From the NCBI RefSeq assembly GCF_964355755.1, contig NC_092670.1, forward strand, positions 26,151,795 through 26,215,794: a stretch of 64,000 nucleotides of DNA. The letters run 5' to 3'. Both the position numbers and the translations under genes were made by a program. Under the pieces are notes generated by a model, which saw only the letters and a program-made list of their open reading frames with translations, was not told the origin of the DNA and ran no database searches. Each line of letters opens with the position of its first letter. The stretch's first letter is position 1. Source of the stretch: Antedon mediterranea. Its lineage: Eukaryota; Echinodermata; Crinoidea; Comatulida; Antedonidae. Positions 1 through 64,000 of this stretch are shown piece by piece.

Positions 1-1000
1 TCCAGTTTAAATGGTAGTTTGATCACGATAAACAAAAAACACTCCATTTCATTTAGACTATTTTCTTTTACTCTTAAAACTTCTAGCGAAGGTAACATTC
101 TCTTTAAAAAAAACTTAATACCATATGCCTGTGCATATAAACGATATTGGTCGTATTTGATGACAATGTCTCTAAAACCCTGTCTTAATGGTATGCTACT
201 TTGATAATCTAAATAATTACACTGTACAATTAACCTTAAAATATTCACGATTTTACGAATTCTCCTTCTAAAACATGTCTATGTATAATTACAGCTAAAC
301 TGGTGTATTTTAAAAAACTATCTTAAAATGTAATTGTTTTTCTCGATGCCATTAGTCGAACTAGGATTGCTAATTTCTGTATGTACTTCCAAACAGGGTA
401 TTATAAGTCATAAAAGTTAACATTGTCCCACCAACAACTCGGTTACATAGAGTATCCTTTTCAACGAAAGCACTCGTTAGAGCATTACATGACATAAAAG
501 AGGCACGGTAAACATCTTTTCTTTGCAAAATATATTGATATATGTCATCCATGTCTGACGACTCCACAAAAATGCAATGATGGATCGCCAAGTACGTTGG
601 TCTTCAGTTATACTGTAACCCCATGGGCCTACTATAACATGCAATTTGAAAAAATAGTGCTTTTATTTGAAAGAATAGTGCTTTTACTAAACGAACTTGC
701 TTTAGTTATTCCTCTTTAGGGTTAATCTGTGAGTTATAATACAATGTATTTGGAGTCCCCGGGTAAATTTACAGGATAGGCCTAGGACCCGGCAGCAATA
801 TTGATTATTGAATCGTGGCCATATATCTACATAATCAGCCCATCAAACCTTTTGTGGCTTTTCACATGAATAAATTCTCTGGACGCCTGATCTATATCTA
901 AAAAAGCAGCCCAAAGTGAAACTGCATTGCAATTGCAAACAGAGATTTTTCTTTTTTAAACGGTCATATATGATGAGGAGATCAAAATTTGAACAGTCAC
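1..1000. other. Intergenic, no gene recognised
   Basis: AT-rich sequence with only short open frames that resemble no known family. No exon-like pattern (acceptor, conserved coding block, donor) was found on either strand. It lies downstream of the TACO1 3' end. Confidence 0.5.
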
Positions 1001-1009
1001 TCATCCCAA

Positions 1010-1900
1010 TGATATGCAAATTAGCTCAAATATGCAAATTAGGGTGAAACTACAGAGTTACCATATCTCAAAAACTACTATTCAGAGAGAGTAGATTTTT
1101 TTTATTTATTTATTCAGAATGTATATATTTATATTTTCTCTAATGAAAAAATTTTATGAAAAAAATGACCAGACCCTTGACCCCATTTCTCAATGTTTGC
1201 ATACATAATTCGACTAAAATGTATGTAGAGACTTTGTTCTGCCCTCAAATTACTCAGATACAGGTTTCTAATAGCCAACATAGGACTGTAAATTTTAAAA
1301 TCACACCAGTATCATTCACCTCGAAAGTATGCAAATTATTAGTACAAGTTACATGAAATTATACAAATTAGGGGGTGAAATTACAGGTTCCTATATATCG
1401 AAAACCACTAAGGCTAGAGAGTTGATTTTTTCCAAAACTTGTTCAGTGTGTACATATTTATATTTGAAACATTTTACGAAAAAATGACCAAAAGTACAAC
1501 ATTTGACCCTCGACCCCATTTTACAATTTTTGCGGCATACATAATTTGACTAAAATGTCTGTAGAGACTTTTGGCCTTAAATGACTCAGATACAGGTTTA
1601 TATAGTCGGTATAGAACCGCTTTGTAATTTTCAAATCACATCTTTGTCACAACCTCGAAAGTATGCAAATTAGTAGTAAAAATTATATGAAAAATGCAAA
1701 TAAGTATAAATTACAGTATTCACATATCTCGAAAACCATTAATGCTAGACAGTCGATTTTTTCAAAGCCTTATTCAGAATGTGTATATTTATATTTGTTC
1801 TAATAAAAATTTTTTTTTTTTTAATTATCGGAAGTATGACTTTGTTTTGGCCTCAAATGACTCGGGTACTGGTTTTCTATAGCCAGTATGTTTCATTAGA
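1010..1900. repeat. Tandem array of ~331-bp units
   Basis: About 2.6 diverged copies follow each other. Landmarks recur at the same spacing: a TGCAAATTAG-like word near 1035, 1365 and 1696, then a block reading ATATCTCGAAAACCA(C/T)TA, then a TATATTTATATTT block near 1125, 1450 and 1785, then ACTCAGATACAGGTTT near 1252 and 1584. The unit length is about 331 bp, which fits a satellite-like array. No protein is encoded. Confidence 0.75.
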
Positions 1901-3250
1901 GCAAATATAAATATGTACATTCTGGTTTTCGAGATATTAGTCTAGGACCTGAGTAAAATTTGTATGTATTTAATTTAGGAGAGAATAAATCGACTGTCAC
2001 AAAAAGTAAAATATATTGTTTTTTTGCTCAAAAAGTCATGATTTCTTTCGCGTGCATTGCTATCCTTGAAGAATATGGGTTTCACGCTTATGAAGATTTG
2101 GTCTTTTTGTTTAGTTGCTATTATGTCATCTTCTTTGTGATCGCTTTCAGTGTGGGTATCGATTTTGATTACGTCACCGGGTGTATTTTTGCTAGCTTGG
2201 TAGTTATGTAGGTGTGGCTTTGTTAGCTCCGTTGTTATGGTACTCATTCGCCATGATGATAGGCCTACTAATTTCAACTGGCTTAGACATTTTTGTATTT
2301 GGTTTTGGATGTTCTCTAGCGTACTCTTTTCTCTTTCAGAACACTTACTTGGTCTTACTGTAGTTATTATTCAGAATCCCGATATATAAAGTGATTTTTT
2401 AGAACTGAAGCTAGATTATCCTTTGTTAAGTCAAACCACAGCGCCCTCCAGCCATTTTATTGTCACATTATTATCACGTTATTCACTTTTACCAAAAATT
2501 GGATCAAACAAAAATTCTTTTACCTGAACCTGTAATTTAAAGCAAAAAATAGTCAAATTTAAATAGGCCAATGGGTTTTTGATTGAATTTTGGTTTAAAT
2601 TTAAAATAAAAATTTATAAAATATTATTTTTCCGGTTTTTTTTCCTAAGGAAGTGATTAAGTTTAATAAAACTACAAAATGGCCTATTCAAAGTCTGATT
2701 TTATTGATCTTTATTTTTCCAGTTTTTGGGGGACAATACATCTTTAATTTCCTCTACATGTTCCACCATGGGGTGACTGTGGTTCAAATACTTTGTGTCT
2801 GAACCCTACTTAGACAGGTCCTGGCTATGGCACTGTTAAATATAGTATATCTCTTCCTGTTTTCTGTAAAACAACAGATAAAATAAATGAGTGGGTTTAC
2901 TTGAATTTTGTTGAAAACACAGCCCCTGTGTTTTTACAAATAGTTTCTTATTATTCTGCAATTTCCAGCAATTTACAGAGTCTTATGTAATTCACAAAGA
3001 AATCAATTCTATTTTTGTAAAAGTACAAATACCTGTACTGTTAGTTGATATTTGTAGATTCTTATGTAAATGCAAAAGAAAAACTAAATTAGAGATTTAT
3101 ATATAGTTTTATAGAAATTATCAGCCCTGTATTTTTACCGCTATTTTTTACAGAGTAAGGAAACTAATTAGTTTGGATTGAACTAATAATATCATGTGGT
3201 AATAAAAGTGGTAAAGTGTTTTTCCCAATTAAACCTAGTATTTTACATTG
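1901..3250. other. Intergenic, repeat-like, no gene recognised
   Basis: A 100-codon minus frame (1975-2277) and an 83-codon plus frame overlap each other here, but neither resembles a known protein. The block at about 2445-2545 (ATTTTATTGTCACAT followed by GTTATTCAC and TTTACCTGAA) recurs at about 50198-50262, so at least part of the stretch is a dispersed repeat. Confidence 0.45.
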
Positions 3251-3256
3251 TGAAAT

Positions 3257-3262
3257 TTTATT
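3257..3262 (-). terminator. Candidate poly(A) signal of TACO1
   Basis: TTTATT on the plus strand reads AATAAA on the minus strand, about 112 nt past the TACO1 stop codon. It is the first canonical hexamer seen after the stop, so it is the best candidate for the 3' end of the transcript. Transcript data are needed to confirm its use. Confidence 0.5.
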
Positions 3263-3373
3263 TAATTAGCATAAAATTGTAGCGATACAAATATATTCAT
3301 TATAATTTACTAATTACTACTACTAAATATTTACATTGAATTAACTCTTCATTCTCTCGATGTCACAATAATT

Positions 3374-6300
3374 CTAGATCTTATTATCCGTTTCCTTTGT
3401 AGTAACATTATGATACACTTTCAAGACACTTTCATGATCTTCCAAAGCTTCTATTAATCGTGATATTTTCTTAAAGTTATTATCATCTACGATTAGTGGA
3501 CTTTCTGCTATATAATCAATAGTTGTTGATTCTGGTGGATATTTCAATGAAATTAGATTATTGCCAACTTCGCGCATATCTTTTGGATCACAGTAAAACT
3601 GAAAGTAAAAAAAGATATTATTGTATACAATAGAAATGACAACAAAACAAATAATACAAATCAATGGTAATGATTAAGTGTTTTTTTCTCTCTTCAAATA
3701 TACATAACAAAATAAAGCTTTAAAATACAGCCTGCCATATATTTGTTGATCATAAAATCCTCTATTATCATTTCTCAATGATTTGTTTTGACAATAACTT
3801 AACAATCCAACTAGTGTTTTCGAGGGAGAAAGTAAGATTACAAAACACAGAATTTTATACAATGTTTTAATTTACCATTACTGAAATCTTATCATCTCGA
3901 ATGATTTCTATATTTTCTGATCCAACTTCTATGGCTACATCCATTGCATCCTCCTCAGATAATAATTGTGTAGGCACTCTTAGAATTCCTTTCCTTAAAA
4001 ATATCTGAAGAGCACTTCCAGAATCTAACATACTACCACTAAATTGAAACAGATATTTCTTAATTAACAAAATTACATCATTAAAAGTGAAAGTGGTCTT
4101 TTCTCAACTTAAAACACTGCAACTCACCCATGTTTGTTTAGAATCTTGGACAACTCTGATTTTGATTTTGACAGCTGTTCTGCAGACATATCAATAACAA
4201 AGAGACTCCCGATTGGACCTTTAGCCTCCAATATGTACCTATTACTCTTTGATTTTACCTAGGAAAAATCATAATTAGTGTACTGCAATGTTTTAAAAAA
4301 CTACTAATAGAGCAGAATAGATTTATTATAACAATAATAACTAGAGGTCACTCTTTAGCATGGAGGTAAATACCTCCATGCTCTAAGAGTGCATACTGTA
4401 ATTACACCTACAGTATGATTACCCTACATAAAATTTCCCTCAGAAAATATTGAAAACAAATTGTTGGTGCGTGTGATTAGGCGAATTGCACTAAAGCATT
4501 GTGAATGCGAGTTTGGTGTAATATAGTTATGTATAGCACATACAGTACACCATATCCAAGTAGCCTAACTACTGCCATTTAGTATCTAGGTAGGCTCCCT
4601 AGGCTAGCCCTAATATAGGCTAGTAGAAGGTATGGTTGTCTCTCTTGCCGGTCATCATCGTCTTCGGGCGAGGGTCTGTTTATGATTTCACACTCAGAAT
4701 CTCTGTCGTCCTTCCTAACCGTCCTGTTTCGTAAAGTCCCTAATAAAACAGGGAATCTTTCAGGTCGATTCGTTATCACCTCTTTTGTTATACTTAAGTA
4801 GGCTATAAATTTAACAAAAACTCAATGCCAATTAACCATCTATTTATTCAGGGCCGTAGCCAGCATGAGGAAGACGAGGCACTCGCCTCATCTGAAATTT
4901 TTTATTTTCACCTGAACATTGCTGAGCTGTATATGAACATTTTATATGATTATGACTTTTAATTTGGGAACTTTGAAGAATCTTACTTTGACTTTTGTAT
5001 ATTTCATTATGTTTGCCGATCTATTGATTTGCGTTAATTTCCTTTTTTGTTTCGTTTTAAGATGTTTGTAGTTAAGTTTGTTTTCTCAATACATTTTTTG
5101 GCTCAGTGACTCGTTGGTTTCGAAGACATAGCTTCGAATTGATGAGCGGGTGAATCTAACATGGTGGGACCAAACCCCATTAGTCACACAGGCTATTCAC
5201 CCCTTTAATGAGTTATCCGTCAAGTATGGATAACTATTATTTGTACCACTACACTCATAAACATTCATTATTTGTATAATAGCGGATAACTCATTTAATT
5301 GTCCCGTTTCTTTTTTTGTATCATTACATGAATATAAAACATTCATTGTTTGTTTTATGTAACATCTAAATAGATTCCTGTCATTTGAATCAAATAAAAG
5401 GTAGGCTCAGCCAAGACCTACATTTGATTCACATTGATTAAAACAGTAACATTTGGTTTTTAATAATATTACATTAAATGTTATATTTATATGGATTTAG
5501 CCGAACGAAGAAAAGCAACAGGGATGTAGGAGGCAAGAATATCAAGAAGATTGTAAAGGTAGCGCTTTAAATGTTAGTAAAATGATCTTAAGTATGTATA
5601 CTACACTGACTGTATTGTAAACATTCTTACGCATTGTTACTTTTATTTACTATAACCTTGAGTTTTCTAAATTCATGAAAATAATGGAAAAAAAAAGAAG
5701 TAATATGTCAATATATATGTATTTGTAATAATTATGATGAACGAATAAATGTGGTAGATTTAACACCACAAAAGAGAGAAAAAAAAATGATTTTATATTT
5801 TATACAGGAGTCAATAGGTAGCCAATGGAGGTATGTGTGTAGATCTTCTGGTGTTAGAATGCATGCAGCAGTGTTCTGGAGACGTTAAAGTCGATTCATC
5901 AAAGATTTCGATAGGGCAAAGAAAAGAGAGTTGCAATAGTCAAGGTCACTGAGGCATCTCTTTACATGTTTGAAATCATAATTATTTATAGGAATATAGT
6001 AATCTAGCTTAAACATCATAATGGTTACGCAAAAACTGTAATGGTTGGCATCTCTGCATATGTAATATGTATTGTATTATTTTTTTTTGCCATTCATGTC
6101 AAGTTTGAGGTCGATGACTTGAGATTTCCCAATTATGAGCACGCCCCAATCTCATTCCACTGATTCCATGCCCACTCTCGAAAATCATGTTTTTCGGCCT
6201 AAACTCGGATTGACATAATGTGATCTCAACATTTTTTTTTCAAGTACATGTTCAATCTTATATTGTAATTCATCTACTGTATTAAAACTTACTGTATTGG

Positions 6301-8079
6301 TTAAAGCATTTTCAATGGTTGCTTTTGGTACTCCTTTATCCTTAGCCAATTTGATGGCTTGCATAAGAGCTGTATTTACATCTGGGTTTGTGCCACCATC
6401 TGAAATTATATATTTTCTTCAATTATTAAAGGAAAACCAGTGACACATACAATTTTTAGTAAATAAATATATATAAAAAATTTATATAAAATTTAAATAA
6501 AATGTTATGACAACAAAGATTGACATTTCGTAAACATTCTCAAGAGTAAAATTAACTATACAAAATATAAAACACCAAAGTGTGACAGGAAATACTTTAA
6601 AAAATAGTAGGAAAGACTGAAAAGATAGGCTCCTCCTCTCGGTAATTATTAAACAATTTTGCTTTGATTTTTGTCAATTTCTATGCACTTTTTGAGCTAC
6701 AGCTGATGGCCTAATAAGGAAGAATGCCGATCACACAATCAGCACCGTAAAAAAACCAGTTGCCTCTTTGATTGAGTCATTTTGTTAAAGAGGTTTTTTC
6801 AACTCACAATCCAAAGCATTTCATTAATTAAGCAATCAAATTTAGATTTACAATATTAGGCAATACTAAATAATTGACTGTATCGGTAAGACAAATATCA
6901 TGATTTATTAGATGTTGTCCTATGATACCTTTGTTGTGTTCATTAATACATTGATAAAGGTGCAGAGTATAGCCGAGAATTGTACACAATGCATTTGTGG
7001 TTAACAAGCTTGGGTTTGGGAGGATTCGGCCCGGGACTATTCGGCCCAGGACGATTCGGCCCCGAGACGATTCGGCCCCGAGACGATTCGGCCCCGAGAC
7101 GATTTGGCACACTTAAATTTATCAGCTTTGATATGCATTTAATAAGCATAAAATAAGCTTTTTTGCTCAAACTTTATTTTCAGATAGACAATGGGGTAGT
7201 ACTACTAGGAATAAAGATGCAATAAAGCAAATATTTTGAAAACATTGTCGAAAATAATATTTTTTTAAATCACGCAAAAGATGTAAACAAGTTACACCCT
7301 CTGTTGGCCGCTTGGCGAATGCACGAAATAAACAAGGTTTTCAAAGTAATAAATTGAATATAATATAAAATTACATTTTTTAGTAATTTATTATATATAT
7401 TATATCAATATTGTCAATATCAATAAAATACGGATTCTTAAACACCTTTAAAAACTTGATAAATACCAACAAAAAATGAATATGAATTTGGTTTAAAGTG
7501 AGACGTTTCGGCCCCCAAAAGTGGACCGAATAGTCCCGGGCCGAATCGTCTCAGGACCGAATCGTCCTGGAACCTTCTTGCGAATGGTTCCGTAATGTTT
7601 CCGAAATATCTGATCTTTTTTTTCATTAAATTTTATTTTAAAGTTATACAGTTTATTTTACAACTCCCTGGTAAATATCTTTTAATTGGAAATTTATATA
7701 TTTATTAACACTAAAAGAATTAGATCACAAGTAGCTTCTTACCTCTAATTGCAATGCGTATTTGTTTAACAAATTTGGAAATTAGGTCTGCTCTTTCTTT
7801 ATCTTTTGGACCTTTGATGTGTCGCACTTTTGACCACTTATTATGCCCAGCATAATCAAATCTGCAGACATGTAAAGATCGAATTTGCAATATAGTATTT
7901 AATCTAATAGGTGCTAGACAGATTTCAGAGTTCCATTGTCTACTGTATTGTGTTGGGGTGGGCCATGAATTAACATAATGGAAACAATGACAGCACATTT
8001 TAGCTCTTAATCTTACGCGTTTTGTACATTTTGCTAAAATGTGCATCACTTTCAATGAATTCATTGCGTTCAGTAGCAT
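3374..8079 (-). CDS. TACO1: Translational activator of cytochrome c oxidase I (TACO1/YebC family), 5 coding exons
   Basis: Mitochondrial YebC/TACO1-family protein; in mammals TACO1 binds COX1 mRNA and promotes its translation. Coding exons in transcript order: 8079-7743, 6399-6293, 4258-4128, 4038-3876, 3598-3374 (963 nt, 320 aa; human TACO1 is 297 aa). All introns are GT..AG and phases join cleanly. Residues 1-75 are basic and poor in acidic residues, as in a mitochondrial presequence. Residues 77-90 carry the family signature [14 protein letters not shown]. Exon 2 reads [12 protein letters not shown] and exon 4 starts the [10 protein letters not shown] block, both typical of YebC. The start at 8079 is preceded on the minus strand by a T-rich tract and AG about 4 nt before the ATG, so a 5'UTR intron probably ends there; an alternative Met lies 5 codons downstream. 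Intron 1 carries a TU-like transposon. DCTN2 is divergent, 7.3 kb away. Confidence 0.93.
4349..4391. repeat. Short near-perfect hairpin in TACO1 intron 2
   Basis: CACTCTTTAGCATGGAGGTA is followed almost directly by its inverse, ending TAAGAGTG. A second inverted pair (GCATACTGTA / TACAGTATG) lies just downstream, at 4391-4418. The stem of about 20 bp with a tiny loop is shorter than a usual pre-miRNA, so a small palindromic repeat is more likely. Confidence 0.7.
4420..6290. other. TACO1 intron 2, remainder
   Basis: No coding block is recognised. An imperfect inverted pair built on AATGAGTTATCCG lies at 5207-5219 and, inverted, at about 5284-5297; it may mark a degraded element. The rest is AT-rich. 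Confidence 0.4.
7018..7567. mobile_element. TU-like foldback transposon with tandem-repeat inverted ends, copy 1
   Basis: The left end holds about six direct copies of a 15-16-bp unit built on GACGATTCGGCCCCGA. The right end holds three units in opposite orientation (GGCCGAATCGTCC). Together the arrays act as terminal inverted repeats around a ~400-bp AT-rich unique core. The core is about 85-90% identical by eye to the second copy at 61692-62224. Sea urchin TU elements have this architecture (outer inverted-repeat domains made of 15-bp tandem repeats), so a non-autonomous foldback element is the likely identity. It has no coding capacity. It sits in TACO1 intron 1. Confidence 0.75.
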
Positions 8080-8329
8080 TGTTCTAAAAAAAAAAATACA
8101 CATAAAAACATTAGTAGAAAATCATAAGTGGAAAAGGCACTCTGGGAAGGTATAAAATTGGTCAGCAATAAGACATGAAAGAAACTGTTGGGCATCTAAA
8201 AACCTCCAAAAACTAATTTTGATAAACGACACGGTCCCTAGATAGCTGGAAATGGTACTCTCGCACCATTAAGATAAATGGCACCTCTAATTGGCACTAT
8301 AATGTTCTCTGATCATAGCCAAACATAAA

Positions 8330-9000
8330 TACTGTAGGTAACCGCAACATTCCATTTTTTGATGTACATCGGAAGAAGGCTATATACAGGGGAAAATTTC
8401 ATTTTAAAATTTTGTTTAGCAATATTGCTAATCAAACTGATTTTTTAGTCGAGAAACATAGTTTTGTATTGTATTTTTTGCTACACAAATTTAAAAATCT
8501 GTAGCAAAATGGTTTTGTATAGCTTTTTGCTATGCTACACTGGCGAAATTATTCCCTGTATATATACTTTATGCATGGTGACTGCCAGTGATCTAAACAA
8601 TAGATACATGGTTGTCTGGCGGTGTAGTTTGTACGAATCATTCATGGTCTAGCTCGCTGTAGTGCGGTATTTGCATCAATATCATGTTATATCCAGGGAC
8701 CAAAAATGCGTATTTATTTTTCAGGTGAAAATTGGCAATTCATTTGCTACTCTTTGAAATTTACAGACACGTATCACGTACGCTCATACAGGGAAGAAGT
8801 TAGAGTTATTCATGAACAAGTTAACGATTTTTTCAATTTACGAATAACCTTTTGTACTTTGGGGCACATACAGTATTGGAGGATTTTCAGAGATGAGGTG
8901 AGGTTATTGGGCATGTCGGGGATGGGGGTTTGCAGTCGGTTAAGGGGGATTCATTGTAAAAGGGGATTCATTGTAAAAGGGGGTGCCATAAAATAAACCA
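8330..9000. repeat. Dispersed repeat shared with the hAT interior at 47340-47760
   Basis: Several blocks match in order: CATTCCATTTTT, GTCTGGCGGTGT, TTTGTACGAATC, CAGGGACCAAAA and TCATACAGGGA occur here and at about 47360-47600. This is probably a degraded copy of the same element or of sequence it carries. The 96-codon plus frame at 8706-8996 lies in the repeat and has no recognisable family. A C-tract follows at 9007-9019. Confidence 0.65.
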
Positions 9001-9935
9001 TAACCACCCCCCCCCCCCCGGCTGGGGGACTGGGTTACATATTTTCCAAATAAAAAAAAACTAGGAACGAGGCAAAATAGTCAATACATTTTCATTACCA
9101 GAGCCATAATAAATTCTTTACCCCGGGGACGCTGTGGAAGCCAACACAATAACCAATTTAAATTAGTATTGGAAAAATACTGGACAAGCCAACGACCCTT
9201 ACATCAGATGCACGCAAGTAGTAATAAGGGGCAAACAAGCACCGCTTTAAGCGTCTACACCTAACTTTGCTGGCTCGTAATATTATTGCGGCTCGACCCA
9301 GAAGTATAATGCTATGTAAAATATACTTGTATTACATTTATACCAGTTTTACTACGTTTTTAGATGCCAATCATAATAACCGATATTATATAGGCAAAAC
9401 TACTGACCTAAAATCATAATATTATATGTAAAAACAGATGCGAAAAAATCACAGCTACCCAGCTTGCCCAGCTACCAAAGATTGTATAGGGCCTAGCGCC
9501 GCGCTATACAATCTTTGCAGCTACTATACTACAACACAACTACAGCACATGGTTTACGAAGAAGTCGGTCGCGTTTAAAATCAGTCGGGATAAAAATCAT
9601 CTTCCCGGTATTTTGTATGGCGCGCCGCTAGAGCTATAAAACTTTTGATGATCGGTCGGTCGCGTTTGAAATCGGTCGGTATGGAGCGCGGGATGCATAT
9701 CATGCGAGCAGGGTGGTATACATTTTCTTCGTTTATATAGATTTAATTGATATTTTTTAATTACTAGATTATTTATGTGGATAATTTTTTTTTATTTTAC
9801 AAGTCTCTTTTATATATTATATCAACATCAATCAATAAAATACGGATTAAAAAAAAAACTTTTAAAAATTTGATAAATACCAAAAAAAATTAAATATGAA
9901 TTTGGTCTAAACGTGAGACCAAAAGTCTCCAGTGA
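9001..9935. other. Divergent intergenic region, fragments only
   Basis: No gene is seen. It contains a 42-bp palindrome at 9476-9517 (CAAAGATTGTATAG / CTATACAATCTTTG around a GC-rich loop) flanked on both sides by AGCTAC. A truncated copy of the TU-like core lies at about 9785-9905 (TCAATAAAATACGGATT, TTTGATAAATACCAAAA, GAATTTGGTCTAAA). Confidence 0.6.
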
Positions 9936-9937
9936 GG

Positions 9938-10215
9938 TAAAGTCGAAGGCTAGAGGGCGTACTCCAGACTGAAAAGTGATTCCAAGAGGAAAAACATTAT
10001 TTAATATTAATTATTTATTTAGTAATATAATACATTAAGACCACATAAATTACAACACATATTCTTGCCAAAGCACAGTGAAGTTTTTATAAAATGAAAT
10101 ATATTGTTAATCGCAATGGAATTAATAATTTCTTGTTATTAAATCTAACATTTTTTGTATACGATTTTTATATAGAATGCGTTCGCGTTATACGCTTAAC
10201 ACGCTGCGTTGCGTA
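9938..10215. mobile_element. Composite repeat K, left part (interrupted)
   Basis: From CGAAGGCTAGAGGGCGTACT onward this segment is nearly identical to 62739-62774 joined to 63350-63655. The matching block includes TACATTAAGACCACATAAAT and GCGTTCGCGTT. The matching right end of K lies near 14826-14963, so about 4.6 kb including a LINE fragment separates the two halves here, while the copy near 63655 runs straight through this point. Confidence 0.7.
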
Positions 10216-10219
10216 TCGT

Positions 10220-11232
10220 TGCGTATAAATGACCTATCGAAAGTTGCAAACAAATGTAAAATAAGTATGTATGCTGACGATACTATAATTTATTGTTCTT
10301 CAAAAAATGAAAATGAAATATACCAAAGTATAAATGAAGAACTTATACAAATCGACGATTGGCTAAAAAATAATAAATTGAGTCTAAAAATGTCTCTAAA
10401 TCCGAGTTCATGTTGATCGACAAACCGATTGGCAACCACCAAAGAAAAAAATAGATCAGTTAATATAGATAACGATGTTGTACCACGCGTTCGATATTGC
10501 AAACATCTCGGTATCATAATAGACGAACATTTATCATGGAAAAATCAGATTGAATACATTCGAGGTAAAGCTCTAAATGGATTGGGTATGCTCAGACGAT
10601 GTAGCTATTATTTTCCACAAAACATATTAAAACATATTGCAAACTCTATTGTAATACCTTACTTGAGCTATTGTAACATAATTTGGGGAAATAGTAGTCA
10701 AACTCTAATGAAAAGAGTTCAAATTATCCAAAACAGCTCGAATCGTGTGTGGTCTGACATGGGACACACCTAGTAGTGAGGCACTAAGACAAATTAATTG
10801 GTCACCTTTATTTTATCAAGATAGATATGAATGTTGTATGGTTATATATAAGGTTTTGACAGATAATGCCCCACCTTACCTAAATAATGTATTTACATAC
10901 AATGATATAGGCCTAAATTATAATCTAAGGCACAGTGATACACATCTATTCATCCCGAAGCCAAAAACCGATTTAAACAAGAAATATTTCTTACAAAAAA
11001 CGCCGCGTAACTTTTTGACTGGACAGTTGTAAGAACAGTCTTCATTAATTTAATATAATAGGTCGGCCAATCAAAACGCAAGTGAACAATTGGGACTTTA
11101 CTTGTGATTTATGTCATTGGACTTGTCAGCACAGTCGTTTCTTTCTAGAATTAAACGCACAAACTTGTAATAGGAATAATGTATGTTTATGTGGTTATTA
11201 CTATCGCATTTAGGTATTGATAATAATAATAA
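10220..11232 (+). mobile_element. 5'-truncated LINE (CR1/L2-like) reverse transcriptase fragment, decayed
   Basis: Three frames, broken by frameshifts, spell the C-terminal half of a non-LTR reverse transcriptase. The first contains YADDTIIY (RT motif C) near 10270. The second (10429-10773) reads KHLGIIIDEHLSWKNQI, PYLSYCNIIWG and LQ-rich text typical of the thumb/C-terminal region. The third (10745-11032) ends with NLRHSDTHLFIPKPKT and NFLTGQL. An (ATA)n-like tail at about 11218-11232 fits a LINE 3' end. The fragment starts within RT, consistent with 5' truncation, and is inactive. Confidence 0.85.
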
Positions 11233-11690
11233 TATGGCTTTTGAATATATAATTACTGTCTGTAGAATAACATTTATACATTTTCGGTTCGCGATGAAAA
11301 GTTATATGAATGGATTTGTAATATAGGTATTTATAATAATAGTATATGGGTTGTATTATTGCTAAGCTATCACCAAATCGCGTTATAACATTATTTCTCA
11401 GGGTTTTTTGCACCATTGATCAATACCAAACGCGCATCGGTATTATAGTTTTTAATGAATCGTTACATTAATAAAAATACCCAATTAAATCAATCGCGTC
11501 AGTCCAATTCCGACTTATGTTTCGATCACATAGTTCTGTGTCTACACTGTCCCAACTAGTTTAACAAAAAAAAAGTGTGATGTGCCCAAATATGGTAGTG
11601 ATATGCCCGAATATCGTAGTGATATGACATCGTCATGTCTATATAATATGGGCACATCATATTTAGTTTGATAGTATAGACAGAGCTTAA
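11233..11690. other. Intergenic, no gene recognised
   Basis: AT-rich. A short block with GATCAATACCAAACGC and TTTTTAATGAAT near 11417-11460 resembles 12576-12610, so it belongs to the duplicated region described next. Confidence 0.4.
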
Positions 11691-12750
11691 GGATTATATT
11701 TAAAAAAAGTTTTCTTACATTTTGAAAAAAAGTATTTATTTGTTTATAAGCCCAATTTTCCAGTCTTAATTTTACATTTTGAAAAAAAAGTATTTTATTT
11801 GTTGATAAGCCCAATTTTGCAGTCTTATTTTACATTTTAAACGAAAGTATTTATTTGTTGATAAGCCGAATTTTCCAGTTTAATAATAATGACCCCTTCC
11901 ACGTGCTTATACCATATACATTTTACATGATATTGACCGTGGGTTCTTTACGCCTCTGATGCATTTGTTTTTATTGTACCTTTTTAATAAATTATTATAT
12001 GTTTAGGCCTAATCACACCCAATTTAATGAAACGGTCAGATTCTGATTTCAATTGAACGAAAGTAGTACTGTATTTATTATTCATTGATAAGCCAAGGGT
12101 CCCATGGCGTTAGCCGATATCTTGAGCATTTAACCTGTAACACAAATCATTCTTCAAAATCTAAAGAAAGAACCTCACACGTCTTTTTTGTGAGTGATAC
12201 ACTATGGATATGCCCACGGAAATAATATGTGGACATTGCAAACAATCATAGGCCTACAGTAACAAACATAACATGGCTAATAAGCATAACATTCAGACTG
12301 GTTTGTTTTCTAGTGGATTTTTATTTACTTTAGCATGTAGAATAAAACTAGTAACAGTGGCTATATTAATAATTATACTGACTATCCTTGATGTTATCGC
12401 GTCTAATAATAAAATATTTTGTTGTTGATAAGCCCAAATGTTCAGCCTTGATTTTACATTTTGAACGAAAGTATTTATTTGTTGATAAGCCCAATTTTGC
12501 AGTCTTAATAATGACCCTTCCACAGTGCATTTTACATGATATTGACCGAGGGTTTTTACGCCTCTATAGCCACTGATCAATACCATAATTAATGTTCTTT
12601 TTTAAATGAATATTGAAATGTTTCAACATACCCAATTAAAAAAACGGTCCGTTTTCGAGTTCAATCTTTTGATTAGAGAGGTTGGAGTTTCATTTTGAAC
12701 GAAAGTATTTATTTGATTGATAAGCCAAATTTCTAGTCCTAATGATTTGA
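11690..12750. repeat. Dispersed/tandem copies of a ~55-65-bp unit within a larger duplication
   Basis: The unit TTTTACATTTTGAA, AAAGTATTTATTTGTTGATAA, GCCCAATTTT, CAGTCTTAA occurs near 11713, 11770, 11830, 12453 and, degraded, 12690. A longer block (ACATGATATTGACCG followed by TTTACGCCTCT) recurs at 11927 and 12533. The pattern fits local duplication of about 600 bp with internal tandem units. It has no coding content. Confidence 0.7.
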
Positions 12751-12780
12751 GATTCAATGGGTTTTGCTTTCAATTGTATA

Positions 12781-12820
12781 ATAATATAATTATATATATA
12801 TATATATATATATAAATATA
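12781..12820. repeat. (AT)n microsatellite
   Basis: Alternating TA/AT run of about 30 bp flanked by AATATAAT. Confidence 0.9.
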
Positions 12821-13054
12821 ATATTAAGTATAATTATGAATTCACCAACACTTTCAGGCCCAATAACAATGATCCCGGGCCCGAGTTTTTGTAGACCGGA
12901 CTTCCATGCACAGCCACATGTTAAGGAATATGAATCTCTTTATGATTTTAATATGGTTCGAAATGATATTACACAACAACGATTAGACAGCAACTGTGCA
13001 AGAGTCCAACTAATCAAATCGGAAAGATCAATTAATTGAACATTTACAGCATAA

Positions 13055-13413
13055 GGCCCATACACTAGGACGATAACGATCGACGATAAATAGACAAATG
13101 TGCATTTTTAATACATAAACCAAAAGAAATATAAACAATTCCTTTGATGAAAATTATATTTTCACACGTCCAATCAAATGACGTCATGATTAGTAAGACC
13201 AATAATACCGTGACAATACAGCGATTTTATTGTTTTTATTTATCATGACGTCATTTGATTGAAATTTGAAAAACATTATTTTTATCAAAGACAGCATAAA
13301 TGATTATCCTATAGGTCTAGAACGAAAACCTTTCTAATTTCTTTTGGTTTATGTAAAAAAAATGCATGCTATATATTTATCGTCCGTCGTTATCGTCATA
13401 GTGTAATTGGGCC
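13055..13413. mobile_element. MITE-like element with ~75-bp inverted ends
   Basis: The ends are inverted copies: GGCCCATACACTAGGACGAT at the left, and at the right the inverse of GGCCCAATTACACTATGACG. Shared inner blocks are GATAACGA, GACGATAAATA and ACATAAACCAAAAGAAAT. The centre carries two perfect TGACGTCA palindromes at 13179 and 13246. No convincing target-site duplication was found, so the superfamily is unassigned. Confidence 0.7.
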
Positions 13414-14290
13414 TTTATACCAAAAAAATAAATTGATTACAAAGTGACATGTCATTTCACCTATCACCAAAAAACTAACCTTTTCAACACTAATTAATTG
13501 TTACGAATCCAATTTATATTATATATTTCATTAAAACTGAACTTTACGGTAAATGAAGAGTAAGTATCAGTTAATATGAATAATATAACTAGTAGGTCTA
13601 TGAACTTGCGTCCAGACATAGAACTGTGAAATTACTATCGTAAATGTTGAAACCACTTATAAAACCTTTTTTTAAAGAAAATATAATTGTGTTAGGAGAA
13701 GGCTAATAAACAAATAGATAATGTACAAACCTTTTTCTGGATTAATTAATGGAGCAGGCGTTAATAATAATCTGCTGCTGCTACCTAGACTGATTGTTCA
13801 CCTTCTGACGATAATTGATTGGACCCCCCCCCCCCCGGCATCTGATAACCAAAAAAAAATTTACCAGGACTGTTTCAATGATTTAATATCTGACGGCGTA
13901 TTATTATAACCTTGGCCTAGATTGACAGTCAAAAGAAAGTCATTGTAAATACCTCCCTTTATGTTGACAGAGCCAAAATAAAGTTTTGACCATTATCGAA
14001 TGATTATTTGACAGTGACTTATTATAATACCGGCCTGGTTGACAGCAAAACGAAGTTATTATTTATTGAACAAGATTTTACAGATTTCCGTCTACATCTC
14101 AATAATACTGTATTATCAGCAAAGGCTTTCATATAGACTCTCTTCTCCCAGACGTTTTTTTGGGTCCAGCAGCTACCTATAAATTATAGTCGAGTTTCCA
14201 AATTCACAAAACTGTCAGCCTTAGATACTAAAGCTACCGCTATGAAACAGCTTATTAATGAATGTGTCCTCCTGGGACATAGCTGGCTAG
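13414..14290. other. Intergenic, no gene recognised
   Basis: AT-rich sequence with a C-tract at 13826-13837 and a loose internal duplication (a TTATTATAA, CCTTGGCC/CCGGCCT, TTGACAG block at about 13900 and 14018). No conserved coding exon is seen. Confidence 0.4.
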
Positions 14291-14300
14291 AGCCGCGGCG

Positions 14301-14412
14301 CGAAAAACGAAGTCTGTCTTATCGTGGAGCAATTATATGGAATAGTCTCAATGTTGATACCCTTCCAAATTCAGTTAAGTTGTTTAAAACGTATCTGAAA
14401 AATGCATTGTAA
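14301..14412 (+). mobile_element. LINE reverse transcriptase C-terminal fragment
   Basis: A frame ending in TAA at 14410 reads LSYRGAIIWNSLNVDTLPNS and then VKLFKTYLKNAL. This is the usual C-terminus of CR1/L2-like LINE ORF2 (RGAxxWNSLP followed by a basic helix). Only about 34 codons are recognisable, so this is a relic. Confidence 0.8.
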
Positions 14413-14825
14413 AACATAATGGTATGGTAATCTACGATGGTGTACATCCAACTTTTAAAATGGCTAAATAATATGTAAAATGTGTGTTTTATCACTATTA
14501 TTTTAAGGTAAATGAAATCAAAAAGATTTATTATGTATTACAGTAGAATCCCCATAAATTATACACTTCGATAAGGGTTTCCGTTTACACGTGAAGTACC
14601 GGTATAGTGTACCCTAAATAGAGGTGTCAGATGAAGGGGATTCTGCTGTAATTTTGTTTCTTTTCAATTTCAATTTTTTCGTTTCTGTCGTATTTATATG
14701 GTGTTGATTTTTTTGTGTAATACAGTATCACGAACTTGTGTAAAAATAATCAATATTGACTGAACGAGTTGTACTGCACATCAGTCTCGTGTCTAAATAA
14801 AGTTTATATAGGCCTATATATATAT

Positions 14826-15410
14826 TCTCACGCAGATATGATAGGCTCAACACAGGCGTATAGCAGTGCGTACGGCGTAGGGCATATCTGATTGGTTCCC
14901 TCTCCATGGAGAATCACTTTTTGAACTGCGATAACACTGTTCTTTGCGATCTAGCCTTCGGCTATATAAAATCTTTGCACTGCGCACACCACCTCCCCCC
15001 CCCCCCCCTTCCCCTCTCTCTCTGATCCTCAGCTAGTAGCTCTCTGAAAACGAGGTGAGCGTCATTTCGACGATCGAACATTCTCTACTTCTACGGAGCG
15101 CCATTTATGCCTTTATTTACTTACGAAATAGAAATAGTACTACGGTAGCTGCCCCAGTGGACCAAATTTAGCACTAGTGGAGCGCAGTGATATAAAATAG
15201 AAATAAAATTAAAATTAGTGACTTATTTCTATTTTATATCACTGTGCTCCACCGGTGCTAAATTTGGTCAACTGGAGCAGTTACCGTAGTACTATTTCTA
15301 ATTCGGAAGTAAATAAAGGCATAAATGGCGCTCCGTAGAAGTAGAGAATGCTCGATCGTCGTCGAAATGACGCTCTGAATATACCTCGCGCTGAACAGTT
15401 AATCACAAAA
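14826..15410 (+). promoter_or_regulatory. DCTN2 5' flank: repeat-derived region with a ~320-bp palindrome
   Basis: The segment 14826-14963 matches 63665-63798, the right part of repeat K, ending in AGCCTTCGGCT. Then 15057-15207 and 15222-15375 are inverted copies of about 150 bp with a ~14-bp spacer; both contain ACTTCTACGGAGCGCCATT or its inverse. The right arm is also present, more diverged, at about 63820-63965. A TATAAAA at 15190-15196 lies in the left arm. If it serves as a TATA box, the right arm would be 5'UTR. The start codon is about 42 bp past the palindrome. Promoter function is inferred from position only. Confidence 0.6.
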
Positions 15411-15417
15411 ACACAAG

Positions 15418-18400
15418 ATGGCGGACCCGAAGTACGAGAAATTACCTGGAATTGTACGTTTATTAATATCACACTTACATTTAACTTATTTTACTTAATT
15501 ACACTTATAATTATTATTATTACTTATTAGTATTATTATTGTTTAATGAATGTAAATAAATCTGAAAATGTCCTAGCCTAGGCCTAGGGCCTAGCTAGGC
15601 TAGCCTCTAGCTAGGCTAGCTAGGAGGCTACTAGCTAGGGCTAGCTAGCCTAGCTAGGCCCCTCCCTAGCTAGGGCGTAGCCTAGAGTAGGCTAGGCGAT
15701 CAGCCAGTGCGAGCCCAGACGTCTGTCTTGTGGCTACTGACGTTCGTTTGGTATGCTCTTTTCCCATTAGCTTGTTTTGTTGGTGACCTGCTGAGGTCTG
15801 TATTAAATATTATATACCGTTCCCAGGGCTCGATTTATCTTTTTCATGTTGCTAGCCCACTGGGCTAGTTCACTGTAGATTTCACTAGCCCATACAATAT
15901 TTTACTAGCCCACTCATATCGCACCACGTGATAGCAGGGCCGCCATATAAATTAATTCAGGCATTTTGTACAATAGAGGGCGCACTAATCTAAACGCTCG
16001 AGAATTGCTACACATTTACATACATACTGTATTAAACTATTATTAGGGAGGTTTCGCAATCTTACGAATACGATAACGTGTTCGTTATGAAAACGTATTT
16101 GTTTTCATAAGCCATAAAAAAATCTGTTTCGCATGGCAACGAAATATTGAGGCGCGTCCAAAATATGACTGCGGTAAATTTGAGCGAAGCGCAGGTACGT
16201 GTTGCTTGGTGCTTGGCTGCGCCTAGGCCTAGCGTAACATCAAAGCGAGTGAGGACTGCTATTTATCAAAATTTACTTGGCATTTTAGTAAATTACTTTA
16301 GTAAATTGCTTTAAATAAATCTATAATTATATAATCATGAATCATTCCTGATTCAAATGCAAAATATGCAAATAGATCAAAAACTATACTCGTTTTGTAG
16401 TTACGAATGACTGGTGATATTCGTCAACACAAATACGCTTTACGAATATGAAATGTGGATCAGCTCAAAAGTTTCACAAATGTATGACGTATCCGTTTTC
16501 GTCATCGTATTTGATTTGTAGGTTGGGAAACCTCCCTATTGCATGAAAAATTACACAAAATTTTATTTCTTTATTGTTCACACTATAAAAATTTTGCATC
16601 GCATAGTCTATTTCATGCTCACCATATTCACCATATTCACAGAATCGATTTATTGAGGTCTTTTTGTTGTTGGGCTTCAACCTAGCCAAGAAAACTAATC
16701 AGATTCTGTCTACCTTAGGCTAGGCCTAGCCTAGAGCCTATTATTATAGTAGGGTAGCTAGGATAGACAGGCTAGGCCTACCTAGCCTAGGGCCTAGATC
16801 GCATTGGAGCACCTGGCCTACTGTTACCAAAATTGTAGTACCTAGCTAGGCCTAGCTGCTGAGCAGCCATCACGATGGCATTTGATTCTATCTGGGCCTA
16901 CGCATATTATAAAATATGGCCTCTATGGCCTACCTACAGGGATAGAGCCAGCCACCCGGACCTCCAAAATATCCCTAGCTTTTATTTGATCTTCGACAAC
17001 CAGGCCTGACAAGACTAGACAAGTTATTTTTAACATTGACAAAATTCTACTACATTTGGCCAATCACAGTTCGTTATTTATGGTCATATTTTTGTGACAT
17101 GTTTGACCTGATAATGAAGCTCCGCGCGCCTACTTCACAATAACCTGGGTGACAACATAAATGGCCAATCATAATTCGGGATTATGAGAGGCTTCGCCTA
17201 CTTCATCACTTGTTATGGCCACACAGCAGCGCGCGAGTGGTTTTTTTTGCTGATATTGCCAAGACATATGTCTTTTATGCTGGAGTTATTTTTATGAGGT
17301 CAGTTCGTCCCAATTTCGAGTTCCTACAACCTACTAGCCATACGGGCTTAAAGGAAGATACTTTAGGTAGCCCGGAGCTGTTTTTACTAGCCATTGTACG
17401 CCGGGCTAGCACTAAATCGAGCCCTGCGTTCCACCAGTTATCGCGAACATACTTCGAGAAGAAAGTGAAGGAAGGAAAGCAGCCTTCTCTGTCCTTTTTG
17501 TATTTAAAGGCACAAGAATGCCATTTGTCTTGTAGATTTTTAGGCAACTCAACTTATTTACCAGCAGATTCACCCCCATAAAGGACTCTGTGTAATTTAA
17601 TCCTGGCAACCCTCCGTTCTCTTTAATTAAAGACGCCTTCCCTGCAATTTTGGGCGCTAATGCAGTTTCGTACCCACCCCTTAAAATTACTCAAAATCTT
17701 CATCCAACCTACTCACGAGTTGTCTACAACATTCTGCAATCATAAAATTGTAAAAAATCGATAATTTTTTATTTAAAACTATTTTTAATCAATTAATACT
17801 GAGCACCCTTCGGAAATTCATCGCCAGCTTAGATTCGCGAAAATCATCGCTAGGCCTGCCGATAAAAGTACGGAGGCCTCACAGGACATTAACTCTATAG
17901 AGTAAACAGTTGCGTTCTATAGAGGGCGTAGTTACTAACGTTTAAAGCACGCACCAAATAATTATAATTTTCATTATTTCCGACATGCGTTTCGTATTTT
18001 TAATAAAGAAAAGAAATACTATACAATTGCTGTATTCATCATTGTGGGTATCATCATAATTATGTTATATTGAATAAATTCATCTGGTTCCAAATAATAA
18101 TAACGTCACGAAGGTAATTTTATTCCTTTTCGTTGTCTTGGTTTAACAAAAAAGTAAAAATCCACAAAAATAATTATGTTATGTTTTCAATTTGTTCTTT
18201 CATTTTACTAGTAGAATTTCACACAGAAAAGAAGATAAATATGGAACTGCTGACTCTTGAAGATATAAGTACTGACCAATTTTCCTCTGTTTTAGTTTAT
18301 TTTACATTATGGTTTGTAGGTCAAATAAATAAATGAAATGAATAAAAAGAATTAAAAAACAGAAAGATATAATTTATTGAAATGTAATGTACAGTAATAC

Positions 18401-21400
18401 AATAATTATAATAAAAATGTTTTCCATCAATTACTAGAATTTATTTTACTTCTGCTGACACTGAATACATCATTTCATGTCTATTCATTAATTTATTTCA
18501 ACAATATTTTATGAGGGTGGTCCATCCAGCCGAAGCTGATCATTAGGGACCCTTACAAAAAATATAATTTGACAAGAGTAGACAATAACACACAACATTC
18601 AAAATAAATAGAATTCAACATAATTAAACACAAAATATTTCTTTATGAAAAAAACTTAAAATCCGTTTCACGAGGAACATGTAAAAAATATTTTATTATC
18701 GCCATAATATGATCATATAACAGCGTCCTCTATAGATCGATGCCCTATGAGGCCTCCGTACTTTCATCGGCAGGCCTAGCGATGATTTTCGCGAAGCTAA
18801 GCTGGCGATGGATTTCTGAAGGGTGCTCAATTATTAATTGATTAAAAATAGTTATAAATAAGAAATTATTGATATTTTACCATTTTATGCTTGCTGAATG
18901 CTGTAGACAACTCGTGAGTAGGCTAGATGAAGTATTGAAATCATTTGGAGTAATTTTAAGGGGTGGGTACGAAACTGCATTAGCGCCCAATTTTGGACGT
19001 TTTTTGGAAAATAATACATATATATCACTTTAAAAACATTAAACGATGTCATTCCTTGTCTTAAATGTACGTTTTATGGTAAATTATGATAAAAAGTGAG
19101 AAACAATGCACTACCTAAGTAGCTCGCGGCGATCGACCTCTAGTGGACGGTCTTAGGCCTAGCTAGGCTTAGTTTTGTAGGCCTAGCTGGTAAACATCGG
19201 TAACGTACGAACATCGTACGCTAGCTATATACCTATCCTGACGTTGTATAGTTGCTACATTAATTGTCTTTCTATTTTTGCCAGACTCCGTTGATACAAA
19301 TTGGGGAAAACCCGGTATTTTCGCTGAAAAGTTAGGAGTCTTCCATTTGTTTTGGCCTCACGATCGATCGAAAAGTGAGCGAATTACAGGTGAAAAACAA
19401 AAATATCAATCCGCACGCAATGCATTTTGGGATTTATAGCGGGCCGCTATTATCGCAATAGGACCATATAGTATTATTTTTACATTAAATATAGTTTGTG
19501 ATCTTAAATTAGATCTAAAAAACGTAGGGAAGGTGCTTTAATTTGTGCCAATGTTCGTCAGGGTTATAGTAACCAATTCTTCTCCAGTTGTTTCCAGACA
19601 CTGGATAGGCCTTGAGTAGGGTTTGAAATGTGTACAGCACGTATGCGCCCTAATAATTCACTTGATTTTTCCCTATACTTTTGAAGCAGATCAAGTTGTT
19701 TAGATGGTGACGATTCCCTTTATTGTGTAGTTAAAGGATAGCCAGCAGCGTTGCCAGCAATAAAATTTAAATTATGCCATATCCTGTCTCAAATAATGCC
19801 AGATTGGGAAAAATAATGCCAGATCCCCAAAATGTTTCCCTAAACAGCGCCACCAACGGTTGTATGTCTAATAAACGTTTGTAAAACCCCAACTGACACA
19901 AAATAGGGCCTAAAATTGTATCCCTATGTCGTTCAAAATTTATATTTTTAGTTTTGTGAGAAATAACTAATAATTCTAAAAATATCTGGGGTGCAAAAAT
20001 GGTAATTGCAAATGACACCAACACGAACCCACGCCCCCCCCCCCCCCACAAAAAAAAAAAACCTGTTACACATGGAAATTTAGAATTTTTGAGCTGAGAT
20101 ATGAGAGCTGCTCGATCTTGGCACTTAATTTAAAATATGAAAGGATCTTAGCCCACCATAATTATAAAATGGCAATTATATATTAAAGTGTCTCCCGGAC
20201 CTCAGCCCCACCATGGTTGATAAGAAAATTTGGAAAAATGCTACTTAATTTAAAATATGAAATAAAAATATATTTATTAGTGTTTCCAGAAACTTAGGCC
20301 ACCATAGTTCGAAAATGGCAGTTATAATGGAAAATAGGAAATAAAAATATATATTAAGTGTCTCCAGGACCTCAGCCCCACCATGGTTGGGGCTGAGGTA
20401 CGAAAATTTGGAAAAATAGAGCTGCTCGATGGCCGGAAATGGCACTTAATTTCAAATATGAAATAAAAATATATTTATTAGTACCTCCAGGATCTTAGCC
20501 CACCATAGTTCGAAAATGGCAATTATAATTTAAAATAGGAAATAAAAATATATAAGTGTCTTTAGGACCTCAGCCCCACCATGGTTGGGGCTGAGGTAAA
20601 AAAAATTGGAAAAATAGAGCTGATCGATGGGCGGAAATGGCACTTAATTTTAAATAAAAATTACCTCGCCCACTACTGGGGCTGAGAGGTGAAGAACATT
20701 TGGAAAAATAGGGTTGCTACGACGATTCAAATGGAACATAATTTGAAATATGGAAAACAAATTCTCTAGAAGAAATTCTTTTTAAAATTAGAGCTTCTAA
20801 GTTACCAGAAATTGACATTTTAAGGGTTGGGGTAGGGGTGCGGCCGCTTTATAATTATGAACTGAAAAAACAAAACCCCTTTCATAATGTTTTCGTTCAA
20901 TTGTCTCTACACCCGTGGGGATCCAATAACCTGCATGAACTCTGAAATAGAGCAACATAATTGGCCAATAGCTAGCCTCTTCGGATTTGTTGTACTGCCT
21001 ATAATATCGCACACACGGTAGTTTTCGAGCAGCCTTCCTATCCGAAGAGTCGATTAAGTCCGAAACGAAAGGATGGAAGAACTACTGTATTGTACGGAAA
21101 ACCCGAACAGATCTGTTTTGTACGATATGATATTGTATAAGGTGATAATATGTATTAAATTGCAAGATTTATAAACAAAATATTTTAATTTTGTTCTGTG
21201 GTATATTATTTTTTTGGTTGTTCAAAAAACACAAAATTATGCCAGATTATGCTAAAAACGGCTAAATAATGCCGCGGCATTATGCCAGATGCCGTGGGCC
21301 TCCAAATAATGCCAAAAAGCATAATAATGCCAGAAATGGCAACTATGATAGCCAGGAACGAAAATGTTCTGGCTTGTTATCGAATTTAATGATGCTTGTG

Positions 21401-24400
21401 AATTATCAAGTCTCTCCACGCAAAATTTTGAAGCCAACCAAGAGACTCATCATTAATTGCGTGTTGTTCCGACATCGGTTCAATTTTGGTCGCAGGCTTA
21501 ACCCTTGTGGGGTATGTTGGCGGGCTCATCCTTGAGAGCGGATGGTGTAAATTCTTTGGCGTGACCTAAAAGCTGGTGGCGCGAGAGCTCCATGGGAGGT
21601 GGAATTGGAAAACAAGCACACACAAAACTAGGCAGAGACAGGAGTCCTAAAAAACGAACTTAATCACTATCTAGTAGGTCTCCTATTGCACTGATTATAT
21701 AAAAAACATTTAGAATAACAACATTAAAAATGCATATAAATACTATATCAAAATAAATTAAAATATATTGCAATATCATTATCATTAAAAATCATCAATA
21801 CATAGCAAAATCTTACTTACAATAAATGTTAAGCTTATTCATAAAAGTCTTAATACCTGTATTTAAAATTAATACTGTAAATCTCTTATTTCTTCCGGTA
21901 GTCCCTCTCATGCACAGGGAAATATGTGGAAAATTGAGTATTTTAAACAATTTGTCCGAGCAAAAGGGTGTACGAATATGAGATGATCACTGTGACGCGG
22001 GTTGTGACAGGTTATCGGAGACTTAGCTCCATTTGGAAGTCTAGCTGTGATGATTCACTCTGATGTTTTACTTCTTGTTCGAGGTCTTGTGCTCTAGTCT
22101 CAACTGCAGCTACCATTTCTTCTTGTTCGAGATCAAGTTGAGCCTTCATAGCAACTGGCTTCGTTGCGAATAGGCTCGCAGAGCCTAGTGAAACATTGAT
22201 TGCATACTTTCAACTGAGTTAACTTATAGAATATGACTTTGAACCCCATTCCATGACGGAGTTGATAATAGCCTAAACCCGAAAGTTACAAGAATCAATT
22301 TAAGCACCTGCTTGATTAGAATAGTATACCCAGCTATAATATTAGTATTAATTGTTCACTTATTAGGTGATCATTTAGAATAAAATGATCACCTATTGTT
22401 ATTGTATGAAATCTTATTTTTTTTTCTTTTTATTGTTTCTGTACACTATTTTGTGACATAACAATTATCTCAAAAAGTTTAATGTCAGTGATTACCAAAA
22501 TTTCAGAATATCTTTCAAATAATATAACTTAATCCTAATAAGCTTTCCAGCATGATCACTCATCCGTGACGTCATTTATACGCCATTTTGCAAAATCACA
22601 TTATCAATCATATCTCCATAATTCATTATCACATATTAATGAAATTCACTACACGTAAACTTCAGGTCAAGGGTAAAAATATTAGCAAATAAAAACGCAC
22701 GCGCACGTAGGTAAATTAAAGTAAATTAAGTTTTGATCAATTTAGAGCATGAATTAGGCCATTTGCGTGTTCAAAAAATTACTGCGCAAAAAAAAGTTTT
22801 GTGCGCGCGATACTTAAAAAGCGTAAAAAATATGAATTTTGTTTACAAATCTCATTCTACTCACCATCTTAATAGTACATTCACCAAATTTGAGTCAGTT
22901 CCGACTTAAAATAATGCTATACGAGCAGGTTAAAAATGACAAAATGCGCAAATTAATTGCATCAAAGTGATGAAAATGGTGAAAAATAAGGCCTTTTTAA
23001 AATGAATATAACTGTTCAGAATGGCAGGTGACCCCCAATTTTTTTAACTTATTCGGGAAGCCATTGGGTTGTAGATACATATTCATGTACACATTAGACG
23101 TACAAAATGGTATGACGTCATCAAATGGCCACTTCAATTTAAAAATTAGTAATTTTTATCTTTTTGTGTGGGTTTTCACATTCAATAGAGCGCATCTCCG
23201 TTATTTGAGCCCGATTTTCGCAGAAATTTTAGTATTGTGCTTGGCTCAAATAATTATCTTTCTCATGAGTTGTCAACATTTTTATTTTGATGACGTCATC
23301 ACGCGGAAAAACTTAAATAATCTAGGTCGTGTAATTTCAGCTACACATACATTTGAATATCTTATAGCTCTTCAGAATTAAAGGTGACCTTGAAGATTAT
23401 AACTTATTATGAAAGCTGATGAAATGTAGATTTGAATTCATATAAAAATTAAGCCTATCGGATGTTGTGATGTTATCATATGGCCAGTTGAAGTTAAAAC
23501 GTTGTTTTTAAATTTCTTTAGTCGAAGTTATACAAATTTCAAAGAGCGCGCATTGCGCTTCTACGTGTCAAATTCTCTTCCAATCCTTATATTTATTTGC
23601 TCAATTCATTATCTTTCGAAATTGTCATCTTCGAGTTTATTTTGATAATTCCATCATACCAAAAAATTTGAACATGATGTGGGTCCCGTAATTTCACCTA
23701 TGCTACACTGTATATAGATATACAGTATATACAGTACTGTACATATTGTATATGACACATAATAGGTACAACTCAGCACTATAAGCGTATGCATCATGTC
23801 ATAGGATGGCGTACATCAACTTTTTACGATCGGATGTTAACGTACATGCATGTTTAAAAAGTGTTAATTTCATTAAAATGATAAAATGATCACCTATAAT
23901 TCGTCAAAGTGACGAATTAAATTCTAGTTGTACGTTTAATTTTGTTCATTCTCCAATAGAGAGTACAAGTTGAATACCTCCTTCATGGATTTTATTTTCC
24001 ATTCCATTGTCCAAATTGACGTAATGATGATTCTTTCATTGGCCTGACGCTCCACTTATATTGAGTATTAGCTTGTTGCAAAGGTCTACTTGGTGCCATA
24101 GTACTATGTTGTGGTCACTATTTGCTAGAGGAGCAATGATACATGGATCTTTAAAGTATGCAGCAATGTTGGTAATAATTTTGTCAAGTGTCACCCCTAG
24201 TCTGGTTGGTTTTTAACAACCTGTTTGTAATTTCCAACGGTGAGCCTAGATGTATCGATTTTGTTCATATCACCAGCAATTAAAATACCCGCATATGGAT
24301 GTTTGGTGATTATTAGATTCACTATTTGTTGAAGGCATCTCTCAAGCGTGTTTGACTTATTTGCAGAGGGGGGAGAATATACAGCACAATAAAATAGATA

Positions 24401-27400
24401 TGAAATTGATCTTGGTAAATATTTTGGCCTCATTTTTATCCAGAGCATTTCTTGATTGTCTGCTGAATTAACATCGTCGCTAGACATAAAAAAAACTAGA
24501 GAGGTTCACTGGCTCAGCGTGTAATAATTCAGAGACATACTGTAAAGCTCGTTCTGTTGACACAGTAAACCAGTATTGGTTTCACAAAATGGTATTACGG
24601 CAATCGCGGAATGCTTGGTAACATGTGTCTAGCTGTGTGCTAATAGATTGAATCACAGCTACTGTATGACGTGGTGAGCCAGGACAAAGTATCCAGCTGC
24701 GGTTGGCTGGTCCGATATATAAAGATGCAGTCTGGAACAGTGAAGCTAGCTAGGCTCTATTGGGCTTGGCTGGACTTGTGGCGTAGACCAGTCCAAAAGC
24801 AATTATTTTCCTAGTAGCTTTAGTACTATCCTCCAAAGATAGGCCTTCGATTCTGGTATTTTTTGACGGAAAGCATTATTGTTTTAGCTTAATTTTCATA
24901 AAATTCTTACTATAAATAATGAATTCACTATCAATTGGTTCTGTATTCATTTCAGGATAACCAGCCAGATGTTTATGAGACAACGGATTTACCAGAAGAT
25001 GATCAGCAACAGAACAAACTTGTATGTTCTCACTCAGCCCAGTATTTATATTGTATACTTTTTATGTTGTACTGTATACTTTTAAAGAGATCTGTTTATA
25101 GTGTTATTTTTGCTTTTTGGCAATCAGTCAAAGTACTGTAGTGTATGGTTTCTGTTTTTTTCCCAAATGTATGTACTCCATTTTCTATGTGTTCTGAGAA
25201 ATAATAATAAATCAAATGTTGACGTATGAAAAAACAGAAACTTGTGTTAATGATATCTGGTTAATTCTTGGGAAGAAAAAATTGTTTATCCCTCAGTATA
25301 GTAATGGTAAGGAACTTTTACCCAGTTAATATTTGTTTTACATACTTCATATCCGTTGGCTGAAGTAAATGCATAATTAACATGGACTCCTTGGTGGACT
25401 CCATGGAATATGGTTTCCAGCGAAGAAGTACAGCTTAAATCAATGTTTAGCACTTTCAGATTATTGTCATTATTGTTTCTTCAATTTTAATTGCCCGCTG
25501 AACTTACTAAATCAAAGTTGCATTCGTATGCAATTTTAAACCAGTTCACCACCAGCCATCGTAGGTTATATGTATGTGTCCGATTGAATTGAGTGGAAAC
25601 ATGCGCAGTCTAAAAAGGACTACCTGTATACTCTTAACGATTATTAAACTACACATGCTATGATAATAATAATGCGTAATGACTAATGTTTCTGAAGTAA
25701 TGCATGCTGCCAAACTTGGTACTGTAAAGGCCAACATTTTCGCGATTTTACATTTTAAACTATTTAGCGACCTTTTATTTTCGCGATTTGAGTTTCTTGT
25801 GTAATTTGTTGAACCAAATTGGCGATTGTATTTCAACAACAACAATTGGATACTCATTAAAGTAAAATTACAGAATACACGATTGTCAATTTAGGGATGT
25901 ATTGTAAGTAAATAAATGTTTTTCTTACACAGTGGGTGATGCACATGTTTAATAGGCTCTTAGATAGTGAACACACCCATAATTAATGTACTCTACCAAA
26001 TTATTGTTGCTTCTACAAAACAGACGGACCCGACGCCGGCCGAATGATGGATCTGTAGTGGTGGAGAGCATGGCGATGTTCCTACACACCACAACGAATA
26101 TGTGTCAAAAGCGTCCATTTCCCCAGTCGTCTATTCCCAATTGTGACGGTACACTACTCGCCTCAACATAGGCAAAAAGCTGAGAACATTTCACATCTAG
26201 AACGCCGATCAGTGTATAATTGATAAAAAGTTTCAAAAACAATCTTGCGACCCATCATTTTTTTTTTCATTTTAACATAACCACTGAAAATGAATCATTC
26301 ACAGTTAGTATTTATATAACTTAACTGAATATGCATTTTACTACATTCTCTGAAAATCAGAGATCACTCTCCACCATTATTTATGTAAACTTTTCCAGTG
26401 TTATGATTTCATCCGTCCACTCGTACTCATGTCAGAGACAGCAAACGGCAAAATGACACTGAACAAGTTCATAAATTTGGCAGTCTACGTTCCAGTCGCC
26501 TTGCGCATATTATAAAATGATGTCATAGAGTATCAGTCGACATAAAAATTTTAATCTAAAAGTCCTTATAATCAAATTTCAATCAACCTTGCTTGGAGCA
26601 GTAGTTAACGTAGTAATATCATAATATTGTTAAATTGGTCCTGGGAACCATATTTTAGGTTTCATCATTTCATAATTGTTTGTTTGTAGGAAGAACTACA
26701 TAGTGAAAGTGTTGAGGCACTCAAGATCAACATAAATGATTCGTTTAGTAGATTCAAAGAGAAAACATTGATGGCTGGAAATCTAGGTAATACCTTTTAA
26801 GTATTTAACTAGATTTTAAAATCGTCATTTTGACAAATTATAGAGTTAGGAGAAAAATGGCAAAATCAGCACTGTGGTCATGCTACAGAGTTGTCAAAAC
26901 AATATAGACTATAGACCACATAAAACACCTGTAGGCCCTGTTTCTGCTGCCAAGTAAATACCGTATTTTGTATACCGTATTTTCCCCCACCAAATTTATG
27001 GATAAAATACGGTATTTACTAATGTATATCTAAGTTATCTCGTTAGATAAATACTATAAATAAATGTATTTTATCTACATCACTATCACTAGGGCTAGGC
27101 TGTTGAAAGAGAGGTGTAAAACTTCCTTCATTGCAACTTTTTATTATCGACCAAAAAGTGAAATCAAAACTAGGCCTAAGACTTGAACTTTGGTAGTAGA
27201 TTACTATCCCAGACTTACCGCCTCATGAGTATTTTTCAACCCTTGTCACACGCCAGATTGATATTTGCATGCGACACCTGCTGCTAGTTCTGTTTGATAC
27301 GATATTATAGCAAAAGTGACTAGTTCAAATCTAATTGAAAAAGGTTTTTAAAAAGATTTTTCAGATAGGATTACTTATTCAAGAAGAACTGGATATATAA

Positions 27401-30400
27401 CACCTAAAACAGAATATGAACTTGTAAGTATATTTAAACAAGCAAAAAGGCCTCAGACTGTTTTTGTTACATTTGAATACTAAGAAAATGTTTATATTCT
27501 GCTTCAGTAATTATAATATTGAATTTTAAAGTATTATTTATTTTGATAAAAAATTCACCAGTGCCATCTTTTACAAAAAAATATAGGCAGAAGAGGGCCT
27601 TAATAAAGAAACCCCTTTACAAAAATATCAACGGCTTCAACATGAGATGCATGAACTTGAAGATGAGGTTACTCAGCTTCAGAAGACTGCTAAACAGGAA
27701 AAAGATCTTGCAGGTCTTTCACCAGTCACATTGCAGCAACAGGTTAAAGCAATGCAGGCTCAACTGAGTGGTTTACATTTGGAAAATATCTTGGGGAAGG
27801 AGGCTGTCATGGATATCGGTGATCCTCAAGGCAATCTTCCCAAGTATGCTTCTTCTTTGATTGCCAAACATGTATACATTCCAAAAACTTTTTAAAAAAA
27901 TACTTACTAAAATGATTGATAGACAGGGATACAAAACTTATAGTAGGAAGGTTTCTCTGTTGCACCCTCCCCCACCCTTTGTACAGAAGTCATAATATTT
28001 TATTTAAAATACTATTTATTATTTTTTATACCTGCTATATATTTTGTAGAAATATATAAAGTAATAAGAATAAACTAAAGCAATGATTGATGGTGTGAGG
28101 ATTTTAAAGCTGGTACCTTTCACATTGACCCTCCCAGCATGTCTCCCACAGTTCACCTGGGGAACATTCAGATGTTCAACCCGGAGTTGATGCCCTGGTG
28201 TGTCAACAAAAATTTCATCCTATTTAATTATTATCCTCATTATTGGCAAATTGTATTATGATACAGTCTAATGATATGAGGGTTCAGAAAAGCTGCACAA
28301 ATTAAGATTGTCTCAAGTGGTATTGTGTCCTGTAGTTTTTATTGAGGAAACAGATATATTAAGTGAATAATTTGAGTTTCTTTCGGAATTTTTTCATAGA
28401 AAACTTTTATCTCAACTGGAGACATACAAGAAATTGGATATTAGTGCTGGAACAAAAATTCCACCAAAAGGTCAACCAACCATTGATGGTTATGTGACAT
28501 ATGAACTGTACTATAAGGCTGAGCAAGCCAAGTATAGCCAAGCATCAAAGGTAACTTCTTATTGCTTCAAAATGTCATAACAATAATTTAACTTGAAATA
28601 TATGAAAGACATTATTACGGTAGGATATGATGCTTCTGAATCTCGTGGTGGAACAGCACAGCCTTTCTAGGGACCTAGAATAGAATGATTATGTCCTTGT
28701 ATTTTCCTAACCGCAAGTTTAATATCTAAATTAAAATACAGAGCTAGTGTTTTAGGCCAAGTCCAGTATTCGCTCAAATATTACTTTCGTGACTGTGAAT
28801 GGGTTTTCTGGCCGGTGTAGAAAGTCAAAATTGTTACGTTCTTCTAATACGTTTATTAATTATTATTTCTATTTAACATGTCTGCATTGTATACTTGCTT
28901 TATAAATTCTCTGCTTATGAACGACTTACATATATTCTGCAGAATTTGTCTGACATCATCCCATGTTTATAATGAAAACAATCAAGGTTCTGAAAATGGT
29001 ACAGACCAAATTGAGGTGTGCAATTAAAATAATTATCAACTTAAACGCATGCGCTGTAATATAAGAGAACTGATTTGTTGGGTCTTTCTACCCAAGTTTT
29101 CTGAAATATTTATAAATATGACTAATAAATATATATAAAACCCTGAAATAAACAAGGCCCATCATATGAGCACAAACAAGCTGGATCCACCACTGAATAG
29201 GCTTATATTGTGTTATTAAAAATGCTGTTGTAAATTCCAGTTTATTGTCTGTTTGAAAATAATTAATTATGAACAAAACATCAACAAGTTACAAATACAG
29301 TTTGCTGCAGTTGAATTACTCAATGCAGTAATGCATGAGTGAATATGGATAGTATTGTATACCTAATTACACGCGAGTCACACATATTACATCCGTGTAA
29401 AATATGTGTGCTTCTTATGTTATGTAGTCAGTACTGTATGTTTAACTGAAAGTGATTACTGCTGTAAGGCTATCACAGCCTAGCTAGGCCAAGCTGCATC
29501 GGTACATACCTAGTAGGCCTACTGTAACTTTATTGAATATATAGAATGATTTTTATGAAGCTTTTGTGTTCTAGGGCAATCAAGATCATTACAATCCGTT
29601 TACGCACACACAAATATAAAAATGTTCCCACTGATAAACTGCAACAAAAACCATTCTTTTATATTACAAACTGGTATAATCCCAGCCATAGAACACAAAA
29701 TTGGACTGACTTTAGGAGGAGGGACTACAGCAGACCTTGATTTAAAAGGAGCGCCATGGCGCTGACGCTCCTTGGCGATCCTGAAAACGATCAAAGGAGC
29801 GCCTAAAATAGCGCTCCCCAACCTGTTACAGTGCGTCAAAAAAATATATATAATGATAAGAATATTAACCCCGAATACAACACACAGTCTATATATAGTC
29901 GCGCAAACGATCTTTGTTATGGCTACCCCTGATAGGCTATTCGCGCCTACGATCTTTGATGTTGCGAGAAAAATATCGTAAACAATTCATTCTAAATATA
30001 GTATCAGAACGTTCAATCGGTAGCTCAAAAAGACTGCCGTCAGAAGACCGTAATTATACAGACCTAGTTTTTTTGGTCACATGGCATAAAACGCGATACT
30101 CTCTGCTTTACCGCAACATCTCACATGTTTGTTTTTTTTAACTCAGTATGTGAGGGTGGCTGCCGACGATAAACAGTAATTAAGATTGTGTACCTGGATT
30201 TTGTGTCACATGACATGAAACATAATACTCTCTCTGATCTTTATAATAACTGCTCACATGTTTTCCCCTCCAAATTCTGGTCGGGCCTTTTCTTATACAC
30301 ATGTCGCCTTTATGTTAAATCTTATAGTAATTAATATGGAATATATATTTATTTTGCATATATTTTGTTGGTGTCCTAGCCTAGGTGTCGTTGTTTTTAT

Positions 30401-33400
30401 AATTCGTTAACCCAAGGTAGGATTAAATAATTTATAGTGTAGGCCGCCGAAACTATACTAGATAGATAGCCTCGACTCTCTCTCTCAGACTCTGCGTGAG
30501 CTGAGAGGTCCACTGACCCGATGTCGTCTCGTCGGCGGATTTCCGTCCAAATTAGGATAACCGATGCGTAGGCCTAGCTAGGGTGGCTACAAAAATTGAC
30601 GTCTACTATCTTTAGATAGGATTTTAATTAGCAAACAATACATTGTTTGTTTGCATTGTCCATGCTTCAAAAGGCGATGACAATGGTGTTTACTAACCCT
30701 ACGAACCACCCTACGATCGACGCGTAGATAATTATCATAACAATACATCGTAGACTACGTTCAGAGAACAATGACCTACGATGAATTTTACGTGCGAGAA
30801 TACCATTTCCGGCCATCTAGAGGTGTCATTTATCAAAATTCGGCTCGCCACAGGCCCAACCATGGTGGGCCTGTGCCTGGAATACTTAATCAAAATAATG
30901 GCTCTCCTCAACATATTTAGGAGAGCCATTAGGAGCTCTCCTCTTATATTTATAAATCAAGGTCTGCTACAGTATACACATGGAAACCCTGGTTGAGAGG
31001 AAAAAATATGATTGGTGAGCATTTCATGTAAAAACTCATCTGAACTGGCTAGACAGGATAGGATCTGTGGCAAAGTGAAACTTTGTTAAATGACGCCCCA
31101 GATAGCCTGAAATGGTACTTTCGCACATAAAATTTATGATAAATGACACTTCTAATTTGCAAGAAAAGACACTTTCATATATAGCTTGCTACCAATGATA
31201 TAATCCCACTCCCTAGAACACAAAATTGGGCTGACTTTAGGGGGATGGACTACAGTATACCTGGGGAAACCCTGATTGAGAGAAAAAAATGATTGGTGAA
31301 CATTTCTTGTAAAAACTTATCTGAACTGGCTAGAGAGAGGCCTACATCCAGACCAATACCCAAGGATATACAGTACGTAATAAAAGTATCTCTGTTTAAT
31401 AACCCAAAGGTAACAGATATAGAGCAAAGAATTGCAAGATTGGAGGCAAGTATAGGAACAGAACCACAGAAACTGGTGAGTAATCATATGTGAAACAATC
31501 TGACATTTTATTGATAATTTGCTAAAATATTTAAAAATCTCATTAGGGGAACCTTCCATTTAGATAATATTTATTTAGATAATAATGAATGAATATATAC
31601 AAAATAGAAAAAAGATATTAAAGTGAACATAGATAAAGCAGTAATTGGTAGTCATTATTATCATGGATCCCTTCTAGAAGTTAAAAACTTGTCTCGTAGG
31701 GACCCACAACAAAACACATTACTAAAAAAATAAAAATAACCTAGAATATATAATTATATAATTTAGGATAAAAAATTACAGTATAACATAACTAACATCT
31801 TCTTTATAAAAATTATTTAAATTATATTTCAATAGTTTCATGATAATTATAAATGAAATAACTACCGATATTGGTAAATGAAAAAAAAAATATGTATACA
31901 TAAATTATAATTCCAGTATATATATAGTATATACTATATATACATTATATATAGTATAGATTAAAGATTGCAATAATAAACAACAACTAATATTTTGTGT
32001 AAGACATAAATAGTATATGAGTATAAATAATCATAATAAGCATATTAACTAAGCAGTATAAATAATATTTAGATATATAATGATTCTTTAACTTTTTTCG
32101 GAAAGTAAATAATGATATTGACGTTTTGATATTTGGTGGGATATGATTCCACAAATTAGGACCTGATATAGTTATAAAAAATTTAGTTTTAGTAAGTCTA
32201 GCAAAAGGAATGTTTAAATAAGAAGTTCTTAAATTGTAATTGTGAAATTTGGTACGTTTACAGAGCATATCAATCATAGAAATAGGAAGTTGGTTTTTAA
32301 AATAATTAAACATAAAACTGGCAACTTGAACATTGTGGATATCCGTTAATTTTAATATACCAAGACGTTTAAAAAGGGGTTCAGATGAGGTTCTATATGG
32401 TGAAAAAGTAATAATTCTAGCTGCACGTTTTTGTAATTTAGTTAATCTAGCAATATTAGAAGAGTAATCTGCAGCCCAAATAATGTTACAATACTGGAAA
32501 TAAGGAAGTACAAGTGTGTTATAAAGAGAAATTAAAATATTTAGAGGGAAGAAGTGCTTAAGTCTGTTAATAATACTAATAGATCTTGATATTTTTTTCG
32601 AAACGTAATTTTGATGACTGGTCCATTTGAGGTTTTCATGAATATATACACCTAAAAAAAGTGTTTCAGTTTTGCGTTCAATTTGAATTCCGTCAAGAAG
32701 TATATTTAGGTCATCAACTTTTAGTTTACGTTGAGAATTGTGAAAAATTAAATAATTTGTTTTAAGAGTATTAATAAGTAATTTGTTTGAAATAAACCAG
32801 TCACAAAATTTTGTTAATTCATCATTGAATGTAGTAAATAATAAATCAATATTGGAATTAGAGTCAAATAAGGTGGTGTCGTCGGCGAAGGATATTACTT
32901 GCAATTTGTTACTGACATTAGCCAGATCATTAACATAAATAAGGAAGAGCAATGGCCCAAGCACAGATCCCTGTGGCACTCCGCAAGTAATATCCATCGT
33001 CGACGATGTACAAGATCCTAATGCAACATATTGTTTTCTATCTTTCAAATAACTATTAAACCAATTCAATGAAATACCTCTAATTCCATAGCACTCAAGT
33101 TTTTTAATTAAATTATCGTGATTAATAACATCGAAGGCCTTTGAAAGATCAATAAATAAACTTAATAAATTTTCTTTTGATTCAAATGAATTTGTAATAT
33201 TATTAATAAGATCTAAAACGGCATGGGATGTAGAGTGATTTTTTCGAAAACCATATTGGCGTTTATTAAGTATATCAAATTTTGTGAGATAATCAGAAAG
33301 TTTAGAATACATGAGTTTTTTAATAATTTTGGAAAACACTGAAAGTAGTGATATTGGCCGGTAATTAGATAGTTGACTTCGTTCACCTTTCTTGAAAATG

Positions 33401-36400
33401 GGCACAACTTTAGCTAGTTTTAAGTGTGTTGGAAAAGTTTGGCAAGATGATCCATGTCGATGAATGTGCGAACATAACCATTTGCATCTATGTAACGCAA
33501 TTTGTCAAGGTGGAGCCAGGCCTTTACTTTGTTGGAATGCAGGTATTTCATCGATGAGTATAATGCCTTTCTTCTACTTATCACTCTGCTGGTAAAATCA
33601 TCATTTACGTAGATGTTATTATCTTTAAATTTAGGTCTCACTTTTGGAGCTGCCTTGCGTACTCTTTCTTTAGTGGAATATCTGAGAAAGTATGCAACAA
33701 GTGGTCTCGGTTCATCCCTGGTGGTATTACGTGGTCCAACTCGATGGGCTTGTTGTATATCATCATTAGCGATTTTGATGCCGGTGGTATTGGAAATAAA
33801 TGAGGAAAGGAAATTAACAGTACCTTCACTATCCTCCGCTTGTTCGGGTATGCCAGTAAACCTCAGATTGTTACGGCGTTGACGTCCTTCTAGGTTGTCG
33901 ATTTTGTCGCGTATCTCTTCTATGCATTCCGTAGTGGATTGCTGCGTATCCTCAGCAATATCCTTCAGCTTAACATCCATGAAATCAGAATTTTCCTGCA
34001 TATCGGCGTGCAAATTCCTCCTAATAAAACCTAATAAAAACTGACATTTAACATAAAATTTGATGTTTTCTCATCCTGTTAATAAATCATACTCATAAAG
34101 AGCACATTCATCAGTTGACATAAGGTCAAAGGTCAAACTATGATGGTTTTTACAAAGTAGACAAATTTCATACTGTACGATTTTTTGTTTGTATGACAAT
34201 AAAAGATCTGTATCTGTATCTGAATAATTGTTAATGAGTGTCTCTGGCAAAATTAATGTTTAAAAGATCTAAAACATTATCCTTTCTTTCAAGATCAAAA
34301 TTGACTTCCTATGACAAGTGGTTTCTGAGATACAAGTACCAATTTGTGTTTGTTCATATAACTCTTGACCCTGACCTTTTGTAACATTTTTCAAAATGTG
34401 TAATAAATAACAAAATGTATATTTCGAATAATTTAAGACCAAATTTATGTGTCCAGGACCAGTAGCTACAGAGATACATACATGTTATGGGTCAAAGGTC
34501 AAAAAAGGTCACAAAATATCCCATTAGACTGAATAGGAATGTATACCTTCTGATCAATTTGAGACAAAAATTACCTTTTTTCTGTGATCAGTGGTTGTCG
34601 AGATTGTTGTTTGGTCTTATAACCTTTCACCTTGACCTTTTGACACATTTTCAAAATGTGTAACCTAGACCAAGTCAATTATTTTAAAGTATTGTCTAAG
34701 TAAAAATCTATTGATTGCTTTTAGTTAATAAAATGTTGTGGATAAAAGAGTTGAAACCGTCACTTAACAAACATGACTCAATAAAGCATAGAGATATTAT
34801 AGTGAACATAATCTCTGTGATCAAAGTAGACTTGCCCGAAGTCTGTATTCATTGTCTTTTTTTTTTTTATTTATTTGTTTTTATTTCGATTTTTGTCTGA
34901 AAATACAGACTTGTGAAACACATTATAGAAATTGATTTGCAGACCGCAAACATCCGATAAGATCGAGTACGTACAGTGCTGAATGTACGATCGAGACTGA
35001 ACAACTGTTGAAATATAAAATCGTGTTGCCAAGTTGTTTTGTTTATTAATTGTTTAGTACTGGCCTAGGCCTCGCACGTATGACCTGCCAAATAAAACGC
35101 CAATAAGGTACATACCACCACCGCCACACAACAGAGCTTCACCACCACACAGAACAGGAGGACAGGGTCTGGGTGGGAATTAAATCAAATGATCTCCGCA
35201 AAATAAATGATCCATTCAATGTTTGATTTGCAAAGAAGCTAGCCTATCATATCAAGACGAGTTTTCATGTTACTGTATTTGGAAAAATTCCCATAAAATG
35301 TTTACTAGACTACTAGGCATATAAAATCATTTCTAGCCTTCAGAAATTTTCATCAATGTACCCAAGTACACATTCTAAACGTAATAGCGCATGCACATCA
35401 TCTTAGTTGTTGAGTCTTTGAAATTCTGAAATATGAATATTAAAACTGCATACGAGTGAGTAGCCAATGGCATGCACCTGAAACTAGTCAACTAGATAAT
35501 CGTATGCACCAAGAATTCTTGGTGTAAAACCATGTGACTTGTGTGTGTTTCCCCAGACGGAGTATCCAAATTCAAGTAATACACGTATGAATTGGCATAT
35601 GTGCAAAAATATTTATATTTTTACTAATATTAGGACAAAACTCCGTCTGGGCCTGGAGTAAAATTGTTCAGTTAACAAAAGGATCAGGAGCCTATCTTTT
35701 CAGTCTCTGTTACTAGTATTTCCTGTCATCCTTTGGTGCTTTGTATTTTGTTAATTTTACTCATTTGTTCTTGAGAATGATTCCATGATGGTTTTTTTGT
35801 CATTAAATATTATTTTAAAGTTATAATAAATGTCTCTCCATTCAGTTAATTACTGTATTTTTTGATGTATAGTGTAATCATTTATTATGTACACATGTAT
35901 TTGACCGAAGAGTGATGGTTGTAATATCTGATTGGCTATCACAAAAAAAGGTCACAGCTCACAATGTAAACATTGAATGGGTTCTCTGATATCCAAGTAG
36001 ATTGCCTTTTACACTTTGTTTACAATTTAAAGATTATATATTCTTTCTTTTTTTTAGTCTGCACTGACTGCAGAAACTGCCTCCAAGACACTAACTGTGA
36101 GTATTGTTATTGTTAATTAGTTATCTCCACCTTAGCAGATAACTCCTTGTGATTGTATGAGATCATCATCATCTTTGTTGCGGATGTTCAGTCAGTACAT
36201 TCCCAATAATGATTTAGTTAATTAAAATAGTTTTCGAATGAACAAAATCGGTCATGGAGGAGAAAATCCATGGTGTACTGCATGATTGCATGGACATTAT
36301 TATGATTTTCAATCATCATTGTTTGTTGTTATAGAATCTCATCTACCAAAAGGAATTTTAGGCTACAATTGTTTTAACTCACGGATCAGGTGCCGTTTTC

Positions 36401-39400
36401 GGCCACCTCGACTTATACTCCGCCAGCCCACGCATTTCATAATAAGGTCGGAAAAATGCAGTTTGTTAACAAACCTACAATGTTCTTTTGTGAGGTGTGC
36501 AAATTAATGATTAAATTTTGACTGACGGAGGATCAAGTTGTAAATTACTCGGAAGCATTATTATTTTTTATCTACTCGACGGCGAATATAAATAGAAATT
36601 TCGCACGGTAGAGGCACAATGAACTAGTAGTAGGCTTATGTAAGCTAGGCCAACTTCTAAAAATAATATAGCGAATGTCCATTCGATCCAGAAACGATGC
36701 AGACAACAAAATATCGTTAAAACTCTAAATATAGTATCAGAACGTCAATCGCGCAGACCTACCTAATTTTTTTTTTTTGTCATATGGCAGGCCTGGAAAT
36801 GCGACGAAGATCGTGTATACCGTATATTTCGGTGTATAAGTCGCACCCCCTAACTGAGAGTAAAATATCGGTATTTTTTATATCGTCGATGTATAAGACG
36901 CACTTTATATTTCATCAAAACAATGTTTTTTTTAATTGTAATCAATATTATTGTAATAATATATTTTGTTATACAGTATCTATATATATACGGCGTCCTT
37001 TATTTAGGTTTTTTCTTACCTAGGCTCGGCCGCGGCCAGCCTCAACAAGTTCTTTCTAACTTGTTATTCATGAGTTTCGCACCCGCAACATCGAGTGCAT
37101 GACCGTGTGTGTAACACGCACGTGTGTGGGCTAGCCTCGCTTGATCAATTCGAGAGGGCGCACGTTTTCACAGACAATCGTATTCGATTAGTATCTATGT
37201 ATCCGAGAAGTGTGTACGCTAGGTCCATGCTATAATCAACTGGAGAATATACTAGTCAAATACCGTACACCATGTGGCCGACAAGAAGGGCTTGCGCTGG
37301 GGGTACGGCGGTCGGCGATCGTGCGTATAACTAACTATAAATAAATACTATTCCAATCGTAAACGTTTACAAATGAAATTTTATCGGAGCACCTAAAACA
37401 GCTCCATAATGAACAAATCTTTTCATCATATTTAGTATAACATCACGCTAAAATGCCTTGAAAACTAGGCAGAACCAGGTAGCCTAGGCTAGGCCTAGTA
37501 GCCGAATATAGCCTACTCCGGCCTAGCCAACGAGGTGACGATATCATTTATGTTCGGTGTATAAGACGCACCCTTAATTTAGAGGTCAAATTTGCGTGTC
37601 AAAAGTGCGACTTATACACCGAAATATACGGTACCTAGATTTTGTGTCACATTACATGAAACGCGATACTTTCTCTCTAAATTAACTGTTCCACACGTCA
37701 ATTCTTAGACTTGCCCCAAGTCTGTAATTATCTTTTTTTTTTATTTATTTGTTTTTATTTCATAATAAGAAACAAACATAATTTCGACCACGATTTTCGT
37801 CTGAAAATACAGACTTGTGAAACACGTATAGAAATCGATTTGCAGACCGCAAACATTCGATAAGAATGACGTAGGTTATCATACCGTATTTGGGTATATG
37901 GGGCGTGCGGTATGTAAATATGGATTTCGAATCAACCAATGATCATTTTGTTTCAAAATGAAAAAGATCGAGTACGTACAGTGCTGAATGTACGATCGAG
38001 ACTGTTGAAATATAAAATCGTAATGCCAAGTTGTTTTGTTTACTAATTGTTTAGTCCTTGGCCTAGGCCTCTTTCGTAGGTCCTACTCAATTCGCACGTA
38101 TGACCTGCCAAATAAAACGCCCATAAAGTAGGCCTACATACCACCACCGGCACACAACAGGGCTACACCACCACACAGAACAGGACAGGGTCTGGGTGGG
38201 AATTAAATCAAAATTATCTCCGCGTAATAAATGATCCATTCAATGTTTGATTTGCGGAGAAGCTAGAAGCCTATCATATCAAGACGAGTTTTCATGTCCT
38301 TGGGAAAAATCCCATCAAATGTTTACCAGACTACTAGGCATATAAAATAATTTCTAGCCTTCAGAAACTTTCATAAATGTACCCAAGTACACATTGTCTA
38401 AATGTAACATAGCGCATGCGCATCATCTTAGTTATTGAGTCTTTGAAATTCTGAAATATGAATATTAAAACGGTGTACGAGTGAGTAGCCAATCGCATGC
38501 AGCTGAAACTAGTCAACCGGATAATCGTATGCACCAAGAATTCTTGGTGTCAAACCACATGACTTGTGCGTGTTTCCCCAGTCGGAATATCCAAAATCAA
38601 GTAGTATACGTATGAAACGCCATATGTGCCAAAATATTTATCTTTTTACTAATATTAAGACAAAACTCTGTCTGGAACCCAGACTAGTCAATTCTGATCG
38701 GGATGTGAGGAGGGCTGCTGGGTAACTACAGAATACTTCTCATTACACAGTGACATGTCGTTATAATTGAATAGGCCTAGGCCTATGTTAATTCTTACCA
38801 TGGAATATATTGATTTTGCATATGTTTTTATGTTGACGTCGGTGTATCTATAATTCGCTAAGCCAAGGTAGGATTAAATTAATGGCGCAAGCCCAGAGGC
38901 CGCCGAAACTTGATTTCGATTCGGCCCACGATGTCGTCTTGTCCGGCTAAATTAGGCTAACCCAGTGCATAGGGCGGCTACAAAATGTGTTGTCTCCTAG
39001 ATAGCTGATGAGCTATAATAGATTCAAAAGGCATGATTTTGACAGTACTTTGTAACTTTTCCAACTAAAACACATGCAAATTGTCTAATTCAATGTGTTC
39101 GTATGGCGTGATTTAAAGTTTAAAATGAAATGAAATGGAGATGGAGATGGAGAAGGTTGTTATTGATGGCTGTAGCATGCCAAACCATGCCATACATTTG
39201 TAATATTATGTAAAAATAGATGTGGATGCTTTTTTATCTGACTGAAGTCTAAAAAGGTTTCTCTTTAATTTAACACTAAATTTTATTTAGGAAACTGTGA
39301 GTTTTCTACAGGAGAAACTTAACATTCTTGAACCAATCCAAGTAGATCATGTAGATGCTCGGTTACAAAGCTTGTTGATGCGTCTAAACCAAGCTAAAGA

Positions 39401-42400
39401 TAAGAAGAGAGCATTAGAAGATGCGGACAAAGATAAAAAGGTAAAACATATTTCTTTTCTTTCCTGTTGTAGGTATTCCTAGATTATTTTCTTTATTGTT
39501 TTCAACTTCATGGTCACAAATAAATAAAAACAAATTTATCTCTATTCCATTCAGATACATAAAACTAATTTTGATTTTACATCTGTCATTTAGTAAAATC
39601 ATTTTTTTTCATAATGGCCCAATGTTTTGCTTCGAAGGTTGAGTTTAATGGTGCCACCACAATTGAAACATTGTGCAATAATAATAATTTAATAATAATA
39701 AACTAAACTAAATTCTTGTTTTATAACAAAATTAAATATTAATTTATAAGGAAGTTATGGTGTACATAAAATGTTCCTTTTTTTTTACAAAAAGGCTGTT
39801 TTTGGCATTATTCATTTAGTTACAACATTACCAAAAAAAGGAAAAAAAGAATGAAAATGAACAACAGGTTCAAGCCTTGTCTTTTAAGGGGTGTGGGAGC
39901 GCGACTTATTTAACATATTCCTAAACTGCCCTTCAATGTGATTAAATTTAAGCACACTTGGTAAACTTCAGACAAAGATAAAAACATCACACCTACCTGT
40001 ACAGCACACCTACTACCTGTACAGCACACCTACTACCTGTACAGCACACCTACTACCTGTACAGCACACCTACTACCTGTACAGCACACCTACTACCTGT
40101 ACAGCACACCTACTACCTGTACAGCACACCTACTACCTGTACAGCACACCTACTACCTGTACAGCACACCTCCTACCTGTACAGCACACCTACTACCTGT
40201 ACAGCACACCTACTACCTGTACAGCACACCTACTACCTGTACAGCACACCTACTACCTGTACAGCACACCTACTACCTGTACAGCACACCTACTACCTGT
40301 ACAGCACACCTACTACCTGTACAGCACACCTCCTACCTGTACAGCACACCTCCTACCTGTACAGCACACCTCCTACCTGTACAGCACACCTCCTACCTGT
40401 ACAGCACACCTACTACCTGTACAGCACCCCCTGAATGTATTGAAGAAGTGCAATTTGTAGTATACCTACGCTTTTTAAGACATCCAAGCCATACAAATAA
40501 TTACAAAAATAAGGTGACCAATTTCCTAAGTGTTGAAGCCATACAAATAATAATTTGTTTGAATGTTTAGCGAACTGACCTGTATCTTTTTAACCAATTT
40601 GTAATTATTGTTGAATTTAAAAATATTTATGTGACTAGACTAGATAACATTGTAAACTGTATATCTTAATTTATTTTTTTGTTTGACATTGAAAAGAGAG
40701 AGATTGATACAGAAACCTCCAGGAAGGTAATAATTAAAATAACTTGCATAAAATATTTGCTTTTTATTTATTTTCTTAACATTTATAGTAGAACCCCTTA
40801 GGTAAATTCCTCATGATGTGGTTGTACCTGTAAGAAAATCAGACATATAAAGGTTTAAAGCCCTAAAATAAATGTACAAAACACAATAACTGCCATCTAA
40901 TACAAAATAATAAGTCACCTAATACTGAAAACATTCTCCTCTGGTTTTGATTAGTATTGATATATTAGTTCATCAATTATTGTAAACCAGTAAAATAACT
41001 TATTTGACTGTCAAGACAGTTTAATTTTCTTAAATGTTTAATTTACAAAACTGAGATTTGTAACTAAGAGGTTCTACTGTATTTTTATTTTATACACTTT
41101 ATGAATTCTTTAAAATAATATGTGATGTTGCTCTTACATCAAACATTTTTGTATATTTTGTTTAATCTGAACATTCTAGCTAGCCACTTTTCTGTATGTA
41201 CTGTACCAGCAATCATACTACTTTTGAGAGAGATTTTGGAAAAAGTAGGAAAAATGGCAAAATCAGCACTGTAGTCATGTTACAAGAGTTGTCAAAACAA
41301 AATAGATTATCTGATAAAAATCCTAGAAAGTAGGAAACCTTTTGGCATTTATTTATTTATTTATTTATTACCATATTTACGGAGGGTAGCCTATCCAGTT
41401 CCTAATAGAACTGATCATTTAGGGCCCTCGATAAAACAAACATACAGTACAACATATAAAATATTAAATATTCAAATGACATAAAATATATTAAAGGCTT
41501 AAAAATTTACAATGATTATATAAAATTCATATAAAAGTTAAAATCGTTGACAGATAAAAAAAAAATATATATATATATACACATAGTACGAACAATATTA
41601 ACTGGAAATAAATTGTTTAAGTTCACGTTTAAAGGAAATAACATTTTCAGATTGTCGAATGATTTTAGGAATCATATTAAAATACATAGGCGCTTTATAA
41701 CTGAAACATTGTTTAAAAATCTCTAAAGAAGGTCGAGGAATAATATAATTACAATTAGAGATGGATCTGGTAGTAGGTCGACCTCCAGGCTGAGTCCTGG
41801 TTAACATGCGACTGATGTAATTCGGAACGGTATTGATGGAAGCCCGATAGGCGAGACAACCAAGTTAAAACTGATAACGTTGAGAAACGGATGAGATATA
41901 AATGGCATATGTTTTGCCTGATTGGAGATGCTTTAACAAACACAGTGTTGAAATGAAATGTTGATTGTTCATTAGTACAGCATAGTGTGGAAATATATGC
42001 ATTGTAGCTTTTGGTTGGTTTTCTGATTTTCTTTTTAAATTTTAATAATTTAACATGGTTGAGGTACACTTGCATAACAGACAAATAATACTTTTTGAAA
42101 CATGTCTTACTGTCAACAATATTTCCCAGTCATTTAAGGGTATGTTCAGATCTATGGAGTTGTGCTTTCATATTCTTTTTATGATTTGTGATGGGTTTTA
42201 GAAAATGTTCTTTAATTACCGGTATTAATTTCATAATTCTTGTCTTAATTGTATTGTCTCTGACATTTTTAGTACATTAGTTTGTGTTTTTTTTTTTTTT
42301 TTATAGTTTTAATTTCATATCCTCTTTTCATTTAATATGCTTTATATCCAAATTAAAAAAAAATAAATAAACATTTATCATTATTAATTGTTATCACAGG

Positions 42401-44428
42401 CATTACATTATGACGTACACAAAATTATAAAAAACATAGAAATGTTTTCGTTTTACTTTTGTGAAGGAAAATGTAATAAGATTATTACATATCATTTTAA
42501 TCATTTTTAAATACTGTTTAGATATTAAGATATATTATATTGAGATACTCCGAAGTTTCTCGATGTTTTGAATGGTCATAAACTCTGGAGTGTCTCCGGA
42601 GATCACTACAGAGTTTTGGTGTGAAAGGGGTATAAGGGAATTCTATTATTACAAAATCTTAATCCATTGCACTTTTAAAAAATTGTTGTTCCCTTCCTCA
42701 TCAAATTTGGAGCTGAATGATGAAATCTTTCAATGATTGTGGTTTTCATGTTGGTAAATCTAAAACTAATAGTTAAGTCCCACTTTAAAAAAAAAACAAT
42801 GTTAAGCCCAGATGTGAAACTAACTTTTTTAATTGGCCTAAAGATAAATCATTTTCTGTATCTGTTTGCAGATTTGGAAGTACTATGGAAGTTGTTGATT
42901 ATTAAGTATTGTTTAAATATTGATGGTTTATTGTTACTATTGTAGATTTCTGAATTGTATGACATGGTAGAAAAATGGAATAGTGTAGCAGATACTTTAC
43001 CAAAGGTGGTTGAAAGATTACAAGCATTGAAAGTTCTTCATGAACAAGGTATTTAAAAACTCAATAGAGAACTTGTTTACCAATCCTTAGGTTCTAGTTC
43101 AAATTCAGGCTTTTGTAACATTCTAAAACGGCTGCCTAAAGTCATACAAGACTTGCCATTGACACCTCATTCATTCAATGGTATTACCACAAAAAAGTTC
43201 TATCATTAAGTATGCTAGATCACATGGTCAGCATGGTATGCCTGTATCATTCAGAAACCATGGGGAACTTCTAATGTGGAAATAAGTTTGTGAACTAGTC
43301 AATGTGTTTCATACATTCCTGATGCGTTTGCACACATGATTTGTGCATTAGATGAGTTTGTTTCCCATTCCCATACAATTGGTATGTACATACAAAAGTA
43401 GGTTATATTAAAAAAAACGCACAAAACTATTGGATTGGTTCAATACTAATAGTACAATTTAATTGTATGAATGCACAATAAAACCCAGACTGAGTAATTA
43501 TTTGCATAGATTTTGTTTAAAAAAATAAAGTTCTCTGGCCTGGAAAATTTGGTACGCTAATAAAACTTTATTTTGTGTTTGTATTTGATTAGCATTGCAA
43601 TTTAGTCAAGCAATGACTCATCTAGATGTAACCCAGCAGCGCATTTCAACAAGTCTACACAGTCAAGAAACATTACTCAAAGAAGTAAGATTTTATTTTC
43701 TAAATACAATAGAACACCTATTATGGTATATATATTTTCTCTTAATAGAGTTGTCCCTATTCTGTAGACACTAATCTGAAAAAATTATCCCATTAATAAG
43801 AGGGTTTTTCATGAAAAATATGTCAAAGTGAACAATAATTGAACAATAAACAATGTTTATTGTATTAAGAATAAGACATTCTTTAATAGACTCGTTATCT
43901 GCCACTGATTGGTCACATTCTGCATCAAGTTGCTTTATGAAATGCAATTACAGTACATAGTCGAGGGGAAAATGAATGCCAATCCCATGATCAATCAATA
44001 TATTGGTATTTGACAAAGCTGAAGGAAGTATCTTAATTAATGAAAACATATTTTATAATTAATAAAATAACCATCTGAATAGTATAATAATATAATGAGT
44101 GTTGGCTGTATATTGGACTCGCTGAAAAATGTACTATTGAACGAAATAGTGCATACTATTGCATGCCATGTGACCCACAATCGTCAAATCAAATGACAGG
44201 AATTTATTTAGGTGATATATATTGTCTCCGACATGGATCCTTTAAAGGATGTTATTGAAAAGTGTCAATTTTTTTAGTCCAATGAAATCTTATGGGTTAT
44301 AAGAATTAGCTACTGTATTACTATTTTTATTGTCATTTCAGCTTCAAAACTCATTTACATCAAATATGGCTGCCATACAAAGCAATTGTAAGAGTATTGA
44401 TGAACGTGTTAAGAAGTTCAAGAAATAA
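15418..44428 (+). CDS. DCTN2: Dynactin subunit 2 (dynamitin/p50), 12 coding exons
   Basis: Dynamitin is a shoulder subunit of dynactin, the dynein cofactor for microtubule transport. Coding exons: 15418-15453, 24956-25021, 26690-26786, 27365-27423, 27587-27843, 28400-28550, 31410-31475, 36058-36096, 39291-39440, 42946-43048, 43593-43684, 44342-44428 (1203 nt, 400 aa; human 401). All junctions are GT..AG with matching phases. Exon 1 gives MADPKYEKLPGI, and exon 2 continues with the diagnostic PDVYETTDLPEDD. Exons 3-4 give FSRFKEK and DRITYSRRTGY. Exon 5 holds a coiled-coil block (KYQRLQHEMHELEDEV, about residues 97-150) ending DPQGNLPK. Exon 6 starts KLLSQLE and contains TYELYYKAEQAKYSQASK. 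Exon 9 has VDARLQSLL. Exons 10-12 give ISELYDMVEKW through the C-terminus ERVKKFKK. Intron 1 is 9.5 kb and full of transposons. Confidence 0.95.
15572..15700. repeat. Cryptically simple GGCCTAG/CTAGCTAGG cluster
   Basis: About 130 bp just inside DCTN2 intron 1 consist almost only of overlapping CTAGCTAGG, TAGGCCTAG and GGCTAGC words. Smaller clusters of the same words occur at about 16710-16860, 19150-19190, 37475-37530, 52880-52910 and 59620-59650. Slippage and local duplication are the likely origin. Confidence 0.75.
15824..17426. mobile_element. hAT-like non-autonomous element with CAGGGCTCGATTTA termini
   Basis: Left end CAGGGCTCGATTTA and right end TAAATCGAGCCCTG are perfect 14-bp inverted repeats. 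Next to them, GCTAGCCC / CTAGCC words repeat in both subterminal regions. The element is flanked by the direct repeat CGTTCC (15818-15823 and 17427-17432), 6 bp rather than the canonical hAT 8 bp. No transposase is recognised. The 123-codon plus frame near its right end spans the boundary and is not conserved. A smaller TIR element (16046-16536) is nested inside. It lies in DCTN2 intron 1. Confidence 0.75.
16046..16536. mobile_element. TA-flanked TIR element (GGGAGGTTTC ends) nested in the 15824-17426 element
   Basis: Ends GGGAGGTTTCGCAATCTTAC and, inverted at the right, GGGAGGTTTCCCAACCTAC are imperfect inverted repeats of about 35 bp, flanked by TA on both sides. A right-truncated relative lies at 51999-52330 and shares TCTGTTTCGCATGGCAAC and AATTTGAGCGAAGCGCAGGT. 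The TA duplication fits a Tc1/mariner-like MITE, but no transposase is present to prove this. Confidence 0.7.
17651..18989. mobile_element. Foldback element with ~260-bp inverted arms
   Basis: 17651-17905 and 18722-18989 are inverted copies: TGGGCGCTAATGCAGTTTCG at the left matches CGAAACTGCATTAGCGCCCA at the right, and further in AAAATCATCGCTAGGCCTGC matches its inverse. ATTT flanks both sides (17647-17650, 18990-18993), a possible 4-bp duplication. The ~820-bp spacer contains a LINE 3' end. A fragment of the terminal sequence recurs at about 51616-51660. Confidence 0.7.
18480..18720 (-). mobile_element. LINE 3'-UTR fragment
   Basis: On the minus strand it reads GGGTCCCTAATGATCAGC, GGCTGGATGGACCACCCTCA and an A-rich tail with AAATAAATTAATGAATAG. 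The same order of motifs (GGGCCCTAAATGATCAGTTC, GGATAGGCTACCCTC, then (AATA)n) is present next to a recognisable RT C-terminus at 41346-41807. This supports a 3' end of that LINE family. Confidence 0.6.
19010..19490. repeat. Dispersed repeat H, copy 1
   Basis: The stretch matches 52555-53060 in inverted orientation over about 480 bp, including GAAACAATGCACTACCTAAG, GGGGAAAACCCGGTATTTTC, TTAGGAGTCTTCCATTTG and TATCGCAATAGGACCATATA. No coding frame is conserved between the copies. It follows the foldback element directly. Termini are not defined. Confidence 0.75.
19746..21347. mobile_element. hAT-like non-autonomous element with 8-bp target duplication
   Basis: The left end starts CAGCGTTGCCAGC and the right end is TGGCAACTATG, whose inverse is CATAGTTGCCA: a short, degenerate hAT-type TIR. 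Both subterminal regions carry several AATAATGCCAGA words. The flanks ATAGCCAG at 19738-19745 and 21348-21355 form a perfect 8-bp duplication, as expected for hAT. The interior has a minisatellite (about 20080-20700) and no recognisable transposase. It lies in DCTN2 intron 1. Confidence 0.8.
20080..20700. repeat. Minisatellite of ~170-200-bp units inside the hAT-like element
   Basis: Alternating blocks recur: GTGTCTCCAGGACCTCAGCC with CCACCATGGTTGGGGCTGAG near 20190, 20358 and 20556, and AGCCCACCATA/TTCGAAAATGGCA/TTATAAT near 20150, 20297 and 20490. AATATGAAATAAAAATATAT follows most units. CCTCAGCCCC..GGGGCTGAGG forms an internal palindrome in two units. Confidence 0.8.
21540..22350. other. 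DCTN2 intron 1, no feature recognised
   Basis: AT-rich intronic sequence. CTTCTTGTTCGAG occurs twice near 22070 and 22110, a small local duplication. No exon candidate fits between DCTN2 exons 1 and 2, which join in phase. Confidence 0.4.
22360..23920. repeat. Diverged tandem repeat rich in TGACGTCA sites
   Basis: Two related blocks of about 350 bp follow each other: 23000-23210 and 23345-23555. Both read, in order, TCTTCAGAAT-like / GGTGACC / AACTTATT / AGATTTGAATTCAT or its variant / a TGACGTCA or TGATGTTA site / ATGGCCA / GAAGTTAAAA-like / AGAGCGC. Perfect TGACGTCA occurs at 22567, 23113 and 23291. ATGATCACCTAT occurs near both outer ends (22382 and 23886) and may mark the boundary. No coding content is conserved. 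Confidence 0.55.
24060..24487 (-). mobile_element. LINE endonuclease (EEP domain) fragment
   Basis: On the minus strand a frame from about 24487 reads WIKMRPKYLPRSISYLFYCA, VYSPPSANKSNTLERCLQQI and GILIAGDMNKID (the GDFN-type motif of apurinic-type LINE endonucleases). After one frameshift it continues as GVTLDKIITNIAAYF and ANSDHNIV, the SDH catalytic motif. This is the C-terminal half of the endonuclease domain of a CR1/L2-like LINE, without RT. It is a dead fragment in DCTN2 intron 1. Confidence 0.8.
25850..26010. repeat. Dispersed repeat shared with the Harbinger-like interior at 60665-60800
   Basis: In both places, in order: AGAATACACGATT, TCAATTTAGGGAT, AAATAAAT, ACACAGTGG, AATAGG, AACACACCCATA/AACACCCCATACATAAT and ACTCTACCAA. 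Boundaries are unknown. It lies in DCTN2 intron 2. Confidence 0.6.
29731..30966. mobile_element. CAG-ended TIR element with 6-bp target duplication
   Basis: The left end CAGACCTTGATTTA and right end TAAATCAAGGTCTG are perfect inverted repeats, flanked by CTACAG at 29725-29730 and 30967-30972. The related sequence at 31226-31250 shows the uninterrupted site (GGACTACAGTATACC), which supports the 6-bp duplication. The interior includes GAGCGC-rich hairpins at both ends and a copy of repeat E (about 29990-30610). No transposase is recognised. It lies in DCTN2 intron 6. Confidence 0.8.
31987..33405 (-). CDS. LINE reverse transcriptase, C-terminal ORF2 part
   Basis: Reverse transcriptase domain of a CR1/L2-like LINE. 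In the longer reading frame the RT text begins upstream as FPTHLKLAKVVPIFKKGE, so Met1 at 33405 is only the first in-frame ATG, not a true start. The two catalytic aspartate motifs (FIDLSKAFD and FADD) and the GVPQGS motif are intact. The C-terminal TQYCNIIWAADYSSNIARL-like region and LWNHIPPNIKTS close the domain. No endonuclease is encoded upstream, so the copy cannot be autonomous. Confidence 0.85.
   Translation of the reverse strand: MPIFKKGERSQLSNYRPISLLSVFSKIIKKLMYSKLSDYLTKFDILNKRQYGFRKNHSTSHAVLDLINNITNSFESKENLLSLFIDLSKAFDVINHDNLIKKLECYGIRGISLNWFNSYLKDRKQYVALGSCTSSTMDITCGVPQGSVLGPLLFLIYVNDLANVSNKLQVISFADDTTLFDSNSNIDLLFTTFNDELTKFCDWFISNKLLINTLKTNYLIFHNSQRKLKVDDLNILLDGIQIERKTETLFLGVYIHENLKWTSHQNYVSKKISRSISIINRLKHFFPLNILISLYNTLVLPYFQYCNIIWAADYSSNIARLTKLQKRAARIITFSPYRTSSEPLFKRLGILKLTDIHNVQVASFMFNYFKNQLPISMIDMLCKRTKFHNYNLRTSYLNIPFARLTKTKFFITISGPNLWNHIPPNIKTSISLFTFRKKLKNHYISKYYLYCLVNMLIMIIYTHILFMSYTKY
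33420..34013 (-). CDS. LINE ORF1 protein, N-terminally truncated
   Basis: RNA-binding ORF1p-type protein of a non-LTR retrotransposon; such proteins coat the element RNA in cytoplasmic particles. The first ~45 residues are heptad-like (SDFMDVKLKDIAED..IEEIRDKIDNLE), then EGRQRRNNLRFTGIPE marks the start of the RRM-like part. A basic C-terminal region (KAAPKVRPKFKDNNIYVNDD) follows. It ends at 33420 with a stop created or exposed at the junction to RT. The frame is open, so the insertion is not very old. Confidence 0.75.
   Translation of the reverse strand: MHADMQENSDFMDVKLKDIAEDTQQSTTECIEEIRDKIDNLEGRQRRNNLRFTGIPEQAEDSEGTVNFLSSFISNTTGIKIANDDIQQAHRVGPRNTTRDEPRPLVAYFLRYSTKERVRKAAPKVRPKFKDNNIYVNDDFTSRVISRRKALYSSMKYLHSNKVKAWLHLDKLRYIDANGYVRTFIDMDHLAKLFQHT
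34240..34720 (-). repeat. Dispersed repeat D, uninterrupted copy
   Basis: On the minus strand this matches the two halves of repeat D at about 46320-46532 and 49926-50130. Shared blocks include TTGATCAGAAGGTATACATT, TCTAATGGGA, CATGTATGTATCTC and TTACACATTTTGAAA. Unlike the 46-50 kb copy it contains no insertion, so it shows the ancestral joined sequence. It lies in DCTN2 intron 7, next to the LINE. Confidence 0.7.
34827..35655. mobile_element. MULE-like hairpin-ended family, copy A (internally deleted)
   Basis: It starts TAGACTTGCCCGAAGTCTG and shares more than 700 bp with the copies at 37706-38686 and 46533-49915. An internal block of about 110 bp (ATGACGTAGG to TGAAAAA in copy B) is missing. 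The right end is diverged (GTCTGGGCCTGGAG) and no target duplication is visible. It lies in DCTN2 intron 7. Confidence 0.75.
36818..37631. mobile_element. TA-flanked TIR element F (GTATAAGTCGCAC ends), copy 1
   Basis: The left end reads CCGTATATTTCGGTGTATAA and the right end is its inverse, a TIR of about 27 bp ending in GTCGCAC/GTGCGAC. A second inverted motif GTATAAGACGCAC lies inside each end. The empty site in the repeat E copy (GATTGTGTACCTGG near 30187) shows insertion at TA. No transposase is recognised. A second copy in inverse orientation is at 59489-61584. Tc1/mariner-like is possible but unproven. Confidence 0.8.
37706..38686. mobile_element. MULE-like hairpin-ended family, copy B (complete)
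   Basis: A 981-bp element flanked by a perfect 9-bp duplication, GTCAATTCT (37697-37705 and 38687-38695). The left end TAGACTTGCCCCAAGTCTG is itself a palindrome. The right end GTCTGGAACCCAGACTA is likewise a hairpin, and a wider hairpin (CAGACGGAGT / ACTCCGTCTG in copy C) lies just inside. The 9-bp duplication fits Mutator-like elements, but there is no transposase. The interior has TTTGATTTGCGGAGAAGCTA and other blocks shared with copies A and C. Confidence 0.82.
39990..40428. repeat. 20-bp minisatellite, about 22 copies
   Basis: The unit ACAGCACACCTACTACCTGT is repeated head to tail. Most copies are identical; a TCC variant of TAC occurs in one copy near 40171 and in a cluster at about 40330-40400, and the last copy ends ACAGCACCCC. 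The homogeneity points to recent expansion. It lies in DCTN2 intron 9, about 550 bp after exon 9 and 270 bp before the candidate microexon. Confidence 0.97.
40697..40726 (+). other. DCTN2: Candidate in-frame 30-nt cassette exon of DCTN2
   Basis: A T-rich tract and AAAAG precede, and GTAATA follows, a 30-nt block AGAGAGATTGAT..AGGAAG that would add REIDTETSRK between exon 9 (..DADKDKK) and the next exon (ISELYDM..). Length and phase keep the reading frame open. Joining exon 9 directly to 42946 already reproduces the known dynamitin sequence, so this exon would be optional. The evidence is splice-site-like sequence only. Confidence 0.4.
41346..42084 (-). mobile_element. LINE 3' fragment (RT C-terminus plus 3'UTR)
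   Basis: On the minus strand 41807-41598 reads TRTQPGGRPTTRSI, YIIPRPSLEIFKQCFSYKAP and MYFNMIPKIIRQSENVISF, ending KRELKQFISS and a stop: the usual end of a CR1/L2-like ORF2. It is followed by GGGCCCTAAATGATCAGTTC and an (AATA)n tail at 41346-41370. The upstream part (to 42084) is frameshifted. 5'-truncated and inactive; in DCTN2 intron 9. Confidence 0.8.
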
Positions 44429-44830
44429 ATACAATCCAAATAAGATGCTGGTTGTTCATACCCTAATTTACAAATTATATGTATTTATTATATTGTATTA
44501 ATATACTTGCACTGATAAAGGGATAGTGTTGCCCGAAAGCTCTGCTAACTTTTCTGGCTGTTTTACTTTATCGTTTTGATTTAGCTTTTCTCTTTTATTT
44601 TTTATCTCCATTGAGATCCAGCCACCGATACCCACAGCATTGTCATTTGTTCAGTAATTTGCCTTTGGATTTATATTGTATTAAATATATTACTGGGGTT
44701 GATTTTAGCATAATATACTGCAATACAGTTATATACGTGCTGTATTTAATTTTTAAGCATCACTTCAAACAGTCAATTTACATGTTGCTGACCATGTGCA
44801 GATTGATTTTCTATTACTCTGTTAAATAAA
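44424..44830 (+). terminator. DCTN2 3' end region with poly(A) signals
   Basis: AATAAA overlaps the stop codon (44424-44429) and recurs at 44825-44830, with a further AATAAA at 45844-45849. The second is the most plausible signal for a 3'UTR of about 400 nt. Which one is used cannot be told from sequence. Confidence 0.45.
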
Positions 44831-46319
44831 TGTGTTAATCTGTGACCCTACTGTCCTGAATTGCACAAAGGTGTAGACGACATATATATAGTATAATCAA
44901 TGAATTACCATTCTGTGTACAAATTTTAATTACTTTCAACAAACCAAGTCAACTAAAAAAATTGGTTGGCCTGGTTAGCTGCAATATTTGATTGGTCAAG
45001 GACAACTGGTTGATATTACAGAACCACAGAAATTTCTCACAATTATGGACGTACAGAAATGCAAATAATTAATAGGGACACACAAATAAAAGCGTGTGAT
45101 AGCTATTCTTAATGAGCAAAGCGACTATACAATCTGGAAAATATTGTGTACAGGCTCAAAATCATGTGTGCATGACTAAAAACTATTACATAATCTATTA
45201 GTACGAGAAGTGATGGATCGGAGCTCCCAAGAACTTAAAAAAAACATGTGCATGAGATGGGTTAAGTTTATAATATGTCTTATCAAAAAGGGATTGAATA
45301 GAGTTTTGCATAACAATATTTGTGTGTGTAGTTGTTGAGCCTTTTTGAATACCCTTAGTAATATGGTTGTCATTTGCGATCACAGAAACTTAACTTACAA
45401 TCTCCAACTTCATGGTTTTTCATAACCAACAGGACTTTATTTGTCCTAGTTAAGGCCAATCACCTGTCACCTGATTGTCTACATCATACACAATAATGTT
45501 ATATTCAAATAATCTTATCTAGATTCTGTGTAGATAGAGAAAATTTAATTGTAATTAAAACTAGGCCAAAATAAAGTATTGTTACTATTCGATCTTCGTT
45601 GTTTGGTGTTGCTGGTTGCTATACTGTAGGTTTTATAGACATTCAATAATTTGTAGTATGTACTGTACCTTCTTCTCTGTTAATGTTATGAAGGTAGCTC
45701 TAATTTGGCTAAAAAACTATTTAGATCTGTATTCACCATCATTGATGAATACTGTGATCCTTGTGTGTACAATATTACAAATGACAGTCTATATGCAATA
45801 GTATTATAGTAATATGGCTATCCTTTGATAGATGTATAAATGGAATAAAGATATTAGCATGCTTAAATCATTGAGCTAGATTATTTATTGTTATGAATCG
45901 GACACAGATGATTATTATTAACACGCAAACTTTCAACCAGAGATTGCCATCATCATTTTGGGAGGTTGTGCATTCTCCTGGTCTAATAGTAATCGACTAT
46001 GCTCTCGCATACGCAAACCATTGTTATTATGCTCTCCTGGCTTAAGTGGAGCGTATTGGTAGCAACTTATTTTTTATCATGTGACCCACAATCATCCAAT
46101 CAAATGACAGGAATCTATTTTAGTGTTATATAAAACGTCTCATGAGGAGGGCCTCAAACACATATAAATTAAAAAAAAGGTTAACATGGGCTCGTTGCCG
46201 TCGCAAAATAACAAATACCCTTTTCACATCTGCCAAATGTAACAACTTGTAATCTCACTATCATCAACCCTATATACTCTAGTAGCTAGATCAACTTTCG
46301 TATGCACTTTGAGGTCCAG
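44831..46319. other. Convergent intergenic region, no gene recognised
   Basis: Only short non-conserved frames occur. The block ATGTGACCCACAATC..CAAATGACAGGAATCTATTT at 46080 also occurs in DCTN2 intron 11 near 44168, so it is a dispersed repeat. Confidence 0.45.
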
Positions 46320-46776
46320 AGAATTTGACTTCAGAAATTGGTTTAGGGTGGTCATTTTTGGCTTGGTTACACATTTTGAAACTGTGGCGAAAGGTCAACC
46401 ATTGGTCACAGCGAGGTAATTTTGGCCTTAAATTGATCAGAAGGTATACATTTATATTCAGTCTAATGGGACATTTTAGTCAAAAATGACCGGAAATGCC
46501 ATTTCTGACCTTTGCCCCACACCCCAGGGCATTAGACTTGCCCCAAGTCTGTATTATCTTTTTTTTTTATTTATTTGTTTTTATTTCGACCGCGATTTTT
46601 GTCTGAAAATACAGACTTGTGAAACACGTATAGAAATCGATTTGCAGACCGCAAACATCCGATAAGAATGACGTAGGTTATCATACCGTATTTGGCTATA
46701 TGGGGCGGGCGGTATGTAAATATGGATTTCGAATCAGCCAATGATCATTTTGTTTCAAAATGAAAAAGATCGAGAC

Positions 46777-49177
46777 GGTGACTACTTCTTCGCATGCAGC
46801 TAAAGTAAAATGACGTCACGTTAAAGCCTGTCGTCAAATAAGCGCGGAGCGGCGCTATACAATCTTTGATTTTACAAAATGTTTTCAGTGATAAATGATG
46901 GTGCGATCGGTGGTGGTACGGAAAATAAAATTATTCCGATATTGTTCCTGATAACAAAGAAGCAGATTAAATATAGTTGTTTATTTGACCCATTTGGCTT
47001 AGATGCCTATGCCTAGAAAGATTTTCTATGATACTATCTACTCACTAGCGGCCTAAAATACAGTATATTTGAGTAGTAGTTTATTAGTACACTACACACT
47101 ATCAGGCCATATCCTCCTTCATCGTTACCGCGTGGCATAGTGTACATCTGCACGATGCCACGGCTAACTACACTTCACTTCCCACCCACCAGTGGTGGCG
47201 CCAGCCGGGGGGGGGGGGCCAGGGCCCCCCCGTCGGGGAAAGCTGGCCCCCCCCGTCGGGGAGTATTGGCCATATTTGTCGGGGAGAAAAATATGATCAT
47301 TTCTTTTCTGGTAAAAAATAAAACAATATTAAGTGTACTACTATATATTTTAAGTAACTGCGGCATTCCATTTTTGACGTACGTACGATATACTGACAGC
47401 GAAGTAAACAGTATATGTGGTACGCATTTGTCTGGCGGTGTCTGTTTGTACGAATCTTTCACTCACTGCGGTATACGCGTCGACATATCTGGGCTGTATC
47501 ATATTACATCCAGGGACCAAAATATGTATTTTTCAGATTCCAGGCGAAAATCGAAAATTCATTTGCAACTACGCATCGACGTACGTTCATACAGGGATAA
47601 AGGTACGAGTTATGTTCTCACGGTTGAGTTTACGAATTGTTTCAATTTACCAATAACCCTTGCGTATATATGTTCGCTGTCGATTAAAGGGGTTTGGGTG
47701 GGGGTTCGATTGGGAAAAGGAAGCGGTTGGCCCGAACCATAAAACAGGGTCTGGTCACGTTTCTTTTCGCGCATAAATCTCGATCTAGGGTAGGTGGGTG
47801 AATAGGGTGGCTTACTTCTAAAGGGAAAAAAAAGATGCAACAAACCCGTGACCGTCGCTAGACGCGGATTCGGCGCACTTGACTCTTTTAATTAAGAAGA
47901 GTAGGCTAGAGCTATAGTTGTGTAAATAGGCCTACATAGTGAAAGAACTATTTATGAATTCAAGAGTTTAAAAAGAAAACGCAATTTAAAATCTTCGGAA
48001 AATACCCACAACTGAGTTATTTTCAAAACACATGCACTCCCACTACCAGCATCACGTTGTCTTAGATCGCTCTTCGTGTGAATGCTGACGTCATCACTCT
48101 CCAAAAATACACCATTTTCCGCCCTGGTCCGTGTGCAAGCGTTAGCGTGGACCTGTATATTTACACCCCTGTACAGAGTAGAGTGTAATATCGTGAACTT
48201 TTTTCTCGCGTATGAAGGTTTTTTATATAATGGTATGCAGTATAAACGATAAAAAAAACGATAAACATGATGTTCTTTTATTATTATTTCATAGGCATAA
48301 CATAAACATGAAATGTCTTGTTCTATGTACACGGCCGAAAAAACGGCATTTTATTGATTTGTGTTATAGACACGGCGATTACGGCAATCATCATTGTATA
48401 CAGACCACCAAAGCACAGTCGTACACTAAACACATGCACTATCGAGGCATTTTTGGATCAAAGTTTATTATTAGTTCGTCGAAAAAGATCCGTATTAATT
48501 AGAGTATTTAGGAAAGATTTATTTAAATTTACATTATTATGTGACATTGTTATTAAATGTAAATGGAAACAGTTGCTCTAGCCCATTAAACAGTGTGTAA
48601 GCATCTATTTTTTCAAAATTTTCTGAGGCTCTCGGGAGGGGGAATACCCCTCCCAAACCCACCCCCGCTTTCGCGCGTACGGCCCCCCGTGGGGGAATTC
48701 GGCCCCCCTGTCGGGGAATTCGGCCCCCCCCGTCGGGGAAATCCTGGCGCCACCACTGCCACCCACCCTAGCAGCTAGGTATGCACTGCGCTGCCACTAG
48801 GCCTAGGGCCTAGCCTATTTCGGATCTCATGTCTTGCAACATCTGAAAATACATAATGTACTAATGATACTGTACATTATTGTTATTTTTTATTCGCACT
48901 GGAAGGAAGTATCTAGGCTTTCCTGTTATGTTAAAATTAAATATATTATTTATTATCCTCAGCAGTGAAAAAAATTATATTTTGTTGTATATGCCGTGAT
49001 TTTAATTGTTAAAAACATGATCGTCAGTCGATGGCTCAGGAGTTTCGATAAATCTCGCGTCGCGCGTGGTGGAAAACACGCTCAGCAAGTTTGCTTCATA
49101 TGATGCATGATACTCTGTGACGACCCACTTTAACGTGACGTCATTTTACTTTAGCTGCATGCGAAGAAGTAGTCACC
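46777..49177. mobile_element. TIR transposon (GGTGACTACTTC ends) with 9-bp duplication, nested in copy C
   Basis: The ends are near-perfect inverted repeats of about 48 bp: GGTGACTACTTCTTCGCATG at the left, CATGCGAAGAAGTAGTCACC at the right. Each TIR contains TGACGTCA. The flank GATCGAGAC (46768-46776, 49178-49186) is a perfect 9-bp duplication. GG..CC ends with 8-9-bp duplications fit Merlin- or Mutator-like elements. Its own sequence is about 830 bp; a hAT-like element occupies the rest. No transposase is recognised. Confidence 0.85.
47190..48758. mobile_element. hAT-like element (CAGTGGTGGCGCCAG ends), innermost of the nest
   Basis: Perfect 15-bp TIR CAGTGGTGGCGCCAG / CTGGCGCCACCACTG, flanked by the perfect 8-bp duplication CCACCCAC (47182-47189, 48759-48766). 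Subterminal G/C-rich units (GGCCCCCCCGTCGGGGAA) are tandemly repeated inside both ends: about two at the left, four at the right. Several frames of 60-200 codons occur inside, but none shows hAT transposase motifs. Part of the interior matches 8330-9000. Confidence 0.88.
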
Positions 49178-50169
49178 GATCGAGACGTACGTACAGTGCT
49201 GAATGTACGATCGAGACTGTTGAAATATAAAATCGTAATGCCAAGTTGTTTTGTTTATTAATTGTTTAGTCCTTGGCCTAGGCCTCTTTCGTAGGTCCCA
49301 CTCAACTCGCACGCATGACCTGCCAAATAAAACGCCAATAAAGTAGCACTACATAGCACCACCGGCACACAACAGGGGCACACAACAGGGCTACACCACC
49401 ACACAGAACAGGACAGGGTCTGGGTGGGAATTAAATCAAAATTATCTCCGCGTAATAAATGATCCATTCAATGTTTGATTTGCGGAGAAGCTATAGCCTA
49501 TCATATCATGGAGGTATGTTCTTGGGAAAAAATCCCATCAAATGTTTACCAGACTACTAGGCATAGGCCTATAAAATAATTTCCAGCCTTCAGAAACTTT
49601 CATAAATGTACCCAAGTACACATTGTCTAAACGTAACATAGCGCATGCGCATCATCTTAGTTGTTGAGTCTTTGAAATTCTGAAATATGAATATTAAAAC
49701 GGTGTACGAGTGAGTAGCCAATCGCATGCAGCTGAAACTAGTCTACCGGATAATCGTATGCACCAAGAATTCTTGGTGTCAAACCACGTGACTTGTGCGT
49801 GTTTCCCCAGACGGAGTATCCAAAATCAAGTAGTATACGTATGAAACGCCATATGTGCCAAAATATTTATCTTTTTACTAATATTAAGACAAAACTCCGT
49901 CTGGAACCCAGACTACCCAGGGCATGTATGTATCTCCGTAACTACTGGTCGTAGACACTTGAATTTGGTTTTAAATTGTTCGAAATATATATTTTGTTAT
50001 TTGTTACACATTTTGAAAAATGATCATCTTTTCTCCAAATTTTCTGTTAGAATGAATGTAAATATGTGTATTTCTAACAATTTGATACTAAATTTAAGTT
50101 TCTACTACCAGTACTTACAGAGATATGAAGATGCCATGATATATTTCTTACAAAAAAGATATATTTTCC

Positions 50170-51990
50170 CCTGAAAAATATTTTTTATTTCAAATTTGTC
50201 ATTTTATTGTCACATAATAGTTATTCACGTTAACCAAACATTTGTTTACCTGAAAAAAATGTAATTTAAAACCAAAAAAAATGGTTTTTGGGTTATAATT
50301 AAACAATTCTTTTCTCTTTTTATACGTAAATAAATAATGTTTTGTTACAGAAGTGAATAACTTGTACTGTATTTGAAGTAAAATACAAGAAGAATTCCTA
50401 CTGAAAGACTCAATTTTTGTCACTTTAGTTTATTTTATTGCTAAGGTCAAGTCTGGGGGTCACTTCATCAAGCCTAGATACTTCTAGTGTGAAGTATCCT
50501 ATTACAAACAAAAACTTTAATGGACTGTATTGATAATAATTCAATGATTATCTGACAACTTTGCTTTGGGATTTGTAATTTTAGCATGACATGTCCTAGT
50601 TTACAAAAAAAGAAAAACGTCGGCCTCTAGTACTATAACTGCTGCTTGCATGAGTAGTCCTCTTGGGATGTAGCTGGCTAAAGCAGCAGCATGAAAAACT
50701 TGCAGATAGGCACTTTCTGTTTCATACTAAGGTAAACGATTTATAATTATGTCAATTATTTTACAATTTTTTAAGTAGTTTATCTCAGTTGCTGCTTTTA
50801 CGGGTGTTTTCGAGAGAGCTTTTCCAACTTTCGCAAGTCATTGATTGACACCGAAGTGTTTAAGTTGATGTTGTTAATATTATGTTGCCTAACAAAAAAA
50901 CATCAGTGCAATGAAATACGGTCTTAAGACGTATGAATGACTTAATAAATTGAATCTGAATCTGCTCCGCCAAAATATTTTGATATAGAGGTTCAGACAT
51001 TCTGGGGTACATTTAAATTGTATTATTTGTATGTTCCCTTTAAATGTCTTATTTTCAAATATACTTGTCAAACTAGTGTCTGAACATACTGCTCCGGCTT
51101 GTCTCTGGTGTTTCAGCACAAAATGTTTTTGTTATTAAGCTCAGAGATAAGATCAGCCTTTTTACATGATGCATCTTCTTCAATGAAAAATATGTGCAAA
51201 GCGTAACCAAATAACATAACCCAGCAAACATTTTTTTAGGCCAAGTTACTTAAAAATAACTCATTAACAGACAGTCAAATGGACATACTTTTTGCATTCA
51301 AATGTTCTAGATAAGCCTATTTGCTCAATTAATTGACTAAAAGTTATATAAAAAAATATCAATTTTTTTATACAATTGTATGCTTACAGGATGGAAAATC
51401 TTGTCTTTTGAAAATTATAGGTGTGCTAATTGCACTCCTCAATACATTCAGGGATGCTCTAGTTGTGCTGTTTGTATTTTGGTGTGTAGAAGTTGACCAA
51501 ATTTAAGCGGGTTGTAAATCGCACTTCTCAAGGGCAGTTTAGGAGGTTAGGTGAGTGGTCGCACTCGCTTGCCTTAAAAGACAAGGCCTGTGGATGAAGT
51601 ATAATTTTAACTATTTTGAGTAATTTTAAGGGTCGGGTACGAAATTACATTAGCGGCAAAATGATTGTACGTATTGTTATCGGCGGCAGCAGCAGTAAGT
51701 ACAGTGCTGGCGCCAAGATTATGTAGGCCTATTACATCATAGTCGAATACAGTATTTTACTAGGCCTACATACTTCTTTTTCACCACCAATCTATTGGAA
51801 TATACATACATAATATATCTGGGAGTAGCTATCCCCACGACACAAATGTATACAGATGGCCGTGGAAGGTGGCATTTCGCAAGTTTAGTTAAAACTTGTA
51901 TTCTGGTTATCACATGTTTGATTCGTGGTTGGTTGCATGGTTCTCTCTTGACGTTCACCGGAGGTGAAATATACTCGCCAATTTGGTGAA
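50170..51990. other. Convergent intergenic region, dispersed repeat fragments
   Basis: No gene is seen. 50198-50262 matches 2445-2545. 50925-50965 contains TAAATTGAATCTGAATCTG, which resembles a CR1/L2-type 3' tail. 51515-51600 is the inverse of 39865-39945 (CCTTGTCTTTTAAGG, CTAAACTGCCCTT). 51616-51660 matches the terminus of the 17651-18989 foldback element. Confidence 0.55.
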
Positions 51991-51998
51991 TAACATTA

Positions 51999-52330
51999 AT
52001 AGGGAGTTTTCGCAATCTTACGAATACGATAACGAAAACATATACCTCACATACGTATTCGTTTTTCGTAAGTCAGTAAAAATCTGTTTCGCATGGCAAC
52101 AAAATATTGAGGGCGCCATCCAAAATATGACTGCTGTAAATTTGAGCGAAGCGCAGGTACGTGGTGCTTGGCTGCCTAGGCCTAGCGTAACATCAAAGCG
52201 TGTGAGGACTTAAAAACTGCTGTTTATCAAAACTGACCTGGTATTTTAGTAAATTACATTATAATCATGAATCATTCCCGATTCAAATGCAAAATGTGCA
52301 AAATAGATCAAAAACTATACTCGTTTTGTC
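51999..52330 (+). mobile_element. Truncated relative of the TA-flanked element at 16046
   Basis: Starting GGGAGTTTTCGCAATCTTAC, it follows 16046-16410 with the same block order (TCTGTTTCGCATGGCAAC, AATATTGAGG, GAGCGAAGCGCAGGTACGTG, CATGAATCATTCC, AGATCAAAAACTATACTCG). It then diverges, so the right end is missing. Confidence 0.75.
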
Positions 52331-52554
52331 ATTATTATTTTATAATTATTTCTTAAGAAGCTGTCCGATCAGGACAGCGAAACTGTCAAGGTTAGTTTTT
52401 ACTAATTATTGGTTTGGAAAAAAGATGCTATCTCACGACGACCAGTCTTGTCTACCTGTAGATTCAACTCAGACAGCACCGACGAGTCTAGTTCAGACAA
52501 GACATCTCGTCGGACCTCGTCGTACGACGCTGTCCGAGTTGGCCTTTAGGCGGA

Positions 52555-53060
52555 GTCGACTGTATATGGTCCTATTGCGATAACCTTTTTCGTCTTTAAA
52601 TGGTTAAAAATGTGAAAAATAAGTCGATTCTAATATCCCAAAATGCATTGCGCACGGATTGATATTTCTGTTTTTCTTCTGTAATCCACCCACTTTTTGA
52701 TCGATTGTGCGGCCAAATGGAAGACTCCTAACTTTTCAGCGAAAATACCGGGTTTTCCCCAATTTGTATCAACCGAGTCTGGCAAAAATAGAAAGACAAT
52801 TAATGCAGCAACTATACGTCAGGCTAGGTATATAGCTAGCGTACGATGTTCGTACGTTACCGATATTTACCACCTAGGCCTAAAAAAACTAAGCCTAGCT
52901 AGGCTAGGCCTAAAGACCGTCCACGAGAGGTCAGTCGCCGCGAGCTACTTAGGTAGTGCATTGTTTCTCACTTTTTATCATAAATTACCATAAAGACAAG
53001 GAATGACCTGGTTTAATGTTTTTAAAGTAATACTGTATATGTATTATTTTTTTTTAATGT
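52555..53060. repeat. Dispersed repeat H, copy 2 (inverted relative to 19010-19490)
   Basis: Shares CTATTGCGATA, ATGCATTGCG, GGAAGACTCCTAACTTTTCA, CGGGTTTTCCCCAATTTGTA and TAGGTAGTGCATTGTTTCTC with copy 1. A shorter partial duplicate (TTTTTATCATAATTGACCAT..GACAAGGAATGACC) follows at about 53185-53235, just before the RPL27 3' end. Confidence 0.75.
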
Positions 53061-53237
53061 CACAAATTGTAGGGAAGGTGTCTTTAAAGACACTTTCCTA
53101 GTTTTTCTATTTAATTTAAGGTCACAAACTGCAATTTATGTAAAAATAAATACTATATGGTGTGGTAGTGGATTGTTCTTTTTATCATAATTGACCATAA
53201 AATGTAAATTTGAGACAAGGAATGACCAGATGTAATG

Positions 53238-53243
53238 TTTATT
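53238..53243 (-). terminator. Candidate poly(A) signal of RPL27
   Basis: TTTATT on the plus strand reads AATAAA on the minus strand, about 190 nt past the RPL27 stop. Ribosomal protein mRNAs usually have short 3'UTRs, so a nearer non-canonical signal is possible. Confidence 0.35.
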
Positions 53244-53431
53244 ATTTTTTCAAAATGTCAAAACATTGTAGGGAATGGTTTTTAAATTAAATTGGTTTAT
53301 CTTATTTCTCAAAACTGGTATTCAGCTTTTTGTACAGATTCTGAAATTCACAAATAAAGCAAACTATGTTATTATTTTCCTATTGTTTTTTCTTTTTTAA
53401 TGACACAAGAACATTATTTTACAGAGGGCAC

Positions 53432-56400
53432 TTAGAATCGCAGCTTCTGGAAAAACCATTTGTTCTTGCCAGTCTTGTACCTGCAAGAGACAAAAACACT
53501 AATGTTTAGAAAATTATTAAAATATCAATACTAGGTAAAATCCTGGCCTAGCTAGGCTAGGAGATGAGAAATATTGTAGCCATTCAATGTACTGGTTAGC
53601 CTAATTTAACTATACGTATATATACCATATATTTGCATTAATGATTTGTCGTGTTTATAAACCAATTTGACACGTTTTACATTCATCACAAAATAACTCG
53701 CACTATCAGCGTTTTTAGGTTTTAGGTATTGTACCCGATTTTTATCCATGAAATTCTATTAATCCTGAATGTGGAATAACCATCATGGAATATTTTCGCT
53801 AATATCGCAAAAGTGAGCAATTCAATTTGAATGCTAGCTCTGTTTTTTTGTAGGTTAAGGCTAGTTTCTGGGATATAATTAGTTACAGTACCGTGACGCA
53901 GTGTGTGTGGATTACCGATCGTGAGGTTGTGGTTCGAATCTAATAGGATTTTTTTTTAATTTTATAAACGCGAAAGTGCATATCGGAAAAAGTAGATGTT
54001 TGGCAAAGAAAACATTTTCATATCACCAGTGTTTCGCACTGCAATTTGACAAAACGTTACGCCCAGAGAGTTCTAGAAGTGTACAGGCTCAATGAACTAC
54101 ATGCGAGAATTAATCTTGTGTTTATCGCACTCTTCGTTTGCGGCGGCCAGCTAACCGTATTGGCTGTTATGGTTTGAACTCAACCCTGTTTTGGTTATTT
54201 CTGAACTTAATACATAAATTACATCCGGTTAGTTTCTAAGATGCGCAACGTACCTTTGGTTATAAATGCCGTACAATTTTTGTCGTCTACTAGCCTAGCT
54301 AGGCCAGGATTTTAAGGCAGCGGCAATCTTAATTAGCGGACAGGGCCAACCACCATGGCGAGAACCCTGCATATTAAGCACTATGCATCTACCTCTTTTT
54401 TTAATGCTTATTCATCTACATCTCTACACATTGGCAATCGCGTGTTCCTGTAATCACATGACTGATTCACAGCGCTTGCTAGATTCCATTATTGATTCCA
54501 CTAAGTATTTTAAGAAAATATTAAACATGTACCCTCAACCACTGTTTATTCAAAACAGTTAATTCGTTACACCGCTAAATTGCATATTCTGTTATCACGC
54601 AACTGATTTGACCACATGCTTCGGGCAAAGGGGACAATAAAAATATATATTTTTTTGCCAAATTTATTATTCCACGACAAAAATTACCATCAGCCCCAGA
54701 CCTTGCGGTGTGCTGTAGAGAGGTTCCTTCATGCATGAGATCATCGTCAACATAAATTGGTAGAGTCCATTATTTATGGGAGCATTCCCTTCTTAAAATG
54801 GATCTGAAATGGATTTTCGATTTTTTTCATTTTAGAATGATGTTTTGGGGGCTATTAGGTGTTGCTAGAATGTATATTGTTACAAAATATAAATTGGCCC
54901 TTTTGGGGAAAGCCCCATTTGAAAATCAAAAAAATTCGCGGGTGACGTCACTTTGCGAATATATTCCTATCCCTCCAATGGACAATTTGCAGTTTTTTGG
55001 CTATAACTCTTGAAATCTATGGAGTATTTTCTAAAAAATGCTTGTGCATTTGCAGAAACGTATTTAGAATTTTTTTAGATAAAATTATTACCGTATAAAC
55101 GGTTATTCATAAAATCTTAAAATCAACGGTTTTTTTCTGGCAATACCGAAGTTGGCCTGGCAACGTTGTCCGGGATACAGCTCCGTGCGCAATGATGCGT
55201 ATCCATATTTTCCGTTCGTGTATTTTGTATATCGTTCGTAATTTATACTGCTAAAATGGGTTAGTTTCTTTAGTTTTTAGTTTAGCAGAATTAAATTAGC
55301 AATATGAGATGATAATTTATTTGTCACGAATCAGGCAGTTCGAAAACGAATTTTATTCATATTTTACTGTGGCTTGACAATGAGCGCAGCAAGTTGTTGA
55401 TATTGCTTTGGTCCTTGGATGCACATGAAACGGAGCCTCGCCGCATGATGTGGGTGGTGGATCGACTCCGCGCGCTGGATTGGGGGCCTAGCCTAGGCCT
55501 AGTAAAGGTTTGGGAGGTAGGCCTTCTAAATTCGGGTTTTAGAACAAACGAAGTACATTTTAGGGACCTATATTTCAACAAAATTAGATATTGACTAAAT
55601 TAGTATTAGTGTCATGTCAACGCTTCGGGTATCTTTCCAGGCCGTCGATCATTCACTGACTATCGGGCGGCATACACACTCTCGATATCATCGTATGTAT
55701 ATGTGACGTCGTGAATATAGAGGCTTCCGACGGCCGTTAAAATAGAATATTGCAATGGCGTGAGTAATTTTCGCTAATTTACCATGGTATCTTAAAATTT
55801 TGTTTTTACTCAAAATACTATACATTTTGTTTTTATTTGTATGGGTTTGTGTTAATTTGATACATTTAAATAACATGTGTGAATTTCTTGAAAATCGAAA
55901 GTCCATTTCAGGTCCATTTTAAGAAAAAATTAAACTTGTGCTTCGACTTAACTGAAAATAGACTGCCTATAACTAGGTATCCCAATGTAAAAATTCAAAT
56001 TAATGATGGTACTTTTTCTTTCAGTTAATCAGAAGGAACTTACTGAACATAAACTTTTGCAATTTAAATGATTGAAATCGGATTATCCATTCAAAAGTTA
56101 TGGTCCGTTAAAGTGCCCAAAAAACAGTGATTTTTGCTTGAAAAATGGCACTTTTTCTAATTATATTTGAACCCATTTTTGAAGGGTTATAACTTTTATA
56201 CTAATAATTTTAAAGTTCTTATTTTTTCCAAACCCATAGATACAACAGAGTTGTACAAGAATATTTTTTTTTGGGTGTCCTCGACATTTTTTTTTTTAGA
56301 TATTGCCCTCCAAAATTCGTCCGAGGGCTTTTTACGCGTGATTTTCCCAATGTCTCAAAAATGTCCAAAAAGTTCCGGTCTTTAAATGATTCATAACTTT

Positions 56401-59260
56401 TGAACCAATGTGTGAATTAACTTCTTTTTTTTTTGCATTGCATAAAATGTAATATGTATTTTAGTAAGGTTATTTATATTGACAGGTAGGTAATTCTGAA
56501 ATACAACATAAAATATTGTTAAAAAATGTTAAAATGTGAAAAAAAAAAAATATTGCGTTAAAAAACTGTGTGGGTATTTTTTCTTTTCATTAAATATTAT
56601 TTTTCGTAAGTATACATTTTTTTTATAATTCTAGTATTTAAAGTTATATTTATAATCATATATTATTTTAATTGATTTTCGAACCGCCAAAAATAAGAAT
56701 TAAGCCCGTGCTTATTATGTGTTACGATTTCATTTGGAGCGCCGGGCCGAACGTAGACTCAGCCGCGCCTACTACAAGTTAAGTTATATAGGCCCCTAGA
56801 AGGTCTAAATAAAAGCCTGACGCTAAATTCTGCCTAAGAAATATCGGGAAGAAATTTTGTATTTAACAAAGTAATTACCTCAATGGTATAATTGTAACAT
56901 GTTTAATTTTATTTCTCTTCGATTATTCTAACCGAAAGTTGTACTTTGAATTGAAATATACGGAATAAAATTTAGGCCTAGAAACAGCGTAGACATACAA
57001 CGGCAACACAGGCCAAAGCGCGTTTCGGCCGCCTACATAGAATGGCTTACGGCCGCTGCATAGCCAAATCAAAGCTTCTTAAATTTCTTCGGTACATTTA
57101 TTCCTAACGTACTTGCTTTATATAGTAGATTTATAAATATTCCACTTATTAAATAATTTAATAAATCGGTAAAATTGACGTTTCGAAGCAAATATTCCAT
57201 GAGGCGACATTTTTCGACATGCCTCGTGTGCGGCGAAGACTAGTTCAGAAAATGGAACAGTCCACTGCAGGGGTTATCCAATCATTAATTAACGCGCTAA
57301 TACATGCATACCATGCACATTGTCTGGGCGACGGTAATTTAGTAATAAGCGGAGAACTGAATCCCCCCGTAAGGAAAATGGTAAACACTGATATTTATGG
57401 TAGGGATTATTTTTTTCAGTGGTTGGTCTTGTTGGCCTCTTCGCACGAGGTCCACGCAAAGTCAAATAAAACGATGTGGTTTATCAAACAGAAATATAAA
57501 TTAGCTTCAATTCAATACTAAATTAGCCAGATTTTGATAATGAGAAAGACTAAAAAATTAAATTTTTATCGTTAAAATTGACATTTGAGGCGGATGTACA
57601 TAATAATAATAACCGATTTACATATCAAAATAAAGAGTATTTAAAGCCTGATAACATGCTACAAAAATTACTCCACCACCTATTATGGACCTCGTGCGAT
57701 CGTGTTTTGAAAATGGGTAGGTGTTTTCCAAAGTTATTTTTAGCGCGCGGATTTCGGCTCGCCGGCTTTTGTACCTCATTTTTAACTTGCGTTTTCTATT
57801 AAAATATTTAATAAACATAGATTAAAAATATATGAAAATAATCCCTTAAACAAGATCTTTCCAGACATATAATTTTTATTCACATGTGTATATAAGAAAT
57901 AGTATATTTTTAACTTCAAAGACACGTCACTTTTTGAAATTTCACGAACGTGTTAAAATCGCGGTAACGAAAATCCGCTTCATTGGGATACCTACTATAA
58001 CAAATTTGTTAGTGGGTCTTTTCCCCATCCCAATATTTTTTTAAAGTACATCTCCGTTTTAAATATTTTTTGATATACAGGTACTTTAATTATAATAAAT
58101 CCAAAATCTAACCTTTCAACAAATTTGGATTTGACTTCTCTCCTGGCCTTCTTTTTTAGACCTGGATCTTTAAAAGCATCTTTGTTCACAACATTCTTGT
58201 TAACAGAAACATCTACTGAGTATCTAAATCAAAGTAATATTGGTTTGGGAATTATATTCTACACATAACTGCAGTTATAGACTCCAAGAAGTTGGAATGT
58301 AACACTTATCATCGCAACTTATTATATAATGTTTATGTTTAGTTTGCGACGTTTCAAGAAGCGAGTACCCAAAATTTTCACATCGCCTAGCAACACTCTC
58401 GACGTCAGACACCGGGTATCAACATTTGCACTTTGTATATAGAGTTCAGCGGTGTGACGTCGCATCGATAGAGGACGCTGCATGGTTGCTAGCCAACAAA
58501 AAATCCATTCAACGCTACTATGTTGGTAAACTGTATAGATCTGTATTTCTATCAAATTATGTATCTTAGCTTGATTTTTTTTAAAACTTAAACTAAAGTT
58601 GAAGAATAGATCATTAAACCATTGGTGACCTGAGAGTCACTCGGGCAGGTTGAATGCCCGAGCACGCATTGTCGCCTACCGTCGTGACGTCAGCACCGCA
58701 GAACTCTATGGTGTGCGCGCCAGTGTGTGCAAACGGATGTGAAACAATAAATTGGGTACTGTAGAGCCGCAAGTCGTAAAATCAACACAAGACATAAAAA
58801 TCAACAAAATACCTTTTAAAAATATGAGAAAAGGGTCCAAGTGTGCAAATAAAATATCAAAAACTGCTGGCCCAAAATGATTTTCATAGAAAGTTTGTTT
58901 TCAGAATCTCTATTCATGAGTATATATATTTATTAGTAGTTTGTGCAACATTTAACTGCTTTTACCTGTTTATTTATTTAGTCTAATGATTATTTAAATG
59001 AAAATTTACCTGGTCGGCATGAGATGGTTATAGTTATAAACCTTGACAAATGTTTTAATTTTGGATCGTTGCTTAGTTTTTTTTTTACTCATTCTTTTCG
59101 TCACTTTTCGAGGATAACGATCAATTCCTGCCACTAGGGCATGACCATACATTCTGTCTGATGAGCCATCATCATGATTCTTGACAATTACAGCTTTGCG
59201 ACCTGCAAATCGACCGCCAAGTACTAGAACCACTCGCCCAGGTTTCATAAATTTGCCCAT
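53432..59260 (-). CDS. RPL27: 60S ribosomal protein L27 (eL27), 3 coding exons
   Basis: Component of the cytosolic large ribosomal subunit. Coding exons in transcript order: 59260-59010, 58223-58113, 53480-53432 (411 nt, 136 aa, the human length). Introns are GT..AG with matching phases. The N-terminus [20 protein letters not shown] begins the KOW domain, followed by [12 protein letters not shown] and [15 protein letters not shown]. Exon 1 ends [11 protein letters not shown](R); exon 2 starts [20 protein letters not shown] and ends KSKFVE(R); exon 3 gives [15 protein letters not shown] and stop. On the minus strand CTTTTTCAG lies just 2 nt before the ATG, so a non-coding 5' exon is spliced there, as is common for ribosomal protein genes. 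Intron 2 is 4.6 kb and repeat-rich. It is convergent with DCTN2. Confidence 0.96.
53890..53960 (+). repeat. Possible tRNA-derived SINE fragment
   Basis: GTGACGCAGTGTG resembles a pol III A box, and GGTTCGAATC 35 bp downstream is a perfect B box; the intervening ACCGATCGTGAGGTTGTG is typical of tRNA-like SINE heads, and an A/T-rich tract follows. It does not fold into a complete tRNA (no acceptor stem), so a SINE head is more likely. It is in RPL27 intron 2. Confidence 0.4.
54797..55918. mobile_element. TTAA-flanked TIR element (piggyBac/Kolobok-like MITE)
   Basis: The left end AATGGATCTGAAATGGATTT and the inverse of the right end, AATGGACCTGAAATGGACTT, are inverted repeats of about 30 bp continuing into TCGATTTT. 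Both are flanked by TTAA (54793-54796, 55919-55922), the target used by piggyBac and Kolobok elements. No transposase is recognised in the 1.1 kb. It is in RPL27 intron 2. Confidence 0.7.
55930..58110. other. RPL27 intron 2, remainder
   Basis: AT-rich with poly-T tracts. One 100-codon plus frame (57219-57521) is present but has no recognised relatives or exon-like borders. No splice-compatible conserved coding block was found between RPL27 exons 2 and 3. Confidence 0.4.
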
Positions 59261-59439
59261 GGCTGAAAAAGAACATATACCAAGTGAGTAAACAAAGTTA
59301 AAATTTAAGAAAGCATCAATAGGTACAATGTCAGTCAAACATACCACTAAACTAGTGTAGGTTTTGCTTTTTGCCTAATAGCATTGATTGGTTTTTTTCC
59401 CTATCTATCATGTAATGAGCATCATCATTCATGCATTAC

Positions 59440-59460
59440 CTGCACAGTTTTTGTTGAAAG
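59440..59460 (-). promoter_or_regulatory. RPL27: Candidate non-coding first exon and TSS (TOP-like) of RPL27
   Basis: On the minus strand CTTTCAACAAAAACTGTGCA ends at a consensus donor (CAG|GTAATG, at 59440/59439) and could be spliced to the acceptor just before the ATG at 59260. CTTTC would serve as a 5'-terminal oligopyrimidine start, as in ribosomal protein mRNAs. An ATAAATA lies a few bases upstream. The TIR element F' begins only about 30 bp further upstream. Confidence 0.35.
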
Positions 59461-59488
59461 ATTATTTATGGTATTCAGGTTTAATATA

Positions 59489-61584
59489 CCGTATATTTCG
59501 GTGTATAAGTCGCACTTTTGACCCGCAAATTTGACCTCTAAATTAAGGGTGCGTATTATACACCGAACATAAATGCCTCATCACACAGATTGTACATATT
59601 GGCCTATCGTCACCTCGTTTGCTAGGCCTGAGTAGGCTAGGCCTAGCTACAGTATACTAACGTAACGGCAACCTGCTTCTGCCTAGTTTTCAAGGCATTT
59701 TAGCATGATGTTATACTAAATATGATGAAAAGATTTGTTCATTATGGAGCAGTTTTAGGCGCTCCGATAAATTTCATTTGTAAACGTTTACGTACGATTG
59801 GAATAGTATTTATTTATAGTTATAATACGCACAATCGCCGTACCCCTAGCGCAAGCCCTTCTTGGGCGGCCACATGGTGTACGGCATTCGACTAGTATAT
59901 TATCCAGGTGATTATAGCATGGACCTAGCGTACACACTTCTCGGATACATAGATACTAATCGCATACGATTGTCCGTGAAAACGTGCGCCCTCTCGAAAT
60001 GATCGAGCGAGGCTAGCCCACACACGTACATTGTGTTACATACACGGTCATGCACTCGATGTTGTTGCGGGTGCGAAACTCATGAATAACAAGTTAGAAA
60101 GAACTTGTTGAGGCTGGGCACGGCCGAGCCTAGGTAAGAAAAAACCTAAATAAAGGACGCCGTTGTAGATTTAACAAATTATATTATTACAATAAGGCCA
60201 AATAAAAAAACATACTTGTTAAGCGTCACCGCCCGCTCCTGATTATCCAGCCGCCTCTCTTTTTATTTTTATTTTTTTTTTACCCATATACAACGGAAAG
60301 TTTAGCGGCCCGGCCCAGCTCCAGAGCAGGGCTCAAAATTCACGCTAGCAAACTAGCATTTTGCTAGTAGATTCTTTATAATTGCTAGTTGAAAATTTCA
60401 AAACTAGCAAATGTTTGCTAGGCTGGTGTAATTTTTGAAAAATACGTACTTCTTAGCTTAGCCACGCTAGCTAGCCACCGATCGCTCTATGTCGACAACG
60501 GCAATTTGGTGAAAACAATTGTTTCATTTACACGCCGCCGATTTACGTCAAGGAAACGCGAATAGCACCGCGAATCATGTGTGGTAAACAGCAAGCTTTT
60601 TCCCCAACACATTAAATCACGTGCATTTAGTACGTCGCTGAGGATTACATCATCAGTCACGTGATAGAATACACGATTATCAATTTAGGGATTACTGAAA
60701 TAAATATTTTGCCTACACAGTGGTCGAAACGCGTTTTTTATAGGTTCGTAAATAGGAAACACCCCATACATAATGGACTCTACCAATTTTGTTTACGATG
60801 ATCTCGCGCTCGAGATCGGCACACCACGAGGGTCCTGTTGGGCGATGGGCCCGGCGATGCGTTTTCTTATGCCTGGTTTACCTGTGGAATAATTACACAC
60901 ACTTTTCGCATCACAACTTTAAATACTGATTTACACAAAGAAGAATGAATACGTTGAATAAAAATTCACTTAAGAAATGCCGTAAGCTGTTTTCAAAATC
61001 AGCCCACTATAATTTAGTATTATTGAGACCAACATCATGCTTCTCGCGATAGGGAATTTCCTGGATAGATGAGTCGAGCGAGAGACGGCGGACCATGGCC
61101 GCCGATGAGTGAGGCGGGGGTGGCAGCTTGGACGGATTAGCCTAGGGCCTACAATTTCGCTCGGTGGCAATTAAATTTAATGTTTTAATTACGTCTGGAT
61201 ATAAACAATACAAAACTCAATTTTGTCATCGGCAATAATATTTCATACATAGTCAATTTTGTTCTGTTTCGCATTTTAAAAGTTTGACGTTTCGTCCTAA
61301 AAAAAAGTGGGCCAAAACGTCCATCGCGCAAAATTATACCTCCATAAAAAGTAAAAAAAAAAAAAAAAAAACCGTCCCCCCGCCCCTGAAAATTTATGAG
61401 GGTGTGACGCTTAACAAGTATTTTTTTTTATTTGGCCTAATATTGATTACAATTTAAAAAAACATTGTTTTGATGAAATATAAGGTGCGTCTTATACATC
61501 GACGATATAAAAAATACCGATATTTTACTCTCAGTTAGGGGTGCGTCTTATACACAGGTGCGACTTATACACCGAAATATACGG
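59489..61584. mobile_element. TA-flanked TIR element F, copy 2, interrupted
   Basis: Inverse-orientation copy of 36818-37631 with the same ends (CCGTATATTTCGGTGTATAA). Shared interior blocks include AGCGCAAGCCCTTCTTG-like, TAAATTTCATTTGTAAACG and GAACTTGTTGAGGCTGG. Its own length is about 850 bp; the rest is the insertion at 60196-61437. It lies immediately upstream of RPL27. Confidence 0.8.
60196..61437. mobile_element. PIF/Harbinger-like element with TAA duplication, nested in F copy 2
   Basis: Ends GGCCAAATAAAAAAACATAC and, inverted, GGCCAAATAAAAAAAAATAC continue to CTTGTTAAGCGTCAC, a TIR of about 36 bp. The 3-bp flank TAA (60193-60195, 61438-61440) fits the TWA target of PIF/Harbinger. 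The F copy at 36818-37631 shows the joined site (ATTACAATAATATTG, inverse). No transposase is recognised. The interior shares a block with 25850-26010. Confidence 0.78.
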
Positions 61585-61691
61585 TACATATGACCAAAAA
61601 AACAGCTTAAATCAGTTGGCTAGGATAGTTGCTACAAGGTGGGCTTGGGTCTAGGCCTAGTGGGTTGGGTTGGGTAAACTGTACATGGTAA

Positions 61692-62224
61692 CGGGACGAT
61701 TCAGCCCTGAGACAATTCGGCCCTGGGACGATTTGCACACTTAAATTTTATCGGCTTTGATATGCATTTTTTAAGCATAAAATAAGCTATTTTCCCCAAA
61801 CTTTAATTTCAGAGAGACGATAGGGTAGTACTACTATAGGAATAAAGATGAAATAAAGCAAATATTTTGAAAACATTGTCGAAAATGATCATTTTTTAGT
61901 CACGCGAACAATGTAAACAAGTTACGCCCTCTGTTGGCCGCTTGGCGAGTGCACGAAATAAACAAGGTTTTCGAAGTAATAAATTGAATATAAAATTACG
62001 TATTTTTAGTAATTTATTATATATAAAATATCAACATTGTCAATATCAATAAAATACGGATTGTTAAACACCTTTAAAAACTTGATAAATACCAAAAAAA
62101 ATGTATATGAATTTGGTCTAAAGTGAGACGTTTCGGCCAACAAAGTGGGATGTTTCGGCCTAAAGTGGGCCGAATCGTCCAACAGTGGGCCGAATCATCC
62201 CACCAAAAGTGGGCCGAATCGTCC
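61692..62224. mobile_element. TU-like foldback transposon with tandem-repeat inverted ends, copy 2
   Basis: The left array has about three diverged units (GGGACGATTCAGCC, GACAATTCGGCC, GACGATTTGC). The right array has three GGGCCGAATC(G/A)TCC units preceded by two GTTTCGGCC units. The unique core closely matches 7100-7500, including CTCTGTTGGCCGCTTGGCGA and ATAAAATACGGATT. Array sizes differ between the two copies, so the end arrays vary while the core is conserved. Confidence 0.78.
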
Positions 62225-62730
62225 TGGAACCCCGTACATCACACGAAAATGGCAAATGATGCAGCAGAAGTAGGGCCTACTATATATTCATGTTCAATAA
62301 CATATGCATTTATAACTCAATTCTATAGGAGTTATTTAAAAATAATAGACCTGGACCTATTGGGCGAAACTTTAAATGGAAAAGCTATATAGCGTAAATC
62401 AAGGCTAGGTATTTATCTGGCCCGGTAACTGTACTCTACTAGCTAGGCCTAAATAGGCTAGACTAGAGCTCCGATGTACTACATATTTGCAGTTTTATTA
62501 ATAAAATACATACAATTAAAATTATTACGTTCAATTAACTAAATTATTGTTACGTTAACTATTATTATTATTTAATTCTCTACAATTGCGGATCATGTGG
62601 ATAATACAGGATTTTTTTTGTCGTATTTTCCTACCTAACAGCTCCAACCAACAGCAGCCTGAAAAAAGGAAGTTTAAAGGTATGATGGGAAGAGAAATGC
62701 TTCGGCGGCTTTAATTTTTTTCCAGTAATA
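62225..62730. other. Upstream intergenic, no gene recognised
   Basis: AT-rich sequence with only short, non-conserved frames. No TIR or tandem unit was recognised between the TU-like element and repeat K. Confidence 0.4.
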
Positions 62731-62735
62731 AAGCA

Positions 62736-63798
62736 GCCGAAGGCTAGGAGAGGGCGTACTCCAGACTGAAAAGTCAGAGGAACAATATAGAGAGAGTAAT
62801 GGCATTGAATGGATTAGAAGCCGTGTTTTTGTGTCCAACTATTCCTATGTAGCGTATGGAGTTGAGTCTTGTTTTGAAAATGTATAACGTTCAAAAGGCT
62901 TTAATTATCGAATTTATCAAAACAATCAATTTGATTAAAGGTTTTTGTTAAAATAATAAAAAAATTATAAAGTTACTGCGAACATGATTTAAAACAACAA
63001 AAATAGCAATTTCGGAACGGCTCTGGTTGTGCGCTCCATGCACGCTCTACGCGTGCGCGTTTAGTTTGTACAGCGTAATGCATTGTTTTTACATTTTGTT
63101 GTTTAAAACCATGTTCGCAGTAACTTTATGATTTTGTTATTATCTTAACAAAAACCTTAAACAAATTGATTATTTTGATATTAAATTCGATATTTAAAGC
63201 CTTGTGAATGTTATACATTTTTTAAGCAAATGACTCGACTCCATACGCTACATAGGCATAGTTGGACACAAACATGGCCGGCCTGCACACCACGTGACTT
63301 TCTAAAATCCGTGAACGCAAAGTCGTAACTCTCTCTATATATGGCTCTGTGAAAAGTGATTCCTAAACAGCCAAACAGGAGAGAGTCGAGAGGGAACCAA
63401 CAAGATGGCGACCGTAAATGTGTTTAAAAACATTATTTAATATAAAAAATAATAATCTAATACTGTATAATACATTAAGACCACATAAATTACAACACAT
63501 ATTCTTGCCAAAGCACAGTGAAGTTTTTATAAAATCAAATATATTGTTAATCGCAATGGAATGAATAATTTCTTGGTAATCTAGCATTTTTTGTATAAGG
63601 ATCATATAAAATTAATGCGTTCGCGTTTATACGCTTAACGCGCTGCGTTGCGTATCGTTCTTACGCAGATAGGCTCAACGCACAACGTAGGGCATATCTG
63701 ATTGGTGGATTGCAGCCGCCATCTTGTTGGTTCCCTCTCCATGGAGAATCACTTCTTGAACTGCGATAACACTATAGATTACCATCCAGCCTTCGGCT
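62736..63798. mobile_element. Composite repeat K, second copy, interrupted
   Basis: Bounded by AGCCGAAGGCT (62736) and its inverse AGCCTTCGGCT (63788-63798). The inner inverted pair GAGAGGGAACCAACAAGATG (63388) and its inverse at about 63720 form arms around a ~300-bp core that matches 9985-10210. The hAT-like MITE at 62775-63349 sits inside. The corresponding first copy (9938-14963) is split by a LINE and other sequence. Confidence 0.65.
62775..63349. mobile_element. hAT-like MITE with ~200-bp hairpin arms
   Basis: Ends CAGAGGAACAATATAGAGAG and (inverse right) CAGAGCCATATATAGAGAGA. Arms 62815-63010 and 63090-63285 are inverted copies (TCCAACTATTCCTATGTAGC, TTACTGCGAACATG). Flanked by the perfect 8-bp duplication TGAAAAGT (62767-62774, 63350-63357). 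The first copy of K shows the empty site at 9970 (GACTGAAAAGTGATTCC). No coding capacity. Confidence 0.88.
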
Positions 63799-63819
63799 AT
63801 TACAAATCACTGATTTTAT

Positions 63820-63970
63820 ATCACTGTGCTCCACTGGTTGAGCAGTTCCTGTTGTAGTACTATTTCTATTTCAGAAGTTAATAATAAAGGCATAAATAGC
63901 GCTCCGTAGAGAACTAAACGAGCGTTCTGCCAGTCCAGTCGTCAGAATGGCGTTCTGAATATACCTCGAC
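63820..63970. repeat. Diverged copy of the DCTN2 5'-flank palindrome arm
   Basis: TATATCACTGTGCTCCAC, GTAGTACTATTTCTA, AAAGGCATAAAT, GCGCTCCGTAGA and TCTGAATATACCTCG occur in the same order as at 15232-15390. It is directly joined to the right end of repeat K, as at the DCTN2 locus, so the DCTN2 5' flank belongs to a repeated family. Confidence 0.7.
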
Positions 63971-64000
63971 GAAAGGATATAAAATTATAATTGTTTTTAA

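Follow-up and report, generated by a model that had tools for sequence, protein, structure and literature searches.

We propose that the nest found in the window, by which we mean the whole 64,000-nucleotide stretch that was analysed (C1:26151795-26215794 of a genome of 354,431,138 bases in 18 contigs), is very probably of an ordinary kind, made up of four cut-and-paste DNA transposons that appear to be non-autonomous, and that its history would have run as follows. A repeat, here called D, would have been present first, as a deleted copy. A hairpin-ended element would then have entered D, giving rise to a 10-bp target-site duplication, and a GGTGAC-ended element would in turn have entered the hairpin-ended element with a 9-bp duplication, most likely with a passenger already aboard. 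That passenger would be the hAT-type element that sits in the GGTGAC-ended element between the copies of an 8-bp duplication. The transposases for these movements would have been supplied in trans. Directly observed are the element ends, the duplications, the empty sites, the copies dispersed through the genome and, on contig C3, another GGTGAC+hAT pair that is nearly identical.

The nest and its junctions

The original prediction described a four-layer nest, and this description is upheld by exact ends and a perfect target-site duplication at each inner layer, together with copies lacking the insert elsewhere in the genome. The three element intervals and their flanking duplications lie where they had been placed, and only the length of the outer duplication and the limits of D have been amended. 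The duplication of the hairpin-ended element, given as 9 bp (CCAGGGCAT), is 10 bp long (CCCAGGGCAT); D starts near 46277 (CTCTAGTAGC..., with TA directly before it) rather than at 46320, and its sequence runs on from the proposed end at 50130 to about 50142. From left to right, the layers and duplications are:

46277..46532, plus strand: left part of D (layer 1), belonging to its left arm; starts CTCTAGTAGCTAGAT, preceded by TA at 46275-46276
46523..46532, plus strand: left copy of the 10-bp duplication CCCAGGGCAT
46533..49915, plus strand: hairpin-ended element (layer 2), 973 bp without its insert, high copy
46768..46776, plus strand: left copy of the 9-bp duplication GATCGAGAC
46777..49177, plus strand: GGTGAC-ended element (layer 3), 824 bp without the hAT-like element and one duplication copy
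47182..47189, plus strand: left copy of the 8-bp duplication CCACCCAC
47190..48758, plus strand: hAT-like element (layer 4), ends CAGTGGTGGCGCCAG / CTGGCGCCACCACTG, 15 bp, perfect
48759..48766, plus strand: right copy of CCACCCAC
49178..49186, plus strand: right copy of GATCGAGAC
49916..49925, plus strand: right copy of CCCAGGGCAT
49926..50142, plus strand: right part of D (layer 1), with a left-arm match to 50022 and a right-arm piece at 50021-50142; right terminus missing

A genome-wide search with each layer, the check for which the prediction itself had called, found dispersed copies with their own duplications. Sequential nested insertion is borne out in that each layer is a separate dispersed repeat, bears its own end duplications elsewhere and has empty copies for every junction. 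In each genome search with a DNA query 40 candidates were scored, so that copy counts given here are lower bounds and the uniqueness of a junction refers to the scored candidates. Twelve one-ended GGTGAC loci, four hAT loci that lack exact ends and the hairpin locus L047, which has no end pair, were left out of the corresponding rows.

Flank matches at random junction pairs drawn within the window were rare, with 193 at 8 bp, 60 at 9 bp and 16 at 10 bp in 3,962,937 trials, and a match of at least 8 bp appeared in fewer than 5 per 100,000. Since the three perfect matches fall exactly at element ends, this rarity rules out chance matching at the junctions. It also counts against an assembly artefact, in which one or more of the junctions would be a false join of repeats. 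Every layer is repetitive and repeats are open to misassembly, yet the duplications are perfect and placed at exact element ends at three levels, empty sites are known for all three insertions and the window contains 0 N bases; we regard a false join as extremely improbable. Among the 40 scored of 1530 first-look candidates, the left D/hairpin junction occurs in the window alone, and the same holds for the hairpin/GGTGAC junctions on both sides (40 scored of 662 and of 652, respectively). Nothing in the 40 scored candidates of each search thus suggests that the outer layers have moved as a unit too.

The remainder of the window carries several features of its own. A 20-bp tandem array of 21.8 copies lies at 39993-40427 and, with 99% matches, is apparently very young. 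The minus strand at 31987-34070 has two long frames that overlap and look like the reverse transcriptase of a LINE and the protein encoded upstream of it, and we take the frame at 59006-59374 to be like ribosomal protein L27 and that at 7720-8121 to be like a TACO1/YebC-type protein. Gene-like frames in the window suggest to us that the genome is that of an animal.

The four element families

As reconstructed from genome copies, the full D element measures ~3.4-3.6 kb and has long inverted repeats with arms of ~1.25 kb and repeated units of ~300 bp inside. In all four elements for which both ends were seen, TA lies outside CTCTAG at both ends; this agrees with the TA duplication of Tc1/mariner-like or other TA-target elements, but is inseparable here from a terminal TA of the element's own. 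The D copy of the window is deleted and right-truncated, its left arm being joined to a right-arm piece, and its inside is ~55 bp shorter than that of most listed copies. Its left half matches the genome at 91% over all 173 bases at one place and at 95-97% over 130-137 bases at others. Since the corresponding figure for the hairpin copy is 98-100%, D in the window has diverged further from its family than that copy has. The flanks of another D copy (L068, around 138-1960) presumably resemble 5S rRNA, which would suit an insertion of D into a 5S-derived repeat.

The terminal hairpins that give the second layer its name fold better than shuffled sequences (left z -5.7, right z -3.8). At least 40 copies, including that of the window, are listed with 98-100% identity over the first 238 bases (40 scored of 865 candidates), and the pairwise identity among 17 aligned copies runs from 95.3 to 99.2%. 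Sixteen loci were fetched, fifteen of them two-ended, and an exact 9-bp duplication is present at 12 of these 15, the other three having one, three and five mismatches. Helitrons are not known to make a target-site duplication, and the duplications at 12 of 15 two-ended loci rule out a Helitron as the source of the hairpin-ended element.

The original prediction had used two continuous copies in the window as the joined sites of the outer insertions, and a third hairpin copy lies close to them:

34240-34720, minus strand: second D copy, continuous and diverged; 7 bases of the target of the hairpin-ended element are missing
34827..35650, plus strand: third hairpin copy, with a left end and no recognised right end; GAC also missing
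37706..38686, plus strand: continuous hairpin copy with 9-bp duplication GTCAATTCT; without the GAC of the GGTGAC target

The copies chosen as joined sites are indeed continuous, as claimed, but each lacks part of the duplicated target, so that the window's own copies are inadequate as sole empty sites and intact sites were taken from elsewhere in the genome. For the insertion into D, the single 10-mer CCCAGGGCAT is intact in 6 of 12 D loci and the 9-mer in 10 of 12. For the insertion into the hairpin-ended element, three of 16 hairpin loci (L039, L045 and L051) retain the whole of the joined target GATCGAGACGTACG, and L040 and L048 have the GAC, with one base of the target changed.

The GGTGAC-ended element has terminal inverted repeats of 60 bp, with three mismatches in the aligned 60 bp, and its first 124 bases have at least 53 genome matches (40 scored of 186 candidates). 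Among 22 loci examined, 12 had one recognised end in the fetched stretch and 10 were two-ended; the 9-bp duplication is present at 6 of these 10 and absent from L001, L019, L025 and L037, the last being the C3 pair. The first of these, L001 on C7, is a hAT-free copy that carries CCACCCAC once and so provides the empty site for the innermost insertion.

Non-autonomous elements of the hAT superfamily have 8-bp duplications and short inverted repeats of the form CAG...CTG at their ends, and the element at 47190-48758 shows both features. Nine of the 13 hAT loci fetched, the C3 pair among them, have both exact ends, and all nine have the 8-bp duplication; the remaining four, having no exact end pair, were unscored. 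The longest stop-to-stop frame that touches the element is of 220 aa, with its start in the surrounding GGTGAC-ended element. A distant match (69.5%) to the interior of the hAT-like element, 47428-47661, lies in the window at 8612-8852.

The two 9-bp families, hairpin-ended and GGTGAC-ended, resemble Mutator elements (MULEs) in the length of their duplications only. The available text of one study accepts MULE duplications at 8-11 bp (PMC3903597). Duplications of this range, usually 9 bp, are found at 12 of 15 two-ended hairpin loci, with 10 bp at the window copy, and at 6 of 10 two-ended GGTGAC loci. The genome has 36 matches to the MULE transposase domain PF10551, and 16 stretches of 3-6 kb around 15 of these 36 gave nine weak resemblances to the hairpin ends, all at the four-error limit, and none to the other ends; the inverted repeats within six of the MULE stretches offered nothing usable. 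Some of the MULE matches lie in long open frames, five of them of 651 aa (C2:1382286, C2:15352026, C3:9339044, C5:1627366 and C11:21020252) and others of 637-707 aa, and these could be recent autonomous elements. For the hAT transposase PF05699 there are 59 genome matches, and the ends of our hAT-like element were absent from the ~3 kb read at each of 8 such loci.

A second GGTGAC+hAT pair and the order of insertion

The original prediction regarded the order D, hairpin-ended element, GGTGAC-ended element, hAT as fixed by the nesting, which fails for the last two steps on account of the near-identical pair on C3. This pair occupies C3:38634758-38637195 on the minus strand and agrees with the window in the hAT that it contains, in the site of that hAT and in the duplication around it; a query spanning the GGTGAC/hAT junction matched end to end at the window and C3 only (40 scored of 277 candidates). 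Over 2,393 aligned columns the two pairs have four base differences, all within the G/C tract at 47206-47221. Their indels comprise one of 45 bp, also in that tract, 2 bp at each of two simple repeats, a single C in a homopolymer and 3 bp at 49100. By comparison, the next-nearest of the two-ended GGTGAC copies compared is 92.6% identical, and the nearest of 9 other hAT copies, in an alignment from which the end filter removed L005, L010 and L014, is 99.28% identical. A pair so nearly identical, with its hAT at one site in two loci, argues that hAT entered the GGTGAC-ended element once and that the two afterwards moved, or were copied, together.

No target-site duplication surrounds the C3 pair. 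Its flanks (L037) belong to another dispersed repeat, which crosses the site without a break at each of the 38 other places listed (40 scored of 186 candidates). Compared with four uninterrupted copies of this repeat (L099-L102), up to about 17 bp are missing at the C3 site, in a short stretch that varies in length among those copies. The repeat yielded a 26-residue peptide with no Pfam family, and one open frame of at least 120 aa is listed for L099.

Nesting dates each insertion relative to the existence of its host element and not to the arrival of that host at this locus. With the GGTGAC-ended element and its hAT present at a second locus, hAT could have entered the former before the former entered the hairpin-ended element. 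We consider it probable that this is what occurred: hAT would have entered a GGTGAC-ended element elsewhere, on C3 or at an unsampled locus, and the pair would then have inserted as a unit into a hairpin-ended element already in place. The second pair, with hAT at the same site and with only indel or tract differences, fits this sequence of events, as does the perfect 9-bp duplication that surrounds the pair in the window, and the rice MULEs that carry the MITE Os0548 at the same site provide, in the available account, a precedent (PMC3903597). Against it, the direction of transfer is deduced from the missing duplication on C3. The hairpin copy of the window carries 7 substitutions that no copy among the 16 others aligned shares, against 2 to 16 in those others, a figure that is an upper bound on the copy's own changes and comes from a sample small against the 865 candidates; it suggests that the hairpin insertion in the window may be older than the split of the two pairs. 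Taken with the perfect duplication in the window, these substitutions favour, in our judgement with good probability, the view that the pair reached the window recently and already carried hAT.

The strict order of the original prediction can also accommodate both the nesting and the presence of the pair at two loci, if hAT entered the GGTGAC-ended element inside the hairpin-ended element of the window and a copy of the pair later reached C3, either without a duplication or by converting an older GGTGAC copy. A duplication-free copy would not be unusual for the family, as 4 of 10 two-ended GGTGAC loci, the C3 pair included, lack one, and a duplication-free capture on C3 of a copy derived from the window would make the strict order hold. 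A newest copy on C3 would nevertheless be expected to have a duplication, yet the perfect duplication is the one in the window, and no close hAT-free relative of the window GGTGAC copy was seen, the nearest two-ended copy compared being the one at 92.6%. We therefore think the strict order rather unlikely, and favour entry of hAT before the pair reached the window. It may also be, though we offer this only tentatively, that the GGTGAC-ended element with hAT aboard is a recently mobile unit of two transposons, and that C3 acquired its copy by duplication-free capture, as might happen when an excised linear element is taken up at a break. If so, nested elements could travel as cargo, by two entry routes.

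Comparison with known nested transposons

The Mutator/Foldback element Tm1 of root-knot nematodes has, in the available text of its description, duplications of 8-10 bp, mostly 9, in 45 of 53 complete elements (PMC3169594). The families described here are like Tm1 in the lengths of their duplications, and Tm1 likewise has MITE-like members and, in some cases, nested elements. On the basis of that description they are set apart by their ends, which in Tm1 are compound and made of tandem short motifs, whereas here they are short hairpins in the one element and 60-bp ends in the GGTGAC-ended element. The innermost layer is like the non-autonomous hAT elements in its 8-bp duplications and CAG...CTG ends; a transposase with these ends was not found at the 8 loci read.

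The passenger has its closest parallel in rice, where the available text reports that 107 highly similar MULEs have the MITE Os0548 inserted at one and the same site, 40 of them with an intact copy and 67 with a partial one (PMC3903597). There, as in the pair described here, a transposon multiplies with its passenger aboard, so that the time of the inner insertion cannot be read from the nesting at each locus. The rice case, as that text presents it, differs in that it concerns a plant and 107 copies of a coding element, whereas here there are 2 copies and no transposase was found for the element.

Nested transposons serve as a relative clock. Nesting is reported across eukaryotes, and tools such as REANNOTATE read temporal order from nesting level (PMC2672092), which is the same inference that the original prediction had made. 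As far as the available description of that tool goes, nesting level is there equated with insertion order, and the C3 pair is a case in which this is insufficient. The locus is a clean example: even with three perfect duplications and an empty site for each, the two innermost steps could have occurred in either order, because the elements concerned lie together a second time, nearly identical, elsewhere in the genome. Any claim of order should be preceded by a search for further copies of every junction.
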